Of a DNA stretch of 64,000 bases, positions 1 to 64,000 are shown piece after piece. A program made the translations under genes and the position numbers. The DNA is from Candidatus Methylacidiphilum fumarolicum. Lineage in GTDB: Bacteria; Verrucomicrobiota; Verrucomicrobiia; Methylacidiphilales; Methylacidiphilaceae. Where the stretch lies: contig NZ_OX458932.1 in NCBI RefSeq assembly GCF_949774925.1, positions 1,984,001-2,048,000 on the forward strand. The letters are read 5' to 3'. How positions within the stretch are numbered: the stretch's first letter is position 1; the number at the start of each line of letters is the position of its first letter. Under the pieces are notes generated by a model, which saw nothing but the letters and a program-made list of their open reading frames with translations, was not told where the DNA came from and did no database searches.

Positions 1-953
1 ACAAGCTTTTTTGTCTCTTCAACTAGTTTACTGCAAAAAGGCTCGCTGATCTTTTTTTCGACATAAAGCCTATTCACGGCAACGCACGCTTGTCCAGCAT
101 TCCTAAATTTTGCCTGAATGGCTTCTCTAATAGCTGTGTCTATGTCGGCATCAGCAAAGACAATCATGGGAGCATTCCCTCCCAACTCTAAAAGAACGCC
201 TTTTAAAGTTTTAGCTGCTTCCTTATAGATAGCCTTCCCTACGGGTATGCTGCCAGTAAACGAAATTTTTCTAATTCTAAAATCATCAAAAAATACCTTA
301 CAAAGCCTTTCAGGATTAGCCGTTGGAAGCACTTGTAAAACTCCAGGAGGCCCTCCAGCCTTATCCCAAAGAGAGGCAAGAAAGGTTGCAGTCAATGGAC
401 TCCGTTCAGCAGGTTTAATGATTATGGTACACCCAGCCGCGATGGCCGAAGCTGCTTTTCTTGTAACCATTGCAGCTGGGAAATTCCATGGGGTAATGGC
501 TAATACAGGTCCAACAGGTTCATAAAGCACCACAATTCGCTTGGAAGGCACAGGAGCAGGAATGGTTACCCCATAGATACGCTTGGCTTCCTCGGCATAC
601 CACCAGACAAAACTAGCAGCATAATCGACTTCCTTTTTTCCTTCTTTAATAGGCTTTCCCATTTCCAAAGCCATGATTTCAGCCAACTGATTTTTTTCTT
701 CCACAATCAACCTGGCCCAATGCGATAAAATTTGATATCGGGTATCAACTGAAGTAGCTTTCCACAGTTCGAAAGCTTCCTCAGAGGCATCAATTGCTTG
801 AAGAGCTTCCTTTGGACCACAATCAGCAATCAGTCCTATAACCCTCCCATCGATAGGACTGATCAGCTCAAAACTATCCAATGTGTCCACCCAGCTGTTC
901 CCTATCTTAGCGAGTTTAATAATTTTTTCATTTTTTGTGAGTTGAGAATACAT
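1..953 (-). CDS. gabD: Succinate-semialdehyde dehydrogenase-type aldehyde dehydrogenase, C-terminus outside window
   Basis: NAD(P)-dependent oxidation of an aldehyde, most likely succinate semialdehyde, to the acid. The reverse-strand reading frame starts at ATG 951-953 and stays open to the window edge (about 317 residues visible; family about 455-480). Visible family marks in order are the cofactor-binding segment 'ITPWNFPAAM', 'FTGSIPVGKAI', the general-base Glu in 'LLELGGNAP' and the catalytic Cys in 'NAGQACVAVNR'. All catalytic elements seen are intact, so the gene looks functional and is cut only by the window. The GabD/SSADH subgroup is inferred from overall resemblance; other aldehyde substrates are possible. 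Confidence 0.85.
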   Translation of the reverse strand, partial: MYSQLTKNEKIIKLAKIGNSWVDTLDSFELISPIDGRVIGLIADCGPKEALQAIDASEEAFELWKATSVDTRYQILSHWARLIVEEKNQLAEIMALEMGKPIKEGKKEVDYAASFVWWYAEEAKRIYGVTIPAPVPSKRIVVLYEPVGPVLAITPWNFPAAMVTRKAASAIAAGCTIIIKPAERSPLTATFLASLWDKAGGPPGVLQVLPTANPERLCKVFFDDFRIRKISFTGSIPVGKAIYKEAAKTLKGVLLELGGNAPMIVFADADIDTAIREAIQAKFRNAGQACVAVNRLYVEKKISEPFCSKLVEETKKL

Positions 954-1003
954 AATGACTTAGCTCTTAAAAAAAAATTTCTATAAACAAAAAAAGCAAA
1001 TAT

Positions 1004-1822
1004 TTATGGGACCGTTACAGGCTTATCCTTTTCAAAAGAATATCGCTCTACCTGAATCCAGCGGTCTCCTTCTTTGATAGGCTCTTTATGGATTTTTACA
1101 TCTTTAACAATCAGTTTGCCACTTTGTTCATCGAACCAAAAGTCTATGTCATAAAATTTTTCTGGATCGCCTTTTTCTCGAAAATCTGTACAAGCAAAAT
1201 ATTCTTTTCCGGGGATTCTTCTCACTGGATTATGAATATCAACAAATTCCAAAGGAATATTTTTTCCTGTCTTAGGATCTTTCAAATAAAAGATTCCGCC
1301 TCCTTCTTTCATCTTTTGGGCTATATACTCATGAATAGCAGCTTTGACTTCCCAAGCACGTTTTTGTTCATACTCTCCAGGATGTTCAGTAGAGGGTAAC
1401 CACCACCAAGGAATAGGATTGCGCGTTTGTAAAACCCATTTATCTCCTTCCCTCTTTGGAAATTTGTATACCCTTATATCCATTAAGAGCAACCCTGTGC
1501 CTTTAGGTTTCCACCAAAAATCGAGTTCATAAGGTTTGGAAGCATCGGAACTGTCATGAAATTGAACCGTAGCAAAGTATCCATATCCAGCTAAAGACCG
1601 GACCATACGGACTTTTTCATAGACAAGAGAAAATTCTTGATTAGAAACAGGATCGTGAAATGGGAATATTCCATTGGTAGATTTTTCTGAAATATATTTT
1701 TGAACTTCCTGTTCAATTTCCGCTTTCGTAAATTCAGTTTCCTGACAAAGTCCATGAATAGTGCTTAGAGCCAGAAAAAAAACAGCGAATAAAACACCGC
1801 TTTTCAAAAAAAACGCATTCAC
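1004..1822 (-). CDS. Secreted protein with a duplicated ~105-residue domain, function unknown
   Basis: A 272-residue protein that I cannot assign to a named family. The N-terminus (residues 1-27) is a typical Sec signal peptide, a hydrophobic stretch ending near 'IHGLCQ'. The mature part holds two copies of one domain, roughly residues 33-140 and 155-262. Each copy begins with an amphipathic helix ('EVQKYISEK' / 'AIHEYIAQK'). Each then has a 'DP..' turn, a 'YFA' strand, a 'LDFWWK' / 'IDFWFD' strand, a 'DIRVYKFPKREGDKW' / 'DVKIHKEPIKEGDRW' strand and a terminal basic/aromatic segment. This is internal duplication, probably an exported two-domain beta-rich protein. It lies downstream (on the minus strand) of the oxidase-assembly-like genes but is separated from them by a mobile RNA element, so co-function is not implied. 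Confidence 0.75.
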   Translation of the reverse strand: MNAFFLKSGVLFAVFFLALSTIHGLCQETEFTKAEIEQEVQKYISEKSTNGIFPFHDPVSNQEFSLVYEKVRMVRSLAGYGYFATVQFHDSSDASKPYELDFWWKPKGTGLLLMDIRVYKFPKREGDKWVLQTRNPIPWWWLPSTEHPGEYEQKRAWEVKAAIHEYIAQKMKEGGGIFYLKDPKTGKNIPLEFVDIHNPVRRIPGKEYFACTDFREKGDPEKFYDIDFWFDEQSGKLIVKDVKIHKEPIKEGDRWIQVERYSFEKDKPVTVP

Positions 1823-1907
1823 TTTAATGATCCTTTAGAAATAATGGATGAGTAATCCTAGAGCATTGTCAAGAAATGTTTTCACAGGCAATGACAAATA
1901 CGAGTGA

Positions 1908-2136
1908 ACGCCGGGAAAGCCCACACTTTTAAGAGTGGGATGAGAGGCGGCTTCATTAAGTTGCAAATATCTAATGGTTGTGGTATAACATCTGGCCGTA
2001 GGGCTGGACCGGTCCGAACTAACGCCTCTGGAGAAGGAAGCCTCTGTTCGAATATTGGGAAGCAATCCCTATGTTCGAGTAAGCATGCCTTCGGTGAAAG
2101 AGGAAGCCCACCCTTTTAAAGGTGGGAGGAGGTCAC
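1908..2136 (+). ncRNA. HEARO/omega-RNA-like structured RNA element, solitary (no nuclease gene)
   Basis: About 230 bp of non-coding DNA with the layout I associate with HEARO RNAs (HNH endonuclease-associated RNA, the omega-RNA of IscB-type IS200/IS605 elements). It follows a GTGA tetranucleotide (1904-1907) and opens with a hairpin whose arms pair around 'CACTTTTAAGAGTG'. A central multi-helix region contains 'GGTCCGAACTAACGCC' and 'GAAGCCTCTGTTCGA'. It ends with a strong 3' hairpin, CCCACC-loop-GGTGGG (about 2108-2127), followed by 'AGGAGGTCAC'. Its base composition is richer in GC than its surroundings. No iscB, isrB or tnpB frame is adjacent. Matching to HEARO is from memory of the motif, not a covariance search. 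Confidence 0.62.
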
Positions 2137-2561
2137 TAAGTTTTCGTGAACCAATGGTAGAGCATAAAATAGACTAAAACGCCAGTGATTGACACATAAG
2201 CCCAGCTAGGCCAAAGCAATTTGGTAATCCGGGTATGCTTACGAAATTGGCCTGTGAGGGCATAGTAAACAGCAAAAAAAATAGCGGGTAGATTGACGAT
2301 GGCAAGAATGGTATGCGTTGTCAATATTGAAAAATAGACAGGCCTGGACCAATCGTGCCTAGGAAATGGAGTGGCTCCATGATAATAATGGTAAATGAGA
2401 TAACAAGTAAGAAACGCAATAGAGAGCCCCACAGCAATGAGCATCATCCACTTGTGCAAGTCCTGTCTGCCACGTTTAATGCTAATATAGCCAAACAAAA
2501 GAAAACAGAAAGTCAGGGCATTTAAAGAGGCATTAATAGCAGGCAAATCTTTTACTTGCAT
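2136..2561 (-). CDS. DUF420 family four-helix membrane protein
   Basis: A 141-residue integral membrane protein of the DUF420 (YozB-like) family, with four hydrophobic helices. Histidines lie at positions typical of this family: 'DLHKWMM', 'YLIYHYYHG', 'ILTTHTILA' and 'FRKHTRITK'. DUF420 genes commonly sit beside cytochrome c oxidase and SCO genes and are thought to help terminal oxidase biogenesis. Here the next upstream gene on the same strand is SCO1-like, which supports that role by inference. The TAG stop (2136-2138) straddles the junction with the HEARO-like element: its T and A are native, its G comes from the last base of the element. The original C-terminus may therefore have been longer. 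Confidence 0.85.
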   Translation of the reverse strand: MQVKDLPAINASLNALTFCFLLFGYISIKRGRQDLHKWMMLIAVGLSIAFLTCYLIYHYYHGATPFPRHDWSRPVYFSILTTHTILAIVNLPAIFFAVYYALTGQFRKHTRITKLLWPSWAYVSITGVLVYFMLYHWFTKT

Positions 2562-2648
2562 CGATTTGAATAGTCTTTTCTTCTAGAAGGCAAAGACAAT
2601 TGACTTTCAAAAATTCCTTCCAGCTAGCTTTGCAGTTTCTCTCTTTTC

Positions 2649-3326
2649 TTAAGTTCCTTTGTTCGTCTTTGAAGATTCTTGCAATAAAAGAAGAATATCT
2701 ATGGAAATATCCTTTGGTGTTTTTTGATTGAGTCCATCATAATATTTCCTAATAAATCCATCCTGATCTACTAATACAAATTGAGTTGAGTGAAAGAATT
2801 TTCCTTCCGCTTGCACTTTATCTTTAGGATTCTCCCCCATTCCCAGCGCTAGCCCCTTGACTACAAATTCCTGAATCTCTTGTGGTTTACCCGTTACAAA
2901 GAACCAAAAAGAAGGGTCTGCATGATATCCCTCAGCATATTTTCTTAAAACGGCGCCAGTATCTTCTTCTGGATCAATAGAAATGGACACTAGCCTTACT
3001 CCTTCAATCTTTCCAAGGATACTTTGCAACTGGGACATCCTAAGTGTTTCAGTCGAACAAGGACCAGGACAGTGCGTATAAATGAGATCAGCCACCCAAA
3101 TTTTCCCTTTTAAGTCGTTGGCAGTGATCGTGACACCATCGGATCGAACAAAAGAAAAGGGGGGAATTTGCCTAATTTTAGGCATATTGGACCTTGCTTT
3201 CCAGTATTTTACCTGAAAGTAGCTGGATGTTAGGTTCAGGAAAAAGGAAATAGCAACAAGAGATATAAATAGAACAACAAGGGTCTTAATAAGACTTTGA
3301 GAGTTTTCTTTGTGTTGAAGGCTCAT
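2649..3326 (-). CDS. SCO1/SenC-type copper chaperone
   Basis: A 225-residue membrane-anchored thioredoxin-fold protein that delivers copper to the CuA centre of cytochrome oxidase, or acts as a thiol-disulfide protein for it. A single transmembrane anchor lies at about residues 15-33. The copper-binding CxxxC is present in 'YTHCPGPCSTE' (about residue 89), and the third ligand His is in 'FFHSTQFVLVD' (about residue 178), so the site is complete. Its ATG overlaps the TGA of the preceding permease gene (ATGA at 3323-3326), which indicates translational coupling. It lies between the ABC-2 permease and the DUF420 gene, an arrangement common around oxidase assembly genes. No oxidase subunits are in this window. 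Confidence 0.9.
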   Translation of the reverse strand: MSLQHKENSQSLIKTLVVLFISLVAISFFLNLTSSYFQVKYWKARSNMPKIRQIPPFSFVRSDGVTITANDLKGKIWVADLIYTHCPGPCSTETLRMSQLQSILGKIEGVRLVSISIDPEEDTGAVLRKYAEGYHADPSFWFFVTGKPQEIQEFVVKGLALGMGENPKDKVQAEGKFFHSTQFVLVDQDGFIRKYYDGLNQKTPKDISIDILLLLQESSKTNKGT

Positions 3327-4117
3327 GGATTTTTCACTTTTATTTTATCGGTCACCCAAATACTTATTGCCGTGACAAGCACGAAAAATATAAATGTTAT
3401 TACAAAATACATAACCAACGTATGGAGAGCAAGAGTAGAATGTGGGGACAACCAAAACCGTAACATCTCTAGTCCATAATACAATGGGTTAAGAAAAATC
3501 AGCGTTTTAATCCACCCATAGGCTCCTTCAGCAGGAAACAAGGCTCCTGATAAGAGCCATAAAGGCATCAGGAAGAGATTCATCAGGGCATGATAGCCTT
3601 GAACAGAATCAAGTGGCCATGCAAGGATATAGCCCACGGCAGTCATCGCCATTCCGAGCAAGAATAATGTTACAGCCACACCAAGCAATCGCTCCATACT
3701 AAATGGGATACCTAGAGGCAGAGACAAAAAATAAACAAGTAATGATTGTAACAATCCTAAAGAAGTTCCGCCTAAGAGCTTCGAAAAGACAATCGAACTA
3801 CGCGATATTGGCGCACATAGCACCCCTTGGAGGAAACCTTCCTTTCTGTCCTCAATGATGGAAATAGTCGAGAAAATAGCTGTAAAAAGAAGGATGAGAA
3901 GAAGCATGCCAGGGAAAAAGTATAGCAGATAGTTTGGTTCATTGGATGAATGGAAAGATTTTCCTACTCCTGATCCGATTAAAAGCCAGAATACCAAAGG
4001 AGTACCCAGGGCTCCTATGATTCTATTTTTTTGGCGCAGGAATCGGACGACCTCTCGCATCCATAGTGTATAAATTGCTAAAGGAATATTTTCAACTCTT
4101 CTAATAGGTTGTTTCAT
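3323..4117 (-). CDS. ABC-2 type transporter permease
   Basis: A polytopic membrane protein with six predicted helices, the permease half of an ABC-2 exporter. The probable start is ATG 4115-4117 (264 residues, beginning MKQPIRRVENIPLAIYTLW), where the conserved family sequence begins. An upstream ATG in the same frame at 4169-4171 would add 18 residues encoded by a mobile-element hairpin and is unlikely. The only Shine-Dalgarno (GGAGG, plus-strand complement 4121-4125) comes from the relic end and sits just 3 nt from the ATG. Typical ABC-2 features include 'IGALGTPLVFWLLIG', 'FPGMLLLILLF' and 'IIEDRKEGFLQGVLCAP'. It works with the ATPase at 4565-5599 and is translationally coupled to the SCO1 gene. 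The substrate is unknown. Confidence 0.88.
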   Translation of the reverse strand: MKQPIRRVENIPLAIYTLWMREVVRFLRQKNRIIGALGTPLVFWLLIGSGVGKSFHSSNEPNYLLYFFPGMLLLILLFTAIFSTISIIEDRKEGFLQGVLCAPISRSSIVFSKLLGGTSLGLLQSLLVYFLSLPLGIPFSMERLLGVAVTLFLLGMAMTAVGYILAWPLDSVQGYHALMNLFLMPLWLLSGALFPAEGAYGWIKTLIFLNPLYYGLEMLRFWLSPHSTLALHTLVMYFVITFIFFVLVTAISIWVTDKIKVKNP

Positions 4118-4584
4118 AAACCTCCTCGTGGGATACCCCTTCCCTTTAGGGAGGGGAGGGATAACGTCCAATGTGGGTATCCATAACCATCGTTACGATG
4201 GGTCCTCTTCGCCCGAGCGGGCGAGCAAGGCATCAAAGGCCGCTTTCGCTTATCTAATACGAACACATGAGAGCTTACGCTTCCTTTCCCGGTTATTTCC
4301 GGTGACGGAGCCTGGTTGGCGTTCCTGGCTCGCTCCCCTCGGGAATGTGCGCGACCACCTACCCGCTTACGCGAAAGAAGAAAACCTTCGGCGTTTTGCC
4401 TTTTGCCAGCATGATCCCCTTCTTCCAGTGTCCGGGACTGAGGAAGCATCCCGGAGTGGGTCTGCTGCCACCTAGCGCTCACGTAGTTACTTCTTTGCAT
4501 TGCCATCTGCTCCATAACTTACCCTGGTCAACCCGGCTTGCAGTTGTCTACAAGCCCATCCCATTTATGGGATGGGTAGTTGAC
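4118..4584. mobile_element. Non-coding IS200/IS605-like relic with a hairpin at each end
   Basis: About 465 bp inserted exactly between two ABC-transporter genes. The interior is clearly GC-richer than the neighbours and has no recognisable transposase or nuclease frame. Each end carries a subterminal hairpin of the IS200/IS605 kind. The right one has perfect 10-nt arms CCCATCCCAT / ATGGGATGGG (4555-4576) followed by TAGTTGAC. The left one has arms CCCCTTCCCT / AGGGAGGGG with one bulge (4136-4156). The interior shows several short hairpins, for example 'GCCCGAGCGGGC' at 4211-4222, and may be a structured RNA. The relic contributes the last residues and stop of the ATPase gene and the ribosome binding site of the permease gene. 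Family assignment rests only on end architecture. Confidence 0.65.
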
Positions 4585-5599
4585 TTTCTTTATCTCCAAC
4601 AATAAATTGACGACCAGTCAAATGGAGAAAGACATCTTCTAAAGAGGTTTTAGCAATAGTCATAGCCGTAATATAGCTCTGATGCCTCTCCAACAAATCT
4701 GCAGCAAATTGAAGAAGGGTCTGTGGACTTTCATCCTTTTTCGATTCGACAACAATCGCCCCGTTGAGTTTTATAGGCATCCTCCCAAGGTTAAAAATAT
4801 CCTTTTCTAAAATATCTATAGAAGATGACCGAATAGTGAGAACAAGTCCTGGGAGTAAAGACCTGAGCCGATCTGGACTATCCCAAGCAATGACTTTTCC
4901 TTGGTCTAAGATTAACACTTTATCGCATCTTTCTGCTTCATCCATCAGATGGGTTGTAACTAGAATGGTCAGATTTAATTCTTTTCTTAGGGTAAAAAGA
5001 TAGTTCCATATATCTCTGCGTGCGGCCGGATCGATTCCCGTACTTGGTTCATCCAGAATTAAAACTTCAGGCCGATGCAATATCCCTTTTGCCACTTCAA
5101 CCCTTCTTTGGAGCCCTCCAGATAAAGTCTCCACAAGATCTTTTTTCCTTTCAGAAAGATGAAAGAGCTTTAATAATTCGTCGATCCGGTTCCGCAACTC
5201 TTTGCCATGTAAATTGTACAAGTGACCTTGATGCAACAAATTCTCTTCGACAGTTAATTTTTTATCTAGACTTGGTGACTGAAAGACAATACCCATGATG
5301 GCACGAGCAGAAGCACTTTCTTCAGGATAAGAAAACCCAGAAATATTGACTGTTCCAGAGGACAAAGGTAATAAAGTGGAAAGAATTCTAAAAAGGGTTG
5401 TCTTCCCACTGCCATTAGGACCCAGAATCCCTGCAATCATCCCCTCTGATACCTCGAAACTGACATTATTTAAAGCTAAACGCTCTCCATAAGAAAAAGT
5501 TAGATTTTTTACTTCTAGTTTGGTTCGCTGTTTAATCTTTTCTGTTCTTACAGATTCAGTTTGAATCGGAAAATCTGTACTCATTTTAAAAATTTCCAA
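4565..5599 (-). CDS. ABC transporter ATP-binding protein (ABC-2 / drug-exporter type)
   Basis: The 344-residue ATPase subunit that pairs with the ABC-2 permease downstream. Walker A 'GPNGSGKTT' is near residue 58, followed by a Q-loop 'VFQSPSLD', the signature 'LSGGLQRR', Walker B 'VLILDEPSTGIDP' and the switch His in 'TTHLMDEA'. The C-terminal 100 residues are the extension seen in DrrA/NodI-like and copper (NosF-like) exporters. The last five residues (QLPIP) and the TAA stop are encoded inside the terminal hairpin of the neighbouring mobile relic, so the native C-terminus has been replaced. Ordering ATPase-permease-SCO1-DUF420 suggests export linked to oxidase maturation, which is inference. 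Confidence 0.92.
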   Translation of the reverse strand: MEIFKMSTDFPIQTESVRTEKIKQRTKLEVKNLTFSYGERLALNNVSFEVSEGMIAGILGPNGSGKTTLFRILSTLLPLSSGTVNISGFSYPEESASARAIMGIVFQSPSLDKKLTVEENLLHQGHLYNLHGKELRNRIDELLKLFHLSERKKDLVETLSGGLQRRVEVAKGILHRPEVLILDEPSTGIDPAARRDIWNYLFTLRKELNLTILVTTHLMDEAERCDKVLILDQGKVIAWDSPDRLRSLLPGLVLTIRSSSIDILEKDIFNLGRMPIKLNGAIVVESKKDESPQTLLQFAADLLERHQSYITAMTIAKTSLEDVFLHLTGRQFIVGDKESQLPIP

Positions 5600-5626
5600 C
5601 TCGAAAAAAATGCTACTAACTACTTC

Positions 5627-7000
5627 CTAATTAACATGACTTTTTTGGATGTTCAATTCGCGATATTCTCCAAAGTCTTGCCGATTTTGCTTTTGAAAAC
5701 TCAAATAGCCATGAAGAATTTTTGCCGTTTCTTCTCCCACTCCTAAATTCTGTAAAAACAGGGATTTTGCCCTTTCTCCTAACAACTTTCTTGTCTTTTC
5801 CTCAGCAATCAGACTCTTTAGATGATACGAAAACTCCTCCTTGTTTTGCACTACCACAATAGCTCGTTGATCCACAAAAAGATTCAATAATAATTTAAAG
5901 TTTTGCATATTTGGTCCGACTATAATCGCTTTTCCTGCTTTGGCAGCCTCTATAAAGTTCTGCCCACCCTTGGCAGTCAAACTTTTCCCTACAAAAACTA
6001 GATCAGCTTTTTCATAGAGAGAACGCAACTCTCCAGTAGAATCGACAATAAGGATATCAAAATTACCTTCTGGAGTCATCTCCTTTTCCAAACTGGAGCG
6101 CAATCTTGAATTAAGTCCAAATTGATCACAGAGATTTTTGATCTCTTTGGCTCTTTCAGCATGCCGAGGGGCTAGAATTAAACGCAAATTAGGCCAATGC
6201 TTCCTAAGCTTGATAAACTCTCTTAGGAGAATATCTTCCTCTCCTCGATGCGTACTGCCCCCTAAAACAACAAGGTTTTTTGCATCCCAACCAACTTTTT
6301 TCCACCATCCTAAAGAAACTTCCGTTTGGCTTCTATAGTTAGCAACGTCAAATTTCATACTCCCTAATCGAAAAATTCTTTCAGGTGGAAACCCTACCTT
6401 TACAAACCGTTCGATTTCAGAATCATCCGTTACTAATATCAAACTCAACTTGTTAAGATAGGGCTTCATAAACCAAGAAAAAACTTTATACCACCTTTCC
6501 GTTCTTTCTGATAGTCGGGCATTGCACAGCAAAACAGGAATCTTTCTTTCAGAGGCTTCTGCCAAGAAATTCGGCCATATTTCTGTCTCAATAAGCACTA
6601 CAAGTTTTGGGTGAAGATAAGAAAAAGTGCGACGGACTGCCCATGGAAAATCGAGAGGGAAATAAAAGACAAAACATTTTTCTTTGGGTTCCGATAGAGC
6701 AAGTCGAAAACCGGTAGCAGTAGTTGTAGAAAAGGCAACTTTGATTTTAGGATCTATTTTCCAAAGCTCCTTTAATATGACTTTTCCTATCATCACTTCT
6801 CCCACACTCACTCCATGGATCCACAAATCTACCCCTTGCTCATTGCTCAGTTCTCGCTTTGGATACAATCCTAATCTTTGATCAATTCCATCGAAAGGAT
6901 TACCCCTCCGCTTCAGTTTTATAAAATAATAGGGAAGGCAAAGAATTGTAAAAAATCCAAATAAGAAGGAGTATAGCCAACGGAGAAAAAAAGACTTCAT
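5627..7000 (-). CDS. waaA: 3-deoxy-D-manno-octulosonic acid (KDO) transferase
   Basis: Inner-membrane glycosyltransferase that adds KDO to the lipid A precursor, indicating a lipopolysaccharide-bearing outer membrane. With the start at ATG 6998-7000 it has 457 residues (family about 420-460). The N-terminus has the usual membrane-anchoring helix (residues 4-25), followed by 'GNPFDGIDQRLG', which matches the family's 'RxG' region. Later marks are 'WIHGVSVGEV', 'TTTATGFRLA', 'VLIETEIWPNF', 'NARLSERTERWY' and 'VFVGKSLTAKGGQNFIEAA'. An in-frame ATG 13 codons upstream (7037-7039) would overlap the recombinase gene and lacks family support. The gene follows the recombinase closely and is probably co-transcribed with it. 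Confidence 0.93.
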   Translation of the reverse strand: MKSFFLRWLYSFLFGFFTILCLPYYFIKLKRRGNPFDGIDQRLGLYPKRELSNEQGVDLWIHGVSVGEVMIGKVILKELWKIDPKIKVAFSTTTATGFRLALSEPKEKCFVFYFPLDFPWAVRRTFSYLHPKLVVLIETEIWPNFLAEASERKIPVLLCNARLSERTERWYKVFSWFMKPYLNKLSLILVTDDSEIERFVKVGFPPERIFRLGSMKFDVANYRSQTEVSLGWWKKVGWDAKNLVVLGGSTHRGEEDILLREFIKLRKHWPNLRLILAPRHAERAKEIKNLCDQFGLNSRLRSSLEKEMTPEGNFDILIVDSTGELRSLYEKADLVFVGKSLTAKGGQNFIEAAKAGKAIIVGPNMQNFKLLLNLFVDQRAIVVVQNKEEFSYHLKSLIAEEKTRKLLGERAKSLFLQNLGVGEETAKILHGYLSFQKQNRQDFGEYRELNIQKSHVN

Positions 7001-7016
7001 ATCATCTACATTGTAT

Positions 7017-7988
7017 TTACTGCGCTCTGGGATGCGCACGCTGATAAGATGCTCTTAAGTGCTCCGCACTTACTGATGTATAAATTTGTGTTGTCGATAA
7101 ATGAGAATGACCTAGTAACTCTTGGATACTTCTCAAATCCGCTCCTCCTTCCAAAAGATGCGTGGCAAAGGTATGCCTTAACTTATGAGGGCTTATCGAC
7201 TGATCCAGCCCAGCAATCATAAGGTATTCTTTCAAAGCAAGTTGGAAAAAACGTGGAGTCAATGGCTTTCCTCTTGAAGAAACGAAAAGAAAATCGGACT
7301 CATAAGGACAAACGTTAAGATAATCGCAGATGGCAGCGGTGGCAACCTCTCCAATGATGCAAAATCTTTCTTTTTTTCTCTTTCCCTTAACAAGAAGAGC
7401 CAGTTCAGCAGGAAAAAAATTTTTTTTCTTTAACGCGCACAGTTCTCCAACTCGAATGCCCCCACCATAAAGAGTTTCCAGCCATGCCTGGTCTCTTTTC
7501 CATTGCCATTCTTTCCATTTGGATTTTGTTCCTTTTTCCTTCTCCTTTTCCCATTTCTGGCGTGGCGCATCGAGCAAAGCACGAATTTGTTCTAAGCTAA
7601 GGTATCTTGGAAGTGTCCGATAGAGCTTGGGTAATGAAAGACTAGAAAGGGGACTTTCTTTTCCTTGTTCTTGGTGTTGATAATAGAATTTAAAAAACGA
7701 ACGAAGGGCAGCAAATCTCAATCGGATGGAACTATTCTTTAAATCAGGTTTTTTAGAAAGAAAATACAGATAGCTTCTGCATTCTTCCTTCCCTATCTCC
7801 CTACAAGATTGCCATTTTCCCCAGGAAAAAAATTCTGTTAATGCCTGTCCATAGTTCCGTAGGGTATAAGAAGAAAAATTTTTCTCAGAAAGATAAAGGA
7901 TAAATTTCTTAAGCGACTCTGCTATTTCTGGTGATAAAAGGCCTTTTTCTTTCTCCACTGCCATCGAAACAGTCCTTTTTTCTATCAT
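7017..7988 (-). CDS. Tyrosine recombinase, XerC/XerD type
   Basis: A 323-residue site-specific recombinase, probably for chromosome dimer resolution. The N-terminal SAM-like core-binding domain occupies residues 15-115. The catalytic domain carries Arg in 'GGIRVGELC' (about 175), 'HKLRHTFATHLLEGG' (His and Arg, about 268), His in 'LLGHSHLSTT' (about 291) and the nucleophile Tyr in 'IYTSVS' (about 302). All the catalytic residues are present. The start ATG 7986-7988 has a good Shine-Dalgarno (AAAGGAGA) right before it. An insertion of charged residues ('KWEKEKEKGTKSKWKEW') lies between the beta strands near residue 145, longer than usual. XerC versus XerD cannot be decided by eye. Confidence 0.9.
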   Translation of the reverse strand: MIEKRTVSMAVEKEKGLLSPEIAESLKKFILYLSEKNFSSYTLRNYGQALTEFFSWGKWQSCREIGKEECRSYLYFLSKKPDLKNSSIRLRFAALRSFFKFYYQHQEQGKESPLSSLSLPKLYRTLPRYLSLEQIRALLDAPRQKWEKEKEKGTKSKWKEWQWKRDQAWLETLYGGGIRVGELCALKKKNFFPAELALLVKGKRKKERFCIIGEVATAAICDYLNVCPYESDFLFVSSRGKPLTPRFFQLALKEYLMIAGLDQSISPHKLRHTFATHLLEGGADLRSIQELLGHSHLSTTQIYTSVSAEHLRASYQRAHPRAQ

Positions 7989-8044
7989 TCTCCTTTATTG
8001 AGAAAAAGAAAAGAGAAAAAAGAACTTTTACTTTCAACAGCCAT

Positions 8045-9160
8045 TTGATGTGGCATAGAGACCGTTCCGTCAGACTCACTCATTTCTGTTCTTCAGCAGA
8101 AACAAAGCTGATTTCCCGCCTCATCGAGCCCGATTTCACCTCCGTCTTGTGACGATGGCCAACGCCTTCTTCTCTCCTGGCTTCGTATCAGGCGGGACAC
8201 GCTGAAGAGCGCCTAGTACTGTCAAGCCATACGCCAATAGATGCCTAGCCGCATTCACGACCCAATCCTGGAGGGCTCCACAGTCTGGGCAGGTTCGCTG
8301 GGACCCTCCCACACGACTCCACCTGGTATTCCAATTGCCGCCGAGACTCGCAAATATTCCTGTCGGCAATGGACCGTGTCAGGGGATCGCTTTCCAGCCT
8401 CCCGCTCGCATTCAACTCTTCGATGGCAATGGGATGAAACCGTCGGGTGAGGTTGAAGGTGAGCTGGTGCCAGGCATCCTGCCGGATATTAACAATGCGG
8501 GCGTGGAGCCTGGCAGCTTGGCTCTTGGCTTTTTCGCATTCTCCGATACGGGCAACTGTGTGCCTTTGAGAACCAGAGCATTGCCCGTCAACCCAAGCTT
8601 TCTCTTGGCATCATGATGCTTGCGCAAGAGACTGTAAAACAGTTGCCGCAATCGCTTTAGCAAGGCCTTGTGTGGTTTGAGACCGATGACCTTTTCTCCC
8701 ATGGAGAGCTTTGCCATTACTGATACCTCCGCCACCCCAAAGATGGTAGCAGACAGGATCATGCCTGTACACTGCAACGACTCTCGCCTCTGTACCCAAC
8801 CCTGTTTGGGTATGCAAATGCGGCATCCCTCGAGGAAAAACTGGTCGTTGGCCAGGATAATATACTCATGCACGCCTTTCTTGCAGCACTTCGGGGACTT
8901 TGCGCGTCCTGTCCAGAAGTTCTTGAAGGCGGCTCCCAACTGCTTAATCGCCAACTGTAGTGCTCTTTTAGTGATTTCAAGCATACAGGAGAATTGCTCG
9001 CGTTCCCATCTCCTCAGCGTTTGAGCAGCCCCCCCAGGAACTCGGCCGGCCTTTTGAAGGCTGTCTATCTTGCGCGACAGGTTTAAAACATACACATTAC
9101 TGCGCAATAAAGTGTAATTTTTTATGGAAAGGATTCCACCCCTCCTTAGGCCATACAAAA
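8045..9160 (-). pseudogene. Decayed tnpB (IS200/IS605 superfamily RNA-guided nuclease)
   Basis: A GC-richer block containing a tnpB in pieces across several frames on the minus strand. From about 9158 to 8620 there is the wedge/REC part ('AAFKNFWTGR', 'LANDQFFLEG', 'IPKQGWVQRRESL', 'GEKVIGLKPHKALLKRL'). From about 8570 in another frame come 'RLHARIVNIRQDAWHQL' and the RuvC-II Glu in 'FHPIAIEELNASG'. From about 8320 in a third frame comes the zinc-ribbon remnant 'RTCPDCGALQD' followed by 'NAARHLLAYGL'. The RuvC-I Asp region is deleted. The stretch 8045-8200 resembles the omega-RNA/right-end region, with a hairpin around 'TCAGCTTTGTTTCTGCTGA' on the minus strand. No tnpA is present. At least two frameshifts and a deletion make it inactive. 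Confidence 0.82.
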
Positions 9161-9252
9161 TGGAAAAAATGTTGAAATTTCTTTCAAAGGTTTTTCATTA
9201 AGATGAATCAAAAAAAATCGATCAACTGTTAAACTTTCAAACTAAAAAAAAA

Positions 9253-12036
9253 TTGGTGAAACATTTACCTCATATCTCAGCTGAACACGATTTTTCCATT
9301 TTATCGAAATCCATCCATTTTTTAGGCGATACTTTAGGACGGGTTATTACGAATTTAGAAGGTAAAAAAATACTCGCCATAGAAGAAACTATAAGGAAAC
9401 TGGCCAAAGAAAGTCGTCAAGGCAAAGAAGAAGCCACTAAAGCTCTCCTACGTATAGTCCAGGGGTTAGATACCGACATCGCCTATCGAATGGCCATGGC
9501 TTTTACTTGCTACTTTGAATTGGTCAATATTGCCGAAGAAAATTATCGAGTTCGGATTTTAAAGAAAAGACGGACAAATCAACTGCTCTATCCCAAAAAG
9601 GCTATTCCCAAAGAATCGATCGAATCGGCTTTGTTTGAATTAAAAAAAGCGAAAGTTACCAAAAAGCAAGTCCAAGAAATTTTAGAAAAAATGGAGATTG
9701 TTCTTGTTTTCACAGCTCATCCCACAGAAATAAAAAGACAAACGATATTAAACAAGCTGTGCGAAATATCCTCCCTGTTAAAAAAAGCATTTGGTAATGT
9801 CAAACTACCTCAATCCATTGAGACCGAAATAGAAAGATTAATCGCTTCTCTGTGGCTTACGGAACGATCGAGATCAAAAAATCCTCAGGTCTTAGATGAA
9901 GTCCGAACAGGACTCTGGTATTTTGAACATACACTATGGGATGTCATCCCTGAGCTCCATAATGAATTCAAAAGAGTCCTTCATATTTACTATCCTGGAG
10001 TTTCCCTAAAACCCAGATGGATATCCTTTGGCTCATGGATTGGAGGAGATAGGGATGGGAACTTTCAAGTGACAACAGTCACAACAGCAGCTACACTTAT
10101 TTTGCAGCGGAATCTAGCCCTAAAAAAAATTGCCCAAAGCCTTCTTCAGCTTTCTGAAATCTTTTCTGTTTCTAGTCAACATATTGCCCCCTCCAAAAAT
10201 GTCCTTGGGCTTTTAGAGGAAAAACTAAAAGTTTATCCCTCTCTTAAAGAAGAATACGAGAGTTACCCCAACGAGCCATACCGCCTATTGTTATTGGCCC
10301 TAAAAAAAGAAGTCGAAATGGCTATCGATACTATCACCGAAAAGGATCTGCTCGATTTCTTCACCGAACCGTTGCCTCGCTGCTTCACACTGAACACCAT
10401 AAACACTGTTCTAGAAGCAATTGAAGAGAACTTTAAGGCATCAAATACTCGAATTTTTCTTGAGGGAGAATTTCAAAAACTAAAACAGAGAATCGAAGTT
10501 TTTGGCCTTCATATTTTCTCTTTAGATATCCGGCAACATTCCTCTATGCACCAAGAGGCTATTGAAGAGATACTCCAACTCAATAGCAATGGTATCAAAT
10601 CCTACACAACTCTCAAAGAAGAAGAAAAGGTCGAACTTTTGAACAGCTTGTTCCAAAAGCCTTTCCCTTCCCTTCCATCTCTTTACAGCCATGCAAGCGA
10701 AAGGCTCAAGGAAATTCTAGGACCTATTCTGGTTTTTTCTAGATCAATACGGATCTTAGGAAAAGAAGCATGCGGATGTTATCTGATCAGTATGACTTCT
10801 GGCTTATCAGATATTCTTGAAGTCCTTTATCTTTGTGAAATATGCGATTGTTTCATTGATATTGCGCCGCTTTTTGAAACTCTTTCGGATTTAAAATCAG
10901 CTCCAAAGATTCTTGAGGATCTTCTCTGTCATCCACTTTATAGAAATTACCTGCAAAAACGACACAACAAACAGATAGTCATGCTTGGCTATTCAGATAG
11001 CAACAAAGATTGCGGATATATGACTTCTAATTGGTGGCTTTATCACATACAAGAAAAGCTTCATGAAGTTTGTCAATCTCACGGAGTCGATCTTATCCTT
11101 TTCCATGGTAGAGGAGGGACCATTGCCCGTGGAGGAGGTCCAGCAGCCAAAGCTATTTTAGCCCAACCCAAAGGGCTTTTAGACGGAAAAATTAGGATTA
11201 CAGAGCAAGGAGAAGTGCTGTCCACACGTTATCATGATTTCGATATCGCTTTTCGAATTCTCGAACAAACCGCCTATGGGGTACTCCTTGCTATTTATAA
11301 AAGCAGGAAAAGGAGCATTATTCGAAAATCTTGGAAAAATATTATAGAGTCAATCGCCGAAAATAGTTATGTTGCCTATACTCAATTGGTCCAAAATGAA
11401 GTCGACTTTTTGCGTTTTTGGCAAGAGGTTACCCCAATCAACGAAATTGGGTCTTTAAAAATTGCTTCCCGGCCTATTTTCCGTTTTCAATCTAAAAGTT
11501 TCGAAGATCTTAGAGCTATCCCATGGGTGTTTTCCTGGATGCAAACCCGCTTCGTTATTCCTGGTTGGTATGGCATAGGGTCAAGTTTAAAAATAGCTAT
11601 TGAATCTAGTCCTGAGTCTTTATCCATCCTACGACAGATGTACGATAAATGGCCTTTTTTTCAAACAGTCATAGATAATGCTCAACTTTCTCTTGCTAAA
11701 ACAGACATTGACATTGCTAAACTGTATTGTTCCTTAGCAACCAACAGAAGCCTCAGCGATAAAATATTTGCAATAATAGAATCCGAATACAAGCAAACGG
11801 TCGAAACTATCCTAAAAATAACCAATCAAAATTCCATTCTTGATCATGAACCCATTCTTCAAAGATCCATCCGGTTAAGAAATCCTTATGTAGATCCCCT
11901 CAATTATATTCAAGTAGAGATGATCCGAAGAAACCGCAGCGGCTCGATAACCGATCCAAATGAGATTGATAAGATCCGGTCAGTCATCGAGTTAACTATC
12001 AATGGAATCAGTGCAGGTCTAAGAAACACTGGATAG
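9253..12036 (+). CDS. ppc: Phosphoenolpyruvate carboxylase
   Basis: Carboxylates PEP to oxaloacetate, an anaplerotic step that matters for a C1- or CO2-assimilating organism. The 927 residues match the family length. Conserved sites seen: 'VFTAHPTEIKR' (catalytic His, about residue 155), 'GSWIGGDRDGN', 'GYSDSNKDCGY' (about 580), the mobile-loop 'FHGRGGTIARGGGP' (about 618) and a C-terminal 'RNTG' needed for activity. A TTG at 9253 and a GTG at 9256 are both possible starts. There is no ATG nearby and no strong Shine-Dalgarno. The gene stands alone, flanked by the decayed tnpB on the left and a small membrane protein on the right. Confidence 0.95.
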   Translation: MVKHLPHISAEHDFSILSKSIHFLGDTLGRVITNLEGKKILAIEETIRKLAKESRQGKEEATKALLRIVQGLDTDIAYRMAMAFTCYFELVNIAEENYRVRILKKRRTNQLLYPKKAIPKESIESALFELKKAKVTKKQVQEILEKMEIVLVFTAHPTEIKRQTILNKLCEISSLLKKAFGNVKLPQSIETEIERLIASLWLTERSRSKNPQVLDEVRTGLWYFEHTLWDVIPELHNEFKRVLHIYYPGVSLKPRWISFGSWIGGDRDGNFQVTTVTTAATLILQRNLALKKIAQSLLQLSEIFSVSSQHIAPSKNVLGLLEEKLKVYPSLKEEYESYPNEPYRLLLLALKKEVEMAIDTITEKDLLDFFTEPLPRCFTLNTINTVLEAIEENFKASNTRIFLEGEFQKLKQRIEVFGLHIFSLDIRQHSSMHQEAIEEILQLNSNGIKSYTTLKEEEKVELLNSLFQKPFPSLPSLYSHASERLKEILGPILVFSRSIRILGKEACGCYLISMTSGLSDILEVLYLCEICDCFIDIAPLFETLSDLKSAPKILEDLLCHPLYRNYLQKRHNKQIVMLGYSDSNKDCGYMTSNWWLYHIQEKLHEVCQSHGVDLILFHGRGGTIARGGGPAAKAILAQPKGLLDGKIRITEQGEVLSTRYHDFDIAFRILEQTAYGVLLAIYKSRKRSIIRKSWKNIIESIAENSYVAYTQLVQNEVDFLRFWQEVTPINEIGSLKIASRPIFRFQSKSFEDLRAIPWVFSWMQTRFVIPGWYGIGSSLKIAIESSPESLSILRQMYDKWPFFQTVIDNAQLSLAKTDIDIAKLYCSLATNRSLSDKIFAIIESEYKQTVETILKITNQNSILDHEPILQRSIRLRNPYVDPLNYIQVEMIRRNRSGSITDPNEIDKIRSVIELTINGISAGLRNTG

Positions 12037-12176
12037 TCTTCCATTCCACCTCTTCCTAAAGATCTTTTTCCATAAGAAGGCTAAAGCTTTCGGAGCTCAA
12101 ATAAAGCTCTACCTTGCCAAACAAAAAAAAGATTTTTTCTTTGCCAATTGTCTATTTTATGCAATAATACTCCTAG

Positions 12177-12389
12177 ATGGATAATAATTATAAAAGCTTT
12201 GATCATAAACATTCATTTGATCGGAGCACCTCCCATTTAAAACGGGAATGGGATTATATCTCTTTATCCATTGTACTTGCTATCATCATTGGTTATGTGC
12301 TTTTCGTAATTTTTTTGAATTTTGATCATTTTATCCCATATTTAAGGCCAGAAAGCGAAATTTTTGACATTCCTCCCACTCCTTTTTAA
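12177..12389 (+). CDS. Small single-helix membrane protein, unknown function
   Basis: A 70-residue reading frame with a polar, charged N-terminus (about 30 residues), one strong transmembrane helix ('ISLSIVLAIIIGYVLFVIFL') and a short proline-containing tail. The ATG at 12177 has no strong Shine-Dalgarno. It lies 140 bp after ppc and convergent to leuA. The clear membrane topology argues for a genuine gene, but I recognise no family. Confidence 0.5.
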   Translation: MDNNYKSFDHKHSFDRSTSHLKREWDYISLSIVLAIIIGYVLFVIFLNFDHFIPYLRPESEIFDIPPTPF

Positions 12390-12457
12390 AGAACAAAAAA
12401 TGATTCCTTTAACTTAGAAAAAAGGACTATCTATTAGTTTTTCCTAAAGGATTAGGC

Positions 12458-13972
12458 CTATAACAAGGCTTTATTGACTGCATTAAGATAGGCTCTGATA
12501 CTAGCCTCAAAGACATCGGTGGAAGCTGCTTTCCCTGTTACTAAATGTTTTGAGTCAAAATTCACTTTGACGGTCACTTCTCCAATGGCATCTTTCCCCT
12601 CTGTCACTGATCTGACTTCATATTCAACTAAATGCCCATGCAGACCAGTAATCCTATCTACAGCTTTCATTGCTGCATCCACCGCTCCATCTCCGGTACT
12701 CGCATCCACGAGCAATTCTTGGCCACGCCGTAATTTTATCGTAGCCATTGGAATCCCTCCACTACAATCAGCAACAGCCATATATTCCAGCTGATAAGTC
12801 TCTTTGATCCGAGAGATTTGTCCCTCAACAAGAGCAATCAAATCATCATCATAAATAAACTTTTTCTTATCTCCTATGTCTTTAAACTGGGAGAAAATGT
12901 TATCTATTTCATCTTTTTCTAATTCGAAGCCTAACATGCGCAGTCTGTTTTCCAGCGCGGCTCTTCCACTATGTTTTGTCAAAGGCAGCTCGCTTTGCTC
13001 CCATCCAATTATTTTCGGATCGATAATCTCGTAAGTTTCCCTTTTCTTTAAGATTCCATCTTGATGGATGCCAGCAGCATGGGCAAAGGCATTTTCTCCG
13101 ACTATCGCTTTATTTCTCTGGACAGCCAAACCCGACATTCTTGAAACAAGCCTAGAAGTCCTAAGAATTTCTTTCAGTTGAATGCCCAACTCCATTTTCC
13201 CAAAAAAATCAGGACGGGTGTGTATGGCCATAATAATTTCTTCAAGAGAAGCATTCCCCGCTCTTTCTCCAATTCCATTGATGGTTCCCTCGACCTGTCT
13301 TGCTCCAGCTTTTATTGCTGCCAGAGAGTTAGAAACAGCCAGGCCTAAATCGTTATGGCAATGCACACTAACAATGGCCTTATGAATATTGGGGACATTT
13401 TCAAAAAGATAGCGGATTAAAGAAGCAAATTCTTCTGGAACAGCATATCCAACTGTATCAGGAATATTAACAGTAGTCGCCCCTGCTTCTATGACCTGCT
13501 GAAGGATTCTAGCTAAAAATTCTGGCTCAGTCCTAGAAGCATCTTCTGCTGAAAACTCCACATCTTCCACAAAACTTTTTGCCAAACGTACCCCATTAAC
13601 TGCAATCTGGATAATTTCTTCTTCATCCTTAGCAAGTTTATAGCGACGATGAATTTGAGAGGTAGCAAGAAATACATGAATCCTTGCCGCACTCCCAGCT
13701 GGCTCCAAGGCCGATGCTGCTGCTTCAATGTCTTTAGGTAAGCAGCGAGAAAGCCCACAAATCTTTGGTCCTTTCACTTGCGAAGCTATTTCTCGGACTG
13801 ATTGATAATCTCCTTGGCTTATAACCGGAAATCCTGCTTCAATCACATCGACCCCAAGCCTGGCTAACTGTTTAGCCACTTCTAACTTCTGCCTGGCAGT
13901 CATGCTCGCTCCAGGACATTGTTCTCCATCCCTCAAAGTTGTATCAAAGATAATAAGCCGATTTTCAGCCAT
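12458..13972 (-). CDS. leuA: 2-isopropylmalate synthase
   Basis: Condenses acetyl-CoA with 2-ketoisovalerate, the first committed step of leucine synthesis. 504 residues, the usual length of the long LeuA form. The N-terminal TIM barrel starts with 'IFDTTLRDGEQCPGASM', and further in has 'EAGFPVIS', 'VHCHNDLGLAVSNSLAAI' (metal-binding His pair) and 'GIGERAGNASLEE'. The linker 'NAFAHAAGIHQDGILK' and a C-terminal leucine-binding regulatory domain (about 385-504, containing 'DASTGDGAVDAA') are present, so allosteric inhibition by leucine is expected. It lies 28 bp downstream of ilvC on the same strand and forms a branched-chain amino-acid operon with ilvN-ilvC. Confidence 0.96.
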   Translation of the reverse strand: MAENRLIIFDTTLRDGEQCPGASMTARQKLEVAKQLARLGVDVIEAGFPVISQGDYQSVREIASQVKGPKICGLSRCLPKDIEAAASALEPAGSAARIHVFLATSQIHRRYKLAKDEEEIIQIAVNGVRLAKSFVEDVEFSAEDASRTEPEFLARILQQVIEAGATTVNIPDTVGYAVPEEFASLIRYLFENVPNIHKAIVSVHCHNDLGLAVSNSLAAIKAGARQVEGTINGIGERAGNASLEEIIMAIHTRPDFFGKMELGIQLKEILRTSRLVSRMSGLAVQRNKAIVGENAFAHAAGIHQDGILKKRETYEIIDPKIIGWEQSELPLTKHSGRAALENRLRMLGFELEKDEIDNIFSQFKDIGDKKKFIYDDDLIALVEGQISRIKETYQLEYMAVADCSGGIPMATIKLRRGQELLVDASTGDGAVDAAMKAVDRITGLHGHLVEYEVRSVTEGKDAIGEVTVKVNFDSKHLVTGKAASTDVFEASIRAYLNAVNKALL

Positions 13973-14000
13973 AGGAAGGCCCTCTTCACAGTTTGTTTTT

Positions 14001-15029
14001 TTAATCGTAGGCAGCCTGCACGCCTTGAAGATTTTTTTGCTTCAACCAAGGAAAGAGTGCACGAATCTCTGCTCCTACTTTCTCAATTTGGTGCTCAGCT
14101 CCCTGGGCTAGCAATTTTTTATACCTTTGTTTTCCTGATTTAACCTCTTCAATCCATTCCTTCGCAAAGGTACCGTTTTGAATGTTCTCCAAAACCTTTC
14201 TCATGTTTTCTTTAACATGCTCATCAATGACTTTGGGACCAACCGAAACATCTCCCCACTTGGCCGTTTCTGAAATAGAAAATCTCATGCCCGAAATTCC
14301 TGATTCATAAATCAAATCCACAATCAATTTCATTTCATGTACGCATTCGAAATAGGCCATTTCTGGTGCATAGCCACTGTTGACCAATGTTTCAAAACCA
14401 GCAGTAATAAGGGAGGTTAATCCTCCACATAACACCGCCTGCTCTCCAAAAAGGTCAGTTTCGGTTTCTTCTTTAAAAGTTGTTTCAATAACCCCAACTC
14501 GAGTCGAACCTATGCCCTTAGCCCAGGCCAAAGCAATATCTCTTGCCTTGCCACTTCGATCCTGGTAGGCAGCAATCAAGGCGGGGACTCCTCTCCCTTG
14601 AATGAATTCTCTTCTAACCAGATGTCCGGGACCTTTCGGTGCCACAAGAATGACATCTACTTCAGGAGGAGGCACTACAAGCTTGTAGTGGATCACAAAA
14701 CCATGGGCAAAACCAAGAATTTTACCAGGAGTAAGATTGGGAAGTATCTGATCAGCATAAATCTCTGGAATCACAAGATCGGGAGTGGCTAAAAAAATAA
14801 CATCGGCTCTTTTCACTACCTCGCTATTAGTTAAAACTTCCAATCCATGTTTTTTAGCAATGTCTATTGATTTACTTTGAGGATGCAGCCCGATGATTAC
14901 GTTCATTCCGCTATCCCTTAAATTCAAAGCATGGGCATGTCCTTGGGAACCAAACCCAATGACTCCAATAGTCTTTGTCTTTAAAAGCGATAAATCCGCA
15001 TCTTTATCCAATAATACAGTCTTTGTCAT
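14001..15029 (-). CDS. ilvC: Ketol-acid reductoisomerase
   Basis: Converts acetolactate or acetohydroxybutyrate to the dihydroxy acids of valine and isoleucine synthesis, using NADPH and Mg2+. 342 residues, the short class I form. The Rossmann motif '[21 protein letters not shown]' region is near residue 22, followed by 'FAHGFVIHY', '[12 protein letters not shown]' and the metal-binding '[17 protein letters not shown]' with '[20 protein letters not shown]'. Start ATG 15027-15029 has an AAGGA Shine-Dalgarno. It sits between ilvN and leuA in the same direction. Confidence 0.96.
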
Positions 15030-15137
15030 TTTTTCCTTTCTACCATCGACAATGAAATATTCCTACTTTTCTATTTCAACAAGTCGATGATTAGCCTTTC
15101 TATGTTTGTTTTGAATATTCCTTCTTTTAATGTTTTT

Positions 15138-15611
15138 TTAGATTCTTGGTAGAGCGATCTTTCCAGTTCTGCTTAAATCCAATATCCCAAAGTCCTGCAT
15201 AAGAAAAATAAATTTCGAAATTTTACTCTCATCCCCAGTCACTTCTATAGTCATATTTTTAGGTTCGACATCGACAATTTTTGCCCGGAAAATATCGCAG
15301 ATCTGCATCAACTCCGCTCGACTTTTATTGCTTGTCGCTACCTTTACCAACACCAACTCCCTATCAATATATTCTCCATCCCTAAAATCCTGAACCGCTA
15401 AGACATCAATGAGTTTGTTCAATTGTTTTGTCACCTGGTCTAATACTTGATCATCTCCTTTGACCACTATTGTCATCCGAGAAACAGACTCATCATGGGT
15501 CGGACCGACATTAAGGGTATCTATATTATAGCCTCTACCGCTGAAAAGCTCAGCAATCCTAGTTAAAACACCAAACCGATTCGCCACTAAAATAGATAAC
15601 GTATGCCTCAT
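15138..15611 (-). CDS. ilvN: Acetolactate synthase small (regulatory) subunit
   Basis: 157-residue regulatory subunit of acetohydroxyacid synthase. The N-terminal ACT domain contains 'HTLSILVANRFGVLTRIAELFSGRGYNI' region residues with the conserved 'NRFGVL' and 'RGYNID' typical of valine-binding subunits. A second ferredoxin-like domain follows (from about residue 80). No catalytic large subunit (ilvB) is in the window, so it must lie elsewhere. First gene of the ilvN-ilvC-leuA run. The roughly 250 bp upstream leader shows no attenuator that I can support. Confidence 0.93.
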   Translation of the reverse strand: MRHTLSILVANRFGVLTRIAELFSGRGYNIDTLNVGPTHDESVSRMTIVVKGDDQVLDQVTKQLNKLIDVLAVQDFRDGEYIDRELVLVKVATSNKSRAELMQICDIFRAKIVDVEPKNMTIEVTGDESKISKFIFLMQDFGILDLSRTGKIALPRI

Positions 15612-15860
15612 ACATTTGATATTTTACAAATATTTTTCTCTCTATGAAAAATAATTTATCGAATCCTTTGCATAGATCTGAATGTAGTTCTTTTTCTTCT
15701 GTAAAAAATATCTTTTTCTCATCTATTCAGGCACTAAAGAAAAACTAATCATCAGACTTGAGTATGCCTAACAGGCTTATCTTTCTTAATATGGGTGTGA
15801 AACCACCTTTTCTGGAAAAGGTAGTCTTTCCTCTGCCCCTCTTCCTTTATAGATAGCATA

Positions 15861-16136
15861 TCAATGAGCAATATAAAAATGATTATATTTACCTTCAGGC
15901 TCTCCCCAAAGAAAATCCATATGAGAGATGTATGATTGCAGATAGGAATGCGTTAATTCTCGAATGAATTCCTTGATTGCTTGTTCTTCTCCTTCCACAA
16001 TCAATTCTACTCTTCCATCTTTTAAGTTGCGGACTAGCCCTCCAAGGGCATAGCGTTGGGCAATTCTTTTAGCCGTCGCTCTAAAACCAACTCCTTGAAC
16101 AAAACCAGAAAAATAAGCTTTTAGCTGTTTCTTCAC
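15861..16136 (-). CDS. acyP: Acylphosphatase
   Basis: A 91-residue acylphosphatase that hydrolyses carboxyl-phosphate bonds. The active-site Arg is in 'GFVQGVGFRATAKRIA' and the Asn in 'GGLVRNLKDGRVELIVEG', which are the two catalytic residues of the family. The start is a GTG (16134-16136); the neighbouring residues fit the family N-terminus ('KAYFSGFVQGVGFR'). Length is normal. Confidence 0.92.
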   Translation of the reverse strand: MKKQLKAYFSGFVQGVGFRATAKRIAQRYALGGLVRNLKDGRVELIVEGEEQAIKEFIRELTHSYLQSYISHMDFLWGEPEGKYNHFYIAH

Positions 16137-16542
16137 AGCAATCCAAGAAAGATCCTCAGTTCATTAAAAAATAATCCATTACCATCTCTTTTTCCTAAGA
16201 AAAAGCAATATGAAACTGATTAGAAGGAAATACAATGGTAGAAAAGTAAAAACGCATCATAGCATTTCTCATTTGCGTATTGCAGTTATGAAGGGTAAGG
16301 GCTTAGAGTTAGAGCCTCTATCCTTAATTTTTCACAGGAAACTCAGAGAAAAAGCCGTCAAGAAAATTCAAGCCTCTGATCATTAATGTTACTTGAGAAG
16401 ATTACCTCAAGCAGAGATTCGATTGGGGGGGTTGATCAATGGAATCTTAAAACACCGTGCTGGTTTGCTTGGGGCAATGAGAGAAAAATATCTTTTTTTC
16501 TTCGGTGCTAATCGATAAAAAGAATAAGGAATAGGTTTATTT
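16137..16542. other. Intergenic region between acyP and nagZ
   Basis: About 400 bp between divergent genes with no convincing reading frame or RNA gene. It should contain both promoters. A short inverted repeat CTTGAG-8 nt-CTCAAG lies at about 16392-16411, and a 32-codon frame starts at about 16289, but neither has further support. Confidence 0.4.
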
Positions 16543-17667
16543 ATGAGTGGATATTTTTCTACGACGCATACACTGAGTGATGGAGGAAGATTTCTTATTG
16601 TAGGATTGCCTGGTACAAAACTTACCCAAGAGCAGATAGAGACGATTCGAGACGTTCAGCCTGCAGGATTCATTTTTTTTTCTCGGAATCTTGAAAACCC
16701 AGTTGGTTTCAGAAATCTAGTCGACACTTTGAGATCCCTACTCAACCATGAGCCTATTTTAACCATTGATCAAGAAGGGGGTAGGGTCTCTCGGTTCAAA
16801 GTATTCGGTAGTGAACCTCCTAGTGCTAAAGATCTTGGGGAAAAGGGGGATATAGCACTCCTTTGGGCACACGGGGAACTTACAGGAAAATTATTAAGAC
16901 TTTTCGGGCTTAATTATAACCTAGCCCCTGTGTTGGATTTCGAAACTACTGAACAGGAACACAATTCATTGAAAGGTAGAACGTTTGCTTCGGATCCACA
17001 CAGTGTTTGTTCTTTCGCCAAGGCCTTTATTGAAGGCATGCACTCCCAGGGAATACTATGCTGTGGCAAACATTTCCCTGGCTATAGTTTTGCGCAATGC
17101 GATCCACACCTTGAACTCCCTCAAGTTTTTAAAACAAAAAAAGAACTCGAGGCTTCTGAATGGCTCCCTTTTAAAAACCTTCAAAATTTGTGTGATAGTT
17201 TCATGATTGCTCACATTCGCAACTTGAATCTGGATCCGGAGGGATTGCCCGCTTCTCTTTCCTTTCGAACCATTCAGGATGTTTTAAGAAAAGAATGGAA
17301 TTATACCAAACTCCTCGTGTCCGACGACATCGACATGGGAGCCATCATTCATCATTACTCCTTAAAGAACACGCTGGAACTGTCCCTCAAAGCTGGAGTA
17401 GATATTCTCTTACTTTGCCATCGTTTTCCATTAATTAGAGAAGCCGCCTCTATTTTGAGCTCATTGCCTGAAACAATCAAGGAAGCTGCCTGGCAGAGAA
17501 TCGAAAATTTCCGCAAGCGGCTAGCTCCTCCCCTTTCCTTTTCTCTGAGTGAGTTTCAAAGCATAGACTCAGAGATATATTCGCTTCGGGAAAAGGTCCT
17601 TGGGAAAGAAAGAGCAAAACTTAGAGCACCAGAGGATGGGAAGCGCTCTCCTGTTGAAATTTATTGA
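16543..17667 (+). CDS. nagZ: Glycoside hydrolase family 3 beta-N-acetylhexosaminidase (NagZ-like)
   Basis: Cleaves GlcNAc from peptidoglycan turnover products. 374 residues form one (beta/alpha)8 barrel as in NagZ. Marks in order: 'IDQEGGRVSRF' near residue 77, 'KHFPGYSFAQCDPHLELP' near 188, and the nucleophile region 'VSDDIDMGAI' near 263. In typical NagZ the second reads KHFPGHGD..DSH. Here His-Gly is replaced by Tyr-Ser, while the Asp-X-His acid/base dyad (DPH) is kept, so activity is likely. The final 60 residues ('ENFRKRLAPPLSFS...') are variable. Peptidoglycan recycling is inferred from the family; no other recycling genes are adjacent. Confidence 0.88.
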   Translation: MSGYFSTTHTLSDGGRFLIVGLPGTKLTQEQIETIRDVQPAGFIFFSRNLENPVGFRNLVDTLRSLLNHEPILTIDQEGGRVSRFKVFGSEPPSAKDLGEKGDIALLWAHGELTGKLLRLFGLNYNLAPVLDFETTEQEHNSLKGRTFASDPHSVCSFAKAFIEGMHSQGILCCGKHFPGYSFAQCDPHLELPQVFKTKKELEASEWLPFKNLQNLCDSFMIAHIRNLNLDPEGLPASLSFRTIQDVLRKEWNYTKLLVSDDIDMGAIIHHYSLKNTLELSLKAGVDILLLCHRFPLIREAASILSSLPETIKEAAWQRIENFRKRLAPPLSFSLSEFQSIDSEIYSLREKVLGKERAKLRAPEDGKRSPVEIY

Positions 17668-17749
17668 ACCTATTTTCCATTTGAATTTTCTCTATAGGTA
17701 AAATAAGGTTATTTTTCCTAAAGATCTTTAGCTTTTGAGGAACAATGTA

Positions 17750-19918
17750 ATGGACTGGATTGGTAGGGAATGGATTCCATCGTCTCAAGGGGCTCTGCTT
17801 TTAATCTACGCTGCAACTTTAGAAGACATTGAGTATCTTGAAAAAAATGCTCCTCGAAAGCTTGTCATTGCTGTGGGAGAAACAGGGATACAAGATTGCA
17901 AACAGCTGCTCGAAAGAGGGTATTTATGCTTAGAAAAAATCAATAAAGAAGAGGCTGTTCAATGGCTAAAAGAGAAAATCGAATTGGGGGAACTAATCGC
18001 TATAATCCTTCGATTGACAGAAGAGCCGCAAGGAACTGTTTCAGTCATTCCACAGTTTGTTTTGGACATTATCGAAACAACACAATCCATGCGTATTCCA
18101 GTCTGGATCGATTCTTTCTGGAATCATTTTTTAACTCATTCGGATTCAAAACCTATTACGCGTCGCATCCTTGTTGGCTCACCTAAGTCTCCAAATGATA
18201 CAGGATGGGATTGGCTAAGAAAAAGTTTCTATGATCTTTCCGCTCAAGCTTTGTCCATGCATTCAGAACTGGAAGAAAGCATTGGTTGGCAAGCTGTTTA
18301 TTATCTTAAAGAGAGAAAAAACCTCCCTATATTCATCGATGGTTATAGCCAAAAAACGCTTACAGGAAAGGTCCTTTTGGGAATAGCTTTAAAAGTCGCA
18401 AGTTGGATTTCCAGAAATGTCCATGAACAACGAGTAGGTGTCCTTTTGCCGATCGGAGCAGGTGCAGTTATTGTCAATTTAGGGGTCGTTTTTGCTGGAA
18501 AAATTCCTGTAAACTTCAATTTAACAGTTGGATCAGCAATGAATCTCGTTTCGATCGAAAAGTCCAAGGTTAAAACGGTCTTCACAGCCAAAATGATCAA
18601 AGAGAAACTTCAGGACTTCCCTTGGCCTCAAAGGACCATCGAAATAGAAAGCCTTCTTCAATCCTTTTCAAAGCTTTCTCTTTTCTTTCATATTTTCTTG
18701 GCTGATCATTTGTCCACGAAAGCTCTTACCACTCTTTGGGGTGTTCCCAAAGTGGGGGGGAATAGAGAAGCAATTTTACTTTTTACAAGCGGCTCTTTCG
18801 GAGAGCCCAAAGGAGTCCCTTTATCCCATAAAAATATTTTGGCTAATATTGCTCAGATCAAATCCATTCTTTCGACTATTCCGATTAAAAAATTACTTGG
18901 TGCCCTTCCTATTTTTCATAGCTTTGGTTCAACGACCTGTCTCTGGTGGCCGATATTAGGGGGTCCTCAGACAGTTACTTACGTCAATCCCCTGGAAATA
19001 GACAAATTAGCAAGCCTCATTGAACAGTACCAAATTGATCTTCTTATTACTACGCCTACCTTCTTGCGGCAGTATCTTAAAAAAGTTCCTCCGGAGAAAA
19101 TTCGGAGTCTTAAAATCGTTATTGTGGGATCAGAAAAACTTCAAAGGCAGCTTGCAGCTGATTTTGAGTCGAAATTTGGAATTCCTGTTTGTGAAGGATA
19201 TGGGACGACAGAAGCCGCTCCTGTGATTAGTTCCAATGTGGTTGATCCTTTCCAGCCCCCTGGTTCAATTGCTAACACCAAACGAAACAAACCCGGAAGC
19301 GTCGGTCAGCTTTCAGCTGGAATGTCTATTCGGATATTTGACCAAGAAACACGAAAGGAATTACCGCTTTCAGCCAGAGGAATATTAAGCTTTAAAGGTG
19401 CTAATATTTTTAATGGTTATTTGGATGATCCATTGCGTACAGCTGCTTCCTTTCAAGAAGGTTGGTATTTAAGCGCCGATATCGGGACATTGGATAACGA
19501 AGGGTTTATTTTTATTGAAGACCGAGCCAGCCGATTTTCTAAGATTGGTGGAGAAATGGTCCCTCATGGTACCATTGAAGAAGCTTTAAGAAAAAGCTTG
19601 TCGCAAACCCATGGAGAAGAAATTGAAATGGCAATCGTTGGGATTCCCGACCTCAAAAAAGGTGAAGCACTAGCCTTACTGATTAACAAGCAGGTCCATA
19701 ATTGGCAAATTAGAAAATATCTTCTTGCCCAGGGTTTTTCAAGGCTTTGGATCCCAAAACAAGTTATTTTCTTGGAATCCCTTCCAAAAACTCCTCTTGG
19801 AAAAATAGATTATCTTCGATGCCGGCTGATTGCTGCCAATAAAGCAATCTATGCAGATGACCAGTCCAGCCCAAAAGAAAGCATGGATCAAGAGGAGGAT
19901 CAATCTAGTCAAGGATGA
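17750..19918 (+). CDS. AMP-dependent acyl ligase-like protein (Aas/acyl-ACP synthetase type) with divergent N-terminal region
   Basis: About 722 residues. The C-terminal 500 are an adenylate-forming (ANL) domain. They carry the P-loop 'LFTSGSFGEPKGVPLSHKN', 'PIFHSFGST', 'CEGYGTTEAAPVIS', 'GWYLSADIGTLDNEGFIFIEDR', and 'PKTPLGKIDY' with the catalytic Lys. This architecture matches the acyl-ACP synthetase half of Aas (2-acylglycerophosphoethanolamine acyltransferase / acyl-ACP synthetase). The N-terminal ~200 residues occupy the place of the acyltransferase domain, but I see no HX4D signature, so it may be a degenerate or replaced domain. An upstream in-frame TTG at 17735 is possible. ATG 17750 has GAGG about 9 nt upstream. 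A role in fatty-acid recycling into phospholipids or LPS is inferred. Confidence 0.8.
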   Translation: MDWIGREWIPSSQGALLLIYAATLEDIEYLEKNAPRKLVIAVGETGIQDCKQLLERGYLCLEKINKEEAVQWLKEKIELGELIAIILRLTEEPQGTVSVIPQFVLDIIETTQSMRIPVWIDSFWNHFLTHSDSKPITRRILVGSPKSPNDTGWDWLRKSFYDLSAQALSMHSELEESIGWQAVYYLKERKNLPIFIDGYSQKTLTGKVLLGIALKVASWISRNVHEQRVGVLLPIGAGAVIVNLGVVFAGKIPVNFNLTVGSAMNLVSIEKSKVKTVFTAKMIKEKLQDFPWPQRTIEIESLLQSFSKLSLFFHIFLADHLSTKALTTLWGVPKVGGNREAILLFTSGSFGEPKGVPLSHKNILANIAQIKSILSTIPIKKLLGALPIFHSFGSTTCLWWPILGGPQTVTYVNPLEIDKLASLIEQYQIDLLITTPTFLRQYLKKVPPEKIRSLKIVIVGSEKLQRQLAADFESKFGIPVCEGYGTTEAAPVISSNVVDPFQPPGSIANTKRNKPGSVGQLSAGMSIRIFDQETRKELPLSARGILSFKGANIFNGYLDDPLRTAASFQEGWYLSADIGTLDNEGFIFIEDRASRFSKIGGEMVPHGTIEEALRKSLSQTHGEEIEMAIVGIPDLKKGEALALLINKQVHNWQIRKYLLAQGFSRLWIPKQVIFLESLPKTPLGKIDYLRCRLIAANKAIYADDQSSPKESMDQEEDQSSQG

Positions 19919-19954
19919 TTCTCGGATATCCCAACAATGAAGGAGCACTTTTTT

Positions 19955-20509
19955 TTACAAGCCCAGAGAATCAACAAGCCTTTTCCTTGTTTCCCATAAT
20001 TTTTTTCCTCCCCCTGACGCCTGCCCCATCAGTTGTTCGATTTTTCCACCCTCTAACCCATGAATACTTAAAAGCCTCTCTTCATAACGATCTATGACTT
20101 TTAAAGAAACAGGCTTTTTTTGAATAAAGGCCAAGGCCTTTTGAAGAAGCGTGTAACATTCTGGTATGGGCGTTCGTTCCTCCGCAGTCTGAACCACCAG
20201 TTCGATAAAATAAGTTGAACAAAGAAAAGTCGCCCAATCTTTTCTTAACCCTAGCATTGGATCTATAATCTGATATTCTTTTAATAAATAGAGATCGCTT
20301 ATTTTCGGAACATAGAAAGTCAGTTCACATTCATAAAAAAGATCAATGGGAGCAAAAGAAGACTTCCCTGTCTTTCGGGCGCCTTTAGCCAATGTTTTAA
20401 TGCATCCTAAACTACTAATCCAATAGAGGATCGAACTACTTTCTGAGTAAGGATACTTTCTAAAAGCGATACCTGTTGTGGATAGAATGTGGTTTGATTC
20501 TTTTTTCAT
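19955..20509 (-). CDS. recO: RecO-like recombination mediator, short form
   Basis: RecO loads RecA with RecF/RecR in gap repair. The N-terminal OB-fold domain (residues 1-80) is recognisable ('TTGIAFRKYPYSESSSIL', 'GCIKTLAKGARKTGKSSFA', 'PIDLFYECELTFY'), followed by the helical domain to 'DRYEERLLSIHGL'. At 184 residues it ends where the zinc-finger and the last helices normally begin (family about 230-250). The last 30 residues look non-family. It may be naturally short or have lost its C-terminus. Last gene of the phoH operon, 3 nt after ybeY, convergent with the acyl ligase gene. Confidence 0.82.
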   Translation of the reverse strand: MKKESNHILSTTGIAFRKYPYSESSSILYWISSLGCIKTLAKGARKTGKSSFAPIDLFYECELTFYVPKISDLYLLKEYQIIDPMLGLRKDWATFLCSTYFIELVVQTAEERTPIPECYTLLQKALAFIQKKPVSLKVIDRYEERLLSIHGLEGGKIEQLMGQASGGGKKLWETRKRLVDSLGL

Positions 20510-20512
20510 GGA

Positions 20513-20941
20513 TCAAGCTGCATTTAATTTTATCCATACAGATTCAAGAATGCTTGATTGCATCCACTCCATTTTCTGTCGATCCTCCTCTGTCTGATCA
20601 TCTAATCCACAAAGATGTAGCATCCCATGAATGCCATAGAGCAAAACCTCTTTTATTACAGGAATAGCCCTAGCATTGGCTTCCTTCTCTGCAATGAATG
20701 GACAAATTAAAATTTCGCCGTAATCAAAACTAATGACATCGGTAGGAGTAGGATCATTAAAAAAGCGGGCATGCACCTCACTCATTTCTTTTGAAGATAA
20801 AAGGACAAAGAAAAGCTTTTGTGGAAAATTTATTTCCTTAGGCATTAAACCCAGTGCCAATTTCCACCCCTTCCTTAGCTTTGGCAAGGGTAAGGACACT
20901 TCTTTCTGAAGATTCTGGATCACTATCAGTTGATTTTTCAA
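20513..20941 (-). CDS. ybeY: Endoribonuclease YbeY (rRNA maturation)
   Basis: Single-strand metal-dependent RNase used in 16S rRNA 3'-end maturation and ribosome quality control. The 142-residue protein has the family core 'DPTPTDVISFDYGEILIC' and the metal motif region 'YGIHGMLHLCGLDDQTEED'. The usual motif is HGxLHLxGYDH; here the first two His are present but the third ligand position reads Asp-Asp-Gln. Family-like sequence begins right at the N-terminus ('IQNLQKEVSLPLPKL'), so the start at 20941 is probably correct. This gives a 104-nt overlap with the HD-hydrolase gene upstream in a different frame. Confidence 0.9.
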   Translation of the reverse strand: MKNQLIVIQNLQKEVSLPLPKLRKGWKLALGLMPKEINFPQKLFFVLLSSKEMSEVHARFFNDPTPTDVISFDYGEILICPFIAEKEANARAIPVIKEVLLYGIHGMLHLCGLDDQTEEDRQKMEWMQSSILESVWIKLNAA

Positions 20942-22457
20942 CGTTTTTCGGACTTTTTGGATAATGAATGCGTGTATGTAAAATCGTTTTTAACGAAAAA
21001 ATAAAGCTATGTTTGATTTCAGTAATTTCTTTCATACTCAGTGGGCATTCGTCAAGCTGATGATCTTGGAGTTTTTGAGAGACGATATCTTCAACTAACT
21101 GTTCAATATCCTTAAGGCTTGGCTTTTCTAAGCACCGAGAAGCACTTTCAATAGAATCCGCTAACATCAATATCCCTATTTCCTTTGTCTGGGGCTTAGG
21201 GCCAGGATACCTAAACCGTGATTCATCTAGCTCCGGAACATCTTCCTCACCCATTTTCAGAAGCTTGACCCCCATCTTACAATCCTCTATATTCTGCAAC
21301 GCTTTTCTATAGAAATAATAAACCAAAGATGTCCCATGATGCTGTTGGATGGCATCAATAATAGGTCTTCTTAAATGATGTTCTAAAGCAAGATCCACTC
21401 CATCCTTAATATGGGAAATAATAATAAGGGCACTCATGGAAGGAGTCAGTCGGGTGTGGGGATTATCAGCACCCTGATTTTCTACAAAATATTGGGGGTT
21501 TACTACCTTACCAATATCATGAAAATAAGCCATTACTCTACAAAGACTCCCATTTTCTCCAATTGCATTAGCAGCCGCTTCAGCAATATTGGCAACCATT
21601 AAACTATGATGGTAAGTCCCAGGTGCCTCTGTTGCTAGTCTGCGCAGTAATGGATGATTCAAATCCGACAATTCCAGCCATGTAAAATCGGTATTCAGTT
21701 GGAAAATCTCTTCCAGAACTGGCAAAAGCGTGTTGACCAATACAGCAGTAAAAAGTCCTATTCCGATGCTCAAAAAGGCTTGTTGAATCAGCACATCAGT
21801 ATCCCCCCCATTAATAATTCCAAAGCCAACAGCGCAAACAAGACTCGTCAATCCCACCGCAATCCCTGCTTTTAAAATATCCCTTCGTTGACAAATTCTC
21901 TGTATAAAATAGACCCCAACAATGCCAGACAAAAGGTTACTAGCTAAAAGAGGAATACTCGGATTGACAAGCAGAGAAATAAAGACACTGGAAAGCACTA
22001 CGACAATCACTCCCGCATGAACATTTATCAAGGCTGTCACTAACAGGGGAGCTACAGCAGTGGAAACATAAAAATAGATGGCTCTCGACTCCAAGCCTGG
22101 CTGATGAATGGACCATACATAGACAGACTTAGCAATTAACAAATTAATGGCAATAACGGCAAAGACAAGTAGCAGCTTCGAATTACTATAGAATATCTTT
22201 GGGAGACTTAAATTCAACACCATTGCGGTACAACTTGTCAGGATCAAAGAAAGGAAAACTAGCGAATAGGTCACATGACCGGTAGCGAAAAGGCCCAAGA
22301 CGATGCAAAAGAAAATAAAAAAAAGAAAAATCGCAATACGGATCGGCTCGTTTGTTTCAAGACGATTTTCCCATTTCGGGATTACAAAAATTTTTCTTTT
22401 CCTTTCTGGTCGATTTCCTTTCAACCGGGCAATAAGCTGCTCAAATAACGGTTTCAT
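20838..22457 (-). CDS. Membrane HD-domain phosphohydrolase (7TM-HD / PgpH-like), lacking the large extracellular domain
   Basis: 539 residues with about seven or eight transmembrane helices (residues 38-260), then a cytoplasmic HD domain. The metal-binding residues are in 'YHHSLMVANIAEAAANAIG' (about 283), 'MAYFHDIGKVVNPQYF' (HD about 310), 'IISHIKDGV' and 'QQHHGTSLVYYFY'. PgpH-like proteins of this family degrade cyclic di-AMP, and the operon position (after phoH, before ybeY) is the one seen in Firmicutes and many other phyla. Compared with PgpH (about 710 residues or more), the N-terminal periplasmic 7TMR-HDED domain is missing. The 35-residue C-terminal tail is encoded in the overlap with ybeY. 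Its ATG overlaps the phoH stop (ATGA). Confidence 0.85.
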   Translation of the reverse strand: MKPLFEQLIARLKGNRPERKRKIFVIPKWENRLETNEPIRIAIFLFFIFFCIVLGLFATGHVTYSLVFLSLILTSCTAMVLNLSLPKIFYSNSKLLLVFAVIAINLLIAKSVYVWSIHQPGLESRAIYFYVSTAVAPLLVTALINVHAGVIVVVLSSVFISLLVNPSIPLLASNLLSGIVGVYFIQRICQRRDILKAGIAVGLTSLVCAVGFGIINGGDTDVLIQQAFLSIGIGLFTAVLVNTLLPVLEEIFQLNTDFTWLELSDLNHPLLRRLATEAPGTYHHSLMVANIAEAAANAIGENGSLCRVMAYFHDIGKVVNPQYFVENQGADNPHTRLTPSMSALIIISHIKDGVDLALEHHLRRPIIDAIQQHHGTSLVYYFYRKALQNIEDCKMGVKLLKMGEEDVPELDESRFRYPGPKPQTKEIGILMLADSIESASRCLEKPSLKDIEQLVEDIVSQKLQDHQLDECPLSMKEITEIKHSFIFSLKTILHTRIHYPKSPKNVEKSTDSDPESSERSVLTLAKAKEGVEIGTGFNA

Positions 22458-23425
22458 TTGGTTTCCTTACAATTCGACCTATGGATCCTATAGGCTTCTA
22501 CAATATCCCTGACAAGCTTATGCCTGACAACATCCTTTTCGTCAAACTCACAAAAACAGATTCCTGAAACTGATTTTAAAGCGCTGATTGCCTCAAACAA
22601 GCCAGAACTCCTATGCTTTGGAAGATCGACTTGGGTCGGATCCCCCGTAATAACACAGCGAGACCTCTGCCCTAAACGCGTTAAAAACATGAGCATCTGT
22701 TCGGCCGTTGTATTTTGAGCTTCATCCAGAATGATAAAACTGCCACTCAATGTCCTGCCACGCATAAAGGCCAGAGGCGCCAATTCTATGATTCCTTTTT
22801 CAAGCATTTTCCTTAGTTCTTCTGGATCAAGCATCTCTTCTAGAGCATCATATAAGGGGCGCAAATAAGGGAATATTTTTTCTTCTAGTTCTCCAGGAAG
22901 AAACCCAAGCTCTTCTCCAGCTTCCACTGCAGGACGAGTTAATATAATTTTTTTGATCTCTTCATCCCTAAAAGCAGCTAATGCAGCTGCCACTGCCAAG
23001 AAGGTTTTACCTGTCCCAGCAGGTCCCAATCCAAAAACAAGTTCATGTTCTTTAATAGCCTCAATGTATTTTTTTTGATTCAAGGTTCTCGGTATAACCG
23101 GAGGTCTTTTCGTCGATGTTTCTAATTTAGATTTTTGCAAATCACTGAGCGCAACACCGTTATCTTTCTCCACAAATTCCATAGCATTATGAAAATCTTT
23201 TTTCCCAATTTCCAAACCTTGATCTCGAGCATCCTGCAATTGATCTATAACTTTCCTGGTTTTTCGTACATTGTCAGGTGCCCCATCAATCCGTAGCCAG
23301 CCATCCCTTGTAGTTACCTTGACTCCAAAACGTTCTTCCAAAAGACGAACATTTTTAATTTCATTGGCAAAAAGTTCATGAACAAATCGACCGTTTTCAA
23401 ATGAAATAATCTCTGAATGATTCAT
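22454..23425 (-). CDS. phoH: PhoH family P-loop ATPase
   Basis: 323-residue PhoH/PhoL-type ATPase, probably an RNA-related helicase-like NTPase. An N-terminal KH-like segment (residues 15-70, 'LEERFGVKVTTRDGWLRIDG') precedes Walker A 'GLGPAGTGKTFLAVAAALAA' (about 133) and Walker B 'FIILDEAQNTTAEQML' (about 232), with 'GDPTQVDLP' sensor and arginine-rich end. It starts the phoH / HD hydrolase / ybeY / recO operon, a conserved grouping linked to ribosome and RNA metabolism. The ATG at 23423-23425 has only a weak Shine-Dalgarno. Confidence 0.93.
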   Translation of the reverse strand: MNHSEIISFENGRFVHELFANEIKNVRLLEERFGVKVTTRDGWLRIDGAPDNVRKTRKVIDQLQDARDQGLEIGKKDFHNAMEFVEKDNGVALSDLQKSKLETSTKRPPVIPRTLNQKKYIEAIKEHELVFGLGPAGTGKTFLAVAAALAAFRDEEIKKIILTRPAVEAGEELGFLPGELEEKIFPYLRPLYDALEEMLDPEELRKMLEKGIIELAPLAFMRGRTLSGSFIILDEAQNTTAEQMLMFLTRLGQRSRCVITGDPTQVDLPKHRSSGLFEAISALKSVSGICFCEFDEKDVVRHKLVRDIVEAYRIHRSNCKETK

Positions 23426-24235
23426 GTTTTTAGGGTTTTAAGAAAAAATGAAACGGATTGTAAAAAAACAATGTTCCAAAACGCATAGGGTAGAGAATGT
23501 CGCCACAGTGAAAGAGAAAAGGGGAACGAAGCAAGCCGGAATTTAAAGAAGAAAAGCGGAAAGAAACTTAGAAAATTCAAATTTGAAACTAGTTTTTTAT
23601 AAAGCAAGTTTCTCCAACAAATCATGAAAAAAGATAAATTCTCCTATCTTTATGAATATCGAAGATGCTCACACTTTTAAAGTATCTATTTATAGAATTA
23701 TCATTTTTTAAAAAATCCGTCAAATATCAAATTGGAATTTCCATCTTTCTCAAATGTCTTTTTTGTTTACTCCTACACAACTCTTCCTAATGCCATCAGC
23801 CAACTCTTTCGCTCTGTTCAAGGACAACGACACCAATGAGATAAATCCTTTTTTCTTTAAAGCCATAGTTTTTCTTCTAGCTTAATCGAGATAATACGCT
23901 CCAACCACCAATGCCATCACTGTAAGACTGCTCTAATTAAATAAGAGCTATTAGAATAGGGCTGGATGGAAAGTATGACAAAGTCCTTCTCAAGGCATCC
24001 TCATCTGGGATTCTACAGCAGGGCAACTGCTTGCCACCTTATCTATCCGCAAGAGAACAGAGTCACTTTCCAATTTAGCTTCCTTAGCCTTTTGCTTGAA
24101 AGGCTGGAGGTAAAATATTACTTACTCATTTTGATAAGTTCTAGACCTATTCAAAAGCTTCAATAAGTAGCATGCGTATTTCTGTCGTGTAGAGAGTTGG
24201 ATTTTTGTACACAGAGAAAATGGAAGGAAACAAAG
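23426..24235. other. Long intergenic region, no supported gene
   Basis: About 810 bp between phoH and the FMN reductase gene, unusually long for this window. A plus-strand 43-codon frame (23754-23885, starting MSFLFTPTQLFLMPSANSF) reads like protein but lacks a ribosome binding site. A weak stem GCTCT...AGAGC lies near 23931-23949. Another plus-strand frame of 66 codons at 23966 has no supporting features. It may be a decayed gene remnant plus promoters. Confidence 0.35.
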
Positions 24236-24787
24236 CTAAAAGGGACATGCATTATGGTTCCTTTTAATGAATTCTAGAAAATTCTTTGATTGTTCCATCA
24301 TTTTTCTTTGTATATTTGCCTCTTCTATAAAACTTTTATTATCAAAAAGTTCATCAATCTTTGGCAGATACAGCGAAAAAGGGAAAATCAACGCTCTTCT
24401 ATAGAACAATATAGATTCTAAATGCATCGATGCTCTCATAGTACCAAAATTTCCGCGAGTCACCCCAACCAGACATACAGGCTTTTTTTCGAGAGCCTCT
24501 TGGCGAGGCAGCAAGTCAATGTACTGCTTTAAAGGACCAGGAATACTACCGTTATATTCAGGAAAAACGAAGACAAGTCCTTGACAGTCTCTTGTTTGCC
24601 TTATTATTGGGAGGAATGATTGAGGAGTTTTTTTAAAAGCCGTGCCTGACCATGCTTCTTTAGGCATCAATCCTAAATCAATGATGGTTACTTTTTGTTC
24701 TAGTTTTGAATAAATCCTTGCCAGTTGAGCAGCTACAAGCCGACTTTTACTGCCTACTCGATTTGTACCAACTACTATTCCAATCAT
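24236..24787 (-). CDS. NADPH-dependent FMN reductase-like flavoprotein
   Basis: 183 residues from ATG 24785-24787, which has AAAGG just upstream. The flavodoxin-like fold is shown by the FMN phosphate loop 'VVGTNRVGSKSRLVA' at the N-terminus and by 'VFVFPEYNGSIPGPLKQYIDLL' in the middle, typical of the NAD(P)H-dependent FMN/azo/quinone reductase family. 'PVCLVGVTRGNFGTMRASMHLE' follows as expected. The physiological substrate is unknown. An in-frame upstream start would add 23 hydrophobic residues without family support. Divergently transcribed from alanine dehydrogenase. Confidence 0.85.
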   Translation of the reverse strand: MIGIVVGTNRVGSKSRLVAAQLARIYSKLEQKVTIIDLGLMPKEAWSGTAFKKTPQSFLPIIRQTRDCQGLVFVFPEYNGSIPGPLKQYIDLLPRQEALEKKPVCLVGVTRGNFGTMRASMHLESILFYRRALIFPFSLYLPKIDELFDNKSFIEEANIQRKMMEQSKNFLEFIKRNHNACPF

Positions 24788-24986
24788 AAACCTTTCCAGA
24801 GCATAAGCATTGTTGTTAAAAAATATATTTAGTCCATACGCTAAACTGCTTAGCATTTAGTTACACTCTCAACCTTAGCATTTAATAAGTTCCATTAATC
24901 TATTAGAAAAGAATAATCTTTTGTTTGCCTTTACAGTAAGGGCAATTAGCGCAACTATATTAATTCATTTATCCATTATTGAAAGT

Positions 24987-26093
24987 ATGCGGATTGGAAT
25001 TCCAAAAGAAATCAAAGAAGGGGAAAATAGAGTCTCTCTTAGTCCAGCCTGTGTAAGAAGCTTAGTGGAATCTGGTCATACGGTTTTAGTGGAGTTGGAT
25101 GCAGGCCGTGAGAGTGGATTTACAAATGAAGAATACCTTAAAGCGGGGGCTTTGCTGGTATCGGCAGAGGAGGCATGGGGTAGCGATCTGGTGGTTAAAG
25201 TCAAGGAGCCTCTAGGAACTGAATATCGTTTTTTCAGAAAAAGCATGATTCTGTTTACCTTTTTGCATCTCGCTGCTAATCGTCGACTCACCGAAGCCTT
25301 ACTAGAAAAAGAGGTTACAGCCATCGCTTATGAAACCCTTAAGCTGCCAGATGGAACTTTACCACTTCTTATTCCAATGAGTGAAATTGCAGGAAGAGTG
25401 GCAATACAACATGCTGCTCGGATTCTGGAAAGAAACCATGGAGGTATGGGCATTCTTTTGGGCGGGGTGCCGGGGGTTGAGCCAGCACGAGTCGCTATTG
25501 TAGGAGGGGGAACGGTTGGGACAAATGCCTTAAAAATGGCCTTGGGTCTTGGCGCTGATCTTACAGTTTTTGATATTTGCCTTAAAAAATTACGTCTATT
25601 AGATGACCTCTTTGGAGGAAAGATTAAAACAATTATGGCCAATCCTTACACTATCGAAGAAAGGATCAGTTCGTTTGATCTCTTGATTGGCGCAGTGTTA
25701 AATCCTGGCGCGAAATCTCCCAAAGTGATTAGCAAGCAGATGATTGAAAAAATGCGACCAGGCAGTGTGGTCATGGATATCTCGATCGATCAGGGAGGCT
25801 GTATTGAAACTATCGATAAACCTACGACCCATGACAATCCAACTTTTATAAAATCTGGAATCATCCATTATGCTGTAGCTAATATTCCGGCAGCTGTCCC
25901 TAGAACAGCCACCTATGCTCTAACAAACGCCACATTCTATTGGATCAACCTTTTAGCCAATCATGGATTGATAGCTACCAAGTATGATCCAGCGATTAAA
26001 ACAGCCATCAACACGATAAGAGGCGAACTAACTTGTAAAGCCGTAGCCGAGGCCTTTGGCATGCCTTGGAGTCCCATTGAGAAATTTCTCTAA
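24987..26093 (+). CDS. ald: Alanine dehydrogenase
   Basis: NAD-dependent interconversion of alanine and pyruvate plus ammonia; in methanotrophs a route for ammonium assimilation or alanine use. 368 residues from ATG 24987, where the family N-terminus 'MRIGIPKEIKEGENRVSLSP' begins. The Lys in 'LVVKVKEP', His in 'LFTFLHLAANRRL' and the nucleotide-binding 'VAIVGGGTVGTNALKMALGLGA' are present, followed by 'DISIDQGGCIET' and 'NIPAAVPRTATYALTNATF'. Normal length and complete. Confidence 0.96.
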   Translation: MRIGIPKEIKEGENRVSLSPACVRSLVESGHTVLVELDAGRESGFTNEEYLKAGALLVSAEEAWGSDLVVKVKEPLGTEYRFFRKSMILFTFLHLAANRRLTEALLEKEVTAIAYETLKLPDGTLPLLIPMSEIAGRVAIQHAARILERNHGGMGILLGGVPGVEPARVAIVGGGTVGTNALKMALGLGADLTVFDICLKKLRLLDDLFGGKIKTIMANPYTIEERISSFDLLIGAVLNPGAKSPKVISKQMIEKMRPGSVVMDISIDQGGCIETIDKPTTHDNPTFIKSGIIHYAVANIPAAVPRTATYALTNATFYWINLLANHGLIATKYDPAIKTAINTIRGELTCKAVAEAFGMPWSPIEKFL

Positions 26094-26103
26094 CTGAACC
26101 GTT

Positions 26104-26778
26104 TTAACGCATATAATTCCACTCTTCGGTTTTATACTTTTTTATTTCGAGTTCTTTAGCCAAAGACCATACCGATTGAGAGATTTTATCTTGTTGGAAA
26201 TGAATGCCAAAAGTCTCTTCAAAACCTCTGACAATTGCTCTAAGCATTTCATCAAAGAAAATGCCTTTAGGGAGCTTAATGCTTCCTTGATGAAGCAATC
26301 CCTTGCGATTTCTTCTTTGCGCTGCCCCTGCAATTTTCTCCGCTCCCCACATCAAATCATGTTTAACAGGTTTCTGAAAACAAAAAGCACCTTCCTGTTT
26401 CTTTTCCCCACCATAAAGGGTGGTTTCCAATCCTAACTTACTTATTCCCACTCCAATTGCCCTATGGATAGAAAAATAGGTATCTGTGGCAGCAATCTTA
26501 CAGAAAGAATGATCTTTAGGAACAATCAAAGCATAGACACAATCTTTTCCATGTTGGACGGCGCCTCCGCCAGTATAACGGCGGACAAATTTTGTATCAG
26601 GAGAAACTTCTTTCCATTTTTGGAAATAGCCAATCGATAGCATTGGTTCTAAAAACTGGTATATCCGCAACAGCGGGGTAGAAACAAAATCCAGATAGGC
26701 TTCGTCAAGGGCCATATTGAATTCCCCATGAAAAGGCCCTTCGATAATCAAGCTCCAGCTTTGTTGTGGATGCTTCAT
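26104..26778 (-). CDS. Lipoate/octanoate transferase family protein (LipM/LplA-like)
   Basis: 224-residue BPL_LplA_LipB fold protein that attaches octanoate or lipoate to carrier proteins. Marks are 'FNMALDEAYLD', 'FVRRYTGGGAVQHGKDCVYAL' (the RRxxGGGxVxH motif), 'CFQKPVKHDLMWGAEKIAGAAQRR' and 'LLHQGSI'. The Cys preceding 'FQKP' and the Lys of 'EKIAGAAQ' sit at the LipM catalytic positions, so octanoyl transfer is plausible. The protein is shorter than LipM (about 278), lacking C-terminal residues. Convergent with ald, 10 bp apart. Confidence 0.82.
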   Translation of the reverse strand: MKHPQQSWSLIIEGPFHGEFNMALDEAYLDFVSTPLLRIYQFLEPMLSIGYFQKWKEVSPDTKFVRRYTGGGAVQHGKDCVYALIVPKDHSFCKIAATDTYFSIHRAIGVGISKLGLETTLYGGEKKQEGAFCFQKPVKHDLMWGAEKIAGAAQRRNRKGLLHQGSIKLPKGIFFDEMLRAIVRGFEETFGIHFQQDKISQSVWSLAKELEIKKYKTEEWNYMR

Positions 26779-27029
26779 TGTCTTTCTACAATTTTACATA
26801 ACTTTTCAAAATGACACTCTTGGCTAAGCTACGTCTAGTCCGTTTCTACTAAGAAGTTCCTTAAGCCTAAGTAAACAATCCTATAAGAGGGGCTTGTACT
26901 TTCTATAAAGATGCCACTTATTTTCTTATGACAAAATAGAGGCTTTTATGCGAGTTTTTCGTTCGTAAAACTAGAAAGCTTCTCTCTTCACGTAGAGCTA
27001 TATGTGCCAAAGAAAAAAGAGGAAAAAAC

Positions 27030-27521
27030 TTATTCTACTTTCAATACTTCTATATCAAAAATCAAAGTGGCATTTGGAGGAATGACATCTTCTACTCCTT
27101 CAGTCCCATAACCTAAATCTGGAGGTATAATCAATCGCCTTTTCCCTCCCTCTTTCATTGTGGAAACCCCTTCTTCCCAGCCTTTAATCATTCGACTCAC
27201 GCCAAGAACAAAGCTAAACGGTTTGCCCCTGGAAAGAGAGCTATCAAAAATCTTGCCATCTTCTAGCTTTCCCACATAGTTTAGAGTAATTCTTTTTCCT
27301 GGAGCTACGGGATTGCCCGATCCAACAGTATAATCGATATATTTGAGGCCGGATGGGGTCGTAACGATTTTTTCAGAATCTGATTCGTGAAAGGGTTTTG
27401 CAGCGAAAAAATCATCCTGGCCAAATAGTAGGCTACGGCCTGAAAATGAAATTAGAGCTCCAACAAAAAATAGCATTATGAAAATCCTTTTAAGGAAAAA
27501 ATAAGAAGGGGTTGCACTCAT
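27030..27521 (-). CDS. Exported FKBP-type peptidyl-prolyl cis-trans isomerase
   Basis: 163 residues. A signal peptide covers about residues 1-34 (positively charged 'FFLKR', then hydrophobic 'IFIMLFFVGALISF'). The FKBP domain follows from about residue 52. It contains the active-site aromatic residues in 'NYVGKLEDGKIFDSS', 'PFSFVLGVSRMIKGWEEGV', 'PPDLGYGTEG' and 'IPPNATLIFDIEVLKVE'. It assists folding of exported proteins in the periplasm. The ATG at 27519-27521 has AGGAG close upstream. Confidence 0.93.
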   Translation of the reverse strand: MSATPSYFFLKRIFIMLFFVGALISFSGRSLLFGQDDFFAAKPFHESDSEKIVTTPSGLKYIDYTVGSGNPVAPGKRITLNYVGKLEDGKIFDSSLSRGKPFSFVLGVSRMIKGWEEGVSTMKEGGKRRLIIPPDLGYGTEGVEDVIPPNATLIFDIEVLKVE

Positions 27522-27620
27522 TGCTCCTATGTATAAGTAGATTTCGTCTCACATACAAGATCGTTTTTTGTGGTGTACTACCGAACAGAAAGAAATCAAA
27601 AGCAAGAAACGACTCTTTGT

Positions 27621-28523
27621 TTATCTTTTTCTTGCCAGCAAATAATTAGCTAACTCCGATAGGAGCTTCCCATTTTCTCCAAGGGCTGAGGCATAATAGA
27701 GAGATTTCTGGGTATAGTAGGCTGCCGCTTTTTTTGAATACTCAAGTCCCATAATTCTTGGGTAAGTAGCTTTTTTGGCTTTTTGATCTTTTCCAGCACT
27801 CTTACCCAGAATCTCAGTGGTTTGAGTAACATCTAAAATATCGTCTATAATTTGGAAAGCCAATCCAAGCGATCTGCCATATTTTGTTATTAGCCTCAAG
27901 GTTTTTTCATCGGCATTGGCACTCATTGCTCCTAATCTCAATGCCACTGTGATGAGCGCTGCTGTTTTCCGACAATGAATATAACGAAGCTGGGTCAACC
28001 CGATTTCCTTGCCTTCGGATTCTAAGTCAGCAACTTGGCCAGCTACTAAGGCACGACTGCCTGCAGCCCTCGCTAGCTCCCAAATCATCGTGGATAATGG
28101 ATAGCTAGATCCTAGCGGAGAGCATAAGCTGGCAATCTCAAAGGCAAGAGCCAGCAAGGCATCTCCAGTAAGAATAGCCATAGCTTCTCCATATATTTTA
28201 TGGAGGGAAGGTTTGCCTCGTCTAAAATCATCATTATCCATACTGGGAAGATCATCATGAATTAAAGAATAGGTATGAATGCATTCAACAGCACATGCCA
28301 TAGGCAAGGCACAGTCAGTTGCCATGCAAACAGTATGAGCCCCAGCTAAGCAAAGAATTGGCCGAAGCCGCTTACCCCCAGAAAACAAACTATAGTCTAT
28401 AGCTTCATGAAGGATTCTAGGCTTCTTCGATTTGTCCGTAACATATTTTCTTAAAGCCGACTCAATGATCCCTTGCTGTTTTGCAATATAAGCTTCGATT
28501 TCCATAGCCTTATCATCCATCAA
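27621..28523 (-). CDS. ispA: Polyprenyl diphosphate synthase (farnesyl/geranylgeranyl type)
   Basis: 300-residue chain-elongating prenyltransferase supplying C15/C20 isoprenoid diphosphates. First Asp-rich motif in 'YSLIHDDLPSMDNDDFRRGKP' region (DDxxxxD, about residue 85), second in 'FQIIDDILDVT' (about 222), with 'GGKRLRP' near 50 and 'GQVADLESEG' in between. Two residues between the first-motif aspartates ('DDLPSMD') fit the bacterial FPP synthase type. It overlaps the small upstream gene by 11 nt, suggesting one transcript. Confidence 0.93.
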   Translation of the reverse strand: MMDDKAMEIEAYIAKQQGIIESALRKYVTDKSKKPRILHEAIDYSLFSGGKRLRPILCLAGAHTVCMATDCALPMACAVECIHTYSLIHDDLPSMDNDDFRRGKPSLHKIYGEAMAILTGDALLALAFEIASLCSPLGSSYPLSTMIWELARAAGSRALVAGQVADLESEGKEIGLTQLRYIHCRKTAALITVALRLGAMSANADEKTLRLITKYGRSLGLAFQIIDDILDVTQTTEILGKSAGKDQKAKKATYPRIMGLEYSKKAAAYYTQKSLYYASALGENGKLLSELANYLLARKR

Positions 28524-28848
28524 ATTGGATTAAACAATCGATATTCTCTTTTGGTGGTCTTTGAGAGAGAATGGGACATTCATTTTCTTTTAACTCCGCC
28601 CATGCCCTTTCAATAATTTCAGAGTCCATCCATAACGAAAAATCTCCACTATTCAACTTTTTTAACACTTCATCTTTTAAAACCAGGCTAACAGAAAGAA
28701 AAGGATGCATGCTTAATCCAGCAGCTACCCTCAATGCTTCAGCAAAGCGATGACTTTTTTCTGGATCAGCTTCCACCTCGATAATAACCGTTTTTTTCTC
28801 TTTCCTCGGGGCTTCCTCCTCCTCTCTCTGTGTATAATCCTCAAGCAT
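28513..28848 (-). CDS. Hypothetical 111-residue protein coupled to the prenyl synthase
   Basis: No family recognised. The chosen ATG (28846-28848) has AAGAAG six nt upstream; a TTG nine codons earlier is the alternative. The N-terminal 25 residues are highly charged (acidic then basic). Then comes a compact alpha/beta segment: 'KKTVIIEVEAD' strand, 'EKSHRFAEALRVAAGLS' helix, 'PFLSVSLVLKDEVLKKL' and 'DSEIIERAWAEL'. This resembles the DsrE-like layout only loosely. Overlap with ispA indicates coupled translation, so a small partner or regulator is possible, but no function can be named. Confidence 0.65.
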   Translation of the reverse strand: MLEDYTQREEEEAPRKEKKTVIIEVEADPEKSHRFAEALRVAAGLSMHPFLSVSLVLKDEVLKKLNSGDFSLWMDSEIIERAWAELKENECPILSQRPPKENIDCLIQFDG

Positions 28849-29102
28849 AGTATACTTCTTTATTCTATGTTCCAATGTTTTCTTTTGTTTATTTACTCTC
28901 CCATGATTGCTCTTAAAGAAAGAATCAAAACAGAAAAGACAAGCTTCGATTAGAAGAAAGCAGTCATCCCTCTTTTCTCCTCACCTATCTTTGGAAGGAG
29001 GTTTTGATTTACCAGCTCAAGCACCTTTTGACAATATCTAAAAGTCAGTTTTAACAAAAATGCCCCATTTTTCTCTCCATTCCAAGCTTCTTTTTTCTCC
29101 TC
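28849..29102. other. Intergenic region before the IS605-type element
   Basis: AT-rich stretch upstream of the small protein gene, which should hold its promoter, and running into the left boundary of the IS element. I see no gene or RNA in it. Confidence 0.35.
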
Positions 29103-31113
29103 CTAACTACCCTCTCTGGCGGCCAGTGCTCCAGCCAGAGCCTTGGACTTGGCTGGTGGTGAAGGCCGCCCTATTCCGGCGTTTTCTGCCGTTCGATGTA
29201 CTGTTTGAGGACGGTTAATGGGGCGCCCCCGCACGTGATAACGCAGTAGGAATGGCTCCAAAGAACTGCCTTACGATAGAAACGGGCGACCGTTGTGGCA
29301 AACTCTCTGCGGAGAAGCCTGGAAGAAGTTGTCTTGAGATGGTTCAGGAAGCGGCTGAGTCCAAGATTTGGTGGCAACGCAACCAGCAAGTGAACGTGGT
29401 CAGATTCTCCGTTGCACTCAAGCAGCTGTCCGCCCCATCCCTCCCAGCGCATTTCCGCAATAGCACGCAACCGGTCAAGCATGGGGCGGGTGAGCGTCTT
29501 GCGGCGGTATTTTGTGACAAGAACTAAATGGTAGTGCAGCGCGTAAACGCAGTGATGCAGAAGGTGCAAACGCACTTGACCTGTCATTGCACTAAATGAT
29601 AGACCATATTGCTGGCCACTGTCCAGCGTCGCCTCATGATGATCGCATCACCCGCTGGTCTTCCCGTTCTGGGCCCGGTCGAGCGCAAGGTCACCTACCG
29701 GCTCTATCCATCCAAGACCGTCCGGGATGAGCTTTTGCGGACTCGCTGGGTCCATTGCTTTCTCTGGAACCTAGCTTTGGAGGAGCGCAGGCGGGCGTGG
29801 AAGGAGGAAAAGCGGCGTATCGGTTTCGCCGAGCAGTGCGATGGCTCACCGAGCTCCGTTCCCGCAGCGCGCTTCTCGCCTCGATCAACGCTCAATCCGC
29901 CCAGGTAACGCTCAAGAGGTTGGATCTCGCCTTTCAGGCGTTCTTCCGCCGCATCCGGCAAGGCGAAAAGCCGGGATTCCCGCGTTTCAAGCAGGCAGGG
30001 TGATTCAGCGGTTTCGGCTTCAAGCAGCACGAAGGTGACTGGCGGCTGATCGCCAGAGAGCGAAGCGCTCACCTGAAGCTTCGTCTCTCCGGCATTGGGG
30101 AGATCCCGATCCGGGGCAAGGCCCGTACTCCCGGAGAACCCAGGACATGCGAGATCTTTCTTTCCGGCGGCCGATGGCATGCGTCGGTCACGATGCGCTG
30201 CCGGCCGGCGCGGGAGCATGGCTGTGGAGCCGAGGCTTTCGACCTGGGCACGGAGCGGTTCCTGACCAGCGCCAGGTTGGAGCCGGAAAAGAGCGAGCCG
30301 GACGTTTCCGAGGTCGCCAATCCGCGCCATCTGCGCAAGGCGCTTAAGAAGCTCAGGAAGCTCGGACGGACGATCTCCCGCAAGATGGAGGCGGCGATCC
30401 GCAAGCACGGGAAACGGAAGGGATTTCGCATTTCCAAGAGGTTGCGCAAGCAGTACGAGCTGCTCGCCCGGATGCACGCCAAGGTGGCGAACGTCAGGAA
30501 GGATTTCCTGCACAAGCAGAGCGCCGCGATGGTGAGACGCAGCGGACTGTTGATCACGGAGGAGCTGGAGCCGAAAAGGATGACGGCTTCGGCCCGGGGC
30601 AGCCGGAAAAAGCCCGGGAAACGTGTGCGGCAAAAAGCCGGGCTGAATCGAGAGATGTTGGACGCATCGTTCGGAGCTTTCGGGGCGATGGTCGGATACA
30701 AAGCGGAAGAGGCTGGTATCGGATAGCTGGAAGCACAGGCGAGGACGTTGAAGCCAAGCCAGAGATGCCACCGATGCGGCGGCGTCGTGAAAAAGACCCT
30801 CGGCGACCGGTGGCATGAGTGCGCATGCGGAGCGTCCTGCCATCGGGACGAGAACTCGGCGCTCGGGCTTCTCGACTGGGGCTTGGCGAAATGGGAGAAG
30901 GATCACGGCTTCGCCTTTCCGGGGCCGAAGGTCGTTGTATACGGAAAGGAATGGACGGGAACCGATCCATGCGTGGAGCGGGAAGCTCTGGCCGGATGGA
31001 ACCTCGCTGCGGGCTGGAAGTCCGCGAGCCGAGCATACTCCGGTGAAACTGCCCGCAGGGAAGCGCGAAACCCCATCCCAGAGCCGTCAGGCTTGGATGG
31101 AGTAGTTCATAAA
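29103..31113 (+). mobile_element. IS605-type element: tnpA and a broken tnpB, divergent
   Basis: A GC-rich (about 60% by eye) block of roughly 2.0 kb in AT-rich surroundings. It holds a transposase tnpA on the minus strand and a tnpB on the plus strand, transcribed away from each other from a short shared region (29588-29608). The left end has strong secondary structure ('CTCTGGCGGCC...GGCCGCCC'). The right end at about 31065-31113 shows a subterminal hairpin with arms CCATCC / GGATGG followed by AGTAGTTCA, the IS605 right-end form, overlapping the omega-RNA region. The composition contrast suggests arrival from a GC-richer donor. Exact ends are judged from composition and hairpins only. Confidence 0.8.
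29171..29587 (-). CDS. tnpA: IS200/IS605 TnpA (Y1-HUH transposase)
   Basis: 138-residue single-strand DNA transposase. The HUH motif is in 'GESDHVHLLVALPP' (about residues 63-70) and the catalytic Tyr in 'VLKQYIERQKTPE' near residue 132; both are intact, as is 'YALHYHLVLVTKYRRKTL' at the N-terminus. Length is normal for the family. TnpA is therefore probably functional and could move this element and related ones in trans, provided the ends are recognised. Codon and base use are GC-rich, unlike chromosomal neighbours. Confidence 0.92.
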   Translation of the reverse strand: MTGQVRLHLLHHCVYALHYHLVLVTKYRRKTLTRPMLDRLRAIAEMRWEGWGGQLLECNGESDHVHLLVALPPNLGLSRFLNHLKTTSSRLLRREFATTVARFYRKAVLWSHSYCVITCGGAPLTVLKQYIERQKTPE

Positions 31114-31128
31114 AACTCCACTGAATAA
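29609..31128 (+). pseudogene. tnpB of the IS605-type element, broken by a frameshift and two in-frame stops
   Basis: Homology to TnpB is continuous, but the frame is broken three times. The N-terminus ('TYRLYPSKTVRDELLRTRWV...', frame from 29609) is good to 'IGFAEQ' near 29838. Homology then continues in the next frame with 'RWLTELRSR...NAQSAQVTLKRLDLAFQAFFRR'. A TGA at 30001-30003 stands where family members have a basic residue, and a TAG at 30724-30726 stands near 'EAGIG'. Retained sites are RuvC-I Asp in 'AFDLGTERFL', RuvC-II Glu in 'LLITEELEPKRM', zinc Cys pairs in 'RCHRCGGVV' and 'WHECACGAS', and RuvC-III Asp in 'CHRDENSALG'. Apart from the three lesions it looks recent. The 3' end overlaps the presumed omega-RNA. 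Confidence 0.85.
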
Positions 31129-31337
31129 GACCTACGAAAGCTTCTTCTCCTCTCCCATTAAAGGATTAGTTAGAGTTTTTAACACCTCAAGCCTAATCAA
31201 AGTGTCTTCCAGCTATTTTTCACCTTCTAACTGTACTAGCCTGTCCTTTCCCTCACCACACAAACAACATGGAATAAAGCCAGAAGAAAGCTTTTGCAAG
31301 AGGAGAATTGCTGTTCCTAAAGACATACTTGGGACTT

Positions 31338-32496
31338 GCTTCTGCCTGGCTCAAGTTCGTTCTTTTCGTCTAGTTTTTAGACCGGGATGAGCCAGGATTG
31401 CCATGGCCGTTTCGTTCTCCGTGAGATTGGCGTGGTATCGACAAACCAGCAGCGCTTCCTCAAGCCGCGATGGCAATCACTCCCGCTTCGCCTCCATCCA
31501 CTGCAGTGGGCTTCTGTCTGGAGTCTGCCGCACAGAAAAAATTCACCACGTCGAGTTTCCAATCAGGCAGTTTCCTATTCCTACGGGAAAGCCTCTCCGA
31601 AAGCACCGCATGCAGCCAGTTCCGCGGTGTCCACGATAATATTCTCTGGATCTCCGATCCTTTCCTAGTGGTGGCATGCGTCAACCCGATCCGTACGGTT
31701 CTCGTACCCGCAATACTGACATACAAACTTGTCCCCAGTGCGATGCTTAGGATAGACATTCACGCACTTCGGACAGAGCCAGAGAGCTATAGGCCAGGTT
31801 GAGATCCTCTCGAGGGGAACCTCCCGCAGGCGCCAAAAAATTCGATTCGCTCCCGAAGCGTCCCGGTCCGCATTTGGATGATGCAACGGGAAAGCTCCTT
31901 GCTCAGATCTTTTTCTAGAAAGTAGAGGATCTCCGATCAGATCGTCGAGGGCTTTTGCAAAGCCAGGAATTTCACCGGCCGCTCGATTTCCGCCTGCGCC
32001 TTGAGCAGCCGATTTCGGCGCTTTTCAGTTCCCAGGTTGTTTCTGCCGATCCGCCGGGCCTTGAACAGATCCTTGACGTTCCGCCGGATCGCATGAAGCC
32101 TGCCCCGCTCCTCTCCCTTCTCCTTGTGGACGCGAGACAACCAGGCGAGCAGCTTGCTGATTGGATCGATCACGTTTTGCCTTGTGCAATACAAAACCTT
32201 GCCAAAGCTTTCTCCTGATTCTTCAGCCCACCCTTTTGCCCGGCGCTGGTGACATTTACATTTGGATAGGCGCTTGCGCGGGGCGCTCGTCGCCTTTTGG
32301 CCGATCTTCCGCAGTGAGTCCTCGTGGGGGTAATACAGGCGGTTTGTTGGAGTCCATTGGGCGGCAGCATCCTTTCCCTTCGTCTTTCGCTAGAGCCTGT
32401 TGATGCTCCGGCCGATCCGCGCGCCAAACTTTTTCGGCAAATATAGATTTGCCATGTCCTTTCATAACTAGATTGGCATAGCAAGATCAATAACTA
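31338..32496 (-). mobile_element. Decayed IS element, tnpB-like, with recognisable left and right ends
   Basis: GC-richer block oriented on the minus strand. Its left end (32452-32496) is a palindrome-containing segment whose arms are TTGCCATG and CATAGCAA around 'ATAACTAGATT', with the start codon of the nuclease gene inside. An 80% identical 45-nt copy lies at 46017-46061. Its right end (31338-31440, containing 'CAAGTTCGTTCTTTT' and 'CGTTCTCCG') matches the reverse complement of 48210-48315. Both ends of one IS family are thus present here, defining a ~1.16 kb element. No tnpA is present, so it would have needed one in trans. Confidence 0.72.
31430..32465 (-). pseudogene. Degenerate tnpB-like gene inside the 31.3-32.5 kb element
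   Basis: The frame starts at ATG 32463-32465 ('MKGHGKSIFAEKV') within the left-end palindrome and is interrupted many times. A helical segment ('GRLHAIRRNVKDLFKARR', about 32090) corresponds to the TnpB region before RuvC-II. The C-terminal zinc ribbon is clear: 'LCPKCVNVYPKH' and 'DKFVCQYCGYENRTDRVDA' (about 31690-31790), followed in another frame by 'LSWTPRNWLHAVLSERL'. The same ribbon with an intact frame occurs at 47950-48115. No complete RuvC site can be read. Inactive. Confidence 0.72.
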
Positions 32497-32976
32497 TTCT
32501 ATACTCTCTTCTTTTCCCATTTCTTTATTCAACTTTTTCGTAAAAGTTCCTCGTTTGCTGTGAGCATTCGTCTTTACAGAATCAAGTCCTGTCCTCTGGT
32601 TTTTAACCGGTCAGATCCCTTGAGATATATTGCTAGGATAGAAGATAGAGCTCGCCTTGATGCCTTTTTTTCTTTCGTATGCAAAGCCTTACTGTCTCTA
32701 CTACGCAAGATTCTTTTCCAAATGTTTTCTTTAGCTATCCCAAATGGAGAACAGACTTTTCTTCCTTAAAACGCTCCTTTGGAGTTGATCCATTGGCCTT
32801 TTATAATGAATAGGGTCATCTTGGTATCAAATGGTAAAAGCAAAAAAAACGAAGCCTAATTTTGTTTGGATTTCAAAGAAAACATTGTAATAATAATAAG
32901 GTTTCATCAATAAGGCCTCCTCTACTGAGGTTGAAAAGAACAAAGATAAAGCATCCACAAATCGTGGATAAATAAA
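32497..32976. other. Leader and promoter region of the pst operon
   Basis: About 480 bp, AT-rich, between the decayed IS element and pstS. I find no gene that I can support; a 69-codon frame from 32560 has no ribosome binding site and no family features. The only distinct site is the inverted repeat at 32953-32969 just before pstS. No clear Pho-box direct repeats were recognised. Confidence 0.4.
32953..32969 (+). promoter_or_regulatory. Inverted repeat immediately before the pstS start
   Basis: ATCCAC-AAATC-GTGGAT, a perfect 6-bp palindrome with a 5-nt spacer, ends 7 nt before the pstS ATG (32977). It occupies the place where a Shine-Dalgarno would be, and no purine-rich Shine-Dalgarno is visible. 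It could be an operator or a translation-control hairpin. Function is inference from position. Confidence 0.4.
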
Positions 32977-34110
32977 ATGTCCTTTTTTCAAAAACTTACC
33001 TTCTTTTTAGGAGTTTTAACCATTCCCTATTTATTAGGAATGAGCGGGCTATTCTTTGGACATAGCCCTCCTATTCTGAATGGTGCAGGGGGTAGCTTTC
33101 CCTATCCTCTCTATTCGAAGTGGTATTTTGAATACACTAAAATCGATCCTTCTATCCGCTTTAACTATCAGCCTATAGGTTCGGGAGGAGGGATTCATCA
33201 ACTCTTAAGCCATACCATAGATTTTGCCGGTTCCGATAGTCCAATTCCCGATAGTCTCATCACTGGCTCTTCAAGAGAAGTCATCCATATCCCAACAGTG
33301 GCTGGGGCAGTCGTAATTGCCTATAATGTGGCTAATATCCCCCTTTTAAACCTAGACAAAGAAACCATTAGTGGCATCTTTCTTGGTGAAATAACCCGGT
33401 GGAACGATCCTCGAATTGTTTCTTTAAATCCACAAGCGACACTGCCAGATCTTCCTATCGTCGTGATCCACCGATCAGACGGTAGTGGAACGACTTATAT
33501 CTTTACAGAATATCTTTCTAAAATAAGCCAACGCTGGGCCATTCTTGCAGGAAAAGGCACTTCGGTACGTTGGCAGATTGGTATAGGTGCCAAGGGCAAT
33601 GCTGGAGTTGCTGCAGCCATTAAAACAATCAACGGATCCATTGGCTATATCGAATTGGCTTATGCTCTACAAAACGGCTTTCCCATGGCAGCGATACAAA
33701 ACCAAACTGGACAGTATGTGGCCCCTTCAATGGATAGTGTCACAAAAGCCTTTCCTCGGTCTTTTGATCACAAAGACTTTCGGATTTCCTTAACGGATTC
33801 AGCTGAAGAAGGTGCCTATCCTATTGCTGGGCTTACTTGGATTTTGCTGAATATTAACTCGACTCCTCCATTAAGATTAGAGTGTCTTATTAAGTTTTTA
33901 TCTTGGGCTTTAACCGATGGCCAAACGTACGCCCTGCCGATGGATTATGCCCCTTTGCCTTCCTCTCTTCGGCAAAATGTTCTGCATTTACTGGAGGAGG
34001 TGAGAAGGAAAAATTCTCTATCTGCGTTTCCATGGAACCAACAGTGGCTCTTACTAGGAAAAAAGAGTAAAATTAGTTTTCCAAATCAAGTCATTTTTAA
34101 AAATAAATAA
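32977..34110 (+). CDS. pstS: Phosphate ABC transporter, substrate-binding protein
   Basis: 377 residues. An N-terminal hydrophobic segment (about 7-25) serves as signal or anchor. The mature start 'LNGAGGSFPYPLYSKW' and 'YQPIGSGGGIHQLLSHTIDFAGSD' are the phosphate-binding loops, with 'IVVIHRSDGSGTTYIFTEYLS' as the conserved RSDxSGTT motif. It delivers phosphate to PstCA in the periplasm. First gene of pstSCAB. The ATG has no purine-rich Shine-Dalgarno. Confidence 0.95.
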   Translation: MSFFQKLTFFLGVLTIPYLLGMSGLFFGHSPPILNGAGGSFPYPLYSKWYFEYTKIDPSIRFNYQPIGSGGGIHQLLSHTIDFAGSDSPIPDSLITGSSREVIHIPTVAGAVVIAYNVANIPLLNLDKETISGIFLGEITRWNDPRIVSLNPQATLPDLPIVVIHRSDGSGTTYIFTEYLSKISQRWAILAGKGTSVRWQIGIGAKGNAGVAAAIKTINGSIGYIELAYALQNGFPMAAIQNQTGQYVAPSMDSVTKAFPRSFDHKDFRISLTDSAEEGAYPIAGLTWILLNINSTPPLRLECLIKFLSWALTDGQTYALPMDYAPLPSSLRQNVLHLLEEVRRKNSLSAFPWNQQWLLLGKKSKISFPNQVIFKNK

Positions 34111-34130
34111 GTAAATCGAATAGAGCGCTT

Positions 34131-35156
34131 ATGGGAAGGATGCTTTTTTCTTCGCAGCACAATACAGATAATAACGATCCTTTTGAGCTAGCACACATCA
34201 ACAGAGGCCAGAAATTCAAAGAAAATGTTTTTACTCTTCTTGTTTATTGTTGTGCTTTTATACTGCCTACCTTGCTCGTATTTGCAGCTTATGAGCTAAC
34301 GACAAAATGCATGCCATCTGTCAGTAAATTTGGGATTTCCTTTCTCTTTAATCATGATTGGAATCCTGTATCCGGCCATTTTGGGGCATTACCCTTTCTC
34401 TATGGTACCGCCATGTCTTCTGGATTATCTTTATTGATCGCATCCTTCTTAGGCCTTGGAACAGCCCTTTTCCTTACAGAATTTTCTCCACGGTGGCTTC
34501 AAAAGCCCCTCATTATCTTGATCCAGATAATATCTGCCATACCTAGCGTTGTTTGGGGACTGTGGGCTCTATTTGAACTTATCCCCTGGTTGCAAAAATA
34601 TGTTGTCCCTTTTCTCAAAGACCACTTAGGATTTCTTCCCTTTTTCCAGGGTAATTTTTATGGAGTGAGCTTGCTTTCTGGCTCTCTCGTTGTCGCTATC
34701 ATGATTCTTCCAATCATGATCTCCGTTACCATAGAAATGATCAAATCGGTTCCATCTATTTATAAGGAAGCGATCTTTGCTCTTGGCTCTACTCACTGGG
34801 AATCGATCCGCATCGGAGTCTTGCCTTTTATCAGAAAAGGGCTTTTGGGTGTTGCTATACTCGGACTTGGCAGAGCAATTGGAGAAGCCATGGCTGTAAC
34901 CATGGTTATAGGCAATAGGCCCGAGATATCTCTTTCACTTTTGTCTCCAGCCTATACTTTGTCCAGTGTGCTTGCAAATGAATTTGCTGAATCAACATCC
35001 GAACTTCACATTAGTGCTCTTTATGAAATTGCTCTCCTTTTAGGGGCAATAACCATCGTAGTGAATCTGCTCGCACAGCTTTTCATCCATGGATTAGAAC
35101 CCTTGGATTTCACTAAGTTGTTTGGAAAAGAAAACCAAAAGAAAAATTTAAGTTAA
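34131..35156 (+). CDS. pstC: Phosphate ABC transporter, permease PstC
   Basis: 341-residue inner-membrane permease with six or more helices. The MetI-like EAA loop reads 'EAIFALGSTHWESIRIGVLPF..GLLGVAILGLGRAIGEAMAV', including the 'GRAIGEAMAV' motif of PstC. Paired with PstA, it forms the phosphate channel. 20 bp after pstS and 2 bp before pstA, clearly one operon. The N-terminal 35 residues are hydrophilic and cytoplasmic. Confidence 0.95.
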   Translation: MGRMLFSSQHNTDNNDPFELAHINRGQKFKENVFTLLVYCCAFILPTLLVFAAYELTTKCMPSVSKFGISFLFNHDWNPVSGHFGALPFLYGTAMSSGLSLLIASFLGLGTALFLTEFSPRWLQKPLIILIQIISAIPSVVWGLWALFELIPWLQKYVVPFLKDHLGFLPFFQGNFYGVSLLSGSLVVAIMILPIMISVTIEMIKSVPSIYKEAIFALGSTHWESIRIGVLPFIRKGLLGVAILGLGRAIGEAMAVTMVIGNRPEISLSLLSPAYTLSSVLANEFAESTSELHISALYEIALLLGAITIVVNLLAQLFIHGLEPLDFTKLFGKENQKKNLS

Positions 35157-35158
35157 AT

Positions 35159-35998
35159 ATGAGGATTGCGTTTTATCGGTTTAGAAAATTAGAAAATTTC
35201 CTTGTAAAGCTGCTCTGTGCCTTTGCTTCCTTTTTTGTTATCTTGCCCTTTGTTCTTATCTTAGTTTATCTGATCGTTGCTGGAGCCTCCTCCATTAATT
35301 TTGATTTTATCACTCAATTGCCAAAACCGATTGGAGAAAAAGGAGGAGGAATGGCAAATTCCATAGTGGGAACCCTTATTCTGATGGGCTTAACTTTTCT
35401 GATCGGCACTCCTATTGGGATCCTCAGTGGGGTATTTGTTTCTGAATATGGCAATGAGAAGCTAAGAAAAATCGTTCGGTTTTCTGCTGATCTCCTCAAT
35501 GGGACTCCATCCATTGTTATCGGTATTTTAGTCTACGGTTGGATTGTTTCTCCAATGCATGGATTTTCTGTGATGGCTGCCTCGATTGCCTTAAGTCTTA
35601 TATTTATCCCCCTAGTCTTACGGACTACCGAAGAATCCCTACTCCTTGTGCCAAAGGAACTACGAGATGCTGCCCTGGCTTTAGGGATAAGAAAGTGGAA
35701 AGTAGTGTGTTATGTCTTGATTGAAACAGCGAAGCAGGGCATTTTATCTGGAATTCTCGTAGCGCTCGCTAGAATTGCTGGAGAAACAGCGCCTCTACTC
35801 TTCACCGCTTTTGGTAATCAATATTGGACCTATAGACTTGATGAGCCAATATCCGCCCTTCCCCTTCAGATTTTTGAATACGCTATCTCCCCTTATGAAC
35901 AGTGGCACAGGGATGCCTGGGCTGGTGCCCTTGTGTTACTTTTATTGATATTTCTCCTTCATCTTTCTGTACGAATCCTCTTAAAGAAGAATCGTTAA
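35159..35998 (+). CDS. pstA: Phosphate ABC transporter, permease PstA
   Basis: 279-residue permease, six helices, partner of PstC. The marks are 'GGMANSIVGTLILMGLTFLIGTPIGILSGVFVSEYG', the EAA-loop 'ELRDAALALGIRKWKVVCYV' and 'LARIAGETAPLLFTAFGNQYW', which is the PstA-type 'RxxGETAPLL' motif. Starts 2 nt after pstC stops. Confidence 0.95.
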   Translation: MRIAFYRFRKLENFLVKLLCAFASFFVILPFVLILVYLIVAGASSINFDFITQLPKPIGEKGGGMANSIVGTLILMGLTFLIGTPIGILSGVFVSEYGNEKLRKIVRFSADLLNGTPSIVIGILVYGWIVSPMHGFSVMAASIALSLIFIPLVLRTTEESLLLVPKELRDAALALGIRKWKVVCYVLIETAKQGILSGILVALARIAGETAPLLFTAFGNQYWTYRLDEPISALPLQIFEYAISPYEQWHRDAWAGALVLLLLIFLLHLSVRILLKKNR

Positions 35999-36014
35999 CA
36001 AAAAAAAATAACAC

Positions 36015-36836
36015 ATGACCCATAAAAGTCCTTTTTCTTATCCTTCTCACCCCTCCAATCCAGATTCCAATCCAACAGGCCCATTCGCCTTTGAGATTCG
36101 TGATTTAAATGTCTGGTTTGGTACGAAGCAATCTCTTTTTAATATCTCGATGAATATCTTCTATCAGCAAATCCTTGCTATTATTGGACCAAGTGGTTGT
36201 GGAAAATCGACGTTTTTACGCTGTTTAAACCGTATGCATGAATTATCTCCCGGAGTCAGAGTCGAAGGCTCAGTGAAACTGATGGGTAAAGAAATTTATG
36301 CTGCAGATGTCGATCCAACGTTGATTCGAAGAAGGGTAGGAATGGTATTTCAAAAATCTACTCCCTTTCCTACTATGTCCATAGAAGAAAATGTCTTGAT
36401 AGGATTGAAATTAGCAGGCATCCGCAATCGATCCTTTTTAGAAGAAAGACTCGAACAGTCCCTTCGAATGGCTGCATTATGGGATGAGGTAAAAGACAGA
36501 CTGGAGGCTCCAGGCACCAGTCTGTCTGGTGGGCAACAACAACGCCTATGTATAGCTCGTGCAATTGCTGTACAGCCCGAAGTCTTGCTAATGGACGAAC
36601 CCTGTTCAGCCCTTGATCCAATTGCCACCGCTCAGATCGAAGAGCTCATTGTCAGTCTCAAAAAAAACTACACCATTGTCCTTGTCACCCATAACCTGCA
36701 GGAAGCAGGGAAAACATCAGACTACACAGCTTTTTTCCTCGGCGGCAAGCTGATTGAAATGGATTCAACAAAGAAACTTTTTACCAATCCACGGCACAAA
36801 TTTACAGAGGATTATATTACAGGGAGATTTGGCTGA
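36015..36836 (+). CDS. pstB: Phosphate ABC transporter, ATP-binding protein
   Basis: 273-residue ATPase energising PstSCA. Walker A '[19 protein letters not shown]' (about 57; the NRM segment is a PstB hallmark), signature '[17 protein letters not shown]' (about 170), Walker B '[16 protein letters not shown]' and switch 'VTHNLQEA' are intact. The N-terminal 30 residues (Ser/Pro/Asn-rich) precede the domain. No phoU follows; the next gene is a BASS-type transporter. Confidence 0.95.
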
Positions 36837-36844
36837 TCGTTTTT

Positions 36845-38038
36845 TTGACAATAGGTAAAATTTTGCTTCAAAAACCGAGCGTTATGCACACTTCATCAGG
36901 GTTTTTTCTCATGGGCCTTCATAGGCTTTTTGATCTGATTCATAAAAAATTTTTTTTCTTTTTGATCCTCGCCTATGTGTTGGCTGCTTTATTCCCAGAA
37001 ACTGGTCTTGAGCTAAGAGATATAACCCTCTTTCATTGGAATCTTTTAGGAGTGAGAGAAGAGATTACTTTTCCAATATTCCAGCTCTTTATCCTGCTTT
37101 TCAATGGAGGTTTTGGGGTAAAAATCAGAGATTTCATAACCCAATTGTCAAAACCACTGCCTTTGATCCTAGGCGTTTTTTTTAATTTTATCGTTCCTTG
37201 TCTGTTCGTTTCGCTATATTGGCTTATTTCTAGCCCCTGGCATAATCCAAAGGAACGGTATGATCTTTTTGTGGGTCTAATCCTGATTATAGCCATGCCT
37301 ATTGCCGGCTCTACCATTGGCTGGTCACAAAATTCAAACGCAAACATCCCTCTTAGCCTTGGATTAGTTTTCTTTTCAACTTTCCTCAGCCCTCTTTTTA
37401 CTCCAATGATTTTTCAGGCAGCAAAATTTTTAGGCGGAAGTTATGAACCGGAGCTATTTGGACATATTAGCCATCAGATCAACAGCCAATTCCTCATTCT
37501 AGATATTGTCATCCCCTCCTTTTTAGGAATGTTCGCTAGACTTATATCTGGGAATGTACTCTATGAAAAAGTCATCCGGCTTATTAAACCACTAAACGAA
37601 ATAAACTTATTGGTTTTAATTTATTCCAATGCAGCTACCGCCCTACCTTTTATAATACACAAGCCTGACACGGATTTTTTCCTTTTAATCGGCATCGTTG
37701 TCTTTCTCCTCTGCTTGATAAGATTCCATGCTGGCCAATGGATAGGCAGTCTCTTTCATTTTGGTGAGCCTACAAAGCGCTCCCTCATTTATGCTCTTGG
37801 CATGAATAACAACGGGATGGGGCTAGTCCTTAGCAATGCGGTAGTTGGTAATCAACCTTCCATTATCTTACCTATAATTCTTTACAACCTTTTTCAGCAG
37901 ATTATGGCTGCTGCTTTTTATTCTTCATGGACCAAGAAAGACAATCTTCTTGGAACTTCAAAAGAAGGATCCACAGTCATAAAAGGAAAACAGCTGACTC
38001 AAAAGTTCAAAAACTACGGCTCAGTTAATCCACCCTAA
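36845..38038 (+). CDS. BASS (bile acid:sodium symporter)-like membrane transporter
   Basis: About 397 residues with roughly ten hydrophobic helices. The overall pattern and motifs such as 'MPIAGSTIGWSQNSNANIPLSL' and 'SLIYALGMNNNGMGLVLSNA' match the bile acid:sodium symporter superfamily, whose bacterial members carry organic anions or related metabolites with Na+. The start is uncertain: TTG 36845, ATG 36884 or ATG 36911, none with a good Shine-Dalgarno. It begins 8 bp after pstB and is probably transcribed with it, so phosphate-regulated expression is possible. The substrate is unknown. Its end overlaps the sdhB end by 18 bp, convergent. Confidence 0.75.
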   Translation: MTIGKILLQKPSVMHTSSGFFLMGLHRLFDLIHKKFFFFLILAYVLAALFPETGLELRDITLFHWNLLGVREEITFPIFQLFILLFNGGFGVKIRDFITQLSKPLPLILGVFFNFIVPCLFVSLYWLISSPWHNPKERYDLFVGLILIIAMPIAGSTIGWSQNSNANIPLSLGLVFFSTFLSPLFTPMIFQAAKFLGGSYEPELFGHISHQINSQFLILDIVIPSFLGMFARLISGNVLYEKVIRLIKPLNEINLLVLIYSNAATALPFIIHKPDTDFFLLIGIVVFLLCLIRFHAGQWIGSLFHFGEPTKRSLIYALGMNNNGMGLVLSNAVVGNQPSIILPIILYNLFQQIMAAAFYSSWTKKDNLLGTSKEGSTVIKGKQLTQKFKNYGSVNPP

Positions 38039-38782
38039 TTTCTCCATCCAAGCGCTTGTTAGATACTCCCGATACATCCTAGAAATGACTTCAACCGAAA
38101 TTGCTTTTGGACAAACCGCCTCACAGGCTTTTGTAAAACTACAAGCTCCAAATCCTTCTTTGTCAGCTTGTCTAACCATTTGAAGCACACGTTTCCGCCT
38201 TTCTGGCTGTCCCTGCGGCAATAAAGAAAGATGCGCTATTTTCGCTCCCACAAACAGGGAAGCCGAACTATTCTTACAGACAGCCACACAGGCACCACAA
38301 CCGATACAATGGGCAGCATCAAAGGCTTTCTCAGCAACATTATGAGGTATAGCAATAGTATTGGCCTCAGGAGCTTGACCAACTAAGGTGGAAATAAATC
38401 CTCCTGCCTGCATAATTCTATCCAAAGCTGAACGATCGACAATGAGGTCCTTGATCACTGGAAAAGCTCGGCTTCGAAAAGGCTCCACAATGATTTCTTG
38501 GTCATCTTTAAATTGCCGCATATAGAGCTGACAGGTCGTAATTCCGAACCCCGGACCATGAGGTTTCCCATTGATCATAAGAGAGCAGCTACCGCATATG
38601 CCTTCCCTACAATCTGAATCAAATGCAATAGGTTCTTGACCTTCGGATATCAGTTTTTCGTTCAGAAAATCAAGCATTTCGAGAAAAGACATATTGGGAT
38701 TGAGTCCATCTAAGGCATAAAAGACAAAATCCCCTTTTGCAGCTCTAGAGGACTGACGCCAAATCTTCAATCGTATTTTCAT
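38021..38782 (-). CDS. sdhB: Succinate dehydrogenase / fumarate reductase iron-sulfur subunit
   Basis: 253 residues. The N-terminal ferredoxin domain carries the 2Fe-2S ligands ('[18 protein letters not shown]', Cys at about 62-70, plus a later Cys in '[11 protein letters not shown]'). The C-terminal domain has '[11 protein letters not shown]' and '[14 protein letters not shown]' for the 4Fe-4S and 3Fe-4S centres. It transfers electrons from SdhA to the membrane subunit. ATGA overlap with sdhA indicates coupling. Confidence 0.95.
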
Positions 38783-40734
38783 TTGTAACTTCTGATCGCA
38801 AATTGGGTTTCCTCATAAACAAGAGGCTCTTTGACTAGCAAAGGTGTATTTTCTTTTCCTCTATAAAACCAGACAGAGACGTAGGCAAAATCTTTATCGT
38901 TTCTTATCCCTTCTCCTTCAGGGGTTTGATACTCTTCTCTAAAATGGCAGCCGCAGGATTCTTCCCTGCTTGCCGCATCCATGCACATGAGCTCAGCAAG
39001 TTCTAAGTAATCGGTCAATCTTGAAGCATATTCAAGCGATTGATTGAGTCCTTCGTTTGCACCTCCCACATTCACATCTTTCCAAAACTGCTCTCTTAGT
39101 TCTATAATTTGTGACAATGCTTCTTTTAAACCACTACCGTTTCGTATCATTCCGCATCGATTCCAAAGAATTGCCCCCAGTTCTTTATGAAACTGACTCA
39201 CTGTCTTTTTCCCCTGAATGGACAAAAGTTTTTTGTTCTTTTCCACCGCCTCCTTTTGTTGAGCTATAAACTCTGATCTATCCGTGGAGATTTTCTTAGG
39301 TTCTACTCTAGCCAAATAATCCCCAATGGTGATAGGTAAGATAAAGAAGCCATCGGCTAGCCCCTGCATTAAGGCACTGGCACCAAGACGATTTGCACCA
39401 TGATCCGAAAAGTTTGCCTCCCCAAGGACGAATAACCCAGGAATGGTAGACATCAAATAATAATCCACCCATAATCCTCCCATAACATAATGAACGGCCG
39501 GATAGATTCGCATCGGAGTCCTATAGGCGTTTTCTCCAGTGATATCTCTATAAATATCAAAAAGATTACCATATCGCTCTTTGAGATAGTCTATTCCCCT
39601 CTGTTTGATCGTGTCCGAAAAATCAAGATAGACTCCTTGACCACCGGGTCCAACCCCACGGCCTTCATCACAGATCCTTTTTATTGCTCTTGAAGCAATA
39701 TCTCGAGGGACAAGATTGCCATAGGCCGGATAAAGTCTTTCAAGGAAATAGTCGCGTTCTGATTCAGGAATTATCTCCGGCGACCTTTTATCATCCTTTC
39801 TAGAAGGAACCCAAATCCGGCCGTCATTTCGAAGGGATTCAGACATCAAGGTAAGTTTTGATTGATAATCTCCAGATACAGGAATACAGGTTGGATGGAT
39901 TTGAGTAAAACAGGGATTAGCAAAAGCTGCCCCTCTTTTGAAAGCTCTCCATATAGCAGTAGCATTGGAACCACGGCCATTGGTCGACAAATAATAGATA
40001 TTTCCATATCCACCTGTCGCCAATACTACCGCATCAGCACTATAAGCGGATATTTCTCCTGAAACAAGATCCCTCGCAATGACCCCTTTGGCATGCCCAT
40101 CGACAAGAACAATATCTAGAATTTCTGTCCGAGGATGCACTACTACTTTCCCTAAGGCTATCTGCCTACATAAAGCACCATAAGTAGCAAGGAGCAGCTG
40201 TTGGCCAGTAGCTCCCCTTGCATAAAATGTCCTTGAAACCTGAACTCCTCCAAATGATCGGTTTGCTAGCATGCCTCCATATTCCCTAGCAAAAGGGACC
40301 CCCAAGGCTACACAATGATCGATGATTTTCGTACTGATTTCAGCCAAGCGATAAACATTGGCTTCTCTGGCTCTAAAATCTCCTCCTTTGATCGTTTCAT
40401 AGAAAAGCCTATACACACTATCGCCGTCGTTACGATAATTCTTTGCTGCGTTTATTCCTCCCTGCGCAGCCACACTATGAGCCCGCCTTGGACTGTCCTG
40501 AATACAAAAAGACTCCACATTATAGCCAAGCTCTCCAAGTGCTGAAGCAGCGGCTGATCCAGCCAAACCTGTGCCAACGACAATGATTCTATATTTTGGG
40601 CGGTTATTGGGAGAAACAAGCGGTATACTTCGTTGAAGCTTCTGCCATTTCTGACTTAATGGACCAGAAGGAATCCTCGCATCCGGTACTGGAAATTCAA
40701 CACCTCTTTCATGATCTACAGCCGAAATTTGCAT
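38779..40734 (-). CDS. sdhA: Succinate dehydrogenase / fumarate reductase flavoprotein subunit
   Basis: 651-residue FAD-binding catalytic subunit (long, epsilon-proteobacterial/Bacillus-type). FAD fold '[21 protein letters not shown]' near residue 50, the FAD-linking His in '[17 protein letters not shown]', '[19 protein letters not shown]', '[19 protein letters not shown]' and catalytic Arg region 'YHPAVH'-like '[17 protein letters not shown]'. Complete. It sits between sdhC and sdhB in the order C-A-B. Confidence 0.95.
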
Positions 40735-40749
40735 TTTTACTCTCTTTTC

Positions 40750-41439
40750 TTAGTGAATTAGCCTCAAAAAAATGGCTATTGGGATGATAAGAAAGCCGAC
40801 ATATAAAATTAAAGCAAAGGCATGCGCAACGATTTTTTCCCACGGAAGCGATTTACTATTAACAAATCCCAATGAGTTAAGAAAACTTTCTAGGGCATGC
40901 CGGAGGTGGAGGAACAAAACAGATAGAGAAAAAACATAAAACAAGGTCACCCAGGGATTCTGAAATCCCACTATGACCATTGTTCGAACATCTGGAATCA
41001 TTTGTTTCGATAAGGGGAAAAGGAAGTTTTTGAAAAATCCAAAAGGAGGACCTTTAAAACTAAAATGATAAAGGTGGAATAGTATAAAAACTAACACGAT
41101 CAATCCAGAGAATATCATCGTCCTAGACTCAAAACTGGCTTGGTTTGGAAGTAGCAGTTTGTAGGGCTGAGGCCGAGCCTCTCGATTAATTTTCCATAAT
41201 CTTATGGCGGTGCTAACATGAACAATCAATGCTCCAAGAAGGAATAACCGCACGGACCAAAGAACTACAGGATTCGATTTCAAATAATAAGCATACACGT
41301 TCATATAATAGGGAGGTAGAAAGACCTGCCAGTTCCCTAGCATATGAACTATTAGAAAAAGGAATAAAACTAAGCCGCTAATCCCTAAAATGAACTTCAA
41401 GCCTATAGTCGAAAAGGATCTAGGTGGTTGGGATGTCAT
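40750..41439 (-). CDS. sdhC: Succinate dehydrogenase cytochrome b subunit (b558 type)
   Basis: About 229 residues from ATG 41437-41439, five transmembrane helices, di-heme b558-type membrane anchor as in Bacillus. Histidines in 'LIVHMLGNW', 'LIVHVSTAIRL', 'LFHLYHFSFKG' and 'LHLRHALESFL' are the expected heme ligands. It passes electrons to the quinone. A TTG/ATG upstream would add 12 hydrophobic residues; the 'MTSQPPRSF' start fits better. First gene of sdhCAB. Confidence 0.9.
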   Translation of the reverse strand: MTSQPPRSFSTIGLKFILGISGLVLFLFLIVHMLGNWQVFLPPYYMNVYAYYLKSNPVVLWSVRLFLLGALIVHVSTAIRLWKINREARPQPYKLLLPNQASFESRTMIFSGLIVLVFILFHLYHFSFKGPPFGFFKNFLFPLSKQMIPDVRTMVIVGFQNPWVTLFYVFSLSVLFLHLRHALESFLNSLGFVNSKSLPWEKIVAHAFALILYVGFLIIPIAIFLRLIH

Positions 41440-41504
41440 CAAAAAATATAATAATAAAATAAATTTTATGAGCAATTCTTTTTTTTAATCCATCCTCATT
41501 TCTC

Positions 41505-42173
41505 TTAAGAGCTTTTTTGGAGCTGAGATAAAAGATCGAAAAGATTGATGAAAGGTCTTTTCAAAAGAAAAAAACGGATCTTTTCTGAATACGGAGGTCT
41601 CATCTGAGGGTCATCCTCGACAAAAAAAACCGCTGAACTCTCCTTCGTTGTTTTTAAAAGGACTAAGTGATAGAATAATGCTTCTGGTTTGGCCACTCCC
41701 CATTCTGCGGATAAAAAAATGTCTAAAAAATATTGTCTTATCCCCCATTCCCTCAGGACTGTTCGAGCACGACTGTCCCAATTGGATGCAACAAACAGAG
41801 GGAAACCAAGGGACGACATCTTTCCAAGAGCGCTTATAACTTCTGGATAAGGCTTCCAAGCCTCTTTTTGGGAATAATAAGAATACAGTTTATTGAAATA
41901 ATCAAAAAAGAAAGAACCCAAGGGGATCCCACTTTCTTGGAGAACCGTTTTGACAATTTTTTCCCAAAACCTTTTATCATCCCCATCTTTGGGAATCGAT
42001 CCTTGAGGCCGAAGCTTAAAAAAATCAAAAACTTTTATAAAATTATCGTGCATAACCTTTGGATCGCTTCTAATGCCGTATTCTGCCAGCAATTTCGAAT
42101 AAACGACGCCCACAGGCAATGCCGTCTGTAGGAGCGTTCCAACTAGATCGAAAACTATAGCCGGCCTTTTCAT
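41505..42173 (-). CDS. HAD-superfamily hydrolase
   Basis: 222 residues from ATG 42171-42173 ('MKRPAIVFDLVGTLL'). HAD motif I is 'FDLVGTLL' with the nucleophile Asp; motif II Ser/Asn in 'VASNWDSR'; motif III Lys in 'GVAKPEALFY'; motif IV 'FVEDDPQMR'. The second motif-I Asp is replaced by Val, as in the HDHD3/haloacid dehalogenase-like subgroup, so substrate class (phosphate or halo-acid) is uncertain. Downstream of folC by 40 bp on the same strand. Confidence 0.85.
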   Translation of the reverse strand: MKRPAIVFDLVGTLLQTALPVGVVYSKLLAEYGIRSDPKVMHDNFIKVFDFFKLRPQGSIPKDGDDKRFWEKIVKTVLQESGIPLGSFFFDYFNKLYSYYSQKEAWKPYPEVISALGKMSSLGFPLFVASNWDSRARTVLREWGIRQYFLDIFLSAEWGVAKPEALFYHLVLLKTTKESSAVFFVEDDPQMRPPYSEKIRFFLLKRPFINLFDLLSQLQKSS

Positions 42174-42213
42174 TTTTTTTTCTGCACGCCAATGACAAAA
42201 AATAGGCACTTTC

Positions 42214-43539
42214 TTACCCATCCAATAATTCATTCCACTTGAATTCTTCTTTGCCTTCGTATTCCTCGACCAAAATTTGGCCAATTAAGTAGAGGGAGCC
42301 AGTAGCTAAAATCGGCCGTAAGGAACCATCCATAGAGGGCATGAAGTCAGCCCACGAGGGGCAGATTTGTGTTTTAATGCCACCAAAAAAAGGAAGGAGT
42401 TCTTTTGGTTCTAGACCTCTAGAGGTAGGTGGCTTGATTAAAGTTACCATGGAAGCTTTCCTTTTAAGAATCTCAGCCATCATAGGAAAGTTTTTGTCTT
42501 GTAGGACTCCAAAAACTAAATGATAAGGTTCGTCTCCAACAATCTGTTCCCAGTTTGCAACTAGCTGCTTTGTCGCTGCTACATTATGGGCTCCATCAAT
42601 AATGCACAAAGGAGCTTTTCGAATGACTTGGAATCTTCCAGGCCAGCAAACCGTTCTAAATCCTTCCTGCATCCTTTTTATGTCCATACTATTTTCCTCA
42701 GCAAAAAGGAGACGGAGGGCAGCAAAAGCACAGGCCGCATTATCTAGTTGATGGATTCCAGTTAAGCCTAAACAAAAAGGAATATTCGCAATTTCCACCC
42801 ATTGCCTTTCATAGTCCATTTTTAAGGGTTTTATCTCAACCGATTGGCAGATATCGATGAGCTCTGCGCCTTTTTCCAATGCCCTCTTTTTTATAACAGC
42901 CAAGGCTTCTTTAGGCATTTTACCCACAATCACAGGAACCCCTTCTTTGATTATCCCAGCTTTTTCTTCTGCAATCGATTCTAAAGTGTCTCCTAAAAAT
43001 TGAGTATGATCATAATCGATGTTGGTAATGATAGAAAGCCTAGGATTGACAATATTGGTAGCATCTAAACGACCGCCCAGACCCGTTTCCCAAACCACCC
43101 AATCTACCTTGCATCTGAAAAATTCTAAAATGGCTACCATCGTAATAATTTCAAAAAAAGTACAGGCAAAATCTTTCTTTCTTTGTTTAATCCTTTCAAT
43201 CTTTTCTTGAATTTCCAAGACCCAATGACTAAATTGTTCCTTAGAGATTGGATGCCCATTAATCTGTATTCTTTCCCTAATAGTAACGAGATGAGGCGAA
43301 GTATAGAGACCGGTTTTAAATCCACTCCTTTTCAATGCTGAGGCAATAAATGCAGCTGTGGAACCCTTGCCGTTAGTGCCAGCAATATGAATAAAATTCA
43401 TTTTTTCATGAACATTTCCCATTTCCCTGGCCAGCTCTATAATGTTTTGCAGGCCAAGTTTCATCCCTACTGTTCTGGCTTGGCCAAGGAACTTAAGAGC
43501 TTGCCTATAGAATTGATCTTCCAAAAAAGGATTATTCAT
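42214..43539 (-). CDS. folC: Dihydrofolate synthase / folylpolyglutamate synthase
   Basis: 441-residue Mur-ligase family enzyme that adds glutamate to dihydropteroate and folates, needed for tetrahydrofolate-dependent C1 metabolism (compare fhs in this window). P-loop 'HIAGTNGKGSTAAFIASAL', 'FKTGLYTSPHLV', 'ETGLGGRLDATNI', 'YDHTQFLGDTLESIAEEKAGI' and 'WPGRFQV..IIDGAHN' are intact. Normal length. Confidence 0.94.
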   Translation of the reverse strand: MNNPFLEDQFYRQALKFLGQARTVGMKLGLQNIIELAREMGNVHEKMNFIHIAGTNGKGSTAAFIASALKRSGFKTGLYTSPHLVTIRERIQINGHPISKEQFSHWVLEIQEKIERIKQRKKDFACTFFEIITMVAILEFFRCKVDWVVWETGLGGRLDATNIVNPRLSIITNIDYDHTQFLGDTLESIAEEKAGIIKEGVPVIVGKMPKEALAVIKKRALEKGAELIDICQSVEIKPLKMDYERQWVEIANIPFCLGLTGIHQLDNAACAFAALRLLFAEENSMDIKRMQEGFRTVCWPGRFQVIRKAPLCIIDGAHNVAATKQLVANWEQIVGDEPYHLVFGVLQDKNFPMMAEILKRKASMVTLIKPPTSRGLEPKELLPFFGGIKTQICPSWADFMPSMDGSLRPILATGSLYLIGQILVEEYEGKEEFKWNELLDG

Positions 43540-43837
43540 TCCTGTTGTAATATTTGAGTTTTTTAAATCTTTTATGCTTGAGAATGGGCTCGATAAGAAA
43601 AATTATCTTCTCTGATGTTTTTGTTTACATGTTGCGAAAAATTAAAAAGGAACCCCACACCGTGCAACCCATTATCCCTTCTTTTTTTTGTAGCTTCCGT
43701 TTCACTTTTTTACACTTCTATATTTATTGCTTGAAAAATTAAAGTGAGTAAACTGGTAGCATCATCATCCATAGATTTTACTCTAGCAACTTCCTTTTTA
43801 TTATCCCTTCCCGTTGAACTGCTCTCTTGTATCCATC

Positions 43838-45193
43838 ATGAACAACTGGTTTGAAATGAGCTGGAAACCCCTGCTTATTGTTTTTCTAATCCTTGCAAAC
43901 GGGTTTTTCGTTGCTGCCGAATTTGCCATCATCAAAGTGAGGATAACGGAACTGAAACTTCTTTTAAAAACAAAAGATTGGCGGCTGCCTCTAGCTCTAA
44001 AGATCGTTCAAAATCCCACCCTATTTTTATCCGCTACCCAAATTGGGATTACCCTTTCTAGTCTAGGCTTAGGATGGATAGCTGAACCGGCTATGGCTGG
44101 ATGGATAAAAGCCCTGCTCTTCCGATTAGGCATATCTCATGACATAACTTTAAATTCTCTTTCCTATTTGTTTGCTCTCTGCTTGATTACCTTTTTGTCC
44201 ATTGCCCTTGGGGAGTTAGCCCCAAAGTTTTTGGCGCTTCAATATGCCAGAAAAATTATTCTTTTTACAAGCCCCATCCTTACTATTTCTTCCATCCTTT
44301 TTTATCCTGCCATCTCTATTCTTAACATTTCTGCCAATTGGGCTCTCAAGCTTCTTGGATTCGAACCTCCTAAGACAACTGGACGTTTCGGCCAGAGCAT
44401 ATCTATGGATGAACTCCAGCAAATCATCATGCATTCAGCCCACGCCCATCCTTTTGATGAACTAATTAACCGAATCATGATCAAGGCTCTACGACTGAAA
44501 AATACAACCGCCCAACAAGTAATGATTCCTAAAGATAGAGTGGTTGTTCTCTGGCTTAATCAACCAATTCAAGAAAATCTTAAAATCGCTCAACGATCCG
44601 GTTATAGTCGCTTCCCCGTATGTGAAGGGTCTATCGATAATCTAGTGGGGATGGTCCTCCTTCAGGAACTTCTATGGCAATATATAACGCTTGGAGAACA
44701 AACAAAACTTTCATCTATTCTAAGACCCGCCCTCATTTTCTCTCCCTCTACTCCTTTGCCCGTAATGCTTGAAAAATTTCGTAAGGCCAGAACCCATTTG
44801 GCAATTGTTAAGGATAAAAATGAAAAAGTTATAGGTCTTGTCAGCTTTGAAGACGTGTTGGAAGAGTTAGTAGGCGACATTCGAGACGAATTTGACATTG
44901 AGAAAGGACCAATCTATGAACTGACCAAAGAGTACGCAGTGGTGGACGGAGATCTCCCCTTAAGAGATTTAGCCAATGAAACAAATTGGCCTCTGCCCAC
45001 TGACACGACTCAAACGGTTTCCGAATGGTGTTTTGATAAAATAAAAAGGCAACCCAAAAAAGCTGAAATGTTCTCCATAGATGGATTTAATATTGTCGTT
45101 GAAGAGGTAAGTCCGCAGAAGATCAAAAGAGTCAAACTCATTCGGATCCAAGAGCCAACCGAAGAAGAAAGCTTCTTTGAAGAAGGACACTAA
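43838..45193 (+). CDS. CNNM/CorC (HlyC)-type membrane protein with CBS domains
   Basis: About 451 residues from ATG 43838 (TTG 43814 alternative). Order: DUF21/CNNM transmembrane domain with four helices (residues 5-190, 'LSATQIGITLSSLGLGWIAEP'), two CBS motifs (about 205-330, 'QVMIPKDRVV', 'RTHLAIVKDKNEKVIGLVSFEDVLEELVGDIRDE') and a C-terminal CorC_HlyC domain ('YAVVDGDLPLRDLANE'). Family members have been linked to Mg2+/Co2+ efflux and often carry the misleading name hemolysin. Complete; alone in its transcription unit. Confidence 0.9.
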   Translation: MNNWFEMSWKPLLIVFLILANGFFVAAEFAIIKVRITELKLLLKTKDWRLPLALKIVQNPTLFLSATQIGITLSSLGLGWIAEPAMAGWIKALLFRLGISHDITLNSLSYLFALCLITFLSIALGELAPKFLALQYARKIILFTSPILTISSILFYPAISILNISANWALKLLGFEPPKTTGRFGQSISMDELQQIIMHSAHAHPFDELINRIMIKALRLKNTTAQQVMIPKDRVVVLWLNQPIQENLKIAQRSGYSRFPVCEGSIDNLVGMVLLQELLWQYITLGEQTKLSSILRPALIFSPSTPLPVMLEKFRKARTHLAIVKDKNEKVIGLVSFEDVLEELVGDIRDEFDIEKGPIYELTKEYAVVDGDLPLRDLANETNWPLPTDTTQTVSEWCFDKIKRQPKKAEMFSIDGFNIVVEEVSPQKIKRVKLIRIQEPTEEESFFEEGH

Positions 45194-45279
45194 AAATTCA
45201 ACTACATCATTGTCATTGGAAAATAAGAAAAATATTTTTTAGTAATTTTTTTGAAATAAAATAAGTTTTTTCCCTACCT

Positions 45280-45948
45280 ATGTCCCACGTCATTTTTAGC
45301 TCCTCCTTGATTACAGAAGCTAGGAAATGGGCAAGAGGAAAATTTTCTCCTGCTTTTGCTGGTAGCCTCATTCGCAGTTTAGCAAAAACGCTCCGCTATG
45401 AGCTCCATGACCCTTTTGGAATTGTCAGCTCTCCCCCCAATACACCGCTTATCTTCTCCTTTTGGCATAACCGCCTCTTCCTGATGCCATATCTATACAG
45501 AAAACATTTTCCATCCAGAAAGCTCATCGCCATGGTTAGCGGTAGTAACGACGGCAAATTTCTGAGTCGACTCTTAGGACAATTCAACCTTTTCCCAGCC
45601 TCAGGTTCTTCTTCAAAAAGAGGCATTTCGGCTTTTAAAAGAGCCATTGAAGCAGCCAAAAAAGAAGGCTGTGACATAGCGGTTACCCCTGACGGCCCTC
45701 GAGGGCCTTGTTATTCCTTTCAAGAAGGAGTGCTTCAACTGAGCAGGCTCTCTGGCATTCCCATAGTAGCAGTCAGTTACCATCTTGAAAAAAAAATAGA
45801 ATTAAACAGTTGGGATCGATTTCAAATTCCCCTTCCATTTAGCAAATGTACTATTTTTGTAGGTCCTATTTTTTCGATACCCAAAAATATAACCGAAGAC
45901 AAACTACTTGAATTGAAAACCGAATTATCGATAGCGCTTTCTAGATAA
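45280..45948 (+). CDS. DUF374-type lysophospholipid acyltransferase family protein
   Basis: 222 residues, LPLAT-fold. The acceptor motif region is 'IFSFWHNRLFLMPYL' (H..R/NxxF form in place of HX4D), with 'AMVSGSNDGKFLSRLLGQF', 'GSSSKRGISAFKRAI' and 'DIAVTPDGPRGPCYSFQEGVLQLS', which together identify the DUF374 family related to LpxL/KDO-linked lipid A acylation. Envelope lipid assembly is inferred. It ends 65 bp before a solo IS-end remnant. Confidence 0.85.
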   Translation: MSHVIFSSSLITEARKWARGKFSPAFAGSLIRSLAKTLRYELHDPFGIVSSPPNTPLIFSFWHNRLFLMPYLYRKHFPSRKLIAMVSGSNDGKFLSRLLGQFNLFPASGSSSKRGISAFKRAIEAAKKEGCDIAVTPDGPRGPCYSFQEGVLQLSRLSGIPIVAVSYHLEKKIELNSWDRFQIPLPFSKCTIFVGPIFSIPKNITEDKLLELKTELSIALSR

Positions 45949-46466
45949 GTAAAAGCAGAAAAAGCTGATACGTCAATAAAGCAGGTGGTTAAAAGGGTTA
46001 AGGAATAATTAAAGCTCTTGCCATGCATATTTATAACTAGATTTGCATGGCAATATCAACAATAAGGCATTACTCCAGCTTGCCTGATAATCCATGTTCC
46101 CAAGTTTTCCCACACAGTTTCTGCTTCTTTCTGATCTTTAAGAGGTGTCTTAATAAATGTTCTGATCAAAAGACCTATAAAGAGAATCAATAAAACCTTA
46201 AAACTATGTTATAACATTAAGCGGAATATTGGAATTTTAGAAGAAGAGTACAGAAACAAAGAGTACGATCATAGTTTTTACAAAATAAATTATAATAATT
46301 AAAGATCAACTTAACAAAGTACATAGCCATATAAATAGAAGAAATAATATTAAAAGGGATCGAAATAGAACAATAAAGCCAACATCAACTAAGCAAGAAA
46401 TTGGATTTGTCTTGTCAATGCACAAAACAAATTAGAGAAAAAAAATATTTAATAAAAGAACAACAT
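45949..46466. other. Intergenic region upstream of the csx3-like gene
   Basis: About 520 bp, very AT-rich from 46180 on. It contains the solo IS left end at 46013-46061 and otherwise no gene or RNA that I can support. No CRISPR-type direct repeats were seen. Confidence 0.45.
46013..46061 (-). repeat. Solo left-end remnant of the IS found at 31.3-32.5 kb
   Basis: Palindrome TTGCCATGCA / TGCATGGCAA around 'ATAACTAGATT'. Over 45 nt it is identical at 36 positions to 32452-32496, in the same orientation. As at that site, a start codon and the first residues of the nuclease frame (M...HGKS) can be read on the minus strand, but the rest of the element is gone. Confidence 0.72.
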
Positions 46467-46841
46467 ATGAATAATCTTGATCTAAGAGTAATAGATACCC
46501 CTAAATTCCAGATTTTAAATATTAATATTGCTGGAAATGGAACCGTAGAGCCATCGGTTTTAAAAAACTTGGAACTTCCCAAATTAGACTATACCAAGGG
46601 GGTAGTCTTACATGGAAGAGGTCCAATATGGCTGTATGGTCATTTAGTCCACCAATGCCATCCTGCTCGTTGGGTAGGTGTTTTTGACCCCAGAATTGGT
46701 GGGGTCGTAGTCGAAAGACACCACAAAGAAGCTCCTGAGGTAGGGGAAACAATTCCAGCTAATGAAATTCAGAAATATTTAGAACATAATCAAGAACAAG
46801 CTAAGGATTCTTCCCGTCATCAAGCCCATATGGCTCCATGA
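46467..46841 (+). CDS. csx3: Csx3/Crn3-like CRISPR ring nuclease, orphan
   Basis: 124 residues from ATG 46467. The sequence has the Csx3 pattern: an N-terminal beta strand ('KFQILNINIAG'), 'PSVLKNLELP', then the signature 'GVVLHGRGPIWLYGHLVHQC' region and 'HPARWVGVFDPRIGGVVV'. His65 and Asp74 are nine residues apart, as are the His60/Asp69 pair I recall as important in Archaeoglobus Csx3. Csx3 (Crn3) cleaves cyclic tetra-adenylate made by type III CRISPR complexes and so switches off accessory nucleases. No cas genes and no array are in the window. The 40-residue tail ('EAPEVGETIPANEIQKYLEH...') is charged. Start at TTG 46401 is possible but less likely. Confidence 0.8.
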   Translation: MNNLDLRVIDTPKFQILNINIAGNGTVEPSVLKNLELPKLDYTKGVVLHGRGPIWLYGHLVHQCHPARWVGVFDPRIGGVVVERHHKEAPEVGETIPANEIQKYLEHNQEQAKDSSRHQAHMAP

Positions 46842-46891
46842 TTGCTCCTATAAATGCCAAGATAAGAAGGTATGCTCTGGTATAGAATCTT

Positions 46892-47287
46892 CTATCTATA
46901 CCAGGCATACCACTGGGCTTTAATTTCCTGGTCAATGTGGTAAACGTTATTCCATTGCCAAGTGACTTGACCACCATTGATTGTATAGCCTGCAGGAGAT
47001 AGTTTAAAGAAATTTCCAAATGTCCATTGAAGGGAAAATGGACTAGTGGACTTACCAATACCTGGAATGAACCGAAGGATAGTCCCTAGGTCTAAAGTAA
47101 ATGACTCATATAATGGAAAAGAGTCACGCCAATCAATTAGATTATGAAATTCATCTATTTTGTTTACCAATTTACTAGATAAAACAACACATTCTACTTG
47201 TATAATAGAACATCTTTTTCCAAAGTATGGAGTTTCATCTGAAATCCAGATGTAGCGTGCATATTTTGAAAATGAACGTTTAAACAT
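46892..47287 (-). CDS. Hypothetical protein, probably the 3' half of a gene split by a stop codon
   Basis: 131 residues, no family recognised, rich in aromatic residues (many Trp, Tyr and Phe, for example 'GGQVTWQWNNVYHIDQEIKAQWYAWY'). It has no signal peptide or membrane segment. Its first ATG lies two codons after the TAA of the 47291-47560 frame, in the same frame, so the two may once have been one ~220-residue protein. The C-terminus looks beta-rich, as in an exported or surface protein. Convergent with csx3. Confidence 0.5.
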   Translation of the reverse strand: MFKRSFSKYARYIWISDETPYFGKRCSIIQVECVVLSSKLVNKIDEFHNLIDWRDSFPLYESFTLDLGTILRFIPGIGKSTSPFSLQWTFGNFFKLSPAGYTINGGQVTWQWNNVYHIDQEIKAQWYAWYR

Positions 47288-47290
47288 TCT

Positions 47291-47560
47291 TTATGCTATA
47301 TCTCTATCATATCTTCTCATTGGCACATAGCGACCGTCTGCCCATCCTTTTATTGAAATAATTGGATACTGTAGATCCTCTGAATAATACAGATAACCAA
47401 CTATAAATGGGGCTTCATCATACTCATGTTCTTCAATGAAGATACGTGGTTCTTGTTGGGTGGCACCAGGCTTTTGTGTCAGAAAAAGCCTAGCATATGT
47501 TTCTACTCTTTCATAATACGCAAAAAAGAAAAGTGATAAAAGTATGGAGAACAAGTTCAT
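47291..47560 (-). CDS. Hypothetical membrane-anchored or exported protein, probably the 5' half of a split gene
   Basis: 89 residues with a hydrophobic N-terminal segment ('NLFSILLSLFFFAYY') that could be a signal peptide or anchor, then a polar domain ('EPRIFIEEHEYDEAPFIVGYLYYSEDLQYPI'...). It ends at TAA 47291-47293, directly followed in frame by AGA ATG, the start of the next frame. No strong Shine-Dalgarno. Function unknown. Confidence 0.5.
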   Translation of the reverse strand: MNLFSILLSLFFFAYYERVETYARLFLTQKPGATQQEPRIFIEEHEYDEAPFIVGYLYYSEDLQYPIISIKGWADGRYVPMRRYDRDIA

Positions 47561-47695
47561 GACAGAATATGCTATTTACATAATTAATATCATAAAACGA
47601 CAAAAAGGTTTTTACAATAGCGTTTGCGAAGATTAAATAAAAAGCATGTTAAGTTGGCTTTTCTAATCAAAAGAAAACATAGGTTTATAAAGAAA

Positions 47696-48115
47696 ATGAC
47701 AATAGATCCTCCAATTACTATTAGGTTTAGTAAACCTTTATCGATTAAGCTTTTTAAACATTGGATAAAAGAGATATTTGAAAATAGACCTAACAGCTTT
47801 AATCTCTGGGGGCATCCTATATGGCTTGGTCCCACAAAGGTACATGTCTACAACATTGATTGCTACTATTGGAAAACGTTCTTTTTAGATATAACCCACA
47901 ACGGTATCATAGCAATAATGCCTAATGATAGGTATATGGACATTGCTTACGTTGGGGATAAGTTTGTATGCCGGCATTGCGGATATGTGAGCGATGCGGA
48001 CAGGGTGGGCGCATACAACCTTAAGAAAAGGGTCAAAGATCCGGAGATAAGCCTGTGGACGCCGCGGGACCGGGTGAAGGCGATCCTTTCCTTGAGGTTT
48101 TCCTTCAGGAACTGA
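47696..48115 (+). CDS. Chimeric frame: resident hypothetical protein fused to the C-terminal zinc ribbon of a TnpB-like nuclease
   Basis: 139 residues from ATG 47696 (TTG 47624 possible). Residues 1-~82 are an unrecognised alpha/beta segment ('LWGHPIWLGPTKVHVYNIDCYYW', 'TFFLDITHNGIIAIMPNDRY'). From about residue 84 it is the TnpB tail: 'GDKFVCRHCGYVSDADRVGAYNLKKRV', with one Cys pair of the ribbon and the RuvC-III-type Asp, then 'DPEISLWTPRDRVKAILSLRFS'. The same tail occurs in pieces at 31.5-31.8 kb. The first Cys pair of the ribbon is missing, so the fusion cannot be a nuclease. Whether it is translated is unknown. Confidence 0.6.
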   Translation: MTIDPPITIRFSKPLSIKLFKHWIKEIFENRPNSFNLWGHPIWLGPTKVHVYNIDCYYWKTFFLDITHNGIIAIMPNDRYMDIAYVGDKFVCRHCGYVSDADRVGAYNLKKRVKDPEISLWTPRDRVKAILSLRFSFRN

Positions 48116-48315
48116 AAAACGCCCGATTGGAATCCCGATGAGAGGGACTGTTCCGGGGAGAACAATACCAGGCACCTGTGAGGTGCCCTCTTTGATTGTT
48201 AAGATGATACGTTCATTCTAGCCTGCTTCCTCGGAGAACGAACTGGACGTGGAAATTCCATGACCTATCAGATCAAAACCAAAGAGAAAAGAACGAACTT
48301 GGGTCTGGCGTAAGC
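47945..48315 (+). mobile_element. Right-end fragment of the IS family found at 31.3-32.5 kb
   Basis: Includes the tnpB tail and the following ~200 bp. The segment 48210-48315 ('GGAGAACGAACTGG' through 'AAAAGAACGAACTTGGGTC') matches the reverse complement of 31338-31440. A perfect hairpin GGCACC-TGTGA-GGTGCC lies at about 48171-48187, which fits an omega-RNA/right-end region. Most of the element upstream of the zinc ribbon is deleted. Confidence 0.7.
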
Positions 48316-48316
48316 A

Positions 48317-48350
48317 TTTTAAATACCTTTTGTTCAAAAGGTATTTAAAA
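48317..48350. repeat. Perfect 15-bp inverted repeat
   Basis: TTTTAAATACCTTTT, loop GTTC, AAAAGGTATTTAAAA. It follows the IS right end directly and lies 87 bp before the aldo/keto reductase ATG. It could act as a terminator for either direction (A/T tracts on both sides), an operator, or mark the IS insertion site. Confidence 0.7.
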
Positions 48351-48436
48351 ACTAAAACATTCCTAAAGCTTTTCACTCGCCATGATTAGTCCTAACGATT
48401 AATTAAGAAATAAATAACTGAATAGAAAAAAACACT

Positions 48437-49423
48437 ATGGATTACATTCAAATTCCTGCTATAGCCGAAAAAGTCTCTCGAATTGCTCTTGGCACCTGGG
48501 TTATGGGTGGATGGATGTGGGGAGGAATCGATGAAAAAGAAGCTATCCAAGCAATAATCAAAGCTGTTGAAGGAGGAATCAACATCATTGATACAGCTCC
48601 CATTTATGGTTTTGGGAAAGCAGAAGAAATAGTTGGCAAAGCCCTTCGGCTCATAGGAAAATCCCATCCTATTGTCATCGCTACTAAATTTGGTCTTGAA
48701 TGGAATCAGTTTGGGGAAATTCGGAGAAATTCTTCTCCAACAAGAATCAAACAGGAAATCGAGGATAGCCTAAGACGCCTTGGCCTCTCTGTCATAGATA
48801 TCTATCAAGTCCACTGGCCAGACTCCAAGGTTCCTTTTGAACAGACCGCAGAGTGTCTTTTGAGGTTAAAGGAACAAGGGAAAATTCGAGCTATAGGGGT
48901 CAGCAATTTTTCAACGAAGCAAATGGAACTTTTTAAAAAGGCTGCTCCCATTCATACTAATCAACCGCCTTATAATCTGTTCGAAAGAGAAATTGAAAAA
49001 GAACTTTTACCTTATTGTATCAAAGAAGGTATAGCAACCCTGACCTATGGTGTACTCTGTAGGGGATTGTTAACAGGAAAATTTCGTCCTGACTCCACTT
49101 TCCCCAATGGGGATCTGAGAAAAATAGATCCAAAGTTTCAAGGAGAAAATTTTCTTCGGTATCTTCAAGCTGTGGAAAAATTTAGACCTATTGCTGCCCG
49201 CTACGGAAAATCATTAGCACAATTTGCTGCTTGTTGGGCTCTGATGCAACCTGGAGTGTCTGTTGTGCTTTGGGGAGCCAGACGTCCAAGTCAGATAGAA
49301 GAAGCCTTTGGCGCTACTGGATGGCGTTTAGCTCAAGAAGACCTTCGAATGATTGACAAGATCCTTACCGAAACCATCCCTCAACCTATAGGTCCTGAAT
49401 TTATGGCTCCTATAGAAGGCTAA
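48437..49423 (+). CDS. Aldo/keto reductase
   Basis: 328-residue NADPH-dependent (beta/alpha)8 oxidoreductase of the AKR superfamily. The catalytic tetrad is present: Asp in 'NIIDTAPIYGFGKAEEIVG' with Tyr four to five residues on, Lys in 'IVIATKFGLEW', His in 'YQVHWPDSKVPFEQT'. 'IGVSNFSTKQM' and the C-terminal cofactor loop 'VSVVLWGARRPSQIEE' complete the fold. Physiological substrate unknown. Confidence 0.92.
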   Translation: MDYIQIPAIAEKVSRIALGTWVMGGWMWGGIDEKEAIQAIIKAVEGGINIIDTAPIYGFGKAEEIVGKALRLIGKSHPIVIATKFGLEWNQFGEIRRNSSPTRIKQEIEDSLRRLGLSVIDIYQVHWPDSKVPFEQTAECLLRLKEQGKIRAIGVSNFSTKQMELFKKAAPIHTNQPPYNLFEREIEKELLPYCIKEGIATLTYGVLCRGLLTGKFRPDSTFPNGDLRKIDPKFQGENFLRYLQAVEKFRPIAARYGKSLAQFAACWALMQPGVSVVLWGARRPSQIEEAFGATGWRLAQEDLRMIDKILTETIPQPIGPEFMAPIEG

Positions 49424-49693
49424 TCGCTCCACGGTTGCTCGGATGCTCTTTGTTGCTTTTATCCAGCCTCTTATCTCTGTGAGGAAAAGATAAAAACAAA
49501 TTGAACCGTCTTTTCTCTACCGCTATATTGAAAAGCAGTGTTTTAATGGATTGGTGTTTTGGTATTTAATTTCTTCTTCGAAGGCAAAAAAGAAAAGATT
49601 GTGTTGAAAATTACCCAAAGGCTGGTTAAAAACTAGCTTCTCTTATATCTTGTCAAATGGATCATTGAAGTGGGTTCACCTTTACATTGAAAA

Positions 49694-51514
49694 ATGGAAA
49701 AAATCCCAAGAGAAAGAATTAGAAATTTCTGTATTATCGCCCATGTAGACCATGGGAAGACGACGCTTTCAGATAGGCTTTTACAGATTACGGGAACCGT
49801 TGTTGAAAGCAAACTACAAAATCAGATGCTTGATTCCATGGAGCTAGAAAGAGAAAGAGGCATCACCATTAAAGCCCATCCCGTAACCATGACCTATTTC
49901 TATCCCAAAGAAAAGCAATACTATCAGCTCAATCTGATCGACACCCCTGGACACGTCGATTTTTCCTATGAAGTTTCTCGAAGTCTTTCGGCCTGCGAAG
50001 GAGCCCTTTTAGTCATCGATGCAACACAAGGGATTCAGGCTCAAACGGTTTCTAATGTCTTCCTAGCAGAAAAGCATAATCTCGTTCTTATCCCCGTCAT
50101 TAATAAGATAGACCTGCCAACGGCAAATCCTGAGCTTGTAAGAAAGCAACTAGAAGAAATTCTTGCTATTCCAGCTGATACAGCCATCCTTGCAAGTGGG
50201 AAAGAAGGCATCGGGATTGATGAAATTCTTCAAGCAATCATTCGCCAGATTCCTCCTCCGCGACCTTTTCTCGACCAAATTCTCAGAGCCTTAATTTTCG
50301 ACTCCGTTTACGATCCTTTTAAAGGAGTCATTCTCTATGTTCGTATGTTTTCGGGAAAAATTAAAAAAGGAGAGAAAATCCTCCTTTTATCGACAAAGAA
50401 GTCTTATGAAGTGAAAGAAGTGGGCATTTTCAATCCCAAAATGGTACCAGAAGAGGAATTATATGAAGGCAATTCTGGCTACATCATTGCAAATATTAAA
50501 GATCCTTCCGAAATTAAAATCGGCGATACCATAACTTGGGAGACCGGTGGAACATCCTCTCCACTGCCTGGCTTCCAAGAAATTGTACCTATGGTTTTCA
50601 GCGGGATCTATCCGCTAAACTCCTCTGAATTTGAAAAACTAAAGAATGCTATTCAAAAGCTACAAATTAATGACCCAGCGATTACCATCAGTCAAGAAAG
50701 TTCAGTTGCCCTTGGTTCGGGATTCCGCTGTGGATTCTTAGGACTTCTTCATATGGAGATAGTCCAAGAAAGACTAAGAAGAGAATATGGGGTGGACATA
50801 CTGACGACCTATCCTAGTGTCGTGTATAAAGTCTATTTGCGTTCCGGAGAAATCCTGGAAGTGGACAATCCTTCCAAACTCCCTGATCCCTCAACCATAG
50901 AGCATATCGCAGAGCCCTTAGTAAATGCTTATTTAATTGTTCCTTCTGAAAATATTGGGGAATTGATGCAGCTTATTTCTGAAAAAAGAGGCAGTTGTGA
51001 GACTACAGAAACCCTCGATCAAAATATGGTGATTCTACACTGCATCTTTCCATTAAATGAAATTCTTGTGGATTTTAATGACAAGCTAAAATCAATTACC
51101 CACGGCTACGGGTCGATGGATTATAAACCAGCAGGTTACCGGATCAGTGATTTAGTAAAACTTGATATTTTAGTCAATGGGGAACCGATTGAAGCTTTAA
51201 GCTGCATCGTGCATACATCCAAAGCGGAGTCTCGAGGCAGAGCGATCATTCAAAAACTCAAGGAACGCATTCCACGACATCTCTTTAAGATTGCCCTTCA
51301 AGCTGCCATAGGAAGCAAAATCATAGCCAGAGAAGATATAGGAGCTATTGGAAAGAATGTAACGGCTAAATGCTATGGGGGAGATATTACAAGAAAAAGA
51401 AAGCTGTTAGAAAAACAGAAAGAAGGCAAAAAAAGAATGAAGACATTTGGTAAAGTTGATATTCCTCAAGAAGCTTTCCTGGAAATCCTCAAAACAGATA
51501 TAAAACAATCATGA
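49694..51514 (+). CDS. lepA: Elongation factor 4 (ribosome back-translocase)
   Basis: 606-residue translational GTPase, the standard length. G1 'AHVDHGKTTLSDRLL', switch 'RERGITIKAHPVTM', G3 'IDTPGHVDFSYEVSR', G4 'INKIDLPTA'. The LepA-specific C-terminal domain ('RETLDQ'-type 'CETTETLDQNMVILHC' and 'AKCYGGDITRKRKLLEKQKEGKKRMK') is present, ending with the basic tail. Its TGA overlaps the lepB ATG (ATGA at 51511-51514). Confidence 0.97.
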   Translation: MEKIPRERIRNFCIIAHVDHGKTTLSDRLLQITGTVVESKLQNQMLDSMELERERGITIKAHPVTMTYFYPKEKQYYQLNLIDTPGHVDFSYEVSRSLSACEGALLVIDATQGIQAQTVSNVFLAEKHNLVLIPVINKIDLPTANPELVRKQLEEILAIPADTAILASGKEGIGIDEILQAIIRQIPPPRPFLDQILRALIFDSVYDPFKGVILYVRMFSGKIKKGEKILLLSTKKSYEVKEVGIFNPKMVPEEELYEGNSGYIIANIKDPSEIKIGDTITWETGGTSSPLPGFQEIVPMVFSGIYPLNSSEFEKLKNAIQKLQINDPAITISQESSVALGSGFRCGFLGLLHMEIVQERLRREYGVDILTTYPSVVYKVYLRSGEILEVDNPSKLPDPSTIEHIAEPLVNAYLIVPSENIGELMQLISEKRGSCETTETLDQNMVILHCIFPLNEILVDFNDKLKSITHGYGSMDYKPAGYRISDLVKLDILVNGEPIEALSCIVHTSKAESRGRAIIQKLKERIPRHLFKIALQAAIGSKIIAREDIGAIGKNVTAKCYGGDITRKRKLLEKQKEGKKRMKTFGKVDIPQEAFLEILKTDIKQS

Positions 51515-52653
51515 GTTTTCTACTTCTGAATAAAAAAGAAGCACAAGCCAAAAAAAATAGAAAAATGGCTTTACAATTTTTAAAAGACTTTCGAAGAAAG
51601 TTTAATTATCGCAAAGACTTACTCAACGAAAGTCAAGTCAAACAAGTTATAGACTACTTCCAAAGGTTTCAATCTGCCATTAATTCTCCCAAGAATAGTA
51701 ATCTAGAGGCAATCGTGGATGAAGGGGAAAAGTTATTTCATCTTCTTTTTCCTGAATCAAAATGGGCTGGATGGAAAGAAAATATCGAAGTTCTTTTTGT
51801 AGCGCTAGTGGTAGCTTTAGCTATTAGGGCTTATTTTTTGCAACCTTTTAAAATTCCTACAGACTCCATGAAACCGACGCTGTACGGAATCCAGGTTATC
51901 GAAAGAAACGAGAAACCTCCAAATTTTATCCAAAGGATTGTGGAGTTTGTTCTTCTTGGCAAAAGCTACCATAGCCTTTCTTTAAAAAAAGGAGGAACAC
52001 TCGAAAAAATCGAAGGAGGGAAGTTTTTGTTTTTTGAATACGCTAAGCTTATCTTCGATAGTGGAGAACAATCCTACCTTTGGACTAATCCTCACCTTTT
52101 AGAGTATAAGCTTGGCGTTCGTCCTGGTTTGTCCTTCGAGCCTAAAAACCATGTCTTGAATTTTGAAGTAGATACAGGGGATCAAGTCCTCGTCAATAAA
52201 TTGATTTACCATTTTCGTCCCCCCAAACGGGGAGAAGTCATTGTATTTAAAACAACTGGGATAGAGGGAATTGAGGCTAATCTGCGACTTCAAGGAATCG
52301 AAGGCTCTCAATACTATATCAAAAGATGCGTAGGAATCTGGGGTGATACACTCCAAATTCGCCCTCCATTTTTATTGATCAATGGATCAGCGACTCCCCC
52401 TAATCAGATGATGGCAAAAATTGAATCGCAAAAAAATGGCTATCAAGGCTATGTCATTTTACCTAACCAACAATATCTAGTCGATCCAACCGAAACCTAT
52501 ACGGTTCCACCATTATGCCTTTGGGCAATGGGAGATAACAGTCCTGATAGTCTCGATAGTAGATTTTGGGGCCCTGTGCCCATGCAAAATATTGTAGGCA
52601 CCGGATTTATTGTCTACTGGCCTTTCAATAAAAGATGGGGAATAATCCGTTAA
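51511..52653 (+). CDS. lepB: Signal peptidase I
   Basis: 380-residue membrane serine protease that removes Sec signal peptides. After a 90-residue cytoplasmic region comes one transmembrane helix ('VLFVALVVALAIRAYFL'). The catalytic Ser is in 'FKIPTDSMKPTLYG' (about 119) and the Lys in 'YYIKRCVGIWGD' (about 268), followed by 'LWAMGDNSPDSLDSRFWGPVP'. An insertion of about 100 residues between Ser and Lys makes it longer than E. coli-type enzymes. The lepA-lepB order is classical. Confidence 0.95.
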   Translation: MSFLLLNKKEAQAKKNRKMALQFLKDFRRKFNYRKDLLNESQVKQVIDYFQRFQSAINSPKNSNLEAIVDEGEKLFHLLFPESKWAGWKENIEVLFVALVVALAIRAYFLQPFKIPTDSMKPTLYGIQVIERNEKPPNFIQRIVEFVLLGKSYHSLSLKKGGTLEKIEGGKFLFFEYAKLIFDSGEQSYLWTNPHLLEYKLGVRPGLSFEPKNHVLNFEVDTGDQVLVNKLIYHFRPPKRGEVIVFKTTGIEGIEANLRLQGIEGSQYYIKRCVGIWGDTLQIRPPFLLINGSATPPNQMMAKIESQKNGYQGYVILPNQQYLVDPTETYTVPPLCLWAMGDNSPDSLDSRFWGPVPMQNIVGTGFIVYWPFNKRWGIIR

Positions 52654-52820
52654 CAAAATAGATTGGCAACCAAAGCAAGAAGAGCAGAAATAAAGAAAAC
52701 TATAAAAGATAATTTTTTCTTCTTTTTATAATAGCTCCATACAGCAAAGCCAAGGCCAGCTATAGCTATAGAGGACACACCTGCTGCTCCAATACAAACA
52801 GAACTCAATCCCAAAAACAT
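52650..52820 (-). CDS. 56-residue two-helix membrane protein
   Basis: Short minus-strand frame, ATG 52818-52820, stop TAA complement 52650-52652. It has two hydrophobic helices ('VCIGAAGVSSIAIAGLGFAVW' region and 'LSFIVFFISALLALVANLF') separated by a Lys cluster 'YYKKKKKL', a hairpin topology with the basic loop probably cytoplasmic. A purine-rich AGAAGAG precedes the ATG. Its stop overlaps the lepB stop (convergent). Function unknown. Confidence 0.6.
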   Translation of the reverse strand: MFLGLSSVCIGAAGVSSIAIAGLGFAVWSYYKKKKKLSFIVFFISALLALVANLFC

Positions 52821-52918
52821 TCTCTTCTATTAGCTGTTTTTTTTTGATCGTATATTTTTTTTAAAGAACTGCACAAAAATTATTTCTCTCTTTTTAAATA
52901 TAGCCATTTTTTAATTTC

Positions 52919-53383
52919 ATGTACAAATCTATCCTTTTAGCCCTGGAAAATAATGAAAGAGATCTCCCAATTATCGCTCATGTAAAAGAGCTTGCTTTCT
53001 TTCTTAAAGCCAAAGTCTTTCTCCTCCATGTCATGGCGGGTTTTGCCTTCCCATTTCCTGGATATGAATCATGGACAGTGGTCTCTAACGAAACGGTTGA
53101 AAATAGTATGGCTAAAGAAATGGCCATCAACAAAGAAAAATTAATTGCGGTTGCCAGGCTCTTCCAAGAAAAAGGCATCAATACAGAAATCATCATCCAA
53201 TATGGAGATGCTGCAACTCATATCGCTGAGATCTCGTTAGAAAAAAAAGTCGATTTGATAGTTATGGGAAGCCATTGCCATGGCTTAGTAGGATCAATTT
53301 TTTGGGGATCCACAGCAATTCCTGTAAGGAAGAAAGCAAAAGCTCCTATCTTATTGATTCGCTCGACTTCAGACGAATCCTAA
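52919..53383 (+). CDS. Universal stress protein (UspA family)
   Basis: 154 residues, one Usp domain. N-terminal 'YKSILLALENNERD' strand with acidic residues and the ATP-binding motif 'IVMGSHCHGLVGSIFWGSTA' (GX2GX9G(S/T)) at about 118-137 are present, so an ATP-binding Usp is expected. Convergent with fhs. Role in stress survival inferred from the family. Confidence 0.92.
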   Translation: MYKSILLALENNERDLPIIAHVKELAFFLKAKVFLLHVMAGFAFPFPGYESWTVVSNETVENSMAKEMAINKEKLIAVARLFQEKGINTEIIIQYGDAATHIAEISLEKKVDLIVMGSHCHGLVGSIFWGSTAIPVRKKAKAPILLIRSTSDES

Positions 53384-53413
53384 AACGGTGAAAAGAAAGC
53401 CGATAAAAAAAGT

Positions 53414-55102
53414 TTAAATGGTCCCGATGATATTGCCATCCACATCGATGTCGATATGACTGGAAGAAGGGACTTTGGGCAAGCCTGGCATCGTATTTAT
53501 CTCCCCACACACAACAAGGATGTATTTAGCCCCAGTAGCCGCTCTGATTTCTCTAACATAAAAATGGTGTCCTTCAGGCGCCCCTTTTAGATTGGGATCA
53601 ACAGAAAATGAATATTGCGTTTTAGCCATACATAGGGGAAAATGGGTTAGTCCCTCTCCTTCAATCCTTTTTATCTCATCATAAGCAGTAGGATGAAAGG
53701 AAAGATCTCCAGCTTTATAAATATTAAATGCGATCTTTCGAATCTTTTCGACAACAGTGTCCGAGTCTGCATAGCTAAACTTACAATAACTTTTATGGAG
53801 GCTACTTTTTTCGATCACTTTCCTTGCAAGATCCATAGCCCCTAGCCCTCCTTGCTGCCAATGATTGCATATGACAAAGGAATGTCCCATGTCGGCAAGT
53901 TTTTTGCCAAGCCAATCGATTTCCTCTTCACTATCAACGCTAAAACGGTTCAGTCCAATGACTGCAGGTACTCCAAATCCTTCTTCGACAATCTCAATAT
54001 GTCTTAAAAGATTAGGCAGTCCCTTTTCTAAAAAGGCTAAGTCTTTATTTGCCAGGGATCCCAACTCCATCCCTCCATGATACTTTAAAGCACGAATAGT
54101 CGTGACTATCACCGCACAGTCTGGGCTTAAACCACTCTGCCGGCACAGGATGTTAACGAATTTTTCTCCTCCTAGATCACTGCCAAATCCTGCTTCAGTA
54201 ACCACCCAATCAGAAAGCCTCAAGGCCGTATTCAATGATATCACCGAACTGCATCCATGAGCAATATTGCCAAAAGGTCCCCCATGCACAAAAACTGGAT
54301 TATTTTCCAAAGTTTGGACAAGATTGGGTTTGAGAGCATGCACTAAAAGGGCCGACATAGCCCCAGCAGCCTCAAGATCTTCGGCTGTAACCTTTGTATC
54401 GTTCCATCTGCGGCCAACCTGGATGTTGGCTAACCTTTCCCTCAAATCCATGTAGGATTGCGAAAGGCACAATATGGCCATCAATTCAGATGCTGCTACG
54501 ATGTCAAAAAAAGAGACTCTGGGAAAAGATTTTCTACTTTCTAACCCCAGAAGGATTTTTCGCAAAGACCTGTCATTTAAATCCAATACCCTTCCCCAGC
54601 TTACCTTTCTTGGATCAATACCTAAGGTATTACCCTGATAAAGATGGTTATCTATCAAGGCAGCCAGAAGATTATGAGCGGCCGCCACTGCGGCAAAATC
54701 ACCAGTAAAATGAAGATTTATCTCTTCTCTTGGAACAACTTGTGCCAGACCCGCCCCGGTAGCCGCACCTTTCACTCCAAAAATGGGGCCCATCGATGGC
54801 TCTCTCAAACAAAGAATGGCTTTATGACCTAATCGATTGAATCCATCAGTGAGGCCAATCGCCGTCGTCGTTTTTCCTTCCCCAGCTGGAGTAGGTGTCG
54901 TAGCTGTCACCAAAATGAGCTTACCTCGCTTAGGCTGAGCAAAAAGCTCTTTTAAATATTGCCATGATATTTTGGCAATAAAATGTCCGTAACATTCAAT
55001 GGATCTTGAAGGAATATCAATTCTTTTTGCTATTTCCTCTATGGCTAAAAGTTTTTTTTCGCGTGCTATCTTTAAATCAGGAGAAAAACGTATCTCTTTC
55101 AC
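53414..55102 (-). CDS. fhs: Formate-tetrahydrofolate ligase
   Basis: 562-residue ATP-dependent ligase making 10-formyl-tetrahydrofolate from formate, an entry point for formate into C1 metabolism and relevant for a methanotroph that oxidises methanol through formate. P-loop 'PTPAGEGKTTTAIGLTDGF' (about 70), 'LREPSMGPIFGVKGAATGAG', 'NLHFTGDFAAVAAAHNLL', 'VHGGPFGNIAHGC', 'TEAGFGSDLGGEKF' are all intact. Usual length. Confidence 0.97.
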   Translation of the reverse strand: MKEIRFSPDLKIAREKKLLAIEEIAKRIDIPSRSIECYGHFIAKISWQYLKELFAQPKRGKLILVTATTPTPAGEGKTTTAIGLTDGFNRLGHKAILCLREPSMGPIFGVKGAATGAGLAQVVPREEINLHFTGDFAAVAAAHNLLAALIDNHLYQGNTLGIDPRKVSWGRVLDLNDRSLRKILLGLESRKSFPRVSFFDIVAASELMAILCLSQSYMDLRERLANIQVGRRWNDTKVTAEDLEAAGAMSALLVHALKPNLVQTLENNPVFVHGGPFGNIAHGCSSVISLNTALRLSDWVVTEAGFGSDLGGEKFVNILCRQSGLSPDCAVIVTTIRALKYHGGMELGSLANKDLAFLEKGLPNLLRHIEIVEEGFGVPAVIGLNRFSVDSEEEIDWLGKKLADMGHSFVICNHWQQGGLGAMDLARKVIEKSSLHKSYCKFSYADSDTVVEKIRKIAFNIYKAGDLSFHPTAYDEIKRIEGEGLTHFPLCMAKTQYSFSVDPNLKGAPEGHHFYVREIRAATGAKYILVVCGEINTMPGLPKVPSSSHIDIDVDGNIIGTI

Positions 55103-55396
55103 AATTATTGATTCTGGATTTCCTCAAACCATAGCATGGTTGAATGAAAAATTTTCTTTTTACTTAATCCTTTGCCATTATTCTTTCATTGTATCCCAGT
55201 TATTTTCAAGAAAATATAGTTCTTTCAGTATACAATGCTATCTTCTCATGAAAGCTAAAGTGGCTTCTAAGCATTTGGCTATCGGGTGAACAAAAATACA
55301 CCCTCAAGGGATGCATTTTCTACTTGAGAAGGTAATCTAATGCGCCTAGAATCTAAGAAGTTTTTTTATATACTTTTATTTTAAGCAAGTAAAAAA

Positions 55397-57310
55397 GTGA
55401 GATTATTTAGTAGTTTATCAGAAATCGAACGAAAAAAGCTAATAGAGGAAAGGAAAAAGAATTCGTTATATTGGAAAATTATCCATCTATTAGGCTCTCT
55501 CCGGTTAGCAATTTTTCTTCTTTTATCGATAGCATTGGGCTGTGCCATAGCAACAATTGTAGAATCTAGGTTAGATACTCAGGTTGCTCAGTTTTATATC
55601 TACAAATCTCCCTGGTTTTTTGGCTGGCTTATTTTACTGTGCATCAATCTTTTTGCTGTGACATTGACACGGATTCCATGGAAAAAAAGACATATTGGGT
55701 TTATTGTCACCCACTATGGAATTATCATCCTTTTGATTGGTGCTTTGATTGGATTACAAAAAGGCTTTGAGGGATTTATAACTTTGGAAGCAGGTGGGAT
55801 ACCAAAAAACAGATTAACTACTAAAGAGACGGTTCTTTTAGTGCAAAATCCTATTCTAAAGGAAATCGAAGAATACAGATTTCCTGCTGAACTCTGGAGG
55901 CCTTCATCCAAGGCTCCACGATCCATCGACATTCCTGGGACAGGACTGAAGTTTTATACCGATGATTATGCCAAAGAACTGTTTCTAAGTGAAAATTTAT
56001 CTCCTCAACAAAATTCTGGAAGCCCAGGAGTCCTTATTGAATTGAAAAGCAAAATGGCTAATCAAAAGTTCACCTATGTACTACTGAAGAATGATCCTTC
56101 TAGGTGGTATGAAGATTTTTTTGGAATGGCAAGAATTGAAATGAAAGAGCCATCCGACTCGGATGGAGAGACTTTCCATGAATCAGCCGTCCTTTTTGCC
56201 AATGCTCCCGATCAATCTGTCATCCATGCCCATGAAGGGGTCAATTCTACTTACAAATATTTTCTTTTATGGGACAACCCTTCCCCATCGAACAGATCTC
56301 TTTATGTTGTAGCTATCAGCCAGGATGGAGAAAAAAGGGCTTGGCCATTGAATGAAGTCATGCAGAAGGTGGTCGATCTTCCAGGAGAGGGAAAAATGGA
56401 AGTTGCTGAGTATTGGCCAAATTTTTCGATAAAAGAGGGTAAACCCACCTCCTTATCTGGAGAACCTCTTAATCCAGCCATCCTTGTGCATGTATACTGG
56501 CAACAGAATCGCACCCAAAAATTGGTTTTTAGGATGTGGGATTCTCCTAATGGAACAATCAATTACCAGCTCCTTCGCAATGGAAAATCCTATCAGGAAG
56601 GACAAATGGCTATCGGTCAACCCTTTCTTTTAGGATGGGCAGACTGGTCAGCCACCCTACTGCGCTATGAACCTTCGGCCACTATCACCAGTGAAATTCA
56701 AAAGCAAAGACTTTCTCAAGTCAATATCGCTCAGGTCCTCCCTCCGGGAATCCATGGTTGGATAGAAGACAAACAAACTAAGGAAAAATCCCAAGCCCTT
56801 TGGATCCTCTCTGGATATCCACAAAGCTTTGTACTAAATAATATTCCCTTACAAATTAGTTATGGTTTTAAGGTCATCTCCTTACCATTTTTTGTATCCC
56901 TGGAAAAATTTGAAGTTCCAAGAAATGAAGGTTCTGACGCTCCTTCCGATTTTATCAGCACCCTTAAGTTTGAAGACCCAAAAACTAAAAAAATTGTCAT
57001 TGGAAAGGCTCACATGAATTATCCCGCTTCCTATCCTGGAGGATTTTGGAGATCAGTCTTAGGGCTTAACTACAAGTTTTCTCAATCTTCGTGGAACCCA
57101 CAAGATTTGAACGAAAGCACTTTACAGGTTCTTTATGATCCAGGCTGGCCTTTCAAATGGATAGGCTCTCTTATGATCTGCATTGGTATTTTAACCATGT
57201 TTTTTATTAGTCCGAAACCACCAGTGGTGCTAGACAAAGAAGAGAGTGCAGGAGCAAAACCAGATGAAAAGGCTGCTTGTTCAACGCATAATTCCCGCTT
57301 CCTCTCTTAG
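55397..57310 (+). CDS. ResB-like cytochrome c biogenesis protein
   Basis: 637 residues. Three N-terminal transmembrane helices (about 30-50, 75-95, 110-130; 'LRLAIFLLLSIALGCAIATIVESR' region), a large periplasmic domain and one final helix ('WIGSLMICIGILTMFFIS'), as in ResB/Ccs1 of system II cytochrome c maturation. 'HYGIIILLIGALIGLQKGFEGF' is typical. No ResC/CcsA partner is adjacent. The start is GTG 55397 with a weak Shine-Dalgarno; it fits the family N-terminus. Divergent from fhs. Confidence 0.85.
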   Translation: MRLFSSLSEIERKKLIEERKKNSLYWKIIHLLGSLRLAIFLLLSIALGCAIATIVESRLDTQVAQFYIYKSPWFFGWLILLCINLFAVTLTRIPWKKRHIGFIVTHYGIIILLIGALIGLQKGFEGFITLEAGGIPKNRLTTKETVLLVQNPILKEIEEYRFPAELWRPSSKAPRSIDIPGTGLKFYTDDYAKELFLSENLSPQQNSGSPGVLIELKSKMANQKFTYVLLKNDPSRWYEDFFGMARIEMKEPSDSDGETFHESAVLFANAPDQSVIHAHEGVNSTYKYFLLWDNPSPSNRSLYVVAISQDGEKRAWPLNEVMQKVVDLPGEGKMEVAEYWPNFSIKEGKPTSLSGEPLNPAILVHVYWQQNRTQKLVFRMWDSPNGTINYQLLRNGKSYQEGQMAIGQPFLLGWADWSATLLRYEPSATITSEIQKQRLSQVNIAQVLPPGIHGWIEDKQTKEKSQALWILSGYPQSFVLNNIPLQISYGFKVISLPFFVSLEKFEVPRNEGSDAPSDFISTLKFEDPKTKKIVIGKAHMNYPASYPGGFWRSVLGLNYKFSQSSWNPQDLNESTLQVLYDPGWPFKWIGSLMICIGILTMFFISPKPPVVLDKEESAGAKPDEKAACSTHNSRFLS

Positions 57311-57357
57311 ATTCCTTTTCATACCAAAATATTACCATGAATGTTTGATACCCTCCT

Positions 57358-58407
57358 ATGGATAAAGAATTAGAAATTTTAGAAAAACGTTTTTCCGAAG
57401 AGCTTTCAGCCATCTCAACAAAGGAAGCGATCGAGTCCCTGCGGATCAAATATTTTGGACGCAAGGGGATAGTTTCCACTTTACTGGAAAAAATAGGTCA
57501 ACTACCCAAAGAAAGTAGACCAATAGTAGGCAAAAAACTGAACGAGCTCAAATCGAAACTACAGGAGAGTCTACACAAGAAGGAAATTTCTTTATCTGCT
57601 GCTGTTGATTCCTTTGCGCAGTCTGGTTTTCCATCCTTAGCTGACAGTACACTGCCCGGTAGACCCTTTCTTTCTGGCACCCTTCATCCAATTTCTATCG
57701 CTCTAAAAAAAATTATCGAGATTTTCCAAAGAATTGGCTTTACAATCGAATGTGGTCCTGAAATTGAAAGCGAATACAACAATTTTGATGCATTGAATAT
57801 TCCAGTAGGCCATCCTGCTCGGAATGAACAAGACACCTTTTATATCAAAGAAAACCTAAGCCTGGAAGACAATTCTCCTGGTAGGCTGCTCCTGCGTCCT
57901 CAAACTTCTCCAGTCCAGATACGGGTCATGAAAAAAAACCAACTGCCTATCCGTATGATTGCTCCTGGAAGATGTTACAGACGAGACGAAATCGATGCCA
58001 CCCATTCGATCGTTTTCTGGCAGGTCGAAGGGTTAGTTGTTGATAAAGGAATTAGTCTTGCCGATCTCAAAGGAACCCTCGAATACTTTTTTAGAGAGCT
58101 TTTAGGAAATCAGTTGCAATTCCGGTTTAGGCCTCACTATTTTCCATTTACTGAACCAAGTTTTGAAGTAGATGGGGCCATCGCCACGCAGGAGGGGGAA
58201 GCACCCAGATGGCTTGAGCTGTGCGGTTGTGGAATGGTCCATCCAAAAGTATTTTTAAATATGGGAATAGATCCAGAAATATATTCTGGATTTGCTTTTG
58301 GCTTCGGCATTGAACGATACTTGATGGTTGTCCATAAGGTGCCGGATCTGAGATTGTTCTCCGAAAATGATTTTAGGTTTTTAAAGAATTTAAGTCCTTC
58401 CTTTTGA
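57358..58407 (+). CDS. pheS: Phenylalanyl-tRNA synthetase alpha subunit
   Basis: 349 residues, class II synthetase alpha subunit. N-terminal coiled coil (1-90), then class II motif 2 'PGRCYRRDEIDATHSIVFWQ' and motif 3 'GFGFGIERYLMVVHKVPDLR', with 'YNNFDALNIPVGHPAR' as expected. The beta subunit pheT is not next to it: ileS follows, so pheT must be elsewhere, unlike the common pheST operon. Confidence 0.95.
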   Translation: MDKELEILEKRFSEELSAISTKEAIESLRIKYFGRKGIVSTLLEKIGQLPKESRPIVGKKLNELKSKLQESLHKKEISLSAAVDSFAQSGFPSLADSTLPGRPFLSGTLHPISIALKKIIEIFQRIGFTIECGPEIESEYNNFDALNIPVGHPARNEQDTFYIKENLSLEDNSPGRLLLRPQTSPVQIRVMKKNQLPIRMIAPGRCYRRDEIDATHSIVFWQVEGLVVDKGISLADLKGTLEYFFRELLGNQLQFRFRPHYFPFTEPSFEVDGAIATQEGEAPRWLELCGCGMVHPKVFLNMGIDPEIYSGFAFGFGIERYLMVVHKVPDLRLFSENDFRFLKNLSPSF

Positions 58408-58450
58408 AGGAATAGAAACTTTTAGAACCATTTTTTAAAGAGGATTTTCC

Positions 58451-61156
58451 ATGGATTATAGTCTTACTGTCTTATTACCAAAAACAGAGTTTCCGATGAA
58501 AGCCGACCTTCCCAAAAGGGAGCCTCAATGGATCGAAATATGGGAAAAAGAAAAGGTCTATGCAATCCTTTTGGAACTGAGAAAAAACAGTCCTAAGTTC
58601 ATTCTTCATGATGGCCCTCCTTTTGCCAACGGCAAAGCTCATATGGGAAGTGGGCTGAACAAAATACTAAAAGACATTGTTCTTAAATCCAAAAATATGT
58701 TTGGCTTTCAATGTCCTTATATTCCTGGGTGGGATTGTCATGGACTACCAATCGAACACAAAGTGATGAGCGAGACCCCCTCCTTATCCAATGATCCCCC
58801 TACCATTCGGAAAAAGTGTCAGGAATATGCCAAGGGATGGATTGAAGTTCAAAAAGAACAGTTCAAGCGACTTGGTGTGTTAGGAGCATGGGATAATCCT
58901 TACATCACCATGGATCCTCATTACGAAGCCAACGAGCTAAGACTTTTTGCTGAACTAGTCGAAAAAAAATTAGTGTACCGAGGATTGCGTCCAGTCTTTT
59001 GGAGTATTGGCTGTAAAACGGCCCTTGCTGAAGCCGAAGTAGAATATCAGAAAAAGGAAGACATCTCCATCTATGTGGAATTTCCCGTTTCAGAGAAGAG
59101 TTGTAAAGAAGGGGGATTGCCTCAAGGATCCTCTTTTCTTGTTTGGACAACGACTCCATGGACCTTGCCTGCAAACTTAGCTCTAGCAGTAAATCCTGAT
59201 CTATCTTATGAGCTAAGGAGGGTAGGCAGTAAATATCTTATCGTTTCCTCCAAGCTTGCCCCAACAATTCCTAAACTATCTGAATCGACTCTAATCCTTT
59301 CTTTTTCTAAGGGTAAAAAACTGGAAGGGTTACAATATGTTCATCCGCTTCTTCCTAGGTATGGGGAAGTCTACGCAGCTGATTTTGTCAGTGAAGAAAC
59401 GGGCAGTGGGATTGTCCATATTGCCCCAGGCCATGGAATGGAAGATTATCAACTAGGGGTCGAAAAAGGATTAGCCGTATTTTCTCCAGTGGATGATTTG
59501 GGAAGATTTACAAAAGAATGTGGCATAGAAAAGATTGTTGGGAGGAACGTTTTCGATGCCAATCCCATCCTTTGTGACATGCTCGAAGAAAAAGGGCTTT
59601 TATGGGCAAAAAAACTTTATGTTCATGATTATCCTTTTTGTTGGCGCTCAAAAACCCCTATTATCTTTCGGTCTGTGCCCCAATGGTTCATCAATATTGA
59701 AAGGTTTAAAATCCAAGCGCTCCATGAAATTGAAAAGGTTCAATGGATCCCTAAGCGAGGAGAAAACAGGATCAAAGGAGCTGTTGAAAGCCGCAAAGAT
59801 TGGTGTATTTCTCGGCAAAGATACTGGGGGATACCCATCCCAGTTTTTTACAGAAAAGATGGCGAACCACTTCTAGATCCAAAAATTATCAGACGCTTTG
59901 CCGACATGGTTGAAGAGCAAGGAACCGATTTGTGGTTCCAACTAGATTCGGAAGAGCTCAGAAAAAAGCTTGATGTTCCAACTGGCTATGAAAAAGGAAT
60001 GGATACGCTCGATGTCTGGATAGATTCAGGTTCAAGCCATTTTGCCGTGCTTGTACCTAGGGGAGAAAATCCTGCGGATCTCTATCTTGAAGGAAGTGAT
60101 CAACATCGCGGTTGGTTTCAATCTTCCCTGTTGCTTGGGGTGGCATCGAAAGGAAAGGCACCGTTTAAATCCGTGCTTACTCATGGATTTGTGGTCGACC
60201 TTGATGGCAAAAAACTTTCCAAATCCTCAGGTGCCAAAGACTTATCTGAACAGATTAATGAATATGGAGCTGATCTTCTTCGGCTCTGGGTGGCCAGTGA
60301 AGAATTTTCAGAAGACGTTCCATTTTCCAAGGAAATATTTTCTAGGCTCTCTGATTCTTATAGATTGATTAGGAATAGCTTGAGGATCCTTTTAGGCAAT
60401 CTCTTTGATTTCGATCCTCCCATCCATTCCGTCCCTGAAGATGAGCTCTTGGAAATCGATAGGTATTTTGATTTTTGCATCGATCAACTAATTAAAAAAA
60501 CAAAAGCATCCTATGCCAACTATGAATTTCCACAGGTCTACCAATCTTTAGTTCGATTTTGTTCTGTCGAGCTATCGAGTTTTTACATCGATATCCTAAA
60601 AGACAGGTTGTACTGTGATGGGAAAAATTGGCTTTCAAGGAGGTCAGCACAAACCGTCTTGCACCGAGCCTTTGAATCTCTTGTTAAACTCCTTGCTCCA
60701 ATTATTCCTTTTACAGCCGAAGAAGCATGGCGCGTTTTTGGGAAAAAGAATTCGATCCATCTTGAGCTTTTTCCTACCGAAAAAGACAGACAGGAGGGAG
60801 CACACCTCGAGCAACGGTGGCAAAAAATATTGAGATTAAGGGATCTAGCCAATATTGAACTAGAGAAAGCTAGAAGAGAGAAGCGAATTGGAAAGAACTT
60901 AGAAGCGAAGGTAATCCTACATACACAGGAATTTGAAGAAAAAGACATTCCTATTTTAACAGAAGTATTGCTGGTATCACAGCTGGAACTTTGCCGAGCA
61001 GAAAAAACGGAAATCGAAGTGATAAAAGCTCCAGGAGGAAAATGTCCACGGTGCTGGAAATTCAGTCTCTTTGCCCAGAGAAATGAAGATCCTGAATTTC
61101 CACATGTATGTGAGAGATGCTTAAAAGTACTACAAGAAAAGGCGTATATGCGCTAG
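58451..61156 (+). CDS. ileS: Isoleucyl-tRNA synthetase
   Basis: 901 residues, class I. The HIGH-equivalent is 'GPPFANGKAHMGSGLNK' (about 54; the last His is replaced by Met in 'HMG'), the editing domain has 'WTTTPWTLPANLAL', and KMSKS is 'DGKKLSKSSGAKD' (about 589). The C-terminal zinc finger 'CPRCWKFS...CERCL' is present, so it is the short bacterial form. Start ATG with an AGAGGA Shine-Dalgarno. Confidence 0.96.
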   Translation: MDYSLTVLLPKTEFPMKADLPKREPQWIEIWEKEKVYAILLELRKNSPKFILHDGPPFANGKAHMGSGLNKILKDIVLKSKNMFGFQCPYIPGWDCHGLPIEHKVMSETPSLSNDPPTIRKKCQEYAKGWIEVQKEQFKRLGVLGAWDNPYITMDPHYEANELRLFAELVEKKLVYRGLRPVFWSIGCKTALAEAEVEYQKKEDISIYVEFPVSEKSCKEGGLPQGSSFLVWTTTPWTLPANLALAVNPDLSYELRRVGSKYLIVSSKLAPTIPKLSESTLILSFSKGKKLEGLQYVHPLLPRYGEVYAADFVSEETGSGIVHIAPGHGMEDYQLGVEKGLAVFSPVDDLGRFTKECGIEKIVGRNVFDANPILCDMLEEKGLLWAKKLYVHDYPFCWRSKTPIIFRSVPQWFINIERFKIQALHEIEKVQWIPKRGENRIKGAVESRKDWCISRQRYWGIPIPVFYRKDGEPLLDPKIIRRFADMVEEQGTDLWFQLDSEELRKKLDVPTGYEKGMDTLDVWIDSGSSHFAVLVPRGENPADLYLEGSDQHRGWFQSSLLLGVASKGKAPFKSVLTHGFVVDLDGKKLSKSSGAKDLSEQINEYGADLLRLWVASEEFSEDVPFSKEIFSRLSDSYRLIRNSLRILLGNLFDFDPPIHSVPEDELLEIDRYFDFCIDQLIKKTKASYANYEFPQVYQSLVRFCSVELSSFYIDILKDRLYCDGKNWLSRRSAQTVLHRAFESLVKLLAPIIPFTAEEAWRVFGKKNSIHLELFPTEKDRQEGAHLEQRWQKILRLRDLANIELEKARREKRIGKNLEAKVILHTQEFEEKDIPILTEVLLVSQLELCRAEKTEIEVIKAPGGKCPRCWKFSLFAQRNEDPEFPHVCERCLKVLQEKAYMR

Positions 61157-61448
61157 CTATGTTTGTAAAAAACACTAAAAAAAATGAAAACTTTTATAAA
61201 AAAAGTGTTGATCAATCTATAAAGCTTAATGTAAGTAAGTATTTGCTATAAATAAGGTTTTGGAGAAATGGAAAGGAAGAATAAGAAAAAAAGAGATAAG
61301 AGTGTTGGGAAAATAAAAAAATTTCTTATTTTTCCAAAATATTTTAGAAATTTGTTTGACATTTCTTGTAAATTTTGAAAAAAAGAAAACTTACAGAAAA
61401 GAATAGCAAAAATGTTATTCCAAATATGAAAAAGAAGGAGGATATACT
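61157..61448 (+). promoter_or_regulatory. Long AT-rich leader of the surface protein gene, with strong ribosome binding site
   Basis: The 290 bp before 61449 are very AT-rich. AAGGAGG at 61435-61441 with 7-nt spacing to the ATG is the strongest Shine-Dalgarno in the window and implies high expression. A TTGACA lies at 61356-61361, but no good -10 is seen at the right distance, so the promoter itself is not fixed. Confidence 0.5.
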
Positions 61449-62345
61449 ATGAAGAGGAGGAAAACACTCCGTTATTTGGTACCTGCAATTGGTTTGTTAG
61501 CACTTGCAGTGACACAACCTTTAAGGGCGGGAATTGAAGAGGGAGATAGTGCGGCTTCCACATCGACGGACTTATCAAGTGCAGGTGGGGATAAAGAAAT
61601 GAAGGAAGCCAGCAAGGAGATGAAGGAACAGAAAGAAATTTCCAAAGAAGAAGCCTTCAGACCCAAAGAAGGGCTTTATGCTGGTCTTTATGGGGGAGCT
61701 GGTTACATGGATACGAACAATTATAACTCCAATTTCAGCTCAGGATTGTTAGGAAGAGGGAATTTGGGGGGTAATTGGCAATGGGTTGGCGGTGTAAAAG
61801 TTGGATATCAGTGGAAGGGCTGGGAACTGGGAGATAACCTGGCTGGTAAAGGGTGGTATTTAATGCCCGCTGCAGAATTTGATGGGTTTTATATTGGCAA
61901 CTCTCAGTCTGGTTCTGGATTTACTGGATTTGCTACAGGACCAATGACAATAGCTGCAGCTAGTACCAATACGGGCATGCAATTAAATATGGGGATCATG
62001 ACAATCAATGGATTGTTAAAGTTGGTGACACCTTGGAAACTGGTTCCATATATCGGTATGGGTGTTGGTGGTTACTACCTGTCTGCTAGTAATATTAGTC
62101 AGAGTGTTGCGGGTCACGGGATTGTTAATGGTGCTAGCACTACTGACGGTGGGTTTGTCTTTACTCCAATAGCTGGTGCGGAATATTATTTTACAAGAGA
62201 ACTCAGTTTGTTCGTGGAATTTAAGTTCCTCTACATGAACAATCCGGTTCTTAATTACGGGACTTCATTGGGTAATGAGTCCATGCACTTTGGGAACATG
62301 CTGAACTATATTGGAGTGCTTGGTGCTAAATACGTGTTTTGGTAA
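61449..62345 (+). CDS. Secreted outer-membrane beta-barrel protein (OmpW/porin-like)
   Basis: 298 residues. Signal peptide 1-27 (MKRRKTLRYLV, hydrophobic, 'LRAG'). Residues 28-75 are a charged Lys/Glu-rich linker ('KEMKEASKEMKEQKEISKEE'). From 76 there is a Gly/aromatic alternating beta pattern ('GLYAGLYGGAGYMDTNNYN', 'WVGGVKVGYQWKGWELGDN', 'LVPYIGMGVGGYYLSAS', 'AGAEYYFTRELSLFVEFKF') ending with 'GVLGAKYVFW', a terminal Phe/Trp as in outer-membrane barrels. It is followed by a strong terminator. Likely an abundant surface protein; ligand unknown. Confidence 0.82.
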   Translation: MKRRKTLRYLVPAIGLLALAVTQPLRAGIEEGDSAASTSTDLSSAGGDKEMKEASKEMKEQKEISKEEAFRPKEGLYAGLYGGAGYMDTNNYNSNFSSGLLGRGNLGGNWQWVGGVKVGYQWKGWELGDNLAGKGWYLMPAAEFDGFYIGNSQSGSGFTGFATGPMTIAAASTNTGMQLNMGIMTINGLLKLVTPWKLVPYIGMGVGGYYLSASNISQSVAGHGIVNGASTTDGGFVFTPIAGAEYYFTRELSLFVEFKFLYMNNPVLNYGTSLGNESMHFGNMLNYIGVLGAKYVFW

Positions 62346-62366
62346 AATTTAGGAGTGATAATTATA

Positions 62367-62395
62367 GGGCTTCCAATAGGAAGCCCTTTTTTTTT
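62367..62395 (+). terminator. Rho-independent terminator of the surface protein gene
   Basis: GGGCTTCC-AATA-GGAAGCCC, 8-bp perfect stem, followed by nine Ts. It starts 21 nt after the stop codon. Confidence 0.92.
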
Positions 62396-62477
62396 ATTCA
62401 TTAATAATAATACAGAATTGACAAAGGCTAATATACACTGGAAAAAGGTGCTAAATAGCCAAGAGAAAAAAGACTGG

Positions 62478-63437
62478 TTAAATGATGAGAACAATTTTGC
62501 CAGTCGCTCCCCCTTCCATAATCATTTTATGAGCCAATGCTGCCTGCTCTAATGGAATTTCAGCACGAATGATTGGCCATAAGCTCTTATTTTTCAAGCC
62601 TGCTTGTATAGCAGCAAATATGGCTTTTCTTTGAGAAGAGCTTGCAAGAAAAAGATTTACACCAATGACAGAAACCTCTTTTCTTAAGATATTTCGTGGA
62701 TCGATTTCAATTTTTCCACGGCTTCCAATAACAAGAATTTTACCATAGTTCGCTAAAAGAGAAAAATCGTTCTCAAGGTTTTTATTCGCAAGCATCTCTA
62801 GAATGATATCGATTCCTTGATTTTGGGTATATTCTAAAATTTTGTTAACATACCCTTCTTCTCCATGATTAAAGACCTTCTCAGCCCCCACATCGAGAAC
62901 TAGTTCTTTGCCTTTTGCTGTTCCTGCTGTAGCCAAGACTCGAAGCCCACGACTTTTGGCCCATTGTACAGCCGCTATTCCAACCCCACCACTAGCCCCA
63001 TGAACAAGAACTGTTTGCCCAGCTTCTGCACCAGCGCATTGGAACAATGCATGATAGGCAGTCGCATAAGGACTTCCAATGGCAGCCCCTTGTGAAAAAG
63101 AAAAACCTTGAGGAAGTTCAAAGACGCGATCTTCAGGACAAACAATGTATTGTGCATAACTGCCTAAGACTCCTTGAAAGAAAACGGTTTGACCTTTATG
63201 AAACTTTGACACTCCTTCGCCGACTTCTTCAATAATACCGGCTCCATCGATACCTGGTATAAAAGGAAGATTTGATTGGTAACCAAAACTACCAGCCCTT
63301 AAATAGGTATCTACAGGATTGACTCCAGCTGCTTTAACTGCTATCAGGACCGAGGCCGGCCGTAGCTGAGGAATGAGAGTTTCTTTCAATTCAAGAACTT
63401 CAGGGCCCCCAAAATGTGAGACAAGGATGGCTTTCAT
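62478..63437 (-). CDS. Quinone oxidoreductase-like zinc-type alcohol dehydrogenase (MDR family)
   Basis: 319 residues, medium-chain dehydrogenase/reductase family, NADPH:quinone reductase subgroup. N-terminal GroES-like fold ('GVNPVDTYLRAGSFGYQ', 'PGIDGAGIIEEVGEGVSKF'), then the Rossmann motif 'VHGASGGVGIAAVQWAKSRGLRVLATAGT'. There are no catalytic zinc ligands, which is typical of the quinone-reductase branch. Complete. Convergent with the surface protein gene. Confidence 0.9.
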   Translation of the reverse strand: MKAILVSHFGGPEVLELKETLIPQLRPASVLIAVKAAGVNPVDTYLRAGSFGYQSNLPFIPGIDGAGIIEEVGEGVSKFHKGQTVFFQGVLGSYAQYIVCPEDRVFELPQGFSFSQGAAIGSPYATAYHALFQCAGAEAGQTVLVHGASGGVGIAAVQWAKSRGLRVLATAGTAKGKELVLDVGAEKVFNHGEEGYVNKILEYTQNQGIDIILEMLANKNLENDFSLLANYGKILVIGSRGKIEIDPRNILRKEVSVIGVNLFLASSSQRKAIFAAIQAGLKNKSLWPIIRAEIPLEQAALAHKMIMEGGATGKIVLII

Positions 63438-63478
63438 GATTTATCCACTGTAACATAAAATGGTCAAACCCACTATTT

Positions 63479-64000
63479 CTAATTGGCTAGAAGACCTTTT
63501 AAAGACAAAAGATTTCTCATTTGCCGACAAAATTCTGGAATATCCTTAGCGCCTAAAAGAGCAGAAACCATGACTATTCGATCAGCTCCAGCAGACAAAA
63601 CCAAAGAAATATTTTCTTTATTTATCCCTCCGATGAAAAAGACCGGTTTTTTAATCCTCTCTTTGATCGTAGCTATCGATTCGATCCCAACAGGAAGATA
63701 ATCAGGCTTGGTTGGTGTTTTAAAAATAGGTCCAAAGGCTATATAATCTACTGGCTCTTGGGCAGCAGCTAGAGCTTGAGAGAGAGTATGAGTCGATTTC
63801 CCGATTAAGAACTCCTCACTCAAGTATTTCCTTGCCTGTTCAATTGGCATATCCTCTTGACCCAAATGCACTCCATCGGCCCCTATTTCCAAAGCTATAT
63901 CCGGATAATCGTTGATTATAAAAAGAATCTCTTTCTCCACTAAGCTCGATTGTATTTCTCGGGCAAGTTCTGCGATTTTCCTTTTTTCTAGATTTTTTGC
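63479..64000 (-). CDS. thiE: Thiamine-phosphate synthase, N-terminus outside window
   Basis: Joins the pyrimidine and thiazole halves of thiamine. The reading frame is open to the right edge; about 173 residues are visible. Family marks: 'INDYPDIALEIGADGVHLGQEDMP', 'IGKSTHTLSQA', 'YIAFGPIFKTPTKPD', 'VFFIGGINKENISLVLSAGADRIVMVSALL'. The part missing at the N-terminus should be about 35-40 residues. A TPP riboswitch cannot be judged because the upstream region is outside. Confidence 0.92.
   Translation of the reverse strand, partial: AKNLEKRKIAELAREIQSSLVEKEILFIINDYPDIALEIGADGVHLGQEDMPIEQARKYLSEEFLIGKSTHTLSQALAAAQEPVDYIAFGPIFKTPTKPDYLPVGIESIATIKERIKKPVFFIGGINKENISLVLSAGADRIVMVSALLGAKDIPEFCRQMRNLLSLKGLLAN

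Follow-up and report, generated by a model that had tools for sequence, protein, structure and literature searches.

A 235-bp element with the features of an internally deleted IS200/IS605 transposon, inserted beside a DUF420 gene in Candidatus Methylacidiphilum fumarolicum

Transposons of the IS200/IS605 type can persist as remnants that no longer encode a transposase. The palindrome-associated transposable elements (PATEs) of Haloquadratum have been described as IS605 core deletions (PMC3119063), and a PATE-like bacterial element in Halanaerobium consists of the final 58 nt of tnpB between a left end (LE) and a right end (RE) (PMC7290912). In ISDra2, the region of the tnpB 3' end and the RE gives rise to a reRNA of ~150 nt that is bound by TnpB and takes ~16 nt of the 3' flank as its guide (PMC8612924). 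Here we describe an element in a window of 64,000 nucleotides from Candidatus Methylacidiphilum fumarolicum (contig NZ_OX458932.1, positions 1,984,001 to 2,048,000), by which we mean the whole stretch of DNA analysed. We regard it as almost certain that this element is a PATE, an IS200/IS605 MITE that arose by deletion between LE and RE, presumably spread in trans and left the neighbouring DUF420 protein unaltered. Its features are collected in Table 1.

Table 1. Features of the element and its surroundings (positions in the window)
Feature	Position (strand)	Length	Basis
Target/left-flank pentamer AATAC	1897..1901 (+)		Flank comparison of seven copies and empty-site alignment
Whole element, read as a PATE/MITE (internally deleted IS200/IS605)	1902..2136 (+)	235 bp	Seven full copies, two gene-bearing split copies, empty sites in two sister genomes
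Parental IS200/IS605 left end (LE), carrying the subterminal hairpin CCCACACTTTTAAGAGTGGG	1902..1989 (+)		LE match to decayed parents
Promoter-like sequence from the LE: TTGCAA - 17 bp - TATAAC, TGn before the second hexamer	1961..1989 (+)		Copy and relative comparison
RE block: tnpB coding 3' end plus right end, predicted TnpB reRNA/omega-RNA scaffold	1990..2136 (+)	147 bp	Translation, DNA match, consensus fold
Right-end hairpin CCCACCCTTTTAAAGGTGGG, then AGGAGGTCAC (right cleavage end)	2107..2136 (+)		Highly conserved across copies and relatives
Native DNA, predicted guide position TAAGTTTTCGTGAACC, antisense to the DUF420 end	2137..2152 (+)		reRNA layout in PMC8612924
DUF420 gene; the insertion left its stop codon as it was	2136..2561 (-)		PF04238, 135.8 bits; empty-site comparison

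Neither a transposase nor a nuclease gene lies within the element, whose last bases, up to 2136, are GGTCAC. Its RNA fold is equalled in stability by only 1 of 200 shuffles (z = -2.8). These properties agree with the original prediction of a discrete, structured and gene-less element at about 1904-2138. Where does it begin? All seven full-length copies in the genome start with GAGTGAAC (one with GAGAGAAC, one with GAGTGAAA) directly after TTTAC or AATAC, and all end in GTCAC; this places the left boundary at 1902 and not, as had been proposed, at 1908, and it moves the GTGA once taken for flanking DNA inside the element. The preceding pentamer is TTTAC at six of the seven copies and AATAC at the window copy, a difference that weighs against our reading but would be explained if the latter had mutated from the ATTAC seen in the sister genome L057. 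Insertion thus lies 3' of a fixed tetra- or pentanucleotide with no target duplication, and in the alignments both ends have subterminal hairpins and terminal inverted repeats are absent.

When the complete genome (2,476,671 bases in a single contig) was searched at the DNA level, these seven full-length copies, 88-97% identical, were recovered together with two pairs of half matches, which prove to be the two ends of longer elements at 1490565-1491641 and 869375-873155. The interior of both split copies holds remnants of Y1_Tnp (tnpA) and TnpB (OrfB_IS605, Cas12f1-like_TNB), and the longer of the two is additionally interrupted by another IS200/IS605-type element. Short copies and gene-bearing split copies share the same ends: the window LE is 79-82% identical to the LEs of the decayed parents at 1490565-1490651 (+) and 873066-873155 (-) of the genome (G000). 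Because the half matches flank tnpA and tnpB remnants within longer elements, the short copies are the LE of this IS200/IS605 transposon fused to its RE. The description of the element as solitary therefore holds locally but not genome-wide, given the seven copies and two gene-bearing relatives. Element DNA was absent from 12 of 12 other genomes of the family that were searched.

Two further observations concern the resident copies. The main difference between the window copy and its six sister copies is one hairpin block at 2036-2090, part of which is nearer to the foreign relatives L077 and L080; recombination with another parent copy is a possible source of this block. In addition, another IS200/IS605-type element is represented in the genome by twelve full-length Y1 tnpA matches, most of them frames of 158 aa. 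Identity among the eight loci that were compared is ~97%, and several of the twelve matches have a linked tnpB with an internal TAG.

Beyond this genome, open tnpA-tnpB frames accompanied by a nearly identical RE occur in other phyla, for example in a Bacillota bin (L079) and a Coprothermobacter bin (L080), and in both the left end of the intact element is preceded by TTAC. The RE block matches the RE of such intact elements at the DNA level with E-values down to 3e-34. The same RE lies at the 3' end of transposase genes of a Thermovirga plasmid and of Thermus phage phiLo, annotated as IS891/IS1136/IS1341 and IS605 transposases, and searches of plasmid and phage collections returned nothing beyond the RE of IS605-type tnpB genes.

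A protein search showed that the C-terminal ~47 residues of the decayed TnpB are still encoded in the RE part of the short copies, mostly with an internal TGA. A fold alignment of fourteen RE sequences (the seven short copies, the two decayed parents and five foreign elements) gave a common fold of 42 pairs, with standard pairs in 97.1% of cells. Its covariation score lies above 500 of 500 shuffles, evidence that is weakened by the relatedness of the sequences and by coding constraint in the gene-bearing rows, and the number of double-change pairs (5) is not above chance. Variable columns are modestly fewer at paired (16/84) than at unpaired (25/73) positions, and relative to its sisters the window copy has paired changes at 58/102, 66/96 and 78/84. 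The block thus has both the position of a reRNA, at the tnpB 3' end plus right end, and a conserved fold; if transcribed, it would be expected to fold as a TnpB reRNA and to draw its guide from the DNA 3' of 2136. The original designation as omega-RNA-like was apt in kind, as a scaffold on a mobile element that lacks a nuclease, but missed the type, which is that of IS200/IS605 TnpB and not of HEARO/IscB; accordingly, the guide would lie on the 3' side and not, as suggested, 5' of 1908.

We also considered a resemblance to the HgcC RNA (RF00062) of Rfam. The match to 1999-2145 scores 18.1 bits, under the gathering threshold of 50, and that to positions 1639-1748 of L050 scores 23.5 bits, also below threshold; with the likeness limited to the terminal hairpin and the GGAGGUCA region, we rejected an identity with HgcC. 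Conversely, the 3' part of the HgcC consensus (the hairpin plus GGAGGUCA) resembles the IS605 right end of the element, and HgcC itself may be a relic of a TnpB reRNA. A literature search returned nothing that connects HgcC with an IS605 right end.

The original prediction instead took the locus for a solitary omega-RNA element of HEARO or IscB type whose guide would lie 5' of 1908, and held that its insertion may have created the present DUF420 stop. The RNA-like fold and the presence of true HEAROs and an IscB gene elsewhere in the genome speak for the former. HEARO membership calls for a covariance score at or near the gathering threshold (83 bits), however, and a permissive Rfam search with RF02033 returned zero matches at E<=10 over 1700-2400, while the same model scored 94.9 bits at a positive control within the window, 4327-4584 (-). 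With the left boundary also misplaced and the gene-bearing homologues that we read carrying tnpA and tnpB rather than iscB, we consider the HEARO/IscB assignment ruled out and give it next to no credence. The same holds for the idea that the insertion cut about 24 residues from DUF420, an extension that appears only because the left boundary was put at 1908. The element's last base (2136) does supply the G of the TAG stop codon, as had been noted. Yet when the flanks are joined at 1901|2137, they align gaplessly over 365 bases with the sister genomes L056 and L057 (93% and 91% identity), and the L057 empty site reads ATTAC|TAAG, not the anticipated GTGA|TAAG. Since the base before the element (C1901) is identical to its last base (C2136), the codon is TAG in filled and empty site alike, and in four sister species without the element DUF420 has the same C-terminus and stops at the same codon, TAG or TAA. 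The insertion left the protein unchanged; a shortening, excluded by the empty-site comparison, has a negligible chance of being right. The case carries a warning that an apparent capture of a stop codon hinges on exact element boundaries.

As to HEAROs proper, the genome has nine matches and one full-length RRXRR match, a 526-aa open frame at 1050938 just after the HEARO at 1050620-1050877. In the window, the HEARO at 4327-4584 (-) is followed at 4201-4266 (-) by a weak 22-residue match to the start of the N-terminal RRXRR domain of IscB (20.2 bits, under the cut-off); both sit between two ABC-transporter genes and are probably an IscB-type omega-RNA relic.

A different alternative accepts the IS200/IS605 origin and asks whether the element still works: the scaffold would be transcribed from the LE promoter, and the RNA would direct a TnpB from another locus to the empty site or serve at DUF420 as an antisense RNA or decoy. 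In all seven copies TATAAC/T stands 17 bp after a TTGCAA-like sequence and directly before the scaffold, and a similar sequence lies upstream of tnpA in L133, L089 and L080; judged by this comparison, 1961-1989 is presumably the former tnpA promoter. A strict promoter scan passed over the LE site because its rule requires T at the last base. The common fold, its covariation score and the paired changes of the window copy likewise favour a working RNA, but gene-bearing ancestors may have passed on the covariation, and paired columns are only modestly less variable. The genome yielded no intact cognate TnpB, and for this reason the element is most likely inert now; the other resident TnpBs compared share only about 23-30% identity with the TnpB of L079, the intact relative. 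We hold a still functional cassette to be improbable, and slightly less probable again the proposal that the deletion, by placing the tnpA promoter directly before the TnpB reRNA, produced a mobile guide-RNA cassette of 235 bp that takes its guide from each landing site and relies on a TnpB provided in trans. Transcription of the promoter-reRNA fusion, should it occur, would make the element a natural test of the ability of TnpB guide RNAs to act in trans.

For the PATE that we favour, the history almost certainly began with one internal deletion in an IS200/IS605 transposon. An LE of about 88 bp, which brought along its subterminal hairpin and the sequence resembling a tnpA promoter, was thereby fused to the 147 bp at the right, and the product then spread as single-stranded DNA to at least seven sites. 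Mobilisation would have been in trans, by a Y1 TnpA inserting 3' of TTTAC/TTAC with no target duplication; we infer this step from copy number and empty sites, since comparison of resident Y1 genes revealed no intact cognate TnpA.

How does the element relate to the described systems? With HEARO (RF02033) and the IscB omega-RNA it shares the character of a structured mobile-element RNA of an OMEGA system, and real HEARO copies reside in the same genome, but there is no covariance match, and the guide side and the nuclease differ. As with the reRNA/omega-RNA of ISDra2, its RNA region comprises the tnpB 3' end and the right end, is about 150 nt long and would continue into the 3' flank, which would supply the guide; unlike ISDra2, our element has no tnpB, its target is TTTAC rather than TTGAT, and its RNA is predicted from sequence. 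The PATEs of Haloquadratum and Halanaerobium are alike in keeping both subterminal palindromes, in having lost the transposase genes and in having known gene-bearing relatives, and the Halanaerobium element also retains the tnpB 3' end together with the full RE. By contrast, the LE is about 88 bp here and 28 nt there, and our element has a promoter-like sequence right before the RE block and is present seven times in a single type. Loss of the core from an IS200/IS605 element is thus an ordinary route to nuclease-free omega-RNAs, and the element, ordinary apart from the promoter-like sequence kept before its reRNA region, is a further family of the already described PATE kind.

Follow-up and report, generated by a model that had tools for sequence, protein, structure and literature searches.

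Ring nucleases are enzymes that break down the alarm molecule used in type III CRISPR immunity. The Crn3 (Csx3) family, its fusion to an AAA domain and its link to type III systems have already been published (PMC7371418, PMC12409355). Csx3 of Archaeoglobus fulgidus (AfCsx3) has been described as specific for cyclic tetra-adenylate (cA4), with H57, H60, D69, R71 and H80 as catalytic or substrate-contacting residues (PMC7371418), and the role of the AAA domain in Csx3-AAA has been described as unknown (PMC12409355). Published counts of ring nucleases have been restricted to the surroundings of type III loci (6 kbp; PMC12409355), so that unlinked copies are missed. For 28,114 phage genomes, Crn2/AcrIII-1, Csx20 and Csx16 were reported, with no Crn3 listed (PMC12409355). 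Type III CRISPR has already been reported in the strains SolV, Kam1 and V4 (PMC6688271).

The window analyzed here, a stretch of 64,000 nucleotides from Candidatus Methylacidiphilum fumarolicum, carries an orphan csx3/crn3 gene within a small insert. The features are as follows:

45991-48391, no strand: insert of about 2.4 kb; three sister genomes (G001, G002 and G003, the latter being Kam1) lack it at the syntenic site
46018-46054, no strand: hairpin (TTGCCATGCA...TGCATGGCAA) in the left part of the insert
46467-46841, plus strand: csx3/crn3, 124 aa, standalone Crn3 ring nuclease, from profiles, fold and residue alignment
46892-47560, minus strand: one member of a chromosomal multicopy gene family, disrupted by an in-frame TAA (89 + 131 aa)
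47624-48316, plus strand: C-terminal remnant of an IS200/IS605-type TnpB with its right end; about 50 such pieces occur in the genome

The orphan ORF is a genuine, apparently intact member of the Csx3/Crn3 family. It runs from an ATG at 46467 to a stop ending at 46841 (124 codons; genome positions 2,030,467-2,030,841). The original prediction of a Csx3 signature was borne out by PF09620 of Pfam (6.8e-28; 96.8 bits with a curated cut-off of 21 bits), TIGR02579 of NCBIfam (1.6e-26; 92.4 bits with a cut-off of 55.4 bits), the PADLOC Csx3 model (1.2e-28) and AfCsx3 in the PDB (2.3e-19); PF09620 was the only match in the Pfam search. The His/Asp pair nine residues apart, which had been part of that prediction, is H65/D74, equivalent to H60/D69 of AfCsx3. 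All five functional residues are kept, with H62, H65, D74, R76 and H85 corresponding to H57, H60, D69, R71 and H80. The predicted fold (mean pLDDT 96.2, with the C-terminal helix also confidently modelled) is AfCsx3-like rather than unrelated, and it is not the DUF1874 fold of AcrIII-1. The best Foldseek matches were 3wzg/6yud (E 2e-11 to 4e-11; TM-score 0.86-0.87 by target length).

As originally stated, neither an array nor a cas gene lies in the window: no tandem repeat was found there, and the genome's sole Cas1 match and all RAMP matches are located at 0.43-0.45 Mb. The proposed search of the genome for type III cas10 and CARF proteins revealed a complete III-B locus at this site, about 0.88 Mb from the orphan if the chromosome of 2,476,671 bases is circular. 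Here, 29 array repeats (28 spacers; C1:432523-434675) are followed by cas2, cas1, a gene for a CARF protein (PF09623), csx3-AAA (C1:437608-438558), csx1 (CARF-HEPN) and a second Cmr1-like fragment. The locus continues with cmr6, cmr5, cmr4, cmr3, cas10 (GGDD), a gene for a CARF-adenosine deaminase and cmr1, and extends to about 452.8 kb. Thus, a type III system with a cyclase-competent Cas10 (GGDD) is present in the same genome, physically unlinked to the orphan. Comparison of the spacers with the fetched loci, including phage contigs, yielded only short, chance-level matches.

The descent of the orphan was analyzed in a tree of Csx3 domains comprising 95 rows and only 112 columns. The orphan was sister to the Csx3-AAA of its own genome (support 100/82), and the two nested among Csx3-AAA fusions of Methylacidiphilaceae, Ignavibacteria and Kapabacteria. 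The Csx3 proteins found in other genomes of the family, in a search covering one genome per species, were all Csx3-AAA fusions of about 300-330 aa. The alignment of the orphan with the host's Csx3-AAA (62% identity over 95 residues) extends to the linker and then ends; a C-terminal AAA domain with Walker A is absent from the orphan, the frame of which stops in the linker. Since the orphan is sister to a fusion and nested among AAA-fused proteins, since the alignment ends at the linker, and since the other genomes of the family encode fusions, the standalone form is secondary, i.e., due to loss of the AAA domain. The orphan would thus have arisen from a duplicated copy, or from one transferred within the lineage, that lost its AAA part. 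A frameshifted AAA remnant was sought downstream of the orphan, and none was found.

The main rival explanation, which appears somewhat unlikely, is that the gene is a relic, namely a truncated csx3-AAA duplicate in transposon debris that is unexpressed or still undecayed. An end at the position of the fusion's linker fits a relic, as do the state of the neighbors (one gene broken, TnpB a remnant) and the absence of the insert from the sister genomes. The upstream region likewise fits, with no clear promoter beyond chance; the sequence before the ATG also has no strong ribosome-binding site. However, a relic is at odds with a full-length domain retaining every catalytic residue and with a confident fold that includes the C-terminal helix. 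Divergence from the paralogue, moreover, is mostly synonymous: over the 95 codons shared with the Csx3 domain of the fusion, 30, 11 and 52 differences fall on the first, second and third positions, respectively, with an NG86 dN of 0.24 and a dS of about 3.2, which is saturated. The protein branch of the orphan (0.32) does not exceed that of the locus copy (0.42) in length. Substitution pattern and branch lengths speak for constraint on the orphan, part of which may date from before the AAA domain was lost.

The original prediction had offered three roles. The evidence most favours service to a distant type III system, given the III-B locus, its cA4-type CARF effectors and the sister Csx3-AAA. 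Because the orphan is a shortened relative of the Csx3-AAA inside that locus, it most likely serves the III-B system remotely. We therefore consider it probable that an intact standalone Crn3, derived from Csx3-AAA and carried in an otherwise decaying insert, acts in trans to degrade cA4 on behalf of the III-B system. If the gene is expressed, the family's biochemistry (PMC7371418) would imply the following course. The genome's III-B Cas10 would make cA4, which would be sandwiched between two Crn3 dimers and, with Mn2+, cut to linear A2-P. Removal of cA4 would switch off Csx1 and other cA4 effectors. The ring nuclease would be supplied from a distant, separately transcribed gene, and the orphan would add to the locus-encoded Csx3-AAA or act free of its control; it may also co-assemble with it. 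Two extensions of this scheme are, taken together, rather doubtful. As dimers share the active site, the AAA-less Crn3 could form a second tuning layer by co-assembling with Csx3-AAA dimers and allowing AAA-independent cA4 turnover. Alternatively, the orphan could have been domesticated from a Crn3 that had evolved on phages as a factor against type III immunity in Methylacidiphilaceae, a possibility hinted at by the phage-like contig L107.

The predicted setting, an accessory island bounded by IS fragments, was borne out in part. Its absence from the syntenic site of the sister genomes confirms an accessory island, and the TnpB remnant provides the IS fragment expected at the right; on the left, only the hairpin repeat was found. 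A 56-bp stretch including this hairpin (46020-46075) has one further copy (82%) beside another TnpB remnant at C1:765.6 kb. Between csx3 and the TnpB remnant lies the broken gene, which shares 52% identity with an intact relative of 242 aa. Several copies of this family of 220-250 aa are clustered at G000:C1:1814251-1827665, and the insert gene is its broken copy. The insert thus consists of the hairpin, csx3, the broken chromosomal-family gene and the TnpB remnant, with csx3 alone intact. The minus-strand ORFs of the insert were considered as phage genes; they had no viral or phage match and constitute the one broken chromosomal-family gene. An Rfam search of the insert and a search of the viral fold library returned nothing.

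These data bear on the second of the original roles, an anti-CRISPR factor on mobile DNA. According to this explanation, a Crn3 captured by an element or phage was inserted here and erases cA4 to disarm type III immunity, which we regard as quite improbable. The location of the gene in a strain-specific insert stood up, and standalone Crn3 proteins do occur on phage-like contigs; one of them, the AAA-less Csx3 of L107 (a contig with terminase and helicase), is sister to a Methylacidiphilum Csx3-AAA. However, the Csx3 of L107 no longer has a counterpart of H60, the closest relative of the orphan is the host's own fusion, and no match to the orphan was found in 50,697 phage records. In addition, no phage or prophage gene adjoins csx3 in the insert, and the broken neighbor is a member of a chromosomal family.

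Independently of the orphan, standalone Crn3 was observed on ten virus-like records, i.e., nine IMG/VR contigs and one linear phage-like 'plasmid' (L026; NZ_CP133039.1). Eight of the ten, L026 included, have all five residues; the remaining two are L107 and L111, the latter lacking several. In L109, Crn3 adjoins the large terminase subunit, and in L026 it lies beside LexA/Cro-type regulators. The Crn3 proteins on these records are candidate viral anti-type-III ring nucleases.

The association of Csx3 with type III systems was then assessed across genomes. A scan of contigs for Csx3 yielded nothing with a single-sequence query and 80 loci with an alignment-based query. Type III RAMP genes were present in at least 42 of the 43 Csx3-bearing genomes tested, and at least 38 of 50 Csx3 places were no more than 20 kb from a RAMP among the matches listed. 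Within Methylacidiphilaceae, Csx3 was found in 7 of 10 RAMP-bearing genomes and in 0 of 3 without RAMPs. An Arthrospira csx3 is 167 kb from the nearest RAMP among the matches listed, and such cases were not counted as proven off-locus. The third role originally offered, in another nucleotide-signalling defence system (e.g., CBASS-like) instead of type III CRISPR, found no support in these counts. It could draw on the lack of linkage between csx3 and cas genes, but type III RAMPs accompany Csx3 nearly throughout, the closest relative lies inside the III-B operon, and AfCsx3 is described as cA4-specific (PMC7371418); this role is hardly plausible.

The III-B locus of Kam1 keeps Cas10, the Cmr genes, two CARF proteins, cas1 and cas2. 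A deletion there joins Csx1 at about residue 102 directly to Csx3-AAA at about residue 274; therefore, most of csx1 and csx3 was lost in one deletion. The deletion is located at about 17.4-17.8 kb in the joined stretch that covers this locus (C1:1274-1304 kb of Kam1), and the csx1 remnant is frameshifted. This fits, but does not prove, a need for the ring nuclease mainly alongside cA4-activated Csx1. In G001, the sole Csx3-AAA (C1:669.5-670.5 kb) lies about 85-95 kb from the Cas10 operon (about 572-584 kb) and adjoins separate Cmr6/Cmr1 copies and a large helicase-nuclease gene. Other Verrucomicrobiota (L017, L018 and L019) gave weak Csx3 matches of about 80-90 aa with a GPAPxWLYLRLAH motif and with SPVTG in place of DPRxG, i.e., without the D69/R71 pair; these proteins possibly represent a different, non-ring-nuclease family.

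Unlinked ring nucleases bear on the duration of cA4 signalling. Moreover, a fused and a free Crn3, both apparently intact, in one thermophilic methanotroph provide a natural test of the role of the AAA domain.

In comparison with known systems, the orphan resembles Crn3/Csx3 of A. fulgidus (AF_1864; PDB 3WZI, 6YUD) in family, fold, catalytic residues and single-domain form. Unlike AF_1864, it is separated from the type III locus by about 0.88 Mb and descends from an AAA-fused form, not from the archaeal standalone lineage. It shares its catalytic residues with the host's Csx3-AAA but has no AAA domain and is located outside the operon. AcrIII-1/Crn2 (DUF1874), a viral ring nuclease, degrades cA4, as the orphan is predicted to do, and can likewise travel on mobile DNA, whereas its fold is unrelated. 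Cyanobacteria also combine free Crn3 with Csx3-AAA in one genome, as tandem pairs. At 13 cyanobacterial loci, a catalytically intact standalone Crn3 is immediately followed by a Csx3-AAA, in the Csx3 domain of which the counterparts of H57 and H60, and mostly also that of H80, are missing; an Allocoleopsis plasmid shows the same arrangement of Crn3 and degenerate Csx3-AAA. An active enzyme beside a pseudo-enzyme-AAA suggests a possible division of labour. Whereas the cyanobacterial genes are adjacent and the fused domain is without catalytic residues, the two genes of the host are far apart and both intact. Only the unlinked, secondarily AAA-less copy is new.
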